DNA from: a virus
Virus record (IMG/VR): IMGVR_UViG_3300042907_002363
Span: 1-35,167 of that record
Direction: 5' to 3' (one strand)
DNA: 35,167 bases
Made by a program: the position numbers and the translations under genes. Under the pieces are notes generated by a model. The model searched no databases and had not been told where the DNA came from. It worked only from the letters and a program-made list of their open reading frames with translations. Shown piece by piece: positions 1 through 35,167 of this stretch. Each line of letters begins with the position of its first letter. Position 1 is the first letter of the stretch.

Positions 1-127
1 GCGGCAGCAGGCCGGAGTCGACGACCTCGCGGCAGATGTCCTCGACCTCGTCCAGGTCGTCGCCCAGTTCCTTGCAGATCGTGAGGTCGCCAGCCGCGGC
101 GAACGCCTCGAACAGCGCGGCCTCGCT
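1..127. repeat. Terminal direct repeat, left copy (contig overlap)
   Basis: Identical base for base to 35041-35167. The repeat lies inside the large terminase gene and the reading frame continues across the join, so it marks a circular or circularly permuted molecule and not a biological long terminal repeat. A length of 127 equals a k-mer size commonly used by short-read assemblers, which fits an assembly overlap. The unique genome is then 35,040 bp. Confidence 0.95.
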
Positions 128-1339
128 CTTTCGCAGCTCGAGCACCGATTCATGGCACCAGGCGTGAACCCAGAGCAGCCAGCGGCGCGTTCCCTTTTCG
201 CGACCCAGCACGGCCAGGCCGAGCAGATCGTCGAGGCCGCCGCCGTCGCCCCCCATCACCACGACCTCGGAGCGGGCCAGCAGCGTCGGCAGATCGACCA
301 GGGTAGCGTCGGCCGCGGCTTCCCAGTGGTCGGCGCCGCGCCAGCGTTCGGAGTGCAGCGCCAGGCCGATCTCGATGTTGAGGTGCTGGGACGCCCAGAC
401 CCGGATGTCCTTCTCGCCCTTGAGCTTGGCCTCTTCGTAGTCCTTGACCAGGCGCGGGATGCGGATCGACCGGTTGAGGTTCGGCGTGACCAGCGGCCAG
501 TTGTCCGGGTTCTCCCAGAAAGCGCGGTCCTTTTGCTGGGCCTCGGTGAACTCGTACAGCACCGGCAGCGTGTCGACGCCCTTCACGCGACCGTCGCGAA
601 TCGCGCGGGCGATCTTGAGCTCGTCGGCAAAGACGCCAGCGGGCGGTTCGAACGACTGCGTCGTGATCATCGCGAAGAAGGCTTCCGGCACGGTGACCAT
701 GCCGCCGCGCAGCTGCTGGATGATCCAGGAGGCCCGCGGCTTACGGCCGAGAAGATGGATTTCGTCGATAATGGCGCCGGCCACGACCGCGCCGGTCACG
801 ATGTCCTCGTCGAAGGTCTTGACCTTCAGCATCGCGTCATTCGTGCGATCGGTGATGGTCTTGATGTGGTTGGCGACGTGGAAGCGCTTCTGCAGGTAGC
901 CTTCGGAATCGTTGGCGATCATGCCGCGGACCGTGTTGAAGGCCTTGTCGGATATCTCCTGGCTTGGCCCGGTGAGCAGGAACTCGGCGGCAGGGCGGTC
1001 GTTCATGATCAGGCCGGTCAGGCCCATGCCTGCGGCGTTGGTCGTCTTGGCGTTCTTCTTCGGCACAAGGCAGAACAGGCCGCGCACCAGACGGATGCCG
1101 GTCTCGGTGTCGAGCGACCCGAAGATCGCCCGCATGATGTCACGCCACCAGTCGCCGCCGACTTCTGACATCGGCGGGGTGCCGACCACGTCGTAGAGCC
1201 GCAGCATATTGAAGATGCCGACGGCACGCGCCGCCAGCTTCTCGTTCAGCGGCAGGTCGGGCACCAGCGACCGGCCCTCGCGCAGTCGCTGCTCCCAGTC
1301 GGTGCACGACAGGTCAAGGCCGGCAGCGTCGAGCGGCAT
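1..1339 (-). CDS. terL: Terminase large subunit, N-terminal part (continues at 35040)
   Basis: This is the ATP-driven packaging motor and nuclease that moves phage DNA into the prohead. The ATG at 1339 overlaps the small terminase stop (TGATG). The frame runs off base 1 and resumes at 35040, ending at 34679, for about 566 aa in total. Visible motifs are a Walker-A-like loop PKKNAKT near residues 93-99, typical of the Terminase_1 group, where a K-N-x-K-T form replaces the classic GKT/S, and a Walker B IIDEIH near 190-195. The nuclease region begins near the GGDGGGLDDL stretch. Length and motif order match HK97-like large terminases. It appears split only because the circular sequence was opened inside it. 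Confidence 0.93.
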   Translation of the reverse strand, partial: MPLDAAGLDLSCTDWEQRLREGRSLVPDLPLNEKLAARAVGIFNMLRLYDVVGTPPMSEVGGDWWRDIMRAIFGSLDTETGIRLVRGLFCLVPKKNAKTTNAAGMGLTGLIMNDRPAAEFLLTGPSQEISDKAFNTVRGMIANDSEGYLQKRFHVANHIKTITDRTNDAMLKVKTFDEDIVTGAVVAGAIIDEIHLLGRKPRASWIIQQLRGGMVTVPEAFFAMITTQSFEPPAGVFADELKIARAIRDGRVKGVDTLPVLYEFTEAQQKDRAFWENPDNWPLVTPNLNRSIRIPRLVKDYEEAKLKGEKDIRVWASQHLNIEIGLALHSERWRGADHWEAAADATLVDLPTLLARSEVVVMGGDGGGLDDLLGLAVLGREKGTRRWLLWVHAWCHESVLELRKSEAALFEAFAAAGDLTICKELGDDLDEVEDICREVVDSGLLP

Positions 1340-2004
1340 CAGTTCACCAGGCCGGACCAGCCGGGCGTCTTGTTGGCGGTCATGGCGTCGACCTTGGCCT
1401 GCGCCTTCTTGCCGAGAGGCGCTTCAGGCGAATCATCTTCGACGTCCGGCTTCGGCGGGCCTGGCGGCCTCACCTTCTCGGTCAGCTCGAGCAGCTTTGC
1501 CGAGGCACCTGTGCGGCCCGCGGCCGAGCTGCGCTGCAGGTCCCGAAGCACCATCGTGCGGATCCTGTCGGCGCCGTACTGGATCTCCTCGGCAAAGTGC
1601 TTGCGCAGCGTGTGGCGCGATATGCCGAGCTGCGACGCCATGCGGTCCTCGGTCCAGTCGTCGGAAGCCCACAGTTTCACGTCGTCGCGCTGGCGCTGGG
1701 TCGGCTCGAACTCCGGCCGGCCAGGCTTGCCCGGCTCCTCGACAACCATCGCCGTGGCATGATGCGCGCCGCCAAGCTGGAGCTGCTGCTCGACCGGCGC
1801 GACCGCCACCTCGTCGGCAAAGTGCTTGCGCAGCGTGTTGCGCGAAATGCCCACCGCCTTGGCGACCTCGCCGATCGGCCGCCCTTCGGAGCGCAGCCGG
1901 CGCACCAGGGCGCGCTGCTCGTCGGTCGGTTTGTACTCAGGACGGCCGCCCGAGCGAGAAGGCGTTCCTTGTGCAGAAACCCCGTCACTATCGCGGTCAG
2001 TCAT
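1339..2004 (-). CDS. terS: Terminase small subunit with duplicated HTH module
   Basis: Probable DNA-recognition subunit of the packaging terminase, 221 aa, directly upstream of and translationally coupled to the large subunit (TGATG overlap). I chose the ATG at 2004 because AGAGG lies six bases upstream; two in-frame TTG codons precede it without a better site. The protein holds two copies of one module, residues about 20-66 and 95-141. Each begins GRPE(Y/F) and ends with a helix-turn-helix (VGISRNTLRKHF and LGISRHTLRKHF). The duplication is also visible in DNA: 25 identical bases at 1589-1613 and 1814-1838. The C-terminal third is proline- and charge-rich. The assignment rests on position and the HTH pair; no deeper motif was recognised. 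Confidence 0.82.
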   Translation of the reverse strand: MTDRDSDGVSAQGTPSRSGGRPEYKPTDEQRALVRRLRSEGRPIGEVAKAVGISRNTLRKHFADEVAVAPVEQQLQLGGAHHATAMVVEEPGKPGRPEFEPTQRQRDDVKLWASDDWTEDRMASQLGISRHTLRKHFAEEIQYGADRIRTMVLRDLQRSSAAGRTGASAKLLELTEKVRPPGPPKPDVEDDSPEAPLGKKAQAKVDAMTANKTPGWSGLVN

Positions 2005-2193
2005 CAACAACCTCTAATGATCGTGACACCCCGCCCGTCGTTCATCGTGCGCAGAAAAAAAAGGTCCGGATGACACCCCGGGCGGTAGACGACCCCCTGC
2101 CGGGGTGGTTTTTGGACCCGCCCCCCCCCTGCGACGCGGTCGCATGGTGCGGTGCAGTTGCGTGTGGGCTTCAGACGTCTCGCGGTCGCGAGA
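2005..2193. other. HNH-terS intergenic region, candidate cos/packaging site
   Basis: A 189-base gap in an otherwise nearly gapless operon. It contains a 10-bp direct repeat (TGACACCCCG at 2024-2033 and 2071-2080), a run of eight A at about 2053-2062 (T on the transcribed strand), a hairpin ACCCC-CTGCC-GGGGT followed on the plus strand by a short T run (about 2091-2114), and a run of nine C near 2120-2130. In cos phages with an HNH gene beside terS the cos site commonly lies here, so packaging initiation is a reasonable inference. No overhang can be read from the sequence. Confidence 0.35.
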
Positions 2194-2517
2194 TCACCTA
2201 CGTTCGCCGCGCTGTCGGAGGGCGCGCTCGGCGGTGGTCTTGCGGGTGTGGCAGGACCAGCAGAGGGCGCGGCCGTTGGAGAGCGCCAGCGGGTCGCCAC
2301 CATCCCGTCGTTCGACGATGTGGTCGGCGACCAGTCGACCGTGCCGGCCCTTGTGCTGTGCGTCCTGGCAGCGACCGTTGGCCCGCTTGATGATCTCAGC
2401 GGCCCAGGCCTTGTGCTCCGGGGTTCCGTAGTGCTGCTCGGTCTGCTTCGGTGGCGCCGGTGCCAATGAGGTATCAAGCGTTGCGACACGAGGCTTAAGC
2501 ATCGTGAGGCGCGTCAT
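2194..2517 (-). CDS. HNH endonuclease, terminase-associated
   Basis: This is a small HNH nuclease of 107 aa. The core reads VADHIVERRDGG, then N, then LCWSCHTRKTTAE, which is the DH...N...LC-x2-CH-x2-K pattern of phage HNH proteins, with the DH pair and the later N/H as catalytic and metal ligands. The upstream zinc-binding pair is incomplete, with one Cys (GRC) where families often have C-x2-C. HNH proteins encoded beside terminases stimulate terminase cutting at cos in HK97-like phages, and the gene lies one gap upstream of terS here. A second in-frame ATG at 2502 is possible; neither start has a clear ribosome-binding site. Confidence 0.88.
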   Translation of the reverse strand: MTRLTMLKPRVATLDTSLAPAPPKQTEQHYGTPEHKAWAAEIIKRANGRCQDAQHKGRHGRLVADHIVERRDGGDPLALSNGRALCWSCHTRKTTAERALRQRGERR

Positions 2518-2612
2518 TGTTGACCGGGTATTTGATGGGGGAGCGTGGCTTGCGCCGACGATAGCTGATTAATGACCTGTTTTTGGAAACGGTGGAAGCG
2601 CCTCGCGAACCT

Positions 2613-3185
2613 TCACCGCATATTCCTGTGGATGAGTTCCTTGGCCCGCTCGATGTCGGCCGCCTCCGGCTTCCATCCATAACCGTTCCAGGCCGCCACC
2701 AGCACGGTCAGCATCTGCTGCACGCGCTTGCCGGCATGGGTGTGAGAGCAGCGCAGACGATCGGCCATCTGCCGGTGCGACTGCCTGGCCGCGATGCCCC
2801 ACACCAGGATGCGCTGCAGGCGGGACTGGCGCTTCACCAGGTCGTCGAGCACCTCACAGGCGGCGGCATAATCAGCCCTCGCCACCGGCAACCGCATCGG
2901 CTCGCCAGGCTGATCCTTGAAGATCTCACGCACGGGCGTCGGCATGCACGAACGGAACAGGGCCGGCCGCGTGTCGGGATCGTGGGGGATGCGCCGGAAC
3001 ACCTCGGCCATCCGCTGCAGCCGGGCCCGCACCGTCAGCGGGCACCAGGGGTCGCCCAGCTCCGGCGGCTTTGGCGGTTCGGGCCGCTTCTTCCGGGCCA
3101 CGAACCGCGACCGTGCCGCTGTCCGCGTCACAGGGTCCAGCCCGGTCTCGACCTCGACGTCCTGCCCGCTTCGATCAACATCCAT
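2613..3185 (-). CDS. HTH protein resembling DUF6362 phage proteins
   Basis: Protein of 190 aa. The C-terminal half carries a helix-turn-helix-like segment (RLQRILVWGIAARQSHRQMADRLRCSHTHAGKRV region, about residues 123-157), preceded by a conserved-looking segment starting DPWCPLTVRARLQRM (about 46-60). This layout resembles the DUF6362 family found between early and packaging genes of alphaproteobacterial phages; I cannot confirm membership without a profile search. Its place just before the HNH and terminase genes would suit a late-gene regulator, but that is inference. A GGGGG stretch lies a few bases upstream of the ATG. The N-terminus is charged and probably disordered. Confidence 0.7.
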   Translation of the reverse strand: MDVDRSGQDVEVETGLDPVTRTAARSRFVARKKRPEPPKPPELGDPWCPLTVRARLQRMAEVFRRIPHDPDTRPALFRSCMPTPVREIFKDQPGEPMRLPVARADYAAACEVLDDLVKRQSRLQRILVWGIAARQSHRQMADRLRCSHTHAGKRVQQMLTVLVAAWNGYGWKPEAADIERAKELIHRNMR

Positions 3186-3236
3186 CGCTGCCCCCGTTCA
3201 CACCGTTGCCGCCACCCGCACTCACCCTGCCGAGCC

Positions 3237-3899
3237 TCATGCTGCCGCCCTCGCCGCCTTCGCCTCTGCCCGCCATGACGCGAGCATGTCCTTCGGAATC
3301 AGCGGATTGTCGCCCGCGCTGTCGGGCCTCCAGCCCCACCCCGCCTCCCACTTCGTCAACCTTTCCCACGGCCGGTAGCCGGCCAGGCGCAGCGCCCACT
3401 TCGCCCGCGCGGGGTCAGTACCGGTCTCTCCATGAGAAGGAGTAATTGAAGTATTGGAGTCATGAAGGACTGGAGGATTGCCACCATGTTTGCTTGGCAA
3501 CCCCTCTTTTCTCCCACGATTTCCGTGGGTTACGGCCGCGCCTCTGGCACCGTTTCGCGCCAGTTTCACGGACAGTTCGGCCGCGCGGACCATCCGCCGG
3601 TTCTTCAGGCGCCCGCTGCGATCGCGATCGGCCACGCCGAAGCGGAGAAGTTCGTCGATCAAGGGCACGATCTCCTCGAGAGGCCTTCCGACGGCGAGCG
3701 CAAGCGGCGCAAGGCCATCGGGGTGCTTCAAGGGCTGGTCCCCTATCTGGACGACTCCCGGCTCCGGCGAGCGGGCCGCGATACACAGCATGCGCATCCA
3801 AAGACCCTGCGCGGCGAGCGAGCAGGCCTTCAGGTTGTTGTCACCATCCCAATCGTTGAAATACCACTTGGTCGAGGGGTTCTTGGGGTCGCAAGCCAT
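3237..3899 (-). CDS. Phage replication-initiation-like protein (DUF1376/DnaD-like N-terminus)
   Basis: Protein of 220 aa. The start ATG at 3899 overlaps the upstream stop (TGATG); a longer frame exists but reads antisense-like sequence. The N-terminus (KWYFNDWDGDNNLKACSLAAQGLWMRML, residues about 11-38) is the signature of a winged-helix family common in phage replication modules, followed by a second hydrophobic helical stretch (LALAVGRPLEEIVPLIDELLRFGVADRD). The C-terminal part is basic and ends with a WGWRPDSAGDNPLIPKDML-type tail. It probably recognises an origin or loads host replication proteins. It is the only replication-type protein in the genome, which has no recognisable helicase or primase. 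Confidence 0.7.
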   Translation of the reverse strand: MACDPKNPSTKWYFNDWDGDNNLKACSLAAQGLWMRMLCIAARSPEPGVVQIGDQPLKHPDGLAPLALAVGRPLEEIVPLIDELLRFGVADRDRSGRLKNRRMVRAAELSVKLARNGARGAAVTHGNRGRKEGLPSKHGGNPPVLHDSNTSITPSHGETGTDPARAKWALRLAGYRPWERLTKWEAGWGWRPDSAGDNPLIPKDMLASWRAEAKAARAAA

Positions 3900-4177
3900 C
3901 AGCTTTCCCCCCAGTGATTCCCGATGCCGTAGAGCTTGAACAGCTGGCACACCCGCCCGAAATACGCGGCATCGCGCGGGAAGCGGAACATGTGGACCTG
4001 GTGCGCCTCGACGTCCGGCTCGACGCCGAGATCGGGCCGCAGCCTGTACACCGCCGCCATCGCCGCCCGCTCTTCCCACGGCGCCGCCGAAACAAAGAGT
4101 TTCGCGCGGACCTCGACCTTCCAGCGATGGCTGCCGGAAGCCGCCTCTAGCGCTTCGGGTGGAAGGCGTCGGGTCAC
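3899..4177 (-). CDS. Small uncharacterised early phage protein
   Basis: Protein of 92 aa starting with GTG at 4177, which overlaps the stop of the methyltransferase gene by GTGA; its own stop overlaps the next ATG by TGATG. The chain is compact and mixed in composition (begins TRRLPPEALEAASG, ends FKLYGIGNHWGES). No family was recognised. Its place immediately before the replication-initiation-like gene, with translational coupling on both sides, suggests co-expression with replication functions. Confidence 0.72.
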   Translation of the reverse strand: MTRRLPPEALEAASGSHRWKVEVRAKLFVSAAPWEERAAMAAVYRLRPDLGVEPDVEAHQVHMFRFPRDAAYFGRVCQLFKLYGIGNHWGES

Positions 4178-4800
4178 GCCGCCGCCCTCCCCATTGCCAC
4201 CGGCCCCCACTGGTCCGCCATCGCGGCGGCGATGCCCGGGAAAAATCGCGAGCGTTCGGTCTGACGGTTCGGGCCGGGCGGCATGCGCCACACCCGCGCG
4301 GCAATGTCCGACGGCTTCTCGGTGACCGTCGGCACCAGCGGCGGCAGACCCTTCAACCAGAAGCAGGTGCGCTTGGTCTCCGCGTCGCCGAACTGCCACG
4401 GCTGGACAGACTGCGCCTGCTTCTCGAAGTTGCGGATCAGCGCCTTCGCATGCCGGTGCATCACCGGGTTCTCGATCCCGATGCAATCTATGTCGGCGTT
4501 CCAGCAGTCAGAGAACAGCGACGCGCCCTCGCGCAGCTCGGCGTGCATGTCGTCCAGCGTGCGACCGGGCGGCGGCACATGCAGCCAGCGAACGCCGCTA
4601 TTACAGAGCCGCGTGCACGGCGGATGGGCGATAAAGAGGAAATCCCAGCCATCCGTCAGCAGATCCCGCACGTCGCAGACGATGTGCCGGTTGCTGCCGT
4701 CTTCGGCCGGCTTCAGATCGCACGACCAGACGTCATAGCCGCGCGCCAGGAACGCGCCCCGCACAATGCCCGATACCTCGCAGCCGATGAGCCCCCTCAT
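4174..4800 (-). CDS. Small DNA (cytosine-5) methyltransferase-like protein
   Basis: Protein of 208 aa with methyltransferase features. Motif I-like CEVSGIVRGAFLARG at residues 7-21 is followed by DVWSCDL. AHPPC has the catalytic-type PPC at 60-62, and IENP at 109-112 corresponds to the ENV motif VI. It is much shorter than a full Dcm-type enzyme (usually over 300 aa) and has no visible target-recognition domain or motifs VIII-X, as in many phage-encoded DNA-methylase-like proteins. It may protect phage DNA from host restriction or be catalytically minimal. The ATG at 4800 overlaps the preceding small gene by TGATG; a longer frame upstream reads as shadow sequence. Confidence 0.78.
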   Translation of the reverse strand: MRGLIGCEVSGIVRGAFLARGYDVWSCDLKPAEDGSNRHIVCDVRDLLTDGWDFLFIAHPPCTRLCNSGVRWLHVPPPGRTLDDMHAELREGASLFSDCWNADIDCIGIENPVMHRHAKALIRNFEKQAQSVQPWQFGDAETKRTCFWLKGLPPLVPTVTEKPSDIAARVWRMPPGPNRQTERSRFFPGIAAAMADQWGPVAMGRAAA

Positions 4801-4895
4801 CGCACCACCTCGAGCACCCACGACGCCACGATCGCCGCCACACCGAGACCGATCGTCAGCAGCGTCCAGAAGTGGCCGTCGCGGCGGGCGGTCAT
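4797..4895 (-). CDS. 32-residue single-pass membrane peptide
   Basis: A very short ORF, MTARRDGHFW followed by a hydrophobic helix of about 20 residues (TLLTIGLGVAAIVASWVLEV), giving an N-in single-pass peptide. It is coupled to its neighbours: its ATG overlaps the upstream stop by ATGA, and its stop overlaps the methyltransferase ATG by TGATG. The perfect overlaps at both ends and the clean membrane segment support reality. Function unknown. Confidence 0.6.
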   Translation of the reverse strand: MTARRDGHFWTLLTIGLGVAAIVASWVLEVVR

Positions 4896-5101
4896 CGCGC
4901 ACCGCCGACCATCAGAGCCCACGCCTGCCGCTCCTCCGACGTCATCGGCGCCTTCAGGCACTTCAACCGAGCGCCGCGGTGATGGACCTTCACGGTGCGC
5001 GCCAGCAGATCGCATTCGACGGCGGTGTCGTAACGGCCCAGATCTATCGGCAGGACGACGTCGGCCGTGAACAGCGCGAGGACGTAGACGAAGCCGCTCA
5101 C
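4892..5101 (-). CDS. Small hypothetical early protein
   Basis: Protein of 69 aa with a GTG start at 5101 that overlaps the preceding stop by GTGA. The N-terminal 18 residues are hydrophobic (MSGFVYVLALFTADVVLP), possibly a signal or membrane anchor. The C-terminal part is charged with two cysteines (VECDLL and LKCLKAP). No family was recognised. It lies in a run of coupled small genes typical of an early phage region. Confidence 0.6.
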   Translation of the reverse strand: MSGFVYVLALFTADVVLPIDLGRYDTAVECDLLARTVKVHHRGARLKCLKAPMTSEERQAWALMVGGAR

Positions 5102-5454
5102 CGTTCGCTCTCCCTTGGCGGCGGCGCACCCGTGGCCGCATAGGACTTCAGCAACACCCAGGACGTCCGCGCGACCCGCACCGGGCCGCTGCGGTCGCGG
5201 GCCGAGCGCCCGACGGCGCCGATCAGCTGGTCGACGTGGGCATGACGCTGGCGCGCCAGGTCGCTCTGACCGTCCGTGGCGGCCCAGGCCGCCCGCGCGA
5301 CGCTGCAGAACCGGTCGCCCTCGGGCGCCTCCTGGCCTTCGTGGTCGGTCACGATGACGCCGCGCAGCTCGAGCACCAGCCCGCGACGCGCGGCCTCGCG
5401 CTCGATGGTGGCCAGCATCTGGCCCATGTCGGGCGCGGCGGAACGGTCGCTCAT
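5098..5454 (-). CDS. Hypothetical early phage protein
   Basis: Protein of 118 aa starting at the ATG at 5454, which overlaps the upstream stop by ATGA. The sequence starts MSDRSAAPDMGQMLATIEREAAR and has a hydrophilic helical middle with no membrane segment and no motif I recognise. Coupling to genes on both sides supports expression as part of the early operon. Confidence 0.65.
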   Translation of the reverse strand: MSDRSAAPDMGQMLATIEREAARRGLVLELRGVIVTDHEGQEAPEGDRFCSVARAAWAATDGQSDLARQRHAHVDQLIGAVGRSARDRSGPVRVARTSWVLLKSYAATGAPPPRESER

Positions 5455-5948
5455 GCCGACACCGCTTCGCGCTGGAATCCTTTGACCACCGCCAGCGCGA
5501 TCACCTCGTCCGGCGAACACACGATCCGGTCGACCTGGATCAGCCGGTCGCGCGGCCCCCCCGTCACCACCGCCCGGTCATAAACGACGGGTCCGCGCGC
5601 CCGCAGGAAGGTCTTGGCGCGGTCCAACTCGGTCGCCTCGCCGGGACGGCGCATCGACTTGCCGCGCACCGGATGGCCGGTCGTCTCGCCCGTCGCCACG
5701 ATGCCGATCACGCGATAGACGTTGCTGGTCCCCGGCGCGCCGCGCGCATGGTGGACGGTGATGGTGATGCGCCGGGCCCGCTCCAGCCGCTTCAGCAAGG
5801 CATAGGTCGTGGTCGTCGGCGCCTCGACCGCGTGCGCCAGGTCGTCGCCGATCGGGCAGACCTCGCCCTTGCGCGCCGTCTCGCACAGCAGCGCATAGAG
5901 CGCTTCCTCGCGCCGTGCGATGACGTCCCGCGATGCCGCCGCGCTCAC
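5451..5948 (-). CDS. Winged-helix-like early phage protein
   Basis: Protein of 165 aa with a GTG start at 5948 overlapping the upstream stop (GTGA). Residues about 15-70 (EEALYALLCETARKGEVCPI, then a polar segment, then TTTTYALLKRLERARRITITV) have the helix-helix-wing pattern of a winged-helix DNA-binding domain. The C-terminal part carries a conserved-looking DRLIQVDRIVCSPDEVIALAV segment. It is likely a DNA-binding regulator or replication accessory; no named family can be given. Confidence 0.65.
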   Translation of the reverse strand: MSAAASRDVIARREEALYALLCETARKGEVCPIGDDLAHAVEAPTTTTYALLKRLERARRITITVHHARGAPGTSNVYRVIGIVATGETTGHPVRGKSMRRPGEATELDRAKTFLRARGPVVYDRAVVTGGPRDRLIQVDRIVCSPDEVIALAVVKGFQREAVSA

Positions 5949-6352
5949 GAGCGGCCCCCCAGCTTTTCAGGCCGGCTGCCGGTGAGGATCATCCACGCCA
6001 GTTCGATTCGCTCTGCCTCGGGCAGATCGCCCGGCAGGCGCAACGCCACCAGCACGTCGACCGGCCGCTCGCGCACCAGCTGCCGGAACAGCAGGTGCAG
6101 ATAGCCGAACTGTTCGTTGATACAGTTCGGCCGCACCCCGGCCCACGCCGTGATGTCGGTCAGAGAGGGCCGCAGGTTGCCGCCGTCGATCAACACGAGC
6201 GCAGCATCCAACAGCTTCTTTTGCAGCCGCGCGCCACGGACCGACCGCGCGTCGAACCCGTAGCGATGCCGGGACGAGGCCGCCGACCCGCCGGCAACCG
6301 CATCGGCGGCCGTCGAGTCGGACAGCAGGGCGATGGTGTGAGCCCGGTCCAT
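5945..6352 (-). CDS. TetR-like HTH-domain phage protein
   Basis: Protein of 135 aa starting at the ATG at 6352, coupled by TGATG to the cupin-like gene. Residues about 45-95 resemble a TetR N-terminal domain: LLDAALVLIDGG, PSLTDITAWAGVRPNCI (recognition helix), then FGYLHLLFRQLVRER. Unlike TetR regulators the C-terminal part is only about 40 residues, too short for a ligand-binding dimerisation domain, so it may be a DNA-binding adaptor and not a classical repressor. Its stop overlaps the GTG of the next gene. Confidence 0.65.
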   Translation of the reverse strand: MDRAHTIALLSDSTAADAVAGGSAASSRHRYGFDARSVRGARLQKKLLDAALVLIDGGNLRPSLTDITAWAGVRPNCINEQFGYLHLLFRQLVRERPVDVLVALRLPGDLPEAERIELAWMILTGSRPEKLGGRS

Positions 6353-6888
6353 CACGCTTCTCCGCAGCCGCGGCCAATCACGCCGCTGTTCGTTCCGTCG
6401 GTGAACTCGCTGTGAAGCACCCAGCCCTTCGCGCACCAGAAGCCCCAGTCCCGCACGACCGGCCCCGTCACGAACAGCGACCAGCAGGCGCGCCGCGCCG
6501 GAAACAGCAGCGCGCCGACCACCAGCCGGTGCGCCGCCGTGGGCCGCCGCAGCACGATCGAGCCCGGCTTGCGCCAGACCGTGCGCGTCGGCGGCACCGG
6601 CCACGAGAGCGACGGCCGGGATTCCGGCACCACCTCCCAATAGCCGCCCTTCAGCACGATCGAGACGTTGAGCCAGGGGTGATCGTGCAGCGCCCGGTCG
6701 TCGTCGTCGCGCAGCACCTGGTGCAGGTAGATGTTGAACCAGCGATTGCGCCGGATCACCCACCAGCGGTTCATGTAGACCGAGTCGGCCTTGCCGATGA
6801 CGAAGTCCGGCTCCCGGAACCGGCAGAGCGCGACCCGCCACGCGAGCGCCAGCAGCAGCGCCAGGACGACGATCAGAGCAACCAACAT
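6352..6888 (-). CDS. Cupin-like phage protein with N-terminal membrane anchor
   Basis: Protein of 178 aa. Residues 1-21 form a hydrophobic helix (MLVALIVVLALLLALAWRVAL) and the rest is a cupin-like barrel: RALHDHPWLNVSIVLKGGYWE contains the HDHP metal-type motif, then the second half has RKPGSIVLRRPTAAHRL with the later His. The ending segment (VTGPVVRDWGFWCAKGW) matches phage cupin-like proteins I know from alpha- and betaproteobacterial phages, whose function is not established. The membrane anchor suggests action at the cytoplasmic membrane. A GGGGG stretch upstream of the ATG can serve as ribosome-binding site. Confidence 0.7.
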   Translation of the reverse strand: MLVALIVVLALLLALAWRVALCRFREPDFVIGKADSVYMNRWWVIRRNRWFNIYLHQVLRDDDDRALHDHPWLNVSIVLKGGYWEVVPESRPSLSWPVPPTRTVWRKPGSIVLRRPTAAHRLVVGALLFPARRACWSLFVTGPVVRDWGFWCAKGWVLHSEFTDGTNSGVIGRGCGEA

Positions 6889-6969
6889 GCGAGCCCCCGC
6901 TCCTTGTGAAACCGTGTCTTCGGCGCCTTCACAGACGCCCCCGGCCGCCCGCAGGCCGCCGGGCCTTCG

Positions 6970-7440
6970 TCACTTCGCCTTTGCCGCTCCCTGCACTGCG
7001 CGGATCACGCGCCGCACGCGTGCAACCTGGCGCTGGACCTTCTGTGTGAACTCCTCGAGGTGCCGAAGCTCGGCGCGATCGATGCGGCCATCGAGCAGCG
7101 CGCGGTCGACATGCTCCATCAGGTCGGCGGCGGTGCTGGTGCAGCGCATCGCCTCGCGCAGCGGGTCGGGCGCTTCGTACTCGGGCGTCGGCGGCGACGG
7201 CAGCAGGCGGCTGAACAGCTCGACGAACACCGGCGCATGGCCGGCATTGATCAGCATCACCTCAATCGCCAGCGCCTGGTGCAGGCCGATACGGTTGGCG
7301 TGGTTGTCGGGATCGGACCACTTCACGATCAGCGACGCCGACAGGCCGATCTCGCGCGAGATCGCCGCCGCGCCCAGCAGGCCGATCGCCAGGGCGACGC
7401 CATCCTCGATCGTGTCGGGCAGACGATGCTTCTGGATCAT
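6970..7440 (-). CDS. CII-like phage regulatory protein (HTH)
   Basis: Protein of 156 aa starting at the ATG at 7440. The longer upstream frame is not supported. Residues about 20-42 (GAAAISREIGLSASLIVKWSDPD) form a helix-turn-helix resembling CII/CP76-type phage regulatory proteins, followed by helical segments (ALAIEVMLINAGHAPVFVELF) and a basic C-terminal coiled region. It is the second or third gene of the leftward early operon after the Cro-like gene, where such regulators are expected; it may activate repressor establishment or early genes. No target site can be named. Confidence 0.7.
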   Translation of the reverse strand: MIQKHRLPDTIEDGVALAIGLLGAAAISREIGLSASLIVKWSDPDNHANRIGLHQALAIEVMLINAGHAPVFVELFSRLLPSPPTPEYEAPDPLREAMRCTSTAADLMEHVDRALLDGRIDRAELRHLEEFTQKVQRQVARVRRVIRAVQGAAKAK

Positions 7441-7736
7441 GTGCAAACGCCCGCCGCGCGTCGGACAGGACACGCCACCACCGGAGCGCGCATGGTACCG
7501 TCCATGTTCAGCGCGGAGCTTCCATGCCACCGACACCCAACCACCGGCTTGTGCGCGCCGCACGCCAAGCCGCCCGCCTTGAGGAACAGGCAAGATGCCT
7601 CGACATCTTCCTGCGCATCCGCGGCTACAAATGGGACGACGCCGGCGAAAACCTGTTGCTGGACCTCGCCCCGGCGGACGAGACGCGGGCCCAATAGCCC
7701 GAGCGACCCGGCGAGAATGAAGGCGCCGCCGCTCAT
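7437..7736 (-). CDS. Doubtful small ORF between Cro-like and CII-like genes
   Basis: An open frame of 99 aa whose ATG overlaps the Cro-like stop by ATGA and whose stop overlaps the CII-like ATG by ATGA, exactly like real neighbours in this operon. Against it, the amino-acid pattern is odd (Cys- and Gly-rich, with an ending such as VVACPVRRAAGVCT) and reads like the complement of a better-looking frame on the plus strand at 7524-7697. Third-position GC is about 76 percent by my count, lower than neighbours appear. Either this frame or its plus-strand partner is genuine, perhaps not both. Confidence 0.42.
   Translation of the reverse strand: MSGGAFILAGSLGLLGPRLVRRGEVQQQVFAGVVPFVAADAQEDVEASCLFLKAGGLACGAHKPVVGCRWHGSSALNMDGTMRAPVVACPVRRAAGVCT
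7524..7697 (+). CDS. Candidate antisense small protein, 57 aa
   Basis: ATG at 7524 with GGAG five bases upstream, stop TAG at 7695-7697. The translation (MPPTPNHRLVRAARQAARLE... ending DLAPADETRAQ) is strongly protein-like: a basic amphipathic first half, a hydrophobic LDIFLRIRGYKW core and an acidic end. About 79 percent of third positions are G or C. It lies opposite the doubtful minus-strand ORF 7437-7736 and against the direction of the early operon, and I see no clear promoter for it. If expressed, its mRNA would be antisense to the early transcript. Confidence 0.38.
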   Translation: MPPTPNHRLVRAARQAARLEEQARCLDIFLRIRGYKWDDAGENLLLDLAPADETRAQ

Positions 7737-7936
7737 GCCGCGCTCGCTTTCTGACGCTCCGATTCGATGTAGGCGCGCACGCGATCGACGGTGGCGACCG
7801 TCACACCAGCGCCTTCCCGCAGCCGTCCCACAAACTTTCCGTCGTTTACAGCCAGTCGACCGAACGTTGTTTCGGCAACGCCAGTCACAGCGAGGTGACG
7901 GTCTATGTCTTGGAGCAACTGTTCGACGGTCGTCAT
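7733..7936 (-). CDS. Cro-like regulator, probably leaderless mRNA
   Basis: Protein of 67 aa (MTTVEQLLQDIDRHLAVTG...), small and helical, with an HTH-like stretch (AETTFGRLAVNDGKFVGRL). It is divergent from the CI-like repressor and the first gene of the leftward operon, the classic Cro position. An in-frame ATG exists at 7948 but falls inside the -10 box (TATGAT, 7949-7944), so transcripts cannot include it. The ATG at 7936 lies about where transcription should begin, so the message is probably leaderless. Its stop overlaps the next ORF by ATGA. Confidence 0.75.
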   Translation of the reverse strand: MTTVEQLLQDIDRHLAVTGVAETTFGRLAVNDGKFVGRLREGAGVTVATVDRVRAYIESERQKASAA

Positions 7937-7971
7937 GACCGCGATCATAGTGGGACGTCGCCCACTGTCAA
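7936..7971 (-). promoter_or_regulatory. Leftward early promoter with operator in the spacer
   Basis: On the minus strand the -35 box TTGACA (7971-7966, perfect consensus), a 16-bp spacer and the -10 box TATGAT (7949-7944) are followed seven bases later by the ATG at 7936. Operator O1 occupies the spacer and O2 abuts the -35 box, so repressor binding would block polymerase directly. It drives the Cro-like gene and probably the whole leftward early operon. Confidence 0.8.
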
Positions 7972-8023
7972 TGGGCAATAGCCCACTTTGGCTGCCCACG
8001 TGTCCCGTGGGATGAATCCCACA
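7949..8023. promoter_or_regulatory. Three repressor operators, GTGGG-N6-CCCAC
   Basis: There are three 18-bp dyads with the same spacing: O1 7949-7966 (AGTGGG-ACGTCG-CCCACT, perfect arms), O2 7970-7987 (AATGGG-CAATAG-CCCACT, five of six arm pairs), and O3 8006-8023 (GTGGG-ATGAAT-CCCAC core, extended symmetry GTGGGAT/ATCCCAC). Centres of O1 and O2 are 21 bp apart, about two helical turns; O3 is 36 bp further, next to the repressor start. The arrangement parallels lambda OR. Two further copies lie at 9340-9378. Confidence 0.85.
7988..8016 (+). promoter_or_regulatory. Candidate repressor-maintenance promoter
   Basis: On the plus strand TTGGCT (7988-7993), a 17-bp spacer and GATGAA (8011-8016) precede the repressor ATG by six bases, which would give a leaderless or nearly leaderless repressor mRNA, as in lambda PRM. 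The -10 lies inside operator O3, so high repressor levels could shut off its own gene. The box matches are weak, so this is inference. Confidence 0.45.
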
Positions 8024-8679
8024 TGACCGAGACGCTACTGAAAGAAATCGACCGGCGGGCGAAGGTCCTTGGCCTGACCGATATAACCCTTGCCAAAAAG
8101 GCCGGACTGGGTCGCGACGCTGTGCGCGACATTCGTCGGGGCCATTCGACGAATCCTTCTCATTCGGTGATCGCGGCGGTGGCCAAGGCACTCGGATGCA
8201 CCGTTGCCGACCTGACCGGTGAGCGACGTCAGACGCCCATCAGGACGCGCGAAACCATTACAATTTTTGAGGTACCCACCTTCGCGACAGCCGGCCCCGG
8301 TGGCGATGGCGATATGGAGATCACTCGAGATCACGCCGTCGGCGAGTTCACGTTCCCCGCGGCCGGCTTTCGTCAACGCTTCGGTGCCCCGCCGGACGGT
8401 GTCTTCATTGACGAAGTGCGCGGCGACAGTCAGGAGCCGACCTTGCTCCCAGGCCAGCCCGTCATGATCGATGCGCGAGATCGGCAGGCATCGCCGCCCG
8501 GCATTTTCCTCTGTTGGGACGGAGTCGGAATGGTCTTCAAGCGCATCGAAGTAATTCCGAACACTGACCCGGCGCGCGTTCTGTTGAAGAGCGACAACCC
8601 CCGATACGAAACCTACGAACGCCTGCTCAGCGAGATTCACATTTACGGGCGAGTGGTTGGCAGCTGGAAGCGGTTCTAG
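8023..8679 (+). CDS. CI-like repressor, HTH plus S24/LexA-type peptidase domain
   Basis: Protein of 218 aa, the lysogeny repressor. Residues 1-65 form an XRE-type HTH (DITLAKKAGLGRDAVRDIRRG, then VIAAVAKALGCTVADLTG). Residues about 83-218 form the S24 domain: FATAGPGG contains the Ala90-Gly91 type self-cleavage site, EVRGDSQEPTLLPGQPVMID holds the nucleophile Ser136, and MVFKRIE holds the general base Lys173; LKSDNPRYETYE is also typical. The usual GDSMEPT has Gln in place of Met here. All parts for RecA-stimulated autocleavage are present, so SOS induction is likely. The ATG follows operator O3 directly. It converges with the BRCT gene, two bases between their ends. Confidence 0.92.
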   Translation: MTETLLKEIDRRAKVLGLTDITLAKKAGLGRDAVRDIRRGHSTNPSHSVIAAVAKALGCTVADLTGERRQTPIRTRETITIFEVPTFATAGPGGDGDMEITRDHAVGEFTFPAAGFRQRFGAPPDGVFIDEVRGDSQEPTLLPGQPVMIDARDRQASPPGIFLCWDGVGMVFKRIEVIPNTDPARVLLKSDNPRYETYERLLSEIHIYGRVVGSWKRF

Positions 8680-8681
8680 CG

Positions 8682-9293
8682 TCAGAGGAACGTCCGCCAG
8701 TGGTTTTCACCCACGATGGCGATTGACGCTCCCTGATCACGCCATTGCGAGGCGCGAATTATCTTTGTGCCGTAGGCCGAATGCTTCCAGCTTTCCGTCG
8801 CATAAACACCGACGACCAACACGCTCGTCTTCATCGTCAGGGCGCCACACTGCCCGCCACGGTCCTTGACCGCCTGCTCGCACACTTTCCGCGTGCCGAA
8901 GTTGAACGTGCCGGTGAAACAGAACTGCGTCCCGACGATGCTCAGAGGCGGCGCCGGCTTGCACAAAGGCAAGCTGGTGCTTTTCAGCAGCTCGCCGGGC
9001 GACGCATCGCCACACAGGCCCTTCAGCGTCTGAAGTAGCTCCCCGCACTCCTCCGCGTCGATCGTGCCATCGGCGAGAACATCGTCGATGCGAGCGGCGA
9101 GATCTTTCATGATCGGCTCGCCGGTTATGTCCTGGTTCACGGCGAGCCACGATTTCAGCATCTCGACCTCGGCCGCCGTGACGACGTCGTCGGCCGCGAT
9201 TCCTCGGGCGAGGCCAATCAATTCATCGACTTGACGCGCCGCGATGCGCGGGCGGCCCACGCGCTTCAGGAACGTGTCGTCTCGTCTATCCAT
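8682..9293 (-). CDS. BRCT-domain protein with helical N-terminal domain
   Basis: Protein of 203 aa; the ATG at 9293 has GGGGGAGG seven bases upstream. Residues about 117-203 form a BRCT domain like that at the end of bacterial DNA ligase LigA: FCFTGTFNFGTRKVCEQAV, DRGGQCGALTMKTSVLVVG, YGTKIIRASQW, GASIAIVGENHW. Residues about 20-95 are an all-helical domain with repeated acidic DGTIDAEE-type turns, somewhat TerB-like. Similar two-domain proteins occur widely in proteobacterial mobile elements, with unknown function; BRCT modules bind DNA ends, nicks or phosphopeptides. It lies alone between repressor and right operators, transcribed toward the repressor, so it may be expressed in the lysogen. 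No ligase domain is present. Confidence 0.85.
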   Translation of the reverse strand: MDRRDDTFLKRVGRPRIAARQVDELIGLARGIAADDVVTAAEVEMLKSWLAVNQDITGEPIMKDLAARIDDVLADGTIDAEECGELLQTLKGLCGDASPGELLKSTSLPLCKPAPPLSIVGTQFCFTGTFNFGTRKVCEQAVKDRGGQCGALTMKTSVLVVGVYATESWKHSAYGTKIIRASQWRDQGASIAIVGENHWRTFL

Positions 9294-9339
9294 GGTTGCG
9301 CCTCCCCCGGAAGCGTCACAAACCCGCCTGAAAATGGGA

Positions 9340-9383
9340 AGTGGGATATTGCCCATTGACAGTGGGCGTGGTCCCACTATCAT
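9340..9383 (+). promoter_or_regulatory. Rightward promoter with two repressor operators
   Basis: Near-exact inverted copy of the leftward promoter region: 9338-9384 matches the complement of 7943-7989 at 41 of 47 positions by my alignment. Operator O4 is 9340-9357 (AGTGGG-ATATTG-CCCATT) and O5 is 9361-9378 (AGTGGG-CGTGGT-CCCACT, perfect arms). The -35 box TTGACA is 9356-9361, the spacer 16 bp, the -10 box TATCAT 9378-9383, with transcription expected from about 9390. It should drive 9508 through the integrase under the same repressor. Confidence 0.82.
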
Positions 9384-9411
9384 GCGCCCGTCCGCTCGTG
9401 GTGAGGGGACG

Positions 9412-9488
9412 CCGGGAGAGCGGGCTGGGCCGCCTGCCTCCCGGTCGAGTTCCCCGGCTGCGTCTGCACCCCACACGGACGCGGCCGG
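9412..9488 (+). promoter_or_regulatory. Structured 5' leader of the rightward operon
   Basis: Two strong inverted repeats lie in the roughly 118-base leader between the rightward promoter and the first ATG: CCGGGAG (9412-9418) with CTCCCGG (9438-9444), and CCGGC-T-GCGTC (9454-9464) with GACGC-G-GCCGG (9478-9488). Neither is followed by a T run, so they look like RNA structure and not terminators. The ribosome-binding site GAGAGG of the first gene lies just downstream and stays free. A role in attenuation or stability is inference. Confidence 0.5.
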
Positions 9489-9507
9489 GATTTCGAGAGG
9501 GCATCCC

Positions 9508-9876
9508 ATGCTCGACGACCGCATCGGCAACGACAGCAACGTCCATTTCACCTTCGCGGCCTCGCTGGCCGACCGGGCCCACGGCCTGAAGCGCGAGCCG
9601 GCGAAGCTGCAGGGCTTCATCGCCGGCCTCGCCCACCAGGGCCTGCTCACCCAGCCCGCCGTCGCCAGCGCGCTGGCCCCCTTCCTGAAACTGCCGCCGC
9701 CCGAGCCGCGCACCACCACGCGCGCCCGCATGGCGAAGATCATCAGCGACTGCGTCGCCGCCAAGGAGTGCGTCACCCGCGACGACCTCGAGGCCGCCGG
9801 CTTTTCCGGCGCCGAGATCGCGTCGCTGTTCCGCGAGGCCCTCCGGGCTTCGGGCGTCAAGAGGATGGTAGCGTGA
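9508..9876 (+). CDS. First gene of the rightward operon, unknown
   Basis: Protein of 122 aa; the ATG at 9508 has GAGAGG seven bases upstream. A longer in-frame extension begins before the promoter and is therefore rejected. The sequence (MLDDRIGNDSNVHFTFAASL...) has a central Pro-rich hinge (KLPPPEPRTTTR) and a C-terminal helical segment (TRDDLEAAGFSGAEIASLFREAL) that could be a small DNA- or protein-binding fold. No family was recognised. The stop overlaps the next GTG (GTGA). Confidence 0.72.
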   Translation: MLDDRIGNDSNVHFTFAASLADRAHGLKREPAKLQGFIAGLAHQGLLTQPAVASALAPFLKLPPPEPRTTTRARMAKIISDCVAAKECVTRDDLEAAGFSGAEIASLFREALRASGVKRMVA

Positions 9877-10190
9877 CCGCGCAGGGCGCGGTCACGCAGG
9901 AGCGTCGGGGCGTGACTTGTAACCAAGTCACAGAACGCAGTTCCACCGGGAGCGCCGATGGCGGCGGCAACCCGCACGGCTCAGACCGGCCCCCGGCCCT
10001 TACGGACGCGATCTACTTCGCTCGCATGTCGGCGGCGATGCAGGTTCATCTCGAATGCGCGGTCGAGCAGCTCGAGGAAGCGCTCGGGCTCATCCCGGGG
10101 AAGCACGGGCAGTTGCGGCAGGCGATGCGCGAGCGAATCGTGAGATCCCGGCAAGCGCTCGCGCGCTGGCGCATCAAGGACGGCCGCTGA
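9873..10190 (+). CDS. Hypothetical protein of the rightward operon
   Basis: Protein of 105 aa starting with GTG at 9873, coupled by GTGA to the previous gene; its stop overlaps the next ATG (TGATG). The N-terminal 40 residues are polar and low in structure, the C-terminal 60 form probable amphipathic helices (AMQVHLECAVEQLEEALGLI, then RQAMRERIVRSRQALARW). No family was recognised. Confidence 0.65.
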   Translation: MTAQGAVTQERRGVTCNQVTERSSTGSADGGGNPHGSDRPPALTDAIYFARMSAAMQVHLECAVEQLEEALGLIPGKHGQLRQAMRERIVRSRQALARWRIKDGR

Positions 10191-10456
10191 TGCGCGCCAC
10201 CCTCCTGCCGCTGAAGGGCGGCCCGCACGATCCCGCGATGCCGGTGACACTTGTCAATCGCACCAGCCGCGACCGCATCACCGTGCAGCGGCCGGACGGC
10301 CAGTTCCGCGCGGTCGACCGCTTCCGGCTGCGCACCGAGGACGGCCGCCGGAAGTTCGACGCCGAGGAGTTCAACCGGTTGCCCTGGCGCGGCACCGGCA
10401 AGGACCCTCTCACTCTCTCGACCGGAAACCTATTCGACAACGAGGTGCGCGCATGA
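10190..10456 (+). CDS. Hypothetical protein of the rightward operon
   Basis: Protein of 88 aa, ATG at 10190 in a TGATG overlap. It is rich in Arg and Asp/Glu with a beta-like middle (VTLVNRTSRDRITVQRPDG, then VDRFRLRTEDGRRKF). It contains no membrane segment or known motif. The stop overlaps the next ATG by ATGA. Function unknown. Confidence 0.65.
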   Translation: MRATLLPLKGGPHDPAMPVTLVNRTSRDRITVQRPDGQFRAVDRFRLRTEDGRRKFDAEEFNRLPWRGTGKDPLTLSTGNLFDNEVRA

Positions 10457-10710
10457 GCTTCGACGGCAGCTATTACCCGACCGTGCCCAGCCTGCAGCAG
10501 AGCGCGCAGCGCGTGTGGGCTATCGCCCGCCTGCACCGCGAAGGCGCCCTCGACCGGCTCGCCGGCCTGCAGTCGCTCGACGCGATCTACACCACCACCC
10601 AGCACCGCCCGCTGCGCCGGCTGTGCGAGACGGTCGCCTTCCGGATGTTCCCGGAGGTCGACCGCCCGCAGCCGGACGTCGAGCCGATCGTCGAGGTCTA
10701 TGCGCGATGA
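10453..10710 (+). CDS. Hypothetical helical protein of the rightward operon
   Basis: Protein of 85 aa (MSFDGSYYPTVPSLQQSAQR...), mostly helical, ending VDRPQPDVEPIVEVYAR. ATGA overlaps join it to the genes on both sides, including the GapR homologue downstream. No family was recognised; co-transcription with the nucleoid protein gene is the only clue to function. Confidence 0.65.
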   Translation: MSFDGSYYPTVPSLQQSAQRVWAIARLHREGALDRLAGLQSLDAIYTTTQHRPLRRLCETVAFRMFPEVDRPQPDVEPIVEVYAR

Positions 10711-11087
10711 GCGACCAAGGCACACCCGTTCCGACCGCCGACGGCACCGTCGGCACGGACCATAACCAGACAGTCACGCCCGCGGAGGCCACCGACCAGG
10801 CCGGCCAGCTCGACCTGAAGGACCCGAAGGGCAAGAAGTCCCGCAACCGGGCCGGCGGCATGAACGTCGGCCGCCTGCAGTCGTTCGTCGCTCGACTGGA
10901 GAAGCTGGACGAGGAACGCAGGGCGATCGGCGGCGACATCAAGGACGTCTACAGCGAGGCCAAGGGCGTCGGCTACGACGTGAAGACCATGCGCAAGATC
11001 GTGCAGCTCCGCAAAATGGACGCCGCCGACCGCGCCGAGCAGGAAACCCTGCTGGACGTCTACAAGCACGCGCTGGGGATGGTCTGA
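10707..11087 (+). CDS. gapR: GapR/DUF2312-family nucleoid-associated protein
   Basis: Protein of 126 aa; the ATG at 10707 overlaps the upstream stop by ATGA. Residues about 51-126 match the DUF2312/GapR family: RLQSFVARLEKLDEERRAIG, DIKDVYSEAKGVGYDVKTMRKIV, LRKMDAADRAEQETLLDVY, ending HALGMV. The N-terminal 50 residues are a polar extension (SDQGTPVPTADGTVGTDHNQ region) longer than in the short chromosomal GapR of Caulobacter. GapR clamps overtwisted DNA ahead of replication and transcription and stimulates topoisomerases. In a phage it may assist replication of circular phage DNA or alter the host nucleoid. It lies in the repressor-controlled rightward operon upstream of excision and integration genes. 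Confidence 0.9.
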   Translation: MSDQGTPVPTADGTVGTDHNQTVTPAEATDQAGQLDLKDPKGKKSRNRAGGMNVGRLQSFVARLEKLDEERRAIGGDIKDVYSEAKGVGYDVKTMRKIVQLRKMDAADRAEQETLLDVYKHALGMV

Positions 11088-11088
11088 C

Positions 11089-11433
11089 GTGAGCACCCGC
11101 AACGCCGGTGACGCGATCACCCTGGTCGTCCACGAGTCCGTGCTGCGCGAGAAGCGCCACTGGCAGACCATCGCCGAGCGGCTGGAGCCGTTGCCGATGC
11201 TGCTGTTCTGCCCGGCCTGCGGGAAGCAGCACGTCGATGCGCCCGATCCTGCGCGCGACTGGACCAACCCGCCGCACCGCAGCCACCTTTGCGCCTGCTG
11301 CGGCTGCATCTGGCGGCAGGCGGATTTCCCCACGACCGGCATCGAGCAGATCCGGACGAAGGGGAAGGTCGACACCTGGACGGTCGACGATGGGGCCGCG
11401 AAGGCGGCGGATCAGGGAGTCGAGGGACGATGA
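11089..11433 (+). CDS. Small zinc-ribbon-like phage protein
   Basis: Protein of 114 aa with GTG start at 11089, one base after the gapR stop. A central cysteine cluster (FCPACGKQH, then HLCACCGCIW) gives two C-x2-C type knuckles flanked by histidines, a likely zinc ribbon. The N-terminal helix (VLREKRHWQTIAERL) and acidic tail frame it. Proteins with this layout are common in phages of Alpha- and Betaproteobacteria and their function is not known. The stop overlaps the next ATG (ATGA). Confidence 0.72.
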   Translation: MSTRNAGDAITLVVHESVLREKRHWQTIAERLEPLPMLLFCPACGKQHVDAPDPARDWTNPPHRSHLCACCGCIWRQADFPTTGIEQIRTKGKVDTWTVDDGAAKAADQGVEGR

Positions 11434-11852
11434 ACGCGCCGGCGCGCATTCAGCTCTCGCGCGCGAAGGGCTGGCGCATGCCAGAGAACACCGTGAAGGT
11501 CGACCGCTCGACCCGATGGGGCAATCCCTTCGACTTCCGGAAATCCGACTATGCCTGGGCCGCCCTGTCGTTCGGCTGCCGTGCCGATCCCGCCGGCCGG
11601 CAGGAAGCGTCGGTCCGCGCCTTCCGCGACTGGATCGACCCGCCGCACGGTCGCCAGACCGTCAGCATGGAAGAACAACCGAAACTGTCCGGCCCCGCTG
11701 GCGACGTCCCGCTCGGCCCGCCGATCAAGGCCGGTCCAGCACCTTCGCGCGAAGATATCCGGGAGTCGCTGCGCGGCAGGCACCTCGCCTGCTGGTGCAA
11801 GGCCGGGACGCCGTGTCACGCCGACGTGCTGCTGGAGATCGCCAACCGATGA
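11430..11852 (+). CDS. DUF4326-like protein
   Basis: Protein of 140 aa; ATG at 11430 in an ATGA overlap. The N-terminal VKVDRSTRWGNPFDF and the C-terminal RGRHLACWCKAGTPCHADVLLEIAN are the two hallmarks of DUF4326 proteins, which carry a C-x-C...CH cluster at the end. The middle part (about residues 70-110) is a Pro- and Gly-rich insertion, making this protein longer than compact family members. Biochemical function of the family is unknown; phages and bacteria both encode it. Confidence 0.78.
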   Translation: MNAPARIQLSRAKGWRMPENTVKVDRSTRWGNPFDFRKSDYAWAALSFGCRADPAGRQEASVRAFRDWIDPPHGRQTVSMEEQPKLSGPAGDVPLGPPIKAGPAPSREDIRESLRGRHLACWCKAGTPCHADVLLEIANR

Positions 11853-12151
11853 CGCGCGCATCCTCCAGGCCTTGGCGCATCGCGATGCAGCGCAGCCACG
11901 ACGGCAGCACCGTCTTCTTCCTGCGCATCCTCGACGCGAACGACAACCGGGTGGCCGATCTCTACCCGCACGAATCGGTCGGCGGTCGCGGCATCGAGCA
12001 GGCGACGGCCGACGCCGGCCTGATCGTCAAGCTCGCCAGCAGCCCGGCCGCCGACGCCATCGAGCGCGAAGCCGCCGAACGCGGCGCCGTGCCGGTCGAC
12101 ATCCCGGAGGCCGAGCAGGCCCCCAGCGGCGCGATGCAGAGGTTGCTGTGA
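11849..12151 (+). CDS. Hypothetical protein of the rightward operon
   Basis: Protein of 100 aa with ATG at 11849 overlapping the upstream stop by ATGA. The first half looks like a beta-rich domain (WRIAMQRSHDGSTVFFLRIL, DANDNRVADLYPHES) and the second half like an alpha helix rich in Ala and Glu. No family was recognised. The last base of its TGA is the first base of the next ATG. Confidence 0.65.
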   Translation: MTRASSRPWRIAMQRSHDGSTVFFLRILDANDNRVADLYPHESVGGRGIEQATADAGLIVKLASSPAADAIEREAAERGAVPVDIPEAEQAPSGAMQRLL

Positions 12152-12396
12152 TGGACGCCGATCTCGACGACCGCGCGCTACGCATCGCCGCTCGAGCGGT
12201 GCAGCTCTACGCCGAGACGCATCCAAGGCCGATGCAGGTTACGCAGAAGCAGGCGGCCGAGATCTTGGGCGTCCACGCGAAGACCGTGAGAAACTACGTC
12301 GCCGCGGGAAAGCTGACGCTGAACGGCTGCGGCCTGATCCCGATCGCGGCTGTGGACGCGCTGCTCGCTCCCCAGACTTTACGCAAGGTGTCCTGA
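12151..12396 (+). CDS. xis: Excisionase-like small HTH protein
   Basis: Protein of 81 aa. Residues about 31-75 carry a MerR/excisionase-type winged HTH: VTQKQAAEILGVHAKTVRNY followed by VAAGKLTLNG and a short wing ending in IPIAAVDALLA. Position directly upstream of the integrase supports a recombination directionality factor, although the same fold is used by plain regulators. It is the last gene coupled by overlap in the rightward operon; a 209-base gap separates it from the integrase. Confidence 0.7.
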   Translation: MDADLDDRALRIAARAVQLYAETHPRPMQVTQKQAAEILGVHAKTVRNYVAAGKLTLNGCGLIPIAAVDALLAPQTLRKVS

Positions 12397-12457
12397 AAGC
12401 CTCGTGTTTACTGGCTTTCCGGAGTCCGGCCGGGGGCACCACGGGGCCTATCCCTGC

Positions 12458-12488
12458 TTGCCTCGCATAGAGGGAAAAAGCGGATAAT
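12458..12488 (+). promoter_or_regulatory. Weak candidate integrase promoter
   Basis: In the 209-base gap before the integrase, TTGCCT (12458-12463) and GATAAT (12483-12488) could form a sigma70-like promoter, but the 19-bp spacer is longer than optimal. It would allow integrase expression independent of the repressor-controlled promoter at 9340-9383. The rest of the gap holds GC-rich short dyads only (for example CCGGA-G-TCCGG near 12420-12431). Confidence 0.28.
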
Positions 12489-12565
12489 ACCGGCCCCAGC
12501 GTCACTCTCCGGGCCTCGCGCTTGCCCCTGCATATCCCCCGAACTGGACAATCTCGCCGCCTATT

Positions 12566-12600
12566 CCCCATTATTCCCCCACGGGGTTACGCACGGGGGA
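12566..12600 (+). promoter_or_regulatory. RNA fold that could mask the integrase ribosome-binding site
   Basis: The integrase Shine-Dalgarno sequence GGGGGA (12595-12600) is complementary to TCCCCC (12575-12580). A competing pair, CCCC (12566-12569) with GGGG (12583-12586), overlaps the loop, so two mutually exclusive hairpins are possible. Masking of integrase translation is inferred from sequence complementarity alone. Confidence 0.4.
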
Positions 12601-12605
12601 GCGAC

Positions 12606-13592
12606 ATGGCATCGGTGGGGAAACACGGCCGGGGATACCGTGCGCAGGTCTATGTCGGCGGCCGTCGAGCGTCGAAGGTGTTTCGCACCTTGCGCGAGGC
12701 CAACGCCTGGGCGGCGCAGATGGAGGAGCGGCTCGCCGCGGCGCCGGCCGATCGGCACACACTGCGCGACCTGATCGAGCGCTACGTCGAGTCCGTCTTG
12801 CCCGGCAAGCGCGGCGGCGATCACGAGGCCCGCCAGGCCAAAGCCTTCCTCCGGGATTTCTCCGCCATGGCCGACAAGCGGCTGGCCGATCTCGACACTC
12901 CCGATTTTGCCCGGTGGCGCGACGAGCGGCTGAAGTCGGTGAGCGACGCCACGGTGCTGCGCAATCTGAACTGGCTGCGGCACGCACTCAGGATCGCACG
13001 CGAGGAATGGCGGTGGATGACGGGCAACCCGCTCCAGGGCTTGCGCATCCCCCGGAATCCGCCGCCACGCACGCGACGGGTCAGCCCGGAAGAGGTCCGC
13101 GCCTTATGCCGCGTCCTCGACTACCGGCCCGGCAGGGCCCCGGAAACGAAATCGCAGGAGGTCGCCTTGGCCTTCCTGGTCGGCATCCGCTCCGGCATGC
13201 GCGCGGGCGAGATACTGAGCCTGTCGAGCGCCAATCTCGACCTGCGCCGGCGGGTGGCGTCCGTGGCGCACAAGACCCAGCACTTGACCGGGAAGCCTCG
13301 AGACGTGCCGCTGACCCGCCATGCCGTCCGGCTCCTGCGGCCGGTCGCCCACCTCGAGCAGTGCTTCACCATCTCGAGCGCCGTGCTGGATACCCTGTTC
13401 CGCAAGGCGCGCGACCGGCTGCTGATCGAAGACCTGCACTTTCACGACTCCCGCGCCGAGGCACTGACACGCCTGGCCCGCGAGGTCGACGTGCTGACCC
13501 TCGCCAAGATCAGCGGGCACAAGGACCTGCGGATACTTCAGGCGGTCTATTATCGGGAGACGGCGGAGCAGATCGCGGCAAGGCTTGGGTAA
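12606..13592 (+). CDS. int: Tyrosine-type phage integrase
   Basis: Protein of 328 aa that would integrate the circular phage genome into the host chromosome and, with the excisionase, release it. The ATG at 12606 has GGGGGA six bases upstream; a longer frame starts earlier without support. The N-terminal arm-binding domain (residues about 1-45, KHGRGYRAQVYVGGRR) and SAM-like core-binding domain (about 50-140) precede the catalytic domain. Catalytic residues visible are Arg199 in SGMRAGE, Lys230 in the GKPRDVPL turn, His280-x-x-Arg283 in HFHDSRAE, His305 in ISGHKDLRI, and Tyr316 or Tyr317 in AVYYRE. All are present, so it should be active. Confidence 0.93.
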   Translation: MASVGKHGRGYRAQVYVGGRRASKVFRTLREANAWAAQMEERLAAAPADRHTLRDLIERYVESVLPGKRGGDHEARQAKAFLRDFSAMADKRLADLDTPDFARWRDERLKSVSDATVLRNLNWLRHALRIAREEWRWMTGNPLQGLRIPRNPPPRTRRVSPEEVRALCRVLDYRPGRAPETKSQEVALAFLVGIRSGMRAGEILSLSSANLDLRRRVASVAHKTQHLTGKPRDVPLTRHAVRLLRPVAHLEQCFTISSAVLDTLFRKARDRLLIEDLHFHDSRAEALTRLAREVDVLTLAKISGHKDLRILQAVYYRETAEQIAARLG

Positions 13593-13945
13593 GGGCCCCC
13601 GCCCCCGGAAATCTGCCCGCCAGGCGCGATCCCGCCCGGAGGCCCCGGAGTGCGTCCGACCCGGCTGGCGGCCCCACAGCAGGCAACGGGCCGCCACGGT
13701 CGGGCGGGCTGCCGCGACCCAACATGTGCAAGAATTGCACAGGTTCGATCGGCGGTTTTCCCTGAAACGAAAAAAGCGCCCGCCACCCCGTGAAGGGCAG
13801 CGGGCGAAGGCTAGGGAGGAAACGCCCAAGACGGGCATGTCGGCTCCGGACGGATCCAGATCCCGACTTCGGACGGGCTATCGAGCCCAAATGCCATTTA
13901 AACCCAATTAAAACCCATTTTTAATTCCCGATAATTCGCCGTCGC
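13593..13945. other. Noncoding region between convergent operons, candidate attP
   Basis: A 353-base stretch with no convincing gene. The left part is GC-rich; the right end (13889-13940) is sharply AT-rich. It holds a terminator (13770-13806, minus), the dyad GGGCT-ATCG-AGCCC (13875-13888), the dyad AAATG-C-CATTT (13889-13899), the dyad AATTAAAA (13906-13913) with TTTTAATT (13919-13926), and two AAACCCA copies (about 13900-13906 and 13911-13917). Adjacency to int and the AT-rich repeats suggest the phage attachment site with arm sites. No tRNA 3' end is recognisable. Confidence 0.5.
13770..13806 (-). terminator. Rho-independent terminator ending the late operon
   Basis: Read on the minus strand, the stem CGCCCGC/GCGGGCG (13806-13800 with 13783-13777), with an inner CCC/GGG pairing after a two-base mismatch, is followed by six T residues (13775-13770). 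It lies downstream of the last minus-strand gene and should end the very long leftward transcript before the convergent integrase gene. Confidence 0.82.
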
Positions 13946-14395
13946 TCAGCCGCCAGTCGACGGCTTGAAGACACACCGCACGACGCCGCCACGAACACAG
14001 ACCCACCAGTCGTCATCGATCGACGGATAGAGCCCTTGCCCGACCAGGTGGCGCGGCATCAGGACGACGTCGCCGGCGCCGGTCACGATCTCGATCCCGG
14101 CCGGCGTCTCGCGGAACTTGGTGGCATGCTCGCGCCGGCAGTCGGCCGGCCCGCAACAGTGGACGCCGTCGCGATCGACATAGCGCGGGTTCGCCATGAT
14201 CCATGAGGCGTCACCGTGCGCCAGCGCCGTGCCGACGGCCGTGAAGGCCAGGACGAACAGCACCACGGCAAAGATCGCCGCCGGCCGGGCCGCCACCCGC
14301 TCGAGGCAACGGCCAAGGCAGATCAGCCAGGCCCAGACGCAGGCCAGGCCGGCCAGCGCCAGCACGACGGCGGCGATCAACAGGGCGGCGGTCAT
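13946..14395 (-). CDS. Membrane protein with Cys-rich exterior domain, last late gene
   Basis: Protein of 149 aa. I prefer the ATG at 14395, which overlaps the Rz1 stop by ATGA, over an in-frame ATG at 14410. Two hydrophobic helices (about residues 1-25 and 37-58) are followed by a domain with GVHCCGPADCRRE and two later cysteines (WWVCVRGG, VRCVF), likely disulphide-bonded outside the cytoplasm. I know similar Cys-rich HCCG-x-xDC proteins from alphaproteobacterial phages and chromosomes but not their function. Location at the end of the lysis cassette suggests a lysis accessory or a superinfection factor. Confidence 0.72.
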   Translation of the reverse strand: MTAALLIAAVVLALAGLACVWAWLICLGRCLERVAARPAAIFAVVLFVLAFTAVGTALAHGDASWIMANPRYVDRDGVHCCGPADCRREHATKFRETPAGIEIVTGAGDVVLMPRHLVGQGLYPSIDDDWWVCVRGGVVRCVFKPSTGG

Positions 14396-14646
14396 CGGCC
14401 GGCATCCCATTTGATCCAGCCCCGGATGATGTTCTCCAGCGCCACGATCGCAGCGCCGAACCGCAGCCGCTCGGCCGCGAGGTCGACGTCGCTGGGCTTC
14501 TCGGGCGACATTTCAGGGCGCGGCGGGATGGTCTTGAGGCTGGCCGGCGCCGGGTCGCGTGGCGCGACGAAAGCCGAGCTCGCGCAGCCCGTCATCGGCA
14601 GCGCGCATAGCAGGAGTATCGAGGCTCTGGATGACAGGCTTTTCAC
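14392..14646 (-). CDS. Outer-membrane spanin lipoprotein (Rz1-like)
   Basis: Protein of 84 aa, starting inside the Rz-like gene in another frame and extending past its end by about 120 bases. MKSLSSRASILLLCALPMTGC is a lipoprotein signal peptide with lipobox LPMTGC and lipidated Cys21. The mature part is Pro-rich (APRDPAPASLKTIPPRPEMSP), as in o-spanins. Together with the i-spanin it would fuse inner and outer membranes in the last step of lysis. The nested arrangement is the classic Rz/Rz1 architecture. Confidence 0.85.
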   Translation of the reverse strand: MKSLSSRASILLLCALPMTGCASSAFVAPRDPAPASLKTIPPRPEMSPEKPSDVDLAAERLRFGAAIVALENIIRGWIKWDAGR

Positions 14647-14944
14647 GGTAGATCACCTCGGTTCGGGTGGTCACGACGGCGCCTGTCCGGGCGTTCTGTT
14701 CGGCAAGGTCGGCATCGATCTGGAGCGCCAGCACGCGGTCGCGTTCCTTCTGGGCCAGCACGGCGGCGGCACGCTCGGCCTCGCCTCGCGCGATCTCGGC
14801 TCGGAGGTTGGCGACGCGAATGGTGCGGTCGATCGACCACGCGCCCAAGGCGACGAACGCCGCCAAAGGCAGCGCGATCTTCCAGTTGCCGGCCAGCCAG
14901 CCCGCGGCCGTCTTGGCGAGGCCCAGCGCGGCGACGGGGATCAC
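14513..14944 (-). CDS. Inner-membrane spanin (Rz-like)
   Basis: Protein of 143 aa with a GTG start at 14944 overlapping the endolysin stop by GTGA. One transmembrane helix near residues 22-40 (WKIALPLAAFVALGAWSID) is followed by a long coiled-coil periplasmic segment (LRAEIARGEAERAAAVLAQ, continuing through QIDADLAEQNAR), as in i-spanins. The Rz1-like lipoprotein gene is nested in its 3' part. Its position right after the endolysin supports the lysis role. Confidence 0.83.
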   Translation of the reverse strand: MIPVAALGLAKTAAGWLAGNWKIALPLAAFVALGAWSIDRTIRVANLRAEIARGEAERAAAVLAQKERDRVLALQIDADLAEQNARTGAVVTTRTEVIYREKPVIQSLDTPAMRAADDGLRELGFRRATRPGAGQPQDHPAAP

Positions 14945-15726
14945 AGCCGCAGCGCCATGCGCGTCATCGCGCCGGCGATGCCGTCGACGACGAGGCCCCG
15001 GTCTTCCTGGAACATCCGGACGGCCGCCTCGGTCTTTGGTCCGAAGTGTCCGTCGGGCGTGACGCCGAGCGCGCGCTGCAGCGCCGCGACGTCGGACCCG
15101 GTGTCGCCCTGCCGCATCGGCCTCGGCGTCGGCACCGTGCCGGCCGGCTCCGCGCCGGCATAGAGCGCGGCCGCGGCGCGCAGCTTGCGGGCATAGAGGC
15201 CGCCATAGCCGCCGCCGTTGTAGAGCGTCTCGACCGTCTCCCAGTCGCCGATCCGAAGCGCCTCCTGCAGCGTGTCGTCGGCATCGACGTAGCGCGTGAA
15301 AGCGTCCATCTGGCCGTCGTCGCCGTTGGCGCTCATGCTGGCGACGAATTCTTCGATGCCGGCATAGCCCAAGCGCCGCCAGTTGAAGCCCATCACCTGG
15401 AAGCCGCCCCAGCTCGTGGCCTGGTCGGCCGCGGACGGATCGAGCGCCCGGGCCCGCCTCACCTGGTCCCATGCGCCGGCGCGGGTGCGGGCCGCGAGTT
15501 CGGGGTTCCACGACCGGCACGACAGGTCGGGATGGCTGGCATTAAAGCCGTAGCCGGTCAGTTTGCCGAACCAGTGGGCCTCGAAACGCACGGGCACCTC
15601 GAGGCGACCGTCGAGCACCCAGAAGGTCTCGCCGGCACTCTCGACGGCGGACATCGCCATGACGTGCGGCACCGGCACGCGCAGATGCGCGGCCGCGCGC
15701 TGATAATCAGCGGCGTCGAAAGACAT
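14941..15726 (-). CDS. Endolysin: DUF3380 N-acetylmuramidase plus peptidoglycan-binding domain
   Basis: Protein of 261 aa that would cleave host peptidoglycan at lysis. Residues about 10-190 match the DUF3380 muramidase family: VMAMSAVESAGETFW has the proposed catalytic Glu29, then PVRFEAHWF, SWGGFQVMGFNW and ETVETLYNGGGYGG. Residues about 205-260 form a PG-binding type 1 domain (GDTGSDVAALQRALGVTPDG, FGPKTEAAVRMFQEDRGL). There is no signal peptide, so a holin is needed for release. The ATG at 15726 has GAGG upstream. The C-terminal position of the binding domain is the reverse of several family members. Confidence 0.9.
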   Translation of the reverse strand: MSFDAADYQRAAAHLRVPVPHVMAMSAVESAGETFWVLDGRLEVPVRFEAHWFGKLTGYGFNASHPDLSCRSWNPELAARTRAGAWDQVRRARALDPSAADQATSWGGFQVMGFNWRRLGYAGIEEFVASMSANGDDGQMDAFTRYVDADDTLQEALRIGDWETVETLYNGGGYGGLYARKLRAAAALYAGAEPAGTVPTPRPMRQGDTGSDVAALQRALGVTPDGHFGPKTEAAVRMFQEDRGLVVDGIAGAMTRMALRL

Positions 15727-15776
15727 ATGGACCTCAGTCGGTTGGAAGGACCGCTATGCCGGCGGTCGGCGGCGGC

Positions 15777-16118
15777 CTAGATGATGGCGGCGAATCCCAT
15801 CGCGACGGCAAAGACGAGCATCCAGCCCCATTCTCCGCAGGCGTGACGCAGTGAGGCCCGCACGAACAGCGCGCCTCCGATGATTTGCACCAACCGGCCG
15901 AAGCCAGACCAGTGCAGCGCCTCGGCAGGCCAGCCCACGACGCCGTAGCAGTAGACCACCAGCTCGCGGATCAGCGTGCCGATGAGGAAGATGCCGAACG
16001 CCAGCAGGAAGTCGCGGCGGTTCGCCAGCCGCCAGCGGACGACACAGGCCGCGACACCAGCGGCACAGAGCAGCGCCAGCAGCTCCGAGGTGTTGTGTAA
16101 GAAATGGCCGCCCATCAT
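15777..16118 (-). CDS. Multi-pass membrane protein, holin candidate
   Basis: Protein of 113 aa starting at one of two adjacent ATGs (16118/16115), the first overlapping the upstream stop. Hydropathy shows three or four membrane helices (ELLALLCAAGVAACVV, FLLAFGIFLIGTLIRELVV, LVQIIGGALFVRA, WMLVFAVAMGFAAII). Its place immediately upstream of the endolysin makes it the best holin candidate by size and topology. No named holin family was recognised. Confidence 0.68.
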   Translation of the reverse strand: MMGGHFLHNTSELLALLCAAGVAACVVRWRLANRRDFLLAFGIFLIGTLIRELVVYCYGVVGWPAEALHWSGFGRLVQIIGGALFVRASLRHACGEWGWMLVFAVAMGFAAII

Positions 16119-16312
16119 TGCCCCTCCGGGTTGCCGGCGAGGTCGTCGCCTATCGATTTCAGCCCGTCGTCGAGCGGGATGCTTTCGAGCTGCTGGGCCA
16201 AACGCTTCAAGGACCGCTTGAAATTGAGCCGCGCCGCTTCCTTGTCGCGCTCCTCCGCCTCGTTGACCTTGCGCAGCTCTTCGATTTCGTCGCGGACCTT
16301 CTTGAAGAACAT
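16115..16312 (-). CDS. Small coiled-coil protein of the lysis region
   Basis: Protein of 65 aa, ATG at 16312 in a TGATG overlap with the upstream gene and stop overlapping the next ATG. It is almost entirely charged helix (MFFKKVRDEIEELRKVNEAE, then RDKEAARLNFKRSLKRLAQQL), predicted coiled coil, cytoplasmic. It may regulate the adjacent holin candidates, but nothing in the sequence proves this. Confidence 0.65.
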   Translation of the reverse strand: MFFKKVRDEIEELRKVNEAEERDKEAARLNFKRSLKRLAQQLESIPLDDGLKSIGDDLAGNPEGQ

Positions 16313-16563
16313 CACGGCCTGCCCCTCAGCGCGGCGAGCGCCAGATCGACGGTGGTCTTCATGTCCTTGAGCGTATCGACGATGATCTTGTTGTCGTCGG
16401 ATCGCTGTTGGAGCGTCGCCTTCAACTCGACGAGCCGCTCGCCGTAGGATTTGACCAGCGCCTCGGCAAGCTTCCAGACGCCATAGGTCAGCCCGCAGCA
16501 CACCGCCGCCAGGATCAGCTGGGCGGAACCGCCGCCCAGCAGCTTTATGGTTTCGATGTCCAT
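16312..16563 (-). CDS. Single-pass membrane protein, holin or lysis accessory candidate
   Basis: Protein of 83 aa; the ATG at 16563 has GGAG upstream. One membrane helix near residues 13-31 (SAQLILAAVCCGLTYGVWKL) is followed by a soluble helix (SYGERLVELKATLQQRSDDN). This topology resembles small phage membrane proteins called holins or antiholins and some DUF-type tail-lysis linkers. Two membrane proteins plus a coiled-coil protein before the endolysin suggest a multi-part holin system. Confidence 0.65.
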   Translation of the reverse strand: MDIETIKLLGGGSAQLILAAVCCGLTYGVWKLAEALVKSYGERLVELKATLQQRSDDNKIIVDTLKDMKTTVDLALAALRGRP

Positions 16564-16579
16564 GGCGTCTCCGGTCTCC

Positions 16580-16756
16580 CTACTGGTCGGAAGGCGGCGG
16601 CTTCGCCTCGGCGGCGCGGGCAAGGGCCGTTTGCCCCATGCTTTGCAGGAAGCCGATCAACTCGAACGATTCCTTGAACGGAAGTTCGGCCAGGCCCTTC
16701 ATGATCAAATTCAGCGTCGGGATGTCGACCTCGAGCGGCACCTTGACGTTTTGCAT
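16580..16756 (-). CDS. Small hypothetical protein after the spike
   Basis: Protein of 58 aa; the ATG at 16756 is preceded by a near-perfect AGGAGG ribosome-binding site, one of the strongest in the window, which fixes the start. The sequence (MQNVKVPLEVDIPTLNLIMK..., then LPFKESFELIGFLQSMG) forms two or three helices with no membrane segment. Proteins of this pattern (short, LEVD-x-x-x-LNLI, GLAELP, near lysis genes) are frequent in alphaproteobacterial phages; function unknown. Confidence 0.75.
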   Translation of the reverse strand: MQNVKVPLEVDIPTLNLIMKGLAELPFKESFELIGFLQSMGQTALARAAEAKPPPSDQ

Positions 16757-16779
16757 TGATTCCTCCTTTGCGGTGCGGC

Positions 16780-18693
16780 CTACCAGGTGGCGATGGCGGC
16801 GCGCTTCCAGGTGTTGGCGGCCGTGCAGATATAAATGTAGGACGCATCCCAGCAGTGATCGCCGGCGTTGCCGGTGGCCGCTGCCGAGGCTGGCGTCTTC
16901 GCGGTTCGCAGCCGGATTTTGTCGCCGTAGACGTCGAGCTTGGCCGAGCTGCCGCCGGCGCCGTCGGGCATGCCGCCGATGCCGACGTTGCCGGTCGACG
17001 CGGTCGTGCCGGTGCCGTCGAGCGCGGTGCCGAAGATCAGGTTGCCGATCGTCAGCTGGCCGTCGTTGGTCGCGCTGGGCGCGTCGATCAGGTAGCCGAC
17101 AACTAGGTTTTTTGCGCCGGTTGTGATGTTGTCGCCGGCCTGGTAGCCGATGCCGATGTTGCCGTCGCCGGTCGCGGCATAAAGCGCCCGCATGCCGAAG
17201 GCGGCGGCGTTGGCCATGCTGGTGCCGGTGTAGCCGGCGAACTTGCCGAACAAGGCGTTGTTGCCGCCGTCGGTCAGGGTGTAGCCGGCCTGCTCGCCGA
17301 AGGCCGAGTTGCCGTTGCCGGTGGTGGCGTTGCGCAGCGCCTGGAAGCCCACCGCCGTGATCTGGCCCGAGGTCAGCGAATAGCCGGCCTGGTAGCCCAC
17401 GCCGGTCGAGGGGTTGGCCGAGGTCGACTGTGCCAGCGCATAGCGGCCGATCGCGACGTTGTTGTCGCCCGAGACCATCGCGGCCAGGGTGTCGTATCCC
17501 CACGCCGTGTTCGAGCTGCCGGTCGTGAGGACCAGCAGCGCATTGGCGCCGCCACCGGTGTTGAAGGTGCCGGTCGTCAGCGCCGCCAGAACCTTCGATC
17601 CGAAGCTGGTGTTGCCGCGCGCGGCCGACTCGTTGCCCGCGGTATAGCCGACGTGGGTGCGGTCGACCGAGGTCGCGGTGACGTCCGAATCGGACGGTCC
17701 GGTGCCGTGGCCGATGAACATCGAGCGCGTGACCGGCCGCGCCGTCATGAACCGGCCGCCGCCCTGGCTGGTGTCGCCGAGGTAGTAGGAGTCGCGGGCG
17801 TTAAAGTAGATGCCGACCGGAACGCCGTTCGTGCCGCCGTGGCCGCCCATCAGCTTGTTGAACGTGACGTCATACTCAGTCGCTGCGTCGAGCGCGGCCA
17901 CCAGCGCCGCTACCTTGTAGGCGATCGCCTGGTTGCCGAGGTCGTTGTAGTGGACGTTGGCCGAATCGCGCCGCAGCTGGCGCGGCGGGACGTCGCGGCC
18001 GATGTCGATCAGGTCGTTCGAGTCGGGCGTGAGGCCGATTGCCGTCAGGGCCGAACTGACCAGCCAGCCGCGGATGTCGAAGAAGCGGCTGCCATAGAGC
18101 GTAGCCAGCTCGGCGTTCAGCGCCACGATGGCGGCATAGTTGGTGGCAGGCGTGCCGCCGGCGGCGGTGTATTCGCCGCCGCTGTTGGTCACGCCGAGGA
18201 TGATGTAGTTGGAATTTCCGGCCGCGGTCAGGGCCGCCACCATGGACGCGATCTGCGCCTTGACGGTCGTGCCCCAGCCGGTGCCGATCGCCGCGATGTC
18301 GTTGCGACCGGCCCAGATGACCGTCGTCCACTTGACCTTGTCAGTGGCGGCCAGCATGCGGGTCGCGATCTGGGTCGAGGTCTCGCCCGAGACGCCGCCG
18401 TTGTAGATGTTGCGATAGCCCAGGTACTGGTCCATTTGCGACGGATACGGGATGTACGTCGCCGGATCGCCGAGCTCGCCGCCGATGCCGTAGGTCAGCG
18501 AATCGCCCCACAGCGCGAGGTTGTAGCGCGCAAAGATCGTCGCGGCATCGTAGGAACGGTCGAGCGCCGTTCCGACCGCCGCCGTGAAGGCAAGAATGTC
18601 CGTCTTGCTCGGTTTGTTCGCGCCGCTGGACGGCACGCCGTCGGTGACGTAGGCGCGCCAGGCGGTATTGCCAAGGTCTCCAATGACACTCAT
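16780..18693 (-). CDS. Tail spike/fibre with SGNH hydrolase domain and YadA-head-like repeats
   Basis: Protein of 637 aa; the ATG at 18693 has GGAG six bases upstream. Residues 1-50 likely attach to the tail. Residues about 55-270 form an SGNH/GDSL hydrolase: LWGDSLTYG with nucleophile Ser65, NGGVSGET as block II, AGRND with Asn131, and DSANVHYNDLG with base His248. Residues about 350-545 hold at least seven turns of a trimeric head-type repeat (NTAWGYDTL, NNVAIGRYAL, GVGYQAGYSL, SAFGEQAGYTL, NIGIGYQAGD), as in YadA heads. The C-terminus ends with a small Trp-rich domain. It probably deacetylates or de-esterifies a host surface polysaccharide during adsorption. Confidence 0.85.
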   Translation of the reverse strand: MSVIGDLGNTAWRAYVTDGVPSSGANKPSKTDILAFTAAVGTALDRSYDAATIFARYNLALWGDSLTYGIGGELGDPATYIPYPSQMDQYLGYRNIYNGGVSGETSTQIATRMLAATDKVKWTTVIWAGRNDIAAIGTGWGTTVKAQIASMVAALTAAGNSNYIILGVTNSGGEYTAAGGTPATNYAAIVALNAELATLYGSRFFDIRGWLVSSALTAIGLTPDSNDLIDIGRDVPPRQLRRDSANVHYNDLGNQAIAYKVAALVAALDAATEYDVTFNKLMGGHGGTNGVPVGIYFNARDSYYLGDTSQGGGRFMTARPVTRSMFIGHGTGPSDSDVTATSVDRTHVGYTAGNESAARGNTSFGSKVLAALTTGTFNTGGGANALLVLTTGSSNTAWGYDTLAAMVSGDNNVAIGRYALAQSTSANPSTGVGYQAGYSLTSGQITAVGFQALRNATTGNGNSAFGEQAGYTLTDGGNNALFGKFAGYTGTSMANAAAFGMRALYAATGDGNIGIGYQAGDNITTGAKNLVVGYLIDAPSATNDGQLTIGNLIFGTALDGTGTTASTGNVGIGGMPDGAGGSSAKLDVYGDKIRLRTAKTPASAAATGNAGDHCWDASYIYICTAANTWKRAAIATW

Positions 18694-18726
18694 GTCGCGC
18701 TCTCCTGCAGATATCAAAACGGCTGC

Positions 18727-18746
18727 GGCGCGAGGCGCCTTTTTTT
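18727..18746 (+). terminator. Plus-strand intrinsic terminator inside the late operon
   Basis: GGCGC-GAG-GCGCC (18727-18739) followed by seven T (18740-18746) is a compact rho-independent terminator on the plus strand, opposite to all genes for kilobases around. It sits exactly between the tail-tip gene stop and the spike gene. On the minus strand the stem is followed only later by TTTT, so it may act weakly there too. Confidence 0.55.
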
Positions 18747-20805
18747 AGGACAGATCCTCGCTCGTCGGACCGACCGGGTCCGAGGCGACGCCGGAAGCGT
18801 TGAACGAGCGAACCCACCAGTAGTATTGAAAGGCCGCGAGGCCGTTGTCGTCGTAAGTGCGGCCCTCAGCGATTCCGCCATAAGCAATGTAGATTTGCTC
18901 GGCATCGCCGAAACTTGGCGTCGTGCTGCGGTAGAGCACCGTGCGGTACAGGTTCGGGCTGTTGGGATTGGTCCAGCTAACTGTGACGTTGTAGCCGGCC
19001 GCCGAGGAATCGAGGTCCGTCGGCTGTCCCGGCTCGACCGAATCCGACGACGTGGTCGCGTTGACATAAGAGGTCCACAGCGAGTTCGCGCCGTTGCTTT
19101 TGGTCCGAATCCTGAAGCGATATTCCGTGCCGTCTGCCAGGTAGGGCGTGCGGACTTCATCGTCGCCGGGCAGCGAGATCACCGACTTGGCCGGCGCGCT
19201 CGCGTCGGCCAGTTGATATTCGAGTTCGTAGGTCAAGGCATCCGACACATGCGTCCACGAGGCGACCGCAAAGCTCTGTGGCTGGCCGGCCGAGACGGTC
19301 TCGCTTTGGATATCGACCCCGAAGTCTTCAGGCACCGGGATGCCAAGCGAGACCGGCTCTTCGGTCGACCCGGACGGTGCGCCTTCCTCCGTGGCGGCGT
19401 CGAAGGCATAGAGATCGGCCGGCACGATGATGCCGTCGAACGTATAGGTCAGGTTCAGCAGCGACAGCTTCGGACGGCCAAGAATCTCGACGGTGGTCTC
19501 GTCCATGCCGCGCGACGGGTAATGGACCGTGACCCAGCGGCGATAACGGATGTTCGCAGCACTCCCCGAAGCATCGTAGTGCAGCGTTATGGTGACCCGC
19601 GCCGCATTCGCACGGATGAACTTCAGTTTCTGCAGCCGCGCCATGTGGTTGTGCGACTGAACGGCCTGGTTGTCGATCGTGACCGTGCGCTGCGTGTCGT
19701 CGCCGGTATAGGGGTCGCCGTAGATCGCGGCATCGACGGTGTTGTAGACCTGACCCGGATCGGTGAAACGGCCGCGCACCGCCAGCACGTTGGTCGCGGT
19801 GCGCTTGTTGGCGTCGTACTTGATGGCGACGATGTCGTCGGCGGTGATGCGGACATCGGGCGCGACCATCTCGCCGCGGTGGACGCCGATCTTGCCGTCG
19901 GCATCCTCGTAAAGCACGAGCTCGCCGGCTTCGTCGATCAACCGGCCAATGTCGATCTGGTCGCTGTCGTAGCGGAACCACAGGCCGCCGTGATAGCGGG
20001 ATTCCTCTTCGGCCGTGCGGTTGTAGACCGTCTCGTCGCAGACATCGGCCGCGGCGATCCAGTCGTCGAGGTTGATGTCGTCGGTGAGCGAAAGCCGCCC
20101 GCCATAGGGCTGGGTCAGGTGGTGCAGCCGCAGCAGGGCCAGGTTGGTCGAGAAAGCCCAGGTGTCGGGATCTTCCGGGTCCTGTTCCTCGTCGCGCGGA
20201 TCGTAGACCAGCGCCCCATCGATCACCGCCGAATGTTCCGGCTTGCCGTTCGGGTAGACGTTGGCAAAGTGACTTTCCGGCGTGGTCTGATACGCAAACA
20301 AAACGGTGGCCAGCCCGTCGCCGCGATGGTCTGCCGTCCACAATTCGGGAAAGTTGCTGGTCAGCGCGGGATAGGCGGTTTCCAGCGGCAGGCCGAGGCG
20401 CCAGGCCATCGAAACGTAAACGAACAGGCCGCCATCGTAGTAGGTGTAAAAGTGCAGCGGGCCGATGACGTTGCTGCTATCGGCCGTCCCGGTGATCGTG
20501 ATTTCCTCGTCATGAAGGTAGTGCGCGACATAGCCCTCGATGCGATGCCCGGCCAGCACCGTGCCGCTGAACGCCGCGCCGCTGCGCTCCTCAAGGAAAA
20601 ACTGGTCGCCGGCTTTCTTTACTCGGCCCAGCACGACCGGCAGCGAGGGCACATTCTGCTTGAAGTTGAGCTTCCCGTCGGCGGGCTTTGGGGCCGCCTT
20701 CTGTTGTTGCTGAGCGCGGCGCGCTGGGAAAAGCAGCGTCATCGCCACGTTCAGCGCAACCGAGATCGCTAGCGAGATCGCGATGGATATCAGGACCGGT
20801 GGCAT
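18745..20805 (-). CDS. Tail tip/hub protein with fibronectin type III-like domains
   Basis: Protein of 686 aa; ATG at 20805 overlaps the previous stop (TGATG). It begins with a hydrophobic segment (VLISIAISLAISVALNVAMT) as do many J-like/tip attachment proteins, followed by the hub region (NVPSLPVVLGRVKKAG, HYLHDEEITITG, VVYD-type segments, DDWIAAADVCDETVYNRTA, GRPKLSLLNLTY). The C-terminal third has two Fn3-like units (QPQSFAVASWTHVSDALTYELEYQL and QPTDLDSSAAGYNVTVSW). It forms the end of the tail to which the spike attaches, and is shorter than lambda J. Confidence 0.83.
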   Translation of the reverse strand: MPPVLISIAISLAISVALNVAMTLLFPARRAQQQQKAAPKPADGKLNFKQNVPSLPVVLGRVKKAGDQFFLEERSGAAFSGTVLAGHRIEGYVAHYLHDEEITITGTADSSNVIGPLHFYTYYDGGLFVYVSMAWRLGLPLETAYPALTSNFPELWTADHRGDGLATVLFAYQTTPESHFANVYPNGKPEHSAVIDGALVYDPRDEEQDPEDPDTWAFSTNLALLRLHHLTQPYGGRLSLTDDINLDDWIAAADVCDETVYNRTAEEESRYHGGLWFRYDSDQIDIGRLIDEAGELVLYEDADGKIGVHRGEMVAPDVRITADDIVAIKYDANKRTATNVLAVRGRFTDPGQVYNTVDAAIYGDPYTGDDTQRTVTIDNQAVQSHNHMARLQKLKFIRANAARVTITLHYDASGSAANIRYRRWVTVHYPSRGMDETTVEILGRPKLSLLNLTYTFDGIIVPADLYAFDAATEEGAPSGSTEEPVSLGIPVPEDFGVDIQSETVSAGQPQSFAVASWTHVSDALTYELEYQLADASAPAKSVISLPGDDEVRTPYLADGTEYRFRIRTKSNGANSLWTSYVNATTSSDSVEPGQPTDLDSSAAGYNVTVSWTNPNSPNLYRTVLYRSTTPSFGDAEQIYIAYGGIAEGRTYDDNGLAAFQYYWWVRSFNASGVASDPVGPTSEDLS

Positions 20806-21197
20806 CAGACGCTCCACATCCCAAGCGTCGGCGCCGTCATCGGGCCGAAGCCGGCGACGCCTCGCACCAGCCAGCGGGAACCATCCCAGATCGCACCCCA
20901 TTGCCGCGTCGGCGATGTCAGCGAACCGATCACGGCAAGGACGCCAGCACTCCTGAAATTGGTCGCCGTCAATCCGACGCGGGCGCAGCCATCCCCCACG
21001 ATCGGCAGCACGCCGCCTCGCTCGACGACGATCGCGAGGCAACCGGCTTCGTCGTCATAGGCGCCGCGATACTGCGCCAGCAGATCGTTGTGCCCATTGG
21101 TGAGCGCCCAGTCGGCCAGCACCATGCAGCAGTCGACGCTGCCCCATGCCCAGGGGAGCGCGCCGTTTTCGGCAAGGAAGGCCGCGAGGTCGGCCAT
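20805..21197 (-). CDS. DUF6950/NlpC-P60-like tail-tip protein
   Basis: Protein of 130 aa. The ATG at 21197 overlaps the upstream stop by TGATG and is preferred over one at 21209. WAWGSVDCCMVLADW (residues 16-30) carries the Cys of the NlpC/P60-like fold as seen in phage DUF6950 proteins, and GDGCARVGLTA corresponds to the segment that should hold the catalytic His, which I do not see. It may therefore be a structural relic and not an active peptidase. Its place before the hub protein matches lambda K-like components. Confidence 0.75.
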   Translation of the reverse strand: MADLAAFLAENGALPWAWGSVDCCMVLADWALTNGHNDLLAQYRGAYDDEAGCLAIVVERGGVLPIVGDGCARVGLTATNFRSAGVLAVIGSLTSPTRQWGAIWDGSRWLVRGVAGFGPMTAPTLGMWSV

Positions 21198-22723
21198 CAC
21201 GAGCGCCACTTCGGCCAGGCAATGGTCTTGTCCTCGAGCAGCGGCACGCGCTCGGCGAAGCGATCGGGCTCTTCCTCCGGATTGAGGGCGGCGGACCGCG
21301 CCCGCTGGTCAGTGTCGGAAAGAACGCCGCCGTTTTCGAGGCGGCGCAGGGTGAAGCGGTTGGTGACCTCGGCGGTGATCGCGGACACCGGCCGGTCGCC
21401 GGTGACGGCGTCGTCGAAGATGATGTTGTCGATGCGCCCCGTGAACATGACCTCGCGGTCGCCAACCGGCTGATCCTGGGCGTCGCAGGGCTGAATCATG
21501 ATGCGGACGACGGCGCCGACGATTTCCTCGTCGGTGTAGGACAGCCAGACCGCATCGGCATCGGCCGCCCCGACGCCCATCAGCGCTACGTTCAGCGCCG
21601 CCGCCTCGCCGTTGATCGCCATCTCAATATCGTCGATCCCGTCGGCCAGGGTGCAGCCCTTCCAGACATTGCCATCCAAATCGACGAAGGGCCCCGAGCC
21701 ATCCCAAAGCCGCGAGACGGCCTCGGTCGGCCAATCAAACTGGACCAGGATGCGGATCGACGATGCGCGGGTGCCGGCCTGGTCGTCGAAGATCGGGACA
21801 ATGAACCGTGCCCGATCGGCGGCGCCGGTCGCGTCCATCGCGCCGACGGATGCAGTCGTCGCCGCGAGGGCGGCTGCGTCGGTGGCTTCGGTCGTGGCCA
21901 TCGTGCCAATGGAGACGGTCGTCGCCGCGATGTCGCCGGCGTCAGCCGCATCCGTCGTGTCCAGCGTGCCGACGGAAGCAGTCGTTGCCGCAACCGAGCC
22001 CGCATCGACCGCATCGGTGGTCGCCAGCGTGCCGGCTGTCGCCTCATAAGCCAGCAGATAGTTCAGCGCCCAATCGCGGCTGGAGGCGGTCGTCGTGTTG
22101 TACGTCTGGTTTCCTGTTGCCGTCACTGTCTTACGCTGGATCGAGAGCGTCTGGCTGGTGCCCGCCGCGCCGCCGTTTGCGAGCGAGACCAGCGCCGTCG
22201 ACCAGTTTCCGTTCGACGTATCGCTGTCCGCGGTGACGGTGGCATTTTCTTCGACCGCGCAGGCGCCGATCATGGTCTGGCCGAGCGCGACCGAGACCGC
22301 GCCGGAACTGCGACCGGTGCTGCTGCCCGTGACGCCAGGCCCCACAGCGGCAATTGCCATGGCGCAACCGGCCGCCGGAACCGCCTTCTGCAGTCCAGCC
22401 GCCTTGCATGTCGTGTTCGGGCTGAAGTTGATCGTGATCGTCGCAGCGACCAGCGCGTTGGTGACGAGACAGGTCCAGACCGTCAAAGTCGAGCCGTCAT
22501 TCGCGGCACCGACAGTCCGGTTGGTCTGCGCCTGGTTCGTCCAGGTGTTCCCGGCCGCATCCGTGACCGAGGTCGACGTCGAGGACACGCCAGACGTCCC
22601 GGCATTGTCGGCCGCCGCGAAAAGAACCAGCAGGTCGCCGACCGCGGCATCGATGCCCGTGACATCGAGCGTCGCGCCCGACGCGGTCGAGTTCGCGGTC
22701 GAGCCGTCGGAATAGGTCGCCAC
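21197..22723 (-). CDS. Tail protein: lectin-like N-domain, 21-residue repeats, conserved tail domain
   Basis: Protein of 508 aa with GTG start at 22723. Residues about 1-230 are a beta-rich Ala/Thr/Gly domain (LDVTGIDAAVGDLLVLFAAA, VTDAAGNTWT) of the kind found in fibre or adhesin-like phage proteins. Residues 232-303 are three full and one partial 21-residue repeats. Residues about 315-508 form a conserved tail domain (SRLWDGSGPFVDLDGNVW, EEIVGAVVRIMIQPCD, VMFTGRIDNIIFDDAV, LSDTDQRARSAALNPEEEPD, LEDKTIAWPKW). Phages of this kind often have the last domain alone before a DUF6950 gene, so this looks like a fusion of a binding domain onto a tail-tip adaptor. Confidence 0.8.
   Translation of the reverse strand: MATYSDGSTANSTASGATLDVTGIDAAVGDLLVLFAAADNAGTSGVSSTSTSVTDAAGNTWTNQAQTNRTVGAANDGSTLTVWTCLVTNALVAATITINFSPNTTCKAAGLQKAVPAAGCAMAIAAVGPGVTGSSTGRSSGAVSVALGQTMIGACAVEENATVTADSDTSNGNWSTALVSLANGGAAGTSQTLSIQRKTVTATGNQTYNTTTASSRDWALNYLLAYEATAGTLATTDAVDAGSVAATTASVGTLDTTDAADAGDIAATTVSIGTMATTEATDAAALAATTASVGAMDATGAADRARFIVPIFDDQAGTRASSIRILVQFDWPTEAVSRLWDGSGPFVDLDGNVWKGCTLADGIDDIEMAINGEAAALNVALMGVGAADADAVWLSYTDEEIVGAVVRIMIQPCDAQDQPVGDREVMFTGRIDNIIFDDAVTGDRPVSAITAEVTNRFTLRRLENGGVLSDTDQRARSAALNPEEEPDRFAERVPLLEDKTIAWPKWRS
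21815..22030 (-). repeat. 63-bp in-frame tandem repeats in the tail gene
   Basis: Three consecutive 63-bp units start at 22030, 21967 and 21904, with a partial fourth at 21841-21815. Each encodes a 21-residue unit of the form T-(L/M)-x-T-T-(D/E)-A-x-D-A-x-x-(I/L/V)-A-A-T-T-x-S-(V/I)-G. The units differ at many codons, so the array is not a recent slip product. It acts as a linker between two folded domains. Confidence 0.85.
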
Positions 22724-22728
22724 GGTGC

Positions 22729-23136
22729 CTAGCCGTGCGTAATCGTGCCAGCGGTTACGGTAACGGTCAGGCCCGACGAAAAGGTCGTGGTGCCGACAAT
22801 GATGTCGCTGGCGCTGGTGCCGACGGTGAGACCGGAAACGATCACCGTCCCGGCATTGTTTCGGATTTCCGCCTTGGCCGCCGTGCCGGCCGCCGATGCC
22901 ACCGCCGACAAGGGCAGACCGTGCACGGTCAGCACACCACCGGACAGGGTGAAAGCCGTGGTGGTGAGCGCGATGGTCGCCAGCACGCCGGTCGCGCCAC
23001 TTAGCGCCGAGGTGCCGATGACAAGCGAGCCGGCGGTCGCAGAGCCCGTCGCCGCTGCCGGCGTCTTGCCGATCGTGCGATCGATGACCTGCTGCATGCG
23101 GTCATCCTTGACGGTTGAGCTGTAGGTCACGGCCAT
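22729..23136 (-). CDS. Ala/Thr/Gly-rich tail-associated structural protein
   Basis: Protein of 135 aa; ATG at 23136 with GGAGG upstream (spacing 9). The start (AVTYSSTVKDDRMQQVIDRT) is polar and the rest is a low-complexity beta-rich chain (GSLVIGTSALSGATGVLATI, TVIVSGLTVGTSASDIIVG). Proteins like this (small, beta-repeat, with initial KDDRM) sit among the tail genes of many alphaproteobacterial siphoviruses as minor structural or fibre-like components. No enzymatic motif. Confidence 0.72.
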   Translation of the reverse strand: MAVTYSSTVKDDRMQQVIDRTIGKTPAAATGSATAGSLVIGTSALSGATGVLATIALTTTAFTLSGGVLTVHGLPLSAVASAAGTAAKAEIRNNAGTVIVSGLTVGTSASDIIVGTTTFSSGLTVTVTAGTITHG

Positions 23137-23139
23137 TTT

Positions 23140-23847
23140 CTATTCCTCCGCAAGATCGTTCCAGTAATCGGCGGCTTCGACGAAGGCGACGTCGACACGG
23201 TCGAAAAATCCGGCTGTAAAACTGGCATCCATTTCGCGATCTGACGCCAGACGTACCAGGCAGGTCGGGAGGCCGAACTCGAGCGCGGCGCCGTCCGGGA
23301 TGGGCGCGCGGATCGACGGAGTGATCGGCACCGTCCAGTCGGTGCCGTCGATCACCGTCGGATAGCCGGTCTTGTAGAGCGCGTGCTGGTAGCTGAAGCG
23401 AACGCCGATCAGATCCTCGATCCCGGCGCCGATGCGCAGGGTGACGGATGTCGCGCCCAGCGCTGCAGCGCCGACCAGGGTGACGTCGATCGCCGGCTGC
23501 GCGTACAAGCTGCCGTCGCCGTGCGTCGTGCCGTCGGAATGCGTGGAGAGCAGCATGCCGCCAACTGTGCCCGCCGGCCATTCCGCCGCGTCCTGCGACC
23601 ACACCGGCACTACGATCGGTGTCGCCATGCCGCTGCAGTGCGTGGCCAGCGCGTTGAACATCCGCCGGTCGGCGGCGGTTTTCAGCGGCACGCTTTTGTA
23701 AGCAATGCTCCACCAGCCGCGATCCGTGCGGGTGACGCGCTGCAGCCCGCCCAGCGTGGTGCCGCCGGACCGCGAGAATGGCACGACGTTGGCCTCGATG
23801 GCGCCGGGCACCAGAAGCCGGTGCGGCCAGATGACAAAATCAGTCAC
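23140..23847 (-). CDS. Minor tail protein (distal-tail-like)
   Basis: Protein of 235 aa with GTG start at 23847, overlapping the tape measure stop by eight bases. The sequence (TDFVIWPHRLLVPGAIEANV, GGTTLGGLQRVTRTDRGWWS, YKSVPLKTAADRRMFNALAT, SVTLRIGAGIEDLIGVRFSY, TDWTVPITPSIRAPIPDGA) is beta-rich and Trp-containing, like lambda M/L-type or distal tail proteins. The order tape measure - this protein - tip genes fits a distal tail function. No profile can be assigned by eye. Confidence 0.75.
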   Translation of the reverse strand: MTDFVIWPHRLLVPGAIEANVVPFSRSGGTTLGGLQRVTRTDRGWWSIAYKSVPLKTAADRRMFNALATHCSGMATPIVVPVWSQDAAEWPAGTVGGMLLSTHSDGTTHGDGSLYAQPAIDVTLVGAAALGATSVTLRIGAGIEDLIGVRFSYQHALYKTGYPTVIDGTDWTVPITPSIRAPIPDGAALEFGLPTCLVRLASDREMDASFTAGFFDRVDVAFVEAADYWNDLAEE

Positions 23848-26371
23848 GCCACTCGCCTCCCCGATCGCGCTGATTGCGCGCCATCACGGCCGGGACCTGC
23901 TCCCCGGACTTCTTCACCGACGCCCTGACGATGCCCGGCGTGGCGTTGTTGACGACCCGCACCGCGGCGCCCTCGGCTTCCGCCCGGACGAAGCCCTCGT
24001 TGGCGTAGACGTGCACGACGACCGGCTGCTGGCTGTTGCCGTTGGCGGCATCGACACCGAGGCGACCACCGGGGCCGCGCCGCAGCGGCATGATCGCTTC
24101 CGGGCCGGCCTCGCCCATCAGGCCAGTGCGACCTCCAGACATCGGAAACATGGTCGGGCTGCCGACCATGCCGCCGCTGGCAAACGGGATGACGTTGCCA
24201 GCGCGGAAGGCCGCGCCGTTGGCGAATGCCCATGCCCCGCTAAGGCCGGACCACGACGCCTCGATACCAGCGGCAGCGCCACCGCCACCGCCGCTCCCGA
24301 AAAGACTACCGATCAGGCCGCCCAAACCGCCGCCACCACCACCGCCGGCGTTGCTGGGAAAAGCGGCCTCGAACAGCTGCGTTGCGGCCATTTCGATCAG
24401 CTTCTCAGCAATGCGGTTCAGCGCGTTCACCGCGGCGTTGCCGAAGGACTCCCACACGCTCTTGCCGTTCATCAGCCCTTCGCGCATGTCGGAGAAAAAG
24501 CCCTTGAAGACCTCGCGGCCGAGCCCGACGATTTCCTTCATCTGGTCGGTCTGGGCCTTCGACGCCGCCATGGCGTCGGCCGATGCCTTGATGGCCTCAA
24601 CTTCGGCCGGCGAGAGTTCGATGCCCTGGCGCTTCGCGGCGTTGAGCATTTCGGTCGACATGCGCAGCGCGTCGGCCGCCTGGGCAGACATGAACAGCGC
24701 CTGCCTTTCCATCTCCTGCTGTGCCAGGAACTCCTCGGACTTGGTGCGAGCGTCGTCGCTGAATTTCGCCTTGGCCAGAGCATTGTCGGCCTCGGCCATC
24801 TGGCCGGCCAGGCTTTGCAGCGCCGCCTTCTGGGCGTCGCTGAGCGTCTTGCCCTCGCCGGTCGCCTTGTTCAGCAGATCCTGCTGGTGCTTCAGCTGCG
24901 CCGCCGCCAGCACCGTCTGGCCCACGGCCTCGGTCTCGGCCCTCTTGGACAGCACGTACTCCCGCGCCGACTCGATGGCCTTGGCGTAGGGGTCGCTGCC
25001 GCCAGTTGCCTTCGTAAGAGGATTGCCCGCACCGCCTGACGCGGGTCCCATCGCCGGCAGACGGCCGCGGCGTGCAGCCTCCTCGGCATCCTCCATGCCG
25101 GCCTGCCGCGCGAGGAGGCCGTCTCGGCTAAGGCGATCGATCTCGGCCTGGATCATCGCCTCGCGGCCTTGTGCGGCCGGCGCGCCAAGCTCCCTCTTCT
25201 TTTCCGCAAGGAGCCGCGCATTCTTCTCGGCCGGAGTTTCCAGCCGCAGGGCGTTCGGGCCAGTGCCTATGCGGCCTTTCGACCGCGATTCGGCCAGCAC
25301 CGAGGCCCAGAAGCCGTCCTTGCTGTTGATCTGGTCCATCACCTCGTTGATGGACTTCAGCAGCTTCTCGATCGCTTCCAACGCGCTCGTGGCGATCGGG
25401 GCGCCGAGCTTGGCGAAAGTCGTGTCGGCCGCAAGCTGCGCCCTGACGAGGGAGTCGCTCACCTTGTCCCAGGCGGCAATCACCTCTTCGTCGAGGATGG
25501 CGCCCGCAGCGCGCGCCTTGGCGATCACTTCGTCGTTGCCCTGCGCAAGCTCGCCCAGCACGGCCGCCATCTTGGCGCCGCTGCGGCCGAACAGCTCCAT
25601 CAGGGTGGCGGTGCGCTGCGACGACGAGCCGATGGAAAGAACTCCGCGCGCCACCTCGGGCAGCACGTCGGCGACCGGCCGCAGCTCGCCGCGGGCATCG
25701 AGGATCTTGACGCCGAGCCTCTCGAACAGTTCGATCTGCTCTTTACCGCCATCTGCCGCAGAGCCCATCGTTTTCGCGAGCCTGGCAAAAGCGGTGTCCA
25801 TCTGCTCGGTCTGAAGCCCCGCCTGCGCACCGGCGAAGCGATAGGCCTGCAGCTGCTCAGTGCTGACGCCGATCGCCTCGGCCTGCTCACCGAAGTCGGC
25901 GGCTTTCATCCCGGCGGACCAGACAGCCATTGCGGCGCCCGCCGCGGTGAAGCCGGCGGCGAGAGGGCCAAGGAATCGGACCAAGCCGCCCATGGCACCA
26001 GAGGCCACCGCCGTCGAGGCCGCCGCTTCTTTTGTTGCCGCCTTTTGAGCCTGCAGCGCAGCGACCGAGGCCAGGATGGCGCGGCCCTCGGCAGAGGACT
26101 CCGAGACGCCCGCACGGCGCAAGATGGCGTATTGCTGCCGCGCCGCCGCCGATCGCGTGAGCTGCTGGCGCTCAAACTCGAGGTCGCGGATGGTGCGCTG
26201 GACGCGCTTGGAGAAGTCGTCGGTGGAGCGGCCGGCTTCCTTGGTCGCCATGCCCCATTTCTGCGCCGCGCGTTCCGACGCGGACGCGGCCTTCGTCTGC
26301 TCTTTGAGCGCCGCCGTGGCGCCCTGCACCTGGTCGAACTTGACGGCAAGATTGAGGGCGGCCACGTCCAT
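23840..26371 (-). CDS. Tail tape measure protein
   Basis: Protein of 843 aa that sets tail length and delivers DNA. The ATG at 26371 has AGAGGG eight bases upstream; the longer frame overlaps the chaperone gene and is rejected. The N-terminal 250 residues are helical with lambda-family motifs (VKFDQVQGATAALKEQTKAA, KRVQRTIRDLEFERQQLTRS). A hydrophobic region with Gly/Ala follows (VRFLGPLAAGFTAAGAAMAV). The C-terminus has the typical GGGLGGLIGSLFGSGGGGG stretch, FANGAAF..., RTGLMGEAGPEAIMPL and a beta end. At about 3 residues per nanometre class rules, the tail would be of medium length; the length relation is known for siphoviruses. Confidence 0.9.
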   Translation of the reverse strand: MDVAALNLAVKFDQVQGATAALKEQTKAASASERAAQKWGMATKEAGRSTDDFSKRVQRTIRDLEFERQQLTRSAAARQQYAILRRAGVSESSAEGRAILASVAALQAQKAATKEAAASTAVASGAMGGLVRFLGPLAAGFTAAGAAMAVWSAGMKAADFGEQAEAIGVSTEQLQAYRFAGAQAGLQTEQMDTAFARLAKTMGSAADGGKEQIELFERLGVKILDARGELRPVADVLPEVARGVLSIGSSSQRTATLMELFGRSGAKMAAVLGELAQGNDEVIAKARAAGAILDEEVIAAWDKVSDSLVRAQLAADTTFAKLGAPIATSALEAIEKLLKSINEVMDQINSKDGFWASVLAESRSKGRIGTGPNALRLETPAEKNARLLAEKKRELGAPAAQGREAMIQAEIDRLSRDGLLARQAGMEDAEEAARRGRLPAMGPASGGAGNPLTKATGGSDPYAKAIESAREYVLSKRAETEAVGQTVLAAAQLKHQQDLLNKATGEGKTLSDAQKAALQSLAGQMAEADNALAKAKFSDDARTKSEEFLAQQEMERQALFMSAQAADALRMSTEMLNAAKRQGIELSPAEVEAIKASADAMAASKAQTDQMKEIVGLGREVFKGFFSDMREGLMNGKSVWESFGNAAVNALNRIAEKLIEMAATQLFEAAFPSNAGGGGGGGLGGLIGSLFGSGGGGGAAAGIEASWSGLSGAWAFANGAAFRAGNVIPFASGGMVGSPTMFPMSGGRTGLMGEAGPEAIMPLRRGPGGRLGVDAANGNSQQPVVVHVYANEGFVRAEAEGAAVRVVNNATPGIVRASVKKSGEQVPAVMARNQRDRGGEWRD

Positions 26372-26376
26372 GTTCG

Positions 26377-27107
26377 CTACCCTCTTTCCGTCGGTTCGGT
26401 TTCGCGACGATTCGCAGCCAGATAGGCCGCGTCCATTTCGAAGATGATCTCGATTTCCGGCTGGCTGAGCGGCCAGCCGGCGGTGACGATCCAGTCCCGG
26501 ATCAGGCCGGGCTGCAGGGGGGCGGGCCCGTTGAGGCCCTGCGTCCGGAAGCGGCACAGCCGCCAGAAGATCCGCAGCAGCCGGTCGCCCTCGACCGACC
26601 TGTCATCGGAGTCGACCTCCGGGCTGGGCTGGTCGAAGCGTGCATTGAAGGCACGCCGCGTCTCGCCGTTCTCGCGCGGCATGTCGTACCGCACGAGGAT
26701 GGAGATTATCCGGCAGAGTCCGGCGGCGAGGTCATCGTAAAATTTTGCTCCGCCTCGGCCGCCGCCCGGACCTGCCGCTCGATCCACGACACCGACATGA
26801 CCTCGACGGCCGACTTCATGGTGAGTTCGGGCTTGCCGCCGTTGAAGTTCTGGTCGCCCCAGTTCCAAGCCGCGATGCAGGCCGCCGTGCGCTCGATCTC
26901 GGCGCGCTTGCCCTGCTCGGCGGTGGGCAGCTTGTTCTTCGCGAAGCGCCCGATCTGCTTGTTCGTGTGCTCGAGCAGCACCCGCTCGACCGCCGCGGAC
27001 CCGATGGACCTCACGTCCATCGTGATGCCCAGCGGCTTCTCGGTGACGGGGTGCAGCAGCTCCAGCCGGTGCAGCTTTTCATAGTCGACGAGGTTCGAAA
27101 TATCCAT
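26377..27107 (-). CDS. Tail assembly chaperone, frameshift product (gpGT-like)
   Basis: Read with a -1 shift at 26739-26745, translation from 27107 passes into the overlapping frame that ends at 26377, giving a protein of about 243 aa. The shifted part (YDDLAAGLCRIISILVRYDM, then WLLRIFWRLCRFRTQGLNG-like and EIEIIFEMDAAYLAANRRET) has the Leu/Trp/acidic character of lambda T domains. No independent start is needed: the T-frame opens without a convincing start after the slip site. Such fusion proteins bind the tape measure and tail tube during assembly. It lies directly upstream of the tape measure gene. Confidence 0.82.
26706..27107 (-). CDS. Tail assembly chaperone (gpG-like)
   Basis: The unshifted product is 133 aa, ATG at 27107. 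It is a helical, charged cytoplasmic protein (VDYEKLHRLELLHPVTEKPL, VERVLLEHTNKQIGRFAKNK, ERTAACIAAWNWGDQNF) ending just past the slippery site at ...MTSPPDSAG. Position between tail tube and tape measure, and the overlapping -1 frame, identify it as the G-type chaperone that is made in excess over the GT fusion. It is absent from the mature virion in related phages. Confidence 0.85.
   Translation of the reverse strand: MDISNLVDYEKLHRLELLHPVTEKPLGITMDVRSIGSAAVERVLLEHTNKQIGRFAKNKLPTAEQGKRAEIERTAACIAAWNWGDQNFNGGKPELTMKSAVEVMSVSWIERQVRAAAEAEQNFTMTSPPDSAG
26739..26745 (-). promoter_or_regulatory. -1 ribosomal frameshift slippery heptamer A-AAT-TTT
   Basis: On the minus strand the zero frame reads CAA-AAT-TTT-ACG, and the heptamer A-AAT-TTT fits X-XXY-YYZ with X=A and Y=T. 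After a -1 slip the next codon is TAC, which continues in the long downstream frame to 26377. It lies about a dozen codons before the zero-frame stop, as in other G/GT chaperone pairs. Confidence 0.85.
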
Positions 27108-27137
27108 TGTTGGTCCTGTGCCGGGATGCCGGGTGAA

Positions 27138-27167
27138 GGGCCGCCGTCCCCGGCGGAACGGCGGCCC
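27138..27167 (-). promoter_or_regulatory. Strong hairpin between tail tube and chaperone genes
   Basis: GGGCCGCCG (27138-27146) and CGGCGGCCC (27159-27167) are perfect 9-bp arms around a 12-base loop. No T run follows on the minus strand, so it is more likely an RNA-stability or attenuation element than a full terminator. A further perfect 14-bp palindrome of alternating CG lies at 27172-27185, just after the tail tube stop. Confidence 0.6.
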
Positions 27168-27191
27168 CTCTCTCGCGCGCGCGAGGTTCGC

Positions 27192-27968
27192 TTAGGCCGC
27201 GATGATCGGGATCGTGCCGAGCGAGTTGGCCGCCGACGAGCTGCCGGCGCCGTTGGTCGCCGTGACCTGGACGCGGATCGAGTCGGCAATGTCGCCTACG
27301 ACCGGCGTGTAGGTCTTGCTGGTGCCGCCGACGGACACGTTGATGAAGCTGCCGTTGCCCGACACGTCGTGCTGCCACTGGTAGGCGTAGCTCGACGGAT
27401 CGCCGGTCCATTCGCCTTCGATCGCGGTCAGCAGGACGCCGACCTGCACCGCCGTGCCGACGATGCTGGGCTTGACCGTGTTGGTCGGCGCCGAGCCGGC
27501 CTCCGGGTCGACCGTGAGCACCTGCTCGAGGCCGACCGTGTACTGCTCGCGGACGAAGTCTTCGTTGCCGCCGCCCAGGTTGACCGGGCCCGCCACCTTG
27601 CCGCGCACGTAGTGGATCGTGTTCGTATAGTCGGCGGTCGGCTTGTCGTTCTCCTCGATCTTCAGCGCGTAGCTGTAGCGCGAGGTCGGCAGACCGGCAG
27701 TGCGCATCAGGATCTGGCCGGCGTCGTTGTAGCTGCGGGCGCACTCGATCGCCGGGTCGCCGGCGTTGGAGATGCCCTTGCTCTTCTGCTGGTACTCGGT
27801 GTCCAGCGTCGTGTAGCTCACGATGTTGGTCTGCTTGCCGAAGTCGCCGACGTTGCCGACCTTGCCGACCTGCACCCAGGTCAGGGCCTCGAATTGTTCC
27901 TGCGTGAGATCGGACGGCTTGACTGTCGCGCAGATGTAGACCTTTCGGCCCTTGTTGGTATCGGCCAT
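27192..27968 (-). CDS. Major tail tube protein with C-terminal Ig-like domain
   Basis: Protein of 258 aa; the ATG at 27968 has AAGGAG upstream. Residues about 1-160 show the pattern of HK97/lambda V-type tail tube proteins (YICATVKPSDLTQEQFEALT, VGKVGNVGDFGKQTNIVSY, SKGISNAGDPAIECARSYND). Residues about 163-258 are a separate Ig/PKD-like beta domain (AVQVGVLLTAIEGEWTGDPS, YAYQWQHDVSG, KTYTPVVGDIADSIRVQVTA), like the surface Ig domain on some tail tubes. Many copies are needed, which fits the strong ribosome-binding site and the hairpins on both sides of the gene. Confidence 0.85.
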   Translation of the reverse strand: MADTNKGRKVYICATVKPSDLTQEQFEALTWVQVGKVGNVGDFGKQTNIVSYTTLDTEYQQKSKGISNAGDPAIECARSYNDAGQILMRTAGLPTSRYSYALKIEENDKPTADYTNTIHYVRGKVAGPVNLGGGNEDFVREQYTVGLEQVLTVDPEAGSAPTNTVKPSIVGTAVQVGVLLTAIEGEWTGDPSSYAYQWQHDVSGNGSFINVSVGGTSKTYTPVVGDIADSIRVQVTATNGAGSSSAANSLGTIPIIAA

Positions 27969-27990
27969 GGGGTTCTCCTTATGGCGTCAG

Positions 27991-28010
27991 AAAACCCCGC
28001 TAAGGCGGGG
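27991..28010 (-). terminator. Intra-operon terminator/attenuator before the tail tube gene
   Basis: On the minus strand CCCCGC-CTTA-GCGGGG (28010-27995) is followed by TTTT (27994-27991). A second dyad, CCCGG-CTGA-CCGGG (28031-28018), precedes it. This is a weak rho-independent terminator in the middle of the late operon, 23 bases before the tail tube ATG, probably allowing partial readthrough. Confidence 0.6.
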
Positions 28011-28036
28011 CGGTGATCCCGGTCAGCCGGGAATTT

Positions 28037-28450
28037 TCAGGCAAAGCACTCGTACGGAACGTCGACCTGGACGTTCCACCAGGCATCGGTCTTGTCGGCC
28101 GGCCAGACGCGCGGCGCGGCCTGCACCTTGACCTTGAGACCTTCGCTGTAAAGCGCGAGGTCGGCCGGGAAGTGCTCGGCGATGCCGCCGGCCAGTCCGG
28201 TCGCCGTCACCGTGCCGGCATTGAGCGGCGCGGCCACAGTCAGCTGCAGGATGCCCTGCCGGAAGTGCGGGTCGGCGCCCGCGAGGAATAACCGCGTGTT
28301 GCGATTCGGGAAGTGCAGCACCTGCAGATAGGCGCCAGCCGGCGGCGTAAACGGCACGTTCGGCCAGGCGACCTGAAGCGCGGGCGTCAGGTCGAGGCTT
28401 GCCACGCGCGCGAACAGCGCCGCTTCGATCTTCTCCTCGATCGTCGACAT
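28037..28450 (-). CDS. Tail terminator-like protein (lambda U/DUF4128-like)
   Basis: Protein of 137 aa; the ATG at 28450 overlaps the upstream stop (TGATG). MSTIEEKIEAALFARVASLD starts an N-terminal helix, followed by a beta sheet (AYLQVLHFPNRNTRLFLAGA, HFRQGILQLTVAAPLNAGTV) and an end segment (VKVQAAPRVWPADKTDAWWNVQVDVPYEC). This is the arrangement of DUF4128 and related tail terminators, which cap the tail tube and join it to the head. Position between the neck protein and tail tube fits. Confidence 0.82.
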   Translation of the reverse strand: MSTIEEKIEAALFARVASLDLTPALQVAWPNVPFTPPAGAYLQVLHFPNRNTRLFLAGADPHFRQGILQLTVAAPLNAGTVTATGLAGGIAEHFPADLALYSEGLKVKVQAAPRVWPADKTDAWWNVQVDVPYECFA

Positions 28451-28836
28451 CAGCCGCGGCTCTTCACGACGCGCGCCGCCTCGGCGACGACCATGGGCCA
28501 GTGCTGGGCCGCCAGCCGCACCATGGCGTACTTCGGCTCGATCTTGTGGGCGTAGGGTGCCCGGAATCCGATGTGCACGGTCTTCCCGACTTCCGACCCG
28601 GCGATCTCGCCGTTGATCGTGTCGGACGGGTCGCGGAACTTCTTGGTGCGCCAGTCGATCGCGACCGGCCCCAGCGTCGAGACGGCGCGCGAGTTGCGCA
28701 GGTTGCCGGTCACTTCCGGCGTGCCCTCGACGAGCGTCTGGTCTAGCCCGCGCAGCGCCTCATGCTGCACGGCGGACTGCACGACGGCGCACTTGCGCTC
28801 CCAGTCGGCCACGGCGGCAGCGAAGGCATCGGCCAT
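28450..28836 (-). CDS. HK97 gp10-like head-tail joining protein
   Basis: Protein of 128 aa; ATG at 28836 with GAGG upstream. The chain begins with a helix (ADAFAAAVADWERKCAVVQS) and continues with a beta core that carries the gp10-like pattern (TPEVTGNLRNSRAVSTLGPV, SEVGKTVHIGFRAPYAHKIEP). Proteins of this type are neck or tail-completion components in HK97-like phages. Gene order connector - gp10 - terminator agrees. Confidence 0.82.
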   Translation of the reverse strand: MADAFAAAVADWERKCAVVQSAVQHEALRGLDQTLVEGTPEVTGNLRNSRAVSTLGPVAIDWRTKKFRDPSDTINGEIAGSEVGKTVHIGFRAPYAHKIEPKYAMVRLAAQHWPMVVAEAARVVKSRG

Positions 28837-28845
28837 AGCGCGACC

Positions 28846-29229
28846 TCAAGAAGCGACGAAAATGTGAAAACGGGCCGCGGCGCCGGCGGCCGGCACGGCG
28901 TCGATCTTCTTGATGGCCTTGGCGGCCCCGTCGATCGTCAAAGTGTCGGACAGGCCCGGCACGAGATCGACCGGCTCACCTTCCAGCGTCGCCCGGGGCG
29001 AAGCGATTACCATCAGGTCGGTGGCCAGGATCGTGGTGCCGTCGACATGCTCGGCCACGACGCCATCGACGCGCGCCGACAGGGTGTAGACCGCCGTCGT
29101 GGGCGTGCCCGGAATCCAGGGCGTCGCCGGATCGGGCGTGCCGGTGGTCGTGCGGGTCAGGGTGACGGTGCCCGAACCATAGCGCCCGATCTGGCGGGCG
29201 ACATTGCGCGCCATGCCGAGCGGGATCAT
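28846..29229 (-). CDS. Head closure / head-tail connector protein
   Basis: Protein of 127 aa starting at the ATG at 29229, coupled by TGATG to the gp6-like gene. It is a small beta-rich protein (GSGTVTLTRTTTGTPDPATP, TTAVYTLSARVDGVVAEHVD, LMVIASPRATLEGEPVDLVP, FHIFVAS), like SPP1 gp16/HK97 gp7 class stoppers that close the portal channel. The assignment relies on fold pattern and position between the gp6-like connector and gp10-like neck protein. Confidence 0.75.
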   Translation of the reverse strand: MIPLGMARNVARQIGRYGSGTVTLTRTTTGTPDPATPWIPGTPTTAVYTLSARVDGVVAEHVDGTTILATDLMVIASPRATLEGEPVDLVPGLSDTLTIDGAAKAIKKIDAVPAAGAAARFHIFVAS

Positions 29230-29858
29230 CAGACGACCATCCGGCGATAGACCATCAGGGCACTCTCGACCGAGATCAGCAGGCCCGACCGGCCCATCGA
29301 GGAGCCGCCGGCCACCGCGTAGGATTCCGAGGCGACGCCGGGAATGTCGAGCGACCGCAGCGCCGGGTCGCGATCGCCGGCGAAGTACATGAACTTGATC
29401 TGGTCGATTGCCGCGCGTTGAAGGTCGGCCGGCAGGTCGTCGGGCAGTTCGTAGCCGCCGATATAGCTGACCGTCGTGGTTCCGGTCCCGACCCATTCGG
29501 TCCGCTCGTCGGCGGAAAGCCGCCAGAGCTGGCCGGCAAGGTCGTCGAGCTCCCAAAGGTCCGGCGTCAGTTCGGTGCCGTTCTCGATCACCTGCAGGAT
29601 CTCGGCGACCGGCCAGCGCGAGAGCCGCAAGGTCTCGCAGCGCAGGCGCCGGAAGTGATCGGTGACGTCGGTCTCGGCGAGGCGCCGATCGAGGAAGGCA
29701 TCGATCAGCCCGGAGGCCTGGCCTATCACGGTTTCCATCTGGGTGGTCTGGTCCGACGTCGGCGTGACGCCCAGCTCGGCGAACACCGTTTCCGAATCGA
29801 CCAGCGCGGTGCGCAGCGGCGCCGCGTCGATCACGGTCCTGTAGGGATAGTCGGCCAT
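29229..29858 (-). CDS. Head-tail connector, gp6-like
   Basis: Protein of 209 aa; ATG at 29858. The N-terminal helical segment (VFAELGVTPTSDQTTQMETV, IGQASGLIDAFLDRRLAETD) and the RLSRWPVAEILQVIENGTEL turn are typical of HK97 gp6-like/DUF-type connectors that ring the portal. The C-terminus adds a helix with YIGGYELPDDLPADLQRAAI, the usual YxGG-x-x-LP-x-DL pattern of this family. It lies downstream of the portal and collagen-like genes. Confidence 0.85.
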   Translation of the reverse strand: MADYPYRTVIDAAPLRTALVDSETVFAELGVTPTSDQTTQMETVIGQASGLIDAFLDRRLAETDVTDHFRRLRCETLRLSRWPVAEILQVIENGTELTPDLWELDDLAGQLWRLSADERTEWVGTGTTTVSYIGGYELPDDLPADLQRAAIDQIKFMYFAGDRDPALRSLDIPGVASESYAVAGGSSMGRSGLLISVESALMVYRRMVV

Positions 29859-29861
29859 GGG

Positions 29862-30668
29862 CTACCGCAACAGCCTGGAGAGGACCGGCGCGACGTCATG
29901 CTCGACCGTGCTGCCGTCGGCGTTGGTGAGCGTCATCATGCCGGTGTGATCCAGTTCGAGGCTGGTGACGGCCGGACCGGGCACGCCGGGCGCACCGCGT
30001 TCGCCTTGCGGGCCGCGATCTCCGGGCCGGCCGGGCTTGCCGCGCGCCACGATGAGCTGCCAGCCTTCACCAGGGCAGGGCCCGGGATCGTCGCAGCGGG
30101 CCGCGAAGGCACCGCCGTCGAGAGCGACGACGTCGAGATAGCCATAGGTCTCATCCGGCGACCAGGTCGACCGGAGATTCAACGAGCGACCGTCACGGGC
30201 GGCCGGCACGATGCAGCGCCAGTCGTCATGCGGCGGCGCCTTTCCGGTGTCGCGGAGCGCCTGGTAGACGCCGCCGGCGTGGGTCACGACATCGGCCTCG
30301 CGGTGAACGCGATCGGCCCACGGACCGACGATCGGCATTTTGCCGGGCGCCCCCTCGACGCCACGCTCGCCGGGTAGCCCATCGGCGCCGCGCTCACCAG
30401 GCAACCCCTGTTCACCGGGCTCACCGCGTTCGCCTTGCGGGCCGGCAGGCCCGACTTCGCCACGCTCGCCCTGTGGACCGCGCGGCCCGATCTCGCCGGC
30501 CGGTCCCCGCTCTCCCGCCGCACCGTCGCGCACCGTCGCCAGTCTTGCGTCGATGCGCCGGCCCAGTTCTGTTTCCAGCTCGACGATCCGCGCAAGCAGT
30601 TTGGCCTCGCGTTCGGCCAAAACCGGCGCGATCGCCTCAACGAGCACCATGATGTCGCGCTGATTCAT
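29862..30668 (-). CDS. Collagen-like protein with two CBM-like modules
   Basis: Protein of 268 aa; ATG at 30668 with GAGGGA upstream. Residues 1-45 are a coiled coil (VLAEREAKLLARIVELETEL). Residues 52-109 are 19 perfect Gly-X-Y triplets (GERGPAGEIGPRGPQGERG and so on), and 210-231 are seven more. Between them two short repeated modules, about 125-153 (ADVVTHAGGVYQALRD, PPHDDW) and 178-206 (LDVVALDGGAFAARCD, PGEGWQLI), resemble carbohydrate-binding type 5/12 folds. The coiled coil and collagen repeats imply a trimer. Placed between portal and connectors, it may be a head fibre or neck whisker that binds host surface sugars. Confidence 0.82.
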   Translation of the reverse strand: MNQRDIMVLVEAIAPVLAEREAKLLARIVELETELGRRIDARLATVRDGAAGERGPAGEIGPRGPQGERGEVGPAGPQGERGEPGEQGLPGERGADGLPGERGVEGAPGKMPIVGPWADRVHREADVVTHAGGVYQALRDTGKAPPHDDWRCIVPAARDGRSLNLRSTWSPDETYGYLDVVALDGGAFAARCDDPGPCPGEGWQLIVARGKPGRPGDRGPQGERGAPGVPGPAVTSLELDHTGMMTLTNADGSTVEHDVAPVLSRLLR

Positions 30669-30670
30669 AA

Positions 30671-32047
30671 TCAGTCCCTCGCCATCAGGGCGTTCAGTTT
30701 CTGCCGCAGGTGCCCGGCGGCGACGTACCTCACGCCGTCGTCGTCAAGCTGGTCGTCGTTCACGGTCGGTTCAGGCGGCGGCGCTGTCGCTACGGGCGGC
30801 TGCATGTCGGTGCCGTAGCTCAACGGCACGACCTGCTGCTGCACCCTTGGCATGGCGCCATGACCGCCCGGCACCGTCGCCAGGTCTTCGTCGTTCCGCG
30901 CCTCGTCGGGGCTAAGAATGCCGCTCATGGTGCCGACCGCCAGCGCCTCGAGGCGTTCCTTGAACGACGAGCGCATCAGCGCACTGGTGCTGAATTCGAG
31001 GTATTCGTCCGGCATGCCCTTGAGGTTGAACAGCAGGCCAAAGGCTTCCTCGATGTGGTTGAGCGCGAAGCCCAGCCCGCGCGCCTTCCAGGCCGACATC
31101 AGCGCTTCCGTCGATGCGAACGGCGTGCCGCCGATGCCCAGCACCTGCAGCGGAATCTGGAACGCCAGCGCGACCTCTTCCTGCGAGATCTTCAGAAGCG
31201 CGGCCAGCTCGTTGTCCTTGCTGTTGCCGGTGACCGGCTTGGCCTTCAGTCCCCAGGCCAGAATCGGCGTGCCGCCGGCATTCTCGCCCTGGCTCTGCTG
31301 GTTCCACGAGGTGCGCAGTTCGGCGATCTGGTCGCGGGTGAGCTGCGCGTCCGTCTCCAGCATGAAGCTGGGCCGCGCCTGGTTGAGATAGAACGAGATC
31401 TGCTGGTTCATTGCCGCGCCGGAAAGCGCCAGGCTGACCTGCGTGTTCAGGATCGGGCTCACGCCCTTGAGTTCGTTGGTCGGCGTGTGCAGGCGCACGT
31501 GCAGCACGTCACGCGCCGGAATCGGACCCCGCAGGTCGAAGCGGCGCTCGGCCACTTCGTTGCCGTACAGGGCATAGAAGATTTCGCCGCCTTCGGCGAC
31601 CGCCGCCAGGCCGCGCCGCATCAGGTGCAACTCGACGATCTCGAACCGGGAATTGCGGACGGCATAGGCGAAGGCCTCGCCGTCGTTGTAGAGCCGATAG
31701 GTCAGGTTCAGCAAAAAGTCGGAAATGCTCTGATAGTCGTTGGGCTTGCGGATGATGCGCGACAGCGCCGACGTGGTGACGCGCTCGCGGCCGCCATTGT
31801 CGAGGCGGCGCCAGTGGTCGCCCGGGCACATGGCGATGGTCTGGGCGTAGGCGCCGCGGCAGGCTTCCACAATCGCGCTGTTGCCGGCGGTGGAATCGAG
31901 CCCATAGCCGAGCTGCCACCAGTTGACATAGCGGCCGGCGGCGGCCGACAGCCAGCCCTCGGGCAGCAGATAGGGACCGGGCCGATAGCTCCCCTCCGTC
32001 GCGCGCTTGCGCCAGGGCAGCAGCCGACTGAGGGAGGGAAGCTTCAC
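30671..32047 (-). CDS. Portal protein, HK97 family
   Basis: Protein of 458 aa with GTG start at 32047, forming the dodecameric channel through which DNA enters and leaves the head. Family hallmarks include EACRGAYAQTIAMCP near residue 65, LSRIIRKPNDYQSISDFLLN, DVLHVRLHTPTNELKGVSPI, LNQARPSFMLETDAQLTRDQ, and VALAFQIPLQVLGIGGTPFA followed by a helical crown region. The C-terminal 70 residues are low complexity (PPVATAPPPEPTVNDDQLDD) ending in a short helix. It is downstream of the capsid gene, not upstream as usual. Confidence 0.92.
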   Translation of the reverse strand: MKLPSLSRLLPWRKRATEGSYRPGPYLLPEGWLSAAAGRYVNWWQLGYGLDSTAGNSAIVEACRGAYAQTIAMCPGDHWRRLDNGGRERVTTSALSRIIRKPNDYQSISDFLLNLTYRLYNDGEAFAYAVRNSRFEIVELHLMRRGLAAVAEGGEIFYALYGNEVAERRFDLRGPIPARDVLHVRLHTPTNELKGVSPILNTQVSLALSGAAMNQQISFYLNQARPSFMLETDAQLTRDQIAELRTSWNQQSQGENAGGTPILAWGLKAKPVTGNSKDNELAALLKISQEEVALAFQIPLQVLGIGGTPFASTEALMSAWKARGLGFALNHIEEAFGLLFNLKGMPDEYLEFSTSALMRSSFKERLEALAVGTMSGILSPDEARNDEDLATVPGGHGAMPRVQQQVVPLSYGTDMQPPVATAPPPEPTVNDDQLDDDGVRYVAAGHLRQKLNALMARD

Positions 32048-32051
32048 GACG

Positions 32052-32270
32052 TCAGCCCGCCTGGCCGCCGCGCGTGCGATAGCGCCGGCCAGACGCCGCG
32101 GGCTTCATCTCGCGATCGGCGGGAAGCTCGACGCTTCGGCTGCTGTAGACATCGCCACGCCGGGCGACGGCGACGCCGTCCTTGTGGCGCAGATTTCCCG
32201 CTTCGTCCGGCGCGCACTCGTTGGGATCGACGACGTTGCCGTCTTCCAGAACATACCAGGTAGCGCGCAT
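32052..32270 (-). CDS. Small conserved head-region protein
   Basis: Protein of 72 aa (RATWYVLEDGNVVDPNECAP, then GNLRHKDGVAVARRGDVYSS). I choose the ATG at 32270 because GAGGAG precedes it by seven to eight bases; an upstream ATG at 32333 overlaps the previous stop but would translate through a hairpin at 32301-32323. Similar short proteins (WYVLEDG, DPNE, RHKxGVAVA) occur beside capsid genes in alphaproteobacterial phages; function unknown. The C-terminal end is basic. Confidence 0.75.
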   Translation of the reverse strand: MRATWYVLEDGNVVDPNECAPDEAGNLRHKDGVAVARRGDVYSSRSVELPADREMKPAASGRRYRTRGGQAG

Positions 32271-32300
32271 CGGACTCTCCTCATTCAGCGGCAAGCGGAA

Positions 32301-32323
32301 GCGGGCGACCACCGGCCGCCCGC
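32301..32323 (-). promoter_or_regulatory. Hairpin after the decoration-protein gene
   Basis: GCGGGCG (32301-32307) pairs with CGCCCGC (32317-32323) around a nine-base loop. It lies between the stop of the decoration-like gene and the preferred start of the next gene. No T run follows, so it probably stabilises or processes mRNA and does not end transcription outright. Confidence 0.5.
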
Positions 32324-32329
32324 GCCTGA

Positions 32330-32707
32330 TCACTTGCCGTCGTCGACCAGGATGTTGAACGCGCCGGCCTTGGTGGCGCCGCCCTGGGCGATCACGATTT
32401 TCACGCGGTCGCGGCTGACGGCCACCTTGTCGTTCACGGCCGTGCCTCCGGAGGCGTAGAGCGATGCGACGCCGGCCGTCGTGTAGGTCGGCTGGCGCGT
32501 GGCCTTGACGATCGCGGCGTTCACGTTGGACTCGGTCCAGATCGTTTCACCGGTCGTTTCGGCGGTGATCGTGAAGTCGACGCCGTCGGCGAAGTCGGTC
32601 TTCACATACTGGATGGAGTGAATGTACCCCGACAGATACGGGGTGTAGGCGGTGGCGGAACCATCGGAAGCGGTGGTGACGGCCACGTTGAAACGGCGGA
32701 GGGCCAT
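32330..32707 (-). CDS. Probable head decoration protein
   Basis: Protein of 125 aa; ATG at 32707 downstream of a short AGG-type site. It is beta-rich, Thr/Ala/Val-rich and without Cys (FNVAVTTASDGSATAYTPYL, ITAETTGETIWTESNVNAAI, DRVKIVIAQGGATKAGAFNI). Location immediately after the major capsid gene and small beta fold suggest a capsid-surface or cement protein. It could instead be a head-tail joining component; no family was recognised. Confidence 0.62.
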   Translation of the reverse strand: MALRRFNVAVTTASDGSATAYTPYLSGYIHSIQYVKTDFADGVDFTITAETTGETIWTESNVNAAIVKATRQPTYTTAGVASLYASGGTAVNDKVAVSRDRVKIVIAQGGATKAGAFNILVDDGK

Positions 32708-32757
32708 GGTCTTGCCTTTCTAGAAAGCTTTTGGGTTGGTTGACAGGCGGGAAGAAC

Positions 32758-32781
32758 GGGAGAGGCCGCGAAGCCTCTCCC
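32758..32781 (-). promoter_or_regulatory. Strong hairpin after the capsid gene
   Basis: GGGAGAGGC (32758-32766) and GCCTCTCCC (32773-32781) form a 9-bp perfect stem with a six-base loop, eight bases after the capsid stop codon. On the minus strand it is followed by CGTTCTT, a poor T tract, so termination would be partial at most. It may protect the 3' end of capsid mRNA. Confidence 0.6.
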
Positions 32782-32788
32782 GCGGCGC

Positions 32789-34663
32789 TTACCAGGTCGT
32801 GCCGTCGATCCACTGCACCATGCCGGTGCGGCGCATCTTCCAGGACACGTCCACCAGCATGCGAACGCCGATGGTTGCGGTCTGGAAGAACGACCGAACC
32901 GGATCGGCCGTGGTCGGCCCGGTGCCGGACACGATCTCCAGCGGAGTCGTGTCTTCCATGTGCACCGTCGCCTGCTCGGACACGTCGAATTCCGGCATGT
33001 CGCCCAGGGCGGTGGCGAAGTCCGACACGCGCAGCGCGATCAGGCGATTGGCCGTAACGCTCGTCGACTCGATGAACGTGACGCGCTGGCGGATGGCGCC
33101 CATGAACGAGCCGATCACGCCATCCGGGCCGGGCATCATCGACAGGGCCAGGCCCTGCGCCGGGTTCATCAGCACGACGATGTTGTCGGCTGCGTTGGCC
33201 GTGAAGAACGGCCCGAGCAGCGCCTTGAAGTCGGCCAGGACGGCCTCGTAATCGCCGCCGCCGTAGCCGGAAGCGACAGCGCTCACACCGTTGAGCAGGC
33301 CCGCCGGGCGCGCCGTGCTGACGGCCGTGGCGTCGGTGATGGCCGCGTCGAGGATGACGCCGGTGTCTTCCAGGATGGCCTGGCGTACGAGCGCCTCGAT
33401 GGCGGGCGTGCTGCGCTTCACCAGCTCACGGCTGAACGGGACGATGACACCGAGCTTCTTCGGCGTCATGGTCACCGCGGCGGTGGTGATGCGGCCGACG
33501 CGGATCGGCGAGCCCTCCGCGACGAAACCGCCACCGGCACCGCCGGCCGTGCGGCCCGGCAACGAGACCGTGCCGATGCCGTCGAAGTTCACGCCAATGC
33601 CGCGCGCCCGCAGCGCCGGGTAGATCGAGAACGGCATGAGGGCATCCACGAAGCCCTGGTTGACCGTCTGGACCAGCTCGGACGCCCAGCCCGACACGCT
33701 GGTGGTGCCGATGGTCTGGTCGGCGCGGGTGGCGATGGCGAATGTCGCCTCGTGGCCCGGGTAGCGCTCCTCGAGCACCTTCTCGATCGGCTTGTTGCCG
33801 AAGTGCGAGAGGCCCTTGGCGACGGCGGCGCGCACGACCAGGTCGAAGCCGCCGACCTCGCGCTGCGTGCCGAGCGGACGGCGGATGGCCGGAGCCGGCA
33901 CGCCACGCTCCTGGGTGGTGCAGATGCCGATGCGCTGCTCGGAGGTCTTCAGGGCGGCGAGCGTGCGCTCGTCGGTCTCGATCTGGCTGTTGAGTTCCTC
34001 GATCGCCACGACGTCGGGCGCCTCGGAACTGGTGAGTTCAACCAGCTTGTCGCGCCTGGCGACGATGCCGGCCTGCATCTCTTCGATGCGCTGGGAAAGG
34101 GTCTTCATGACGGGTTGCCTCATGTTCACAGGGGGCTTCGCGGCGGTCGCGCCGGGGTTGGGCACGGTCCCACGTCGTTCATTGGCGGACTCGCCGAAGA
34201 CGAGGGACAGTGTTTCGGGGGAAAAGTTAAGAGCGCGGGCCTTGGCCAAAGCGTTGGTGTTGGAGCCGACGGAGACGACGGAGGTCTCCATCAGCTCCTG
34301 CTCGAGATAGTCGAACGCATCCTTGCCGGGCGTGCCGTACTTGATGACGTTGAAGCCGACCGAGGTCGCGCGCAGCACGCCCTGCTCGACTAGGCCGATG
34401 ATCTCGTCGATCCGCTGCGAGGTGCCCTTGGCGGCCAGCTTCAGCGTGGCCACCAGCCGGTCGCCCTCGGTGCGGATATTCGACCAGGTGCCGATCGGGA
34501 AGCGGCTGTCGTGGCCGAACAGCGCGATCGGGTTCTTCCTGAAGTTGGCGAGGTCCCACCCCTTCGGGTTGATACGGGTCCCGTGGCGATCGAGGCTGCC
34601 GTCGGAAATGACGAAGTCGAGGCCATCGCCGGCCGAGACCGACGTGCGATGCAGCACCTTCAT
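32789..34663 (-). CDS. Fused HK97-type prohead protease and major capsid protein
   Basis: Single frame of 624 aa; the ATG at 34663 has GGAG upstream. Residues about 1-165 are an S78-type prohead protease: LFGHDSRFPIG holds His51 and RATSVGF holds Ser101. Residues about 166-265 are a linker with a delta-like scaffold helix (TLSQRIEEMQAGIVARRDKL). Residues about 270-624 are the HK97 capsid fold (LSHFGNKPIEKVLEERYPGH, SGWASELVQTVNQGFVDALM, TMTPKKLGVIVPFSRELVKR). An internal ATG (Met186, 34108) has GAGG about ten bases upstream and could make free capsid protein of 439 aa. Protease cleavage of the fusion would also release capsid protein. Confidence 0.92.
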   Translation of the reverse strand: MKVLHRTSVSAGDGLDFVISDGSLDRHGTRINPKGWDLANFRKNPIALFGHDSRFPIGTWSNIRTEGDRLVATLKLAAKGTSQRIDEIIGLVEQGVLRATSVGFNVIKYGTPGKDAFDYLEQELMETSVVSVGSNTNALAKARALNFSPETLSLVFGESANERRGTVPNPGATAAKPPVNMRQPVMKTLSQRIEEMQAGIVARRDKLVELTSSEAPDVVAIEELNSQIETDERTLAALKTSEQRIGICTTQERGVPAPAIRRPLGTQREVGGFDLVVRAAVAKGLSHFGNKPIEKVLEERYPGHEATFAIATRADQTIGTTSVSGWASELVQTVNQGFVDALMPFSIYPALRARGIGVNFDGIGTVSLPGRTAGGAGGGFVAEGSPIRVGRITTAAVTMTPKKLGVIVPFSRELVKRSTPAIEALVRQAILEDTGVILDAAITDATAVSTARPAGLLNGVSAVASGYGGGDYEAVLADFKALLGPFFTANAADNIVVLMNPAQGLALSMMPGPDGVIGSFMGAIRQRVTFIESTSVTANRLIALRVSDFATALGDMPEFDVSEQATVHMEDTTPLEIVSGTGPTTADPVRSFFQTATIGVRMLVDVSWKMRRTGMVQWIDGTTW

Positions 34664-34678
34664 GTGCGGTCTCCAGGT

Positions 34679-35167
34679 TCAGGCAATCATGGCCGCCACG
34701 TCGGCGACCGTCTTGGGCTGCGGGTTCATCGACATCAGCGAGGCCGCGTCGAACGTGGCCATCAGCGGATCGATCTTGCCGACGCCCGAGCCCTGTTTCG
34801 TGATCAGCTTGGCGCTGCCCCGCGGTTCGATCTTCGCGTTGCCGACGCAGTAGTTCATGATCTTCTGGCCGCCATGGACCATGGTGCCGTCGGCCAGGGC
34901 GCGTTCGGTCGTCATGATCGCGCCCGACAGGCGCCAGCCCTGCGATATGCCGACGATCTGCTCGCGGGTGATGCCGCCTTGCTCCATCGCGTCGACCAGG
35001 CCGCCGAGGCCGGCGGTGTCGACGCCGACGGCGTTCTTCTGCGGCAGCAGGCCGGAGTCGACGACCTCGCGGCAGATGTCCTCGACCTCGTCCAGGTCGT
35101 CGCCCAGTTCCTTGCAGATCGTGAGGTCGCCAGCCGCGGCGAACGCCTCGAACAGCGCGGCCTCGCT
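34679..35167 (-). CDS. terL: Terminase large subunit, C-terminal part (N-terminus at 1-1339)
   Basis: This is the C-terminal part of the packaging terminase, containing the rest of the RNase H-like nuclease domain, with an acidic GVDTAGLGGLVDAM stretch after the junction. Codon phase agrees: codons start at positions congruent to 1 modulo 3 on both sides of the join once 35,040 bp is taken as the genome length. The gene ends with a TGA at 34679, 15 bases before the start of the capsid protease-capsid fusion, as expected in a packaging-to-head cassette. Bases 35041-35167 duplicate the left edge. Confidence 0.9.
   Translation of the reverse strand, partial: SEAALFEAFAAAGDLTICKELGDDLDEVEDICREVVDSGLLPQKNAVGVDTAGLGGLVDAMEQGGITREQIVGISQGWRLSGAIMTTERALADGTMVHGGQKIMNYCVGNAKIEPRGSAKLITKQGSGVGKIDPLMATFDAASLMSMNPQPKTVADVAAMIA
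35041..35167. repeat. Terminal direct repeat, right copy (contig overlap)
   Basis: Exact copy of 1-127. Joining base 35040 to base 1 gives one uninterrupted terminase frame. If the two copies were real separate DNA, both terminase fragments would be broken genes, which is much less likely. Confidence 0.95.

Follow-up and report, generated by a model that had tools for sequence, protein, structure and literature searches.

Two outward-facing promoters in a 35,167-nt virus sequence (IMG/VR record IMGVR_UViG_3300042907_002363, referred to here in its entirety as the window) bracket what we take, with a probability of about 0.9, to be the immunity region of a temperate phage, in which lysogeny would be controlled by the bipartite OR/OL logic known from lambda. 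A single S24 repressor, encoded between the promoters and predicted to bind operators at each of them, is well supported, by comparison among phages, as the regulator of both.

The window's longest inverted repeat holds both promoters; its 45-nt arms, at 7944-7988 and 9339-9383, are complementary at 41 positions (91%). A preliminary description of this DNA had recognised mirror-image promoters sharing one inverted sequence, with the correct number of matching bases (41) but over 47 positions instead of 45. Each arm contains one of only two exact copies of TTGACA-N16-TATNAT in 35 kb, and these face outward: PR on the minus strand (TTGACA-N16-TATGAT, 7971 to 7944) and PL on the plus strand (TTGACA-N16-TATCAT, 9356-9383), both with a sigma-70 promoter score of 11/12. 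Exact copies of the palindrome AGTGGG-N6-CCCACT, at 7949-7966 and 9361-9378, each span the promoter spacer and extend one base beyond it at both ends, so that all the elements originally ascribed to both promoters (the TTGACA box, the 16-bp spacer, the TATNAT box and the palindrome) are present at both. What that description missed is that the promoters do not have one operator each: three further predicted operators bring the cro side to three and the int side to two. At OR, O1 (7949-7966) within the PR spacer is followed by O2 (7970-7987; one mismatch), which overlaps the PR -35 box at the conserved spacing of 21 bp from O1, and by O3 (8006-8023; two mismatches), whose last base is also the first of the repressor start codon; at OL, O1 (9361-9378) within the PL spacer is accompanied by O2 (9340-9357; one mismatch), which overlaps the PL -35 box. 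Allowing up to two mismatches, AGTGGG-N6-CCCACT occurs six times in the window, five of them in the switch region, against 1.1 expected per whole window, and five of the window's six TGGG-N6-CCCA cores likewise fall within the switch region.

The genes are arranged in the order cro-cII / repressor / gapR-xis-int. Between the promoters, where they had previously been placed, are the repressor gene (8023-8679, plus strand) and a BRCT-like cargo gene that reads towards it (8682-9293, minus strand; phrog_3989, 7.2e-52). The repressor has the full set of features of a self-cleaving S24 (LexA/CI-type) protein, namely HTH and S24 peptidase domains (PF01381, PF00717, phrog_4) and, by motif, a candidate Ala-Gly cleavage site (A90-G91) together with S136 and K173, and is thus predicted to cleave itself; no clear promoter of its own was recognised for its gene. 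Homologues of the BRCT-like gene are annotated as BRCT or ligase-like in Pseudomonas and Vibrio phages, including Vibrio phage K139, and relatives carry other cargo in this position between repressor and OL, such as a nuclease-like gene in a Reyranella massiliensis locus discussed below.

The first gene under PR (7733-7936, minus strand; phrog_7669, 1.1e-5) encodes a 67-aa protein whose mRNA is probably leaderless, because the start codon lies only 7 nt past the -10 box. Its structure was predicted with confidence as a four-helix fold (pLDDT 94.7), for which the best solved-structure matches, all weak (E 0.2 or worse), are mostly to XRE-type HTH proteins (HipB, C.AhdI); by position and model, it is a Cro-like small HTH-type protein and a putative DNA binder. 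Behind it in the PR operon is a CII-family regulator (6970-7479, minus strand; PF06892, 4.7e-8; phrog_101, 1.2e-8), whose start codon is not fixed, the frame being open to 7593. Oddly, given how distant the hosts are, Gordonia phages Ohgeesy and LonelyBoi match a 96-bp stretch of the window (6673-6768) at 83% identity; one record annotates the gene there as cysteine dioxygenase.

The plus-strand operon under PL includes a gene with a GapR-like domain (10857-11087; PF10073, 9.1e-32), a small HTH protein that is likely the excisionase (12205-12396; PF12728, 4.7e-7; phrog_66, 4.5e-6) and, as its last gene, a tyrosine integrase (12522-13592; PF00589, 3.4e-16; phrog_1, 4.8e-49) that is 3 kb from PL. 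Directly after int, the sequence matches the alphaproteobacterial small RNA mmgR/suhB over its full length (RF00519; 13762-13843, minus strand; 49.3 bits), and 27 bp of the match are identical to an mmgR gene of R. massiliensis (L185, 1496-1568). This match is probably the site of attP, with the phage copy probably supplying the 3' half and terminator of mmgR and so restoring the gene upon integration, and it points to a Reyranella-like bacterium as the host. A tRNA gene as the attachment target was considered and rejected: in R. massiliensis, the identical 27 bp lie outside any tRNA gene. The window itself begins and ends with an exact 127-bp direct repeat (1-127 and 35041-35167), which could reflect overlapping ends of the assembly or a genome that is circular or circularly permuted.

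The same promoter pair recurs in other phages. A strict promoter-operator pattern, applied without any protein information, recovered a first relative with a repressor, a Cro-like gene and an integrase in a layout like that of the window (L005), and a search with the Cro-like protein yielded 12 viral-contig loci and 440 genome matches, the 80 of these that were kept being from Alpha- and Betaproteobacteria. Across 14 phage loci, TTGAC-N0-4-TGGG-N6-CCCA has 21 matches, compared to a mean of 0.0 in shuffled sequences, and these sit at the cro promoter or point outward past the repressor, except for a pair of divergent sites sharing an intergenic region. We also scanned for virus records with the one-promoter pattern and then searched the resulting 50 records in full: exactly one promoter-operator per strand is present in 28 of them, and all 28 pairs face outward, whereas a control with the reversed pattern yielded none. 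About 26 of these pairs are independent: the two sites in G013 are separated by just 29 bp, and one region is common to G012 and G044. Because a second site was not a criterion for selection, its presence and its polarity count as independent evidence, and the inverted pair that the preliminary description had proposed to look for in related phages is thus a recurrent feature.

Gene content follows the promoters. A Cro homologue adjoins one promoter, PR, in 32 of 32 records tested; an S24 domain was detected in 24 of the 32, in every case between the two promoters; and among the 18 records with an integrase, 17 have it on the PL strand, away from cro, although two of the 17 are downstream only if their record is circular, and the single exception (G040) scores under the family cut-off. 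Counting the window, a CII-family gene was recognised in only 7 of 30 records. In 8 of the 32 records no S24 domain was detectable; G003, G012, G038, G044, G046, G047 and G048 lack one and yet have the paired promoters, and in G048 the repressor is an HTH protein alone (L019), such that induction there must work differently. Searching viral contigs with the repressor itself confirmed no relative, since repressors diverge, and it was the operator pattern and the Cro-like protein that worked instead; a longer, two-operator pattern gave no matches, and a locus found through the BRCT gene (L006) is without such operators.

Operators at the two ends of the region vary together from phage to phage. 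OR1 and OL1 of the same phage agree on average at 15.0 of 18 positions, as opposed to 12.4 (sd 0.28) across phages, a difference not reached in any of 20,000 permutations that take the phages as unrelated, uncorrected for kinship. This is expected if each phage's own repressor reads both sites, and together with the outward pairs in 28 of 50 records it bears out the original proposal that one repressor governs two divergent operons. Spacing is similarly constrained: O1 and O2 are 21-23 bp apart at OR in 26 of 28 cases and either 21-23 bp (n = 16) or 29-32 bp (n = 14) apart at OL, but never 24-28 bp. At roughly two or three turns of the helix, both classes would place the two sites on the same face, consistent with cooperative binding. 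In 17 of 32 records, OR has a third operator at a maintained distance of 55-59 bp from O1, whereas at OL there are only two stray matches, at 48 and 60 bp.

The palindromes might instead be read mainly by the Cro-like or a host protein, with the S24 repressor acting elsewhere, which we regard as improbable. A Cro-like gene does accompany every pair, lambda Cro and CI use common operators, and palindromes of this kind occur roughly 100-150 bp upstream at chromosomal Cro-like loci as well; but the Cro-like proteins are strongly conserved, down to an invariant VNDGK motif, whereas operators change in step with repressors, O3 lies over the start of the repressor gene, and Agrobacterium phage Atu_ph08 pairs its Cro-like protein with a quite different operator. 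Cro sharing the sites of the repressor would be expected and does not conflict with control by the S24 repressor. The chromosomal loci (L028-L106) comprise many alpha- and betaproteobacterial genomes with a Cro-like homologue, and their upstream palindrome is often GTGGG-N6-CCCAC-like; no relative of the window repressor was found at these loci, which are also without a second copy of the site, and the homologues are perhaps a domesticated regulator.

It is very improbable that the cro-side copy alone constitutes the switch and that the int-side copy is a functionless recent duplicate or serves another gene. The arms in the window are unusually alike (41/45), as they would be after recent copying; however, the outward second copy seen in 28 of the 50 records is usually far less similar to the first and has its own -35 box and O1/O2 spacing, and polarity, phasing and co-variation would not be kept in unused copies. 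Nor is there much reason to view the two 45-nt inverted repeats flanking the 1.35-kb repressor-BRCT segment as recombination sites that flip it, an idea with next to no credibility given that the repressor always reads from cro towards OL in the loci checked gene by gene, that operators and promoter already account for the repeats, and that in most relatives the copies differ too much for recombination.

Under control by the S24 repressor, we infer the steps of binding, repression, autoregulation, SOS induction and PL-to-int read-through from what is directly observed, that is, from the sequence elements and their conservation, polarity, spacing, co-variation and gene order. Repressor dimers would bind the 18-bp palindromes, with TGGG-N6-CCCA as the core, and a repressor on O1, in the spacer, and on O2, at the -35 box and about two helical turns away, would block RNA polymerase at both promoters simultaneously. 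PR would otherwise produce the Cro-like and CII-family proteins, and PL the gapR-xis-int operon, presumably by read-through to int. Binding to O3, over the start of the repressor gene, would limit repressor synthesis, and, as at lambda PRM, repressor on O2, whose centre is some 44 bp away from the start codon, may activate its own gene. Following DNA damage, self-cleavage of the S24 protein would release both operons together.

Transcripts from PL would begin with a strongly structured leader (9389-9507, plus strand; z -3.96 relative to shuffled sequences) that matched no Rfam family. Stronger tandem hairpins are present in the PL leaders of G008, G010, G011 and G039 (z -4 to -7), but a general 5'-end hairpin among the PL leaders of relatives is not significant (p 0.22), a few leaders being very stable. 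A rather unlikely further possibility is that the leader acts, much like the HK022 put sites, as a factor-independent element for antitermination or attenuation: if it antiterminates, losing the repressor would be enough for transcription to reach xis and int.

The architecture of this region is already known, but in the literature searched, mainly outside the subscription journals, we found no description of operators of the TGGG-N6-CCCA type or of this Cro family. Its recurrence shows that a broad group of phages, most of them uncultured, has the two-sided operator logic of lambda as an established design. The operator code of some thirty phages could be read at once, a short DNA pattern suffices to locate these immunity regions, and a Cro function can be proposed for PHROG 7669, a family listed with unknown function.

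The preliminary description had set the layout apart from that of lambda on the grounds that int and xis lie under the second copy. That contrast fails, as lambda likewise transcribes its xis/int (exo-xis) side from the OL-bearing promoter, pL (PMC9239242, PMC4195576). In the window as in lambda, the repressor gene lies between two outward promoters with shared operators, here of one family and overlapping both promoters; PR begins with cro and has a CII-type gene behind it, and xis and int are under PL; OR has three operators; the operators are phased for cooperative binding (21-23 or 29-32 bp); and a cargo gene is situated between repressor and OL, as are the rex genes of lambda. Unlike in lambda, the operators are of the GTGGG-N6-CCCAC type, OL has two operators rather than three, the cargo gene reads towards the repressor, the cro mRNA is probably leaderless, and gapR is part of the PL operon. 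Rhizobium phage 16-3, likened here by its published description, is likewise an alphaproteobacterial phage with operators at its left and right promoters, and its C repressor controls both PL and PR (PMC3694467), but its immC region has two operators per side (oL1, oL2, oR1 and oR2; PMC12429752). A prophage-like locus in R. massiliensis 521 (L027) has a close repressor (phmmer 1.1e-125), a Cro-like protein with 68% identity and the identical set of 3 + 2 operators, and differs in that a Staphylococcal-nuclease-like cargo gene replaces BRCT and in its OL-OR distance of 2.8 kb. Atu_ph08 (Roslyckyvirus, MF403009), whose switch genes are all annotated as hypothetical proteins, has a Cro-like homologue, an HTH repressor in between, and outward TTGACA promoters at both ends with an operator in the spacer; its repressor, by contrast, is a 101-aa protein with an HTH only, and its operators are of a TATCCTC type instead of the GTGGG type, with four such sites, two per end, where almost none are expected by chance. 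Because Atu_ph08 is an isolated phage with a laboratory host, A. tumefaciens C58, the prediction is testable.
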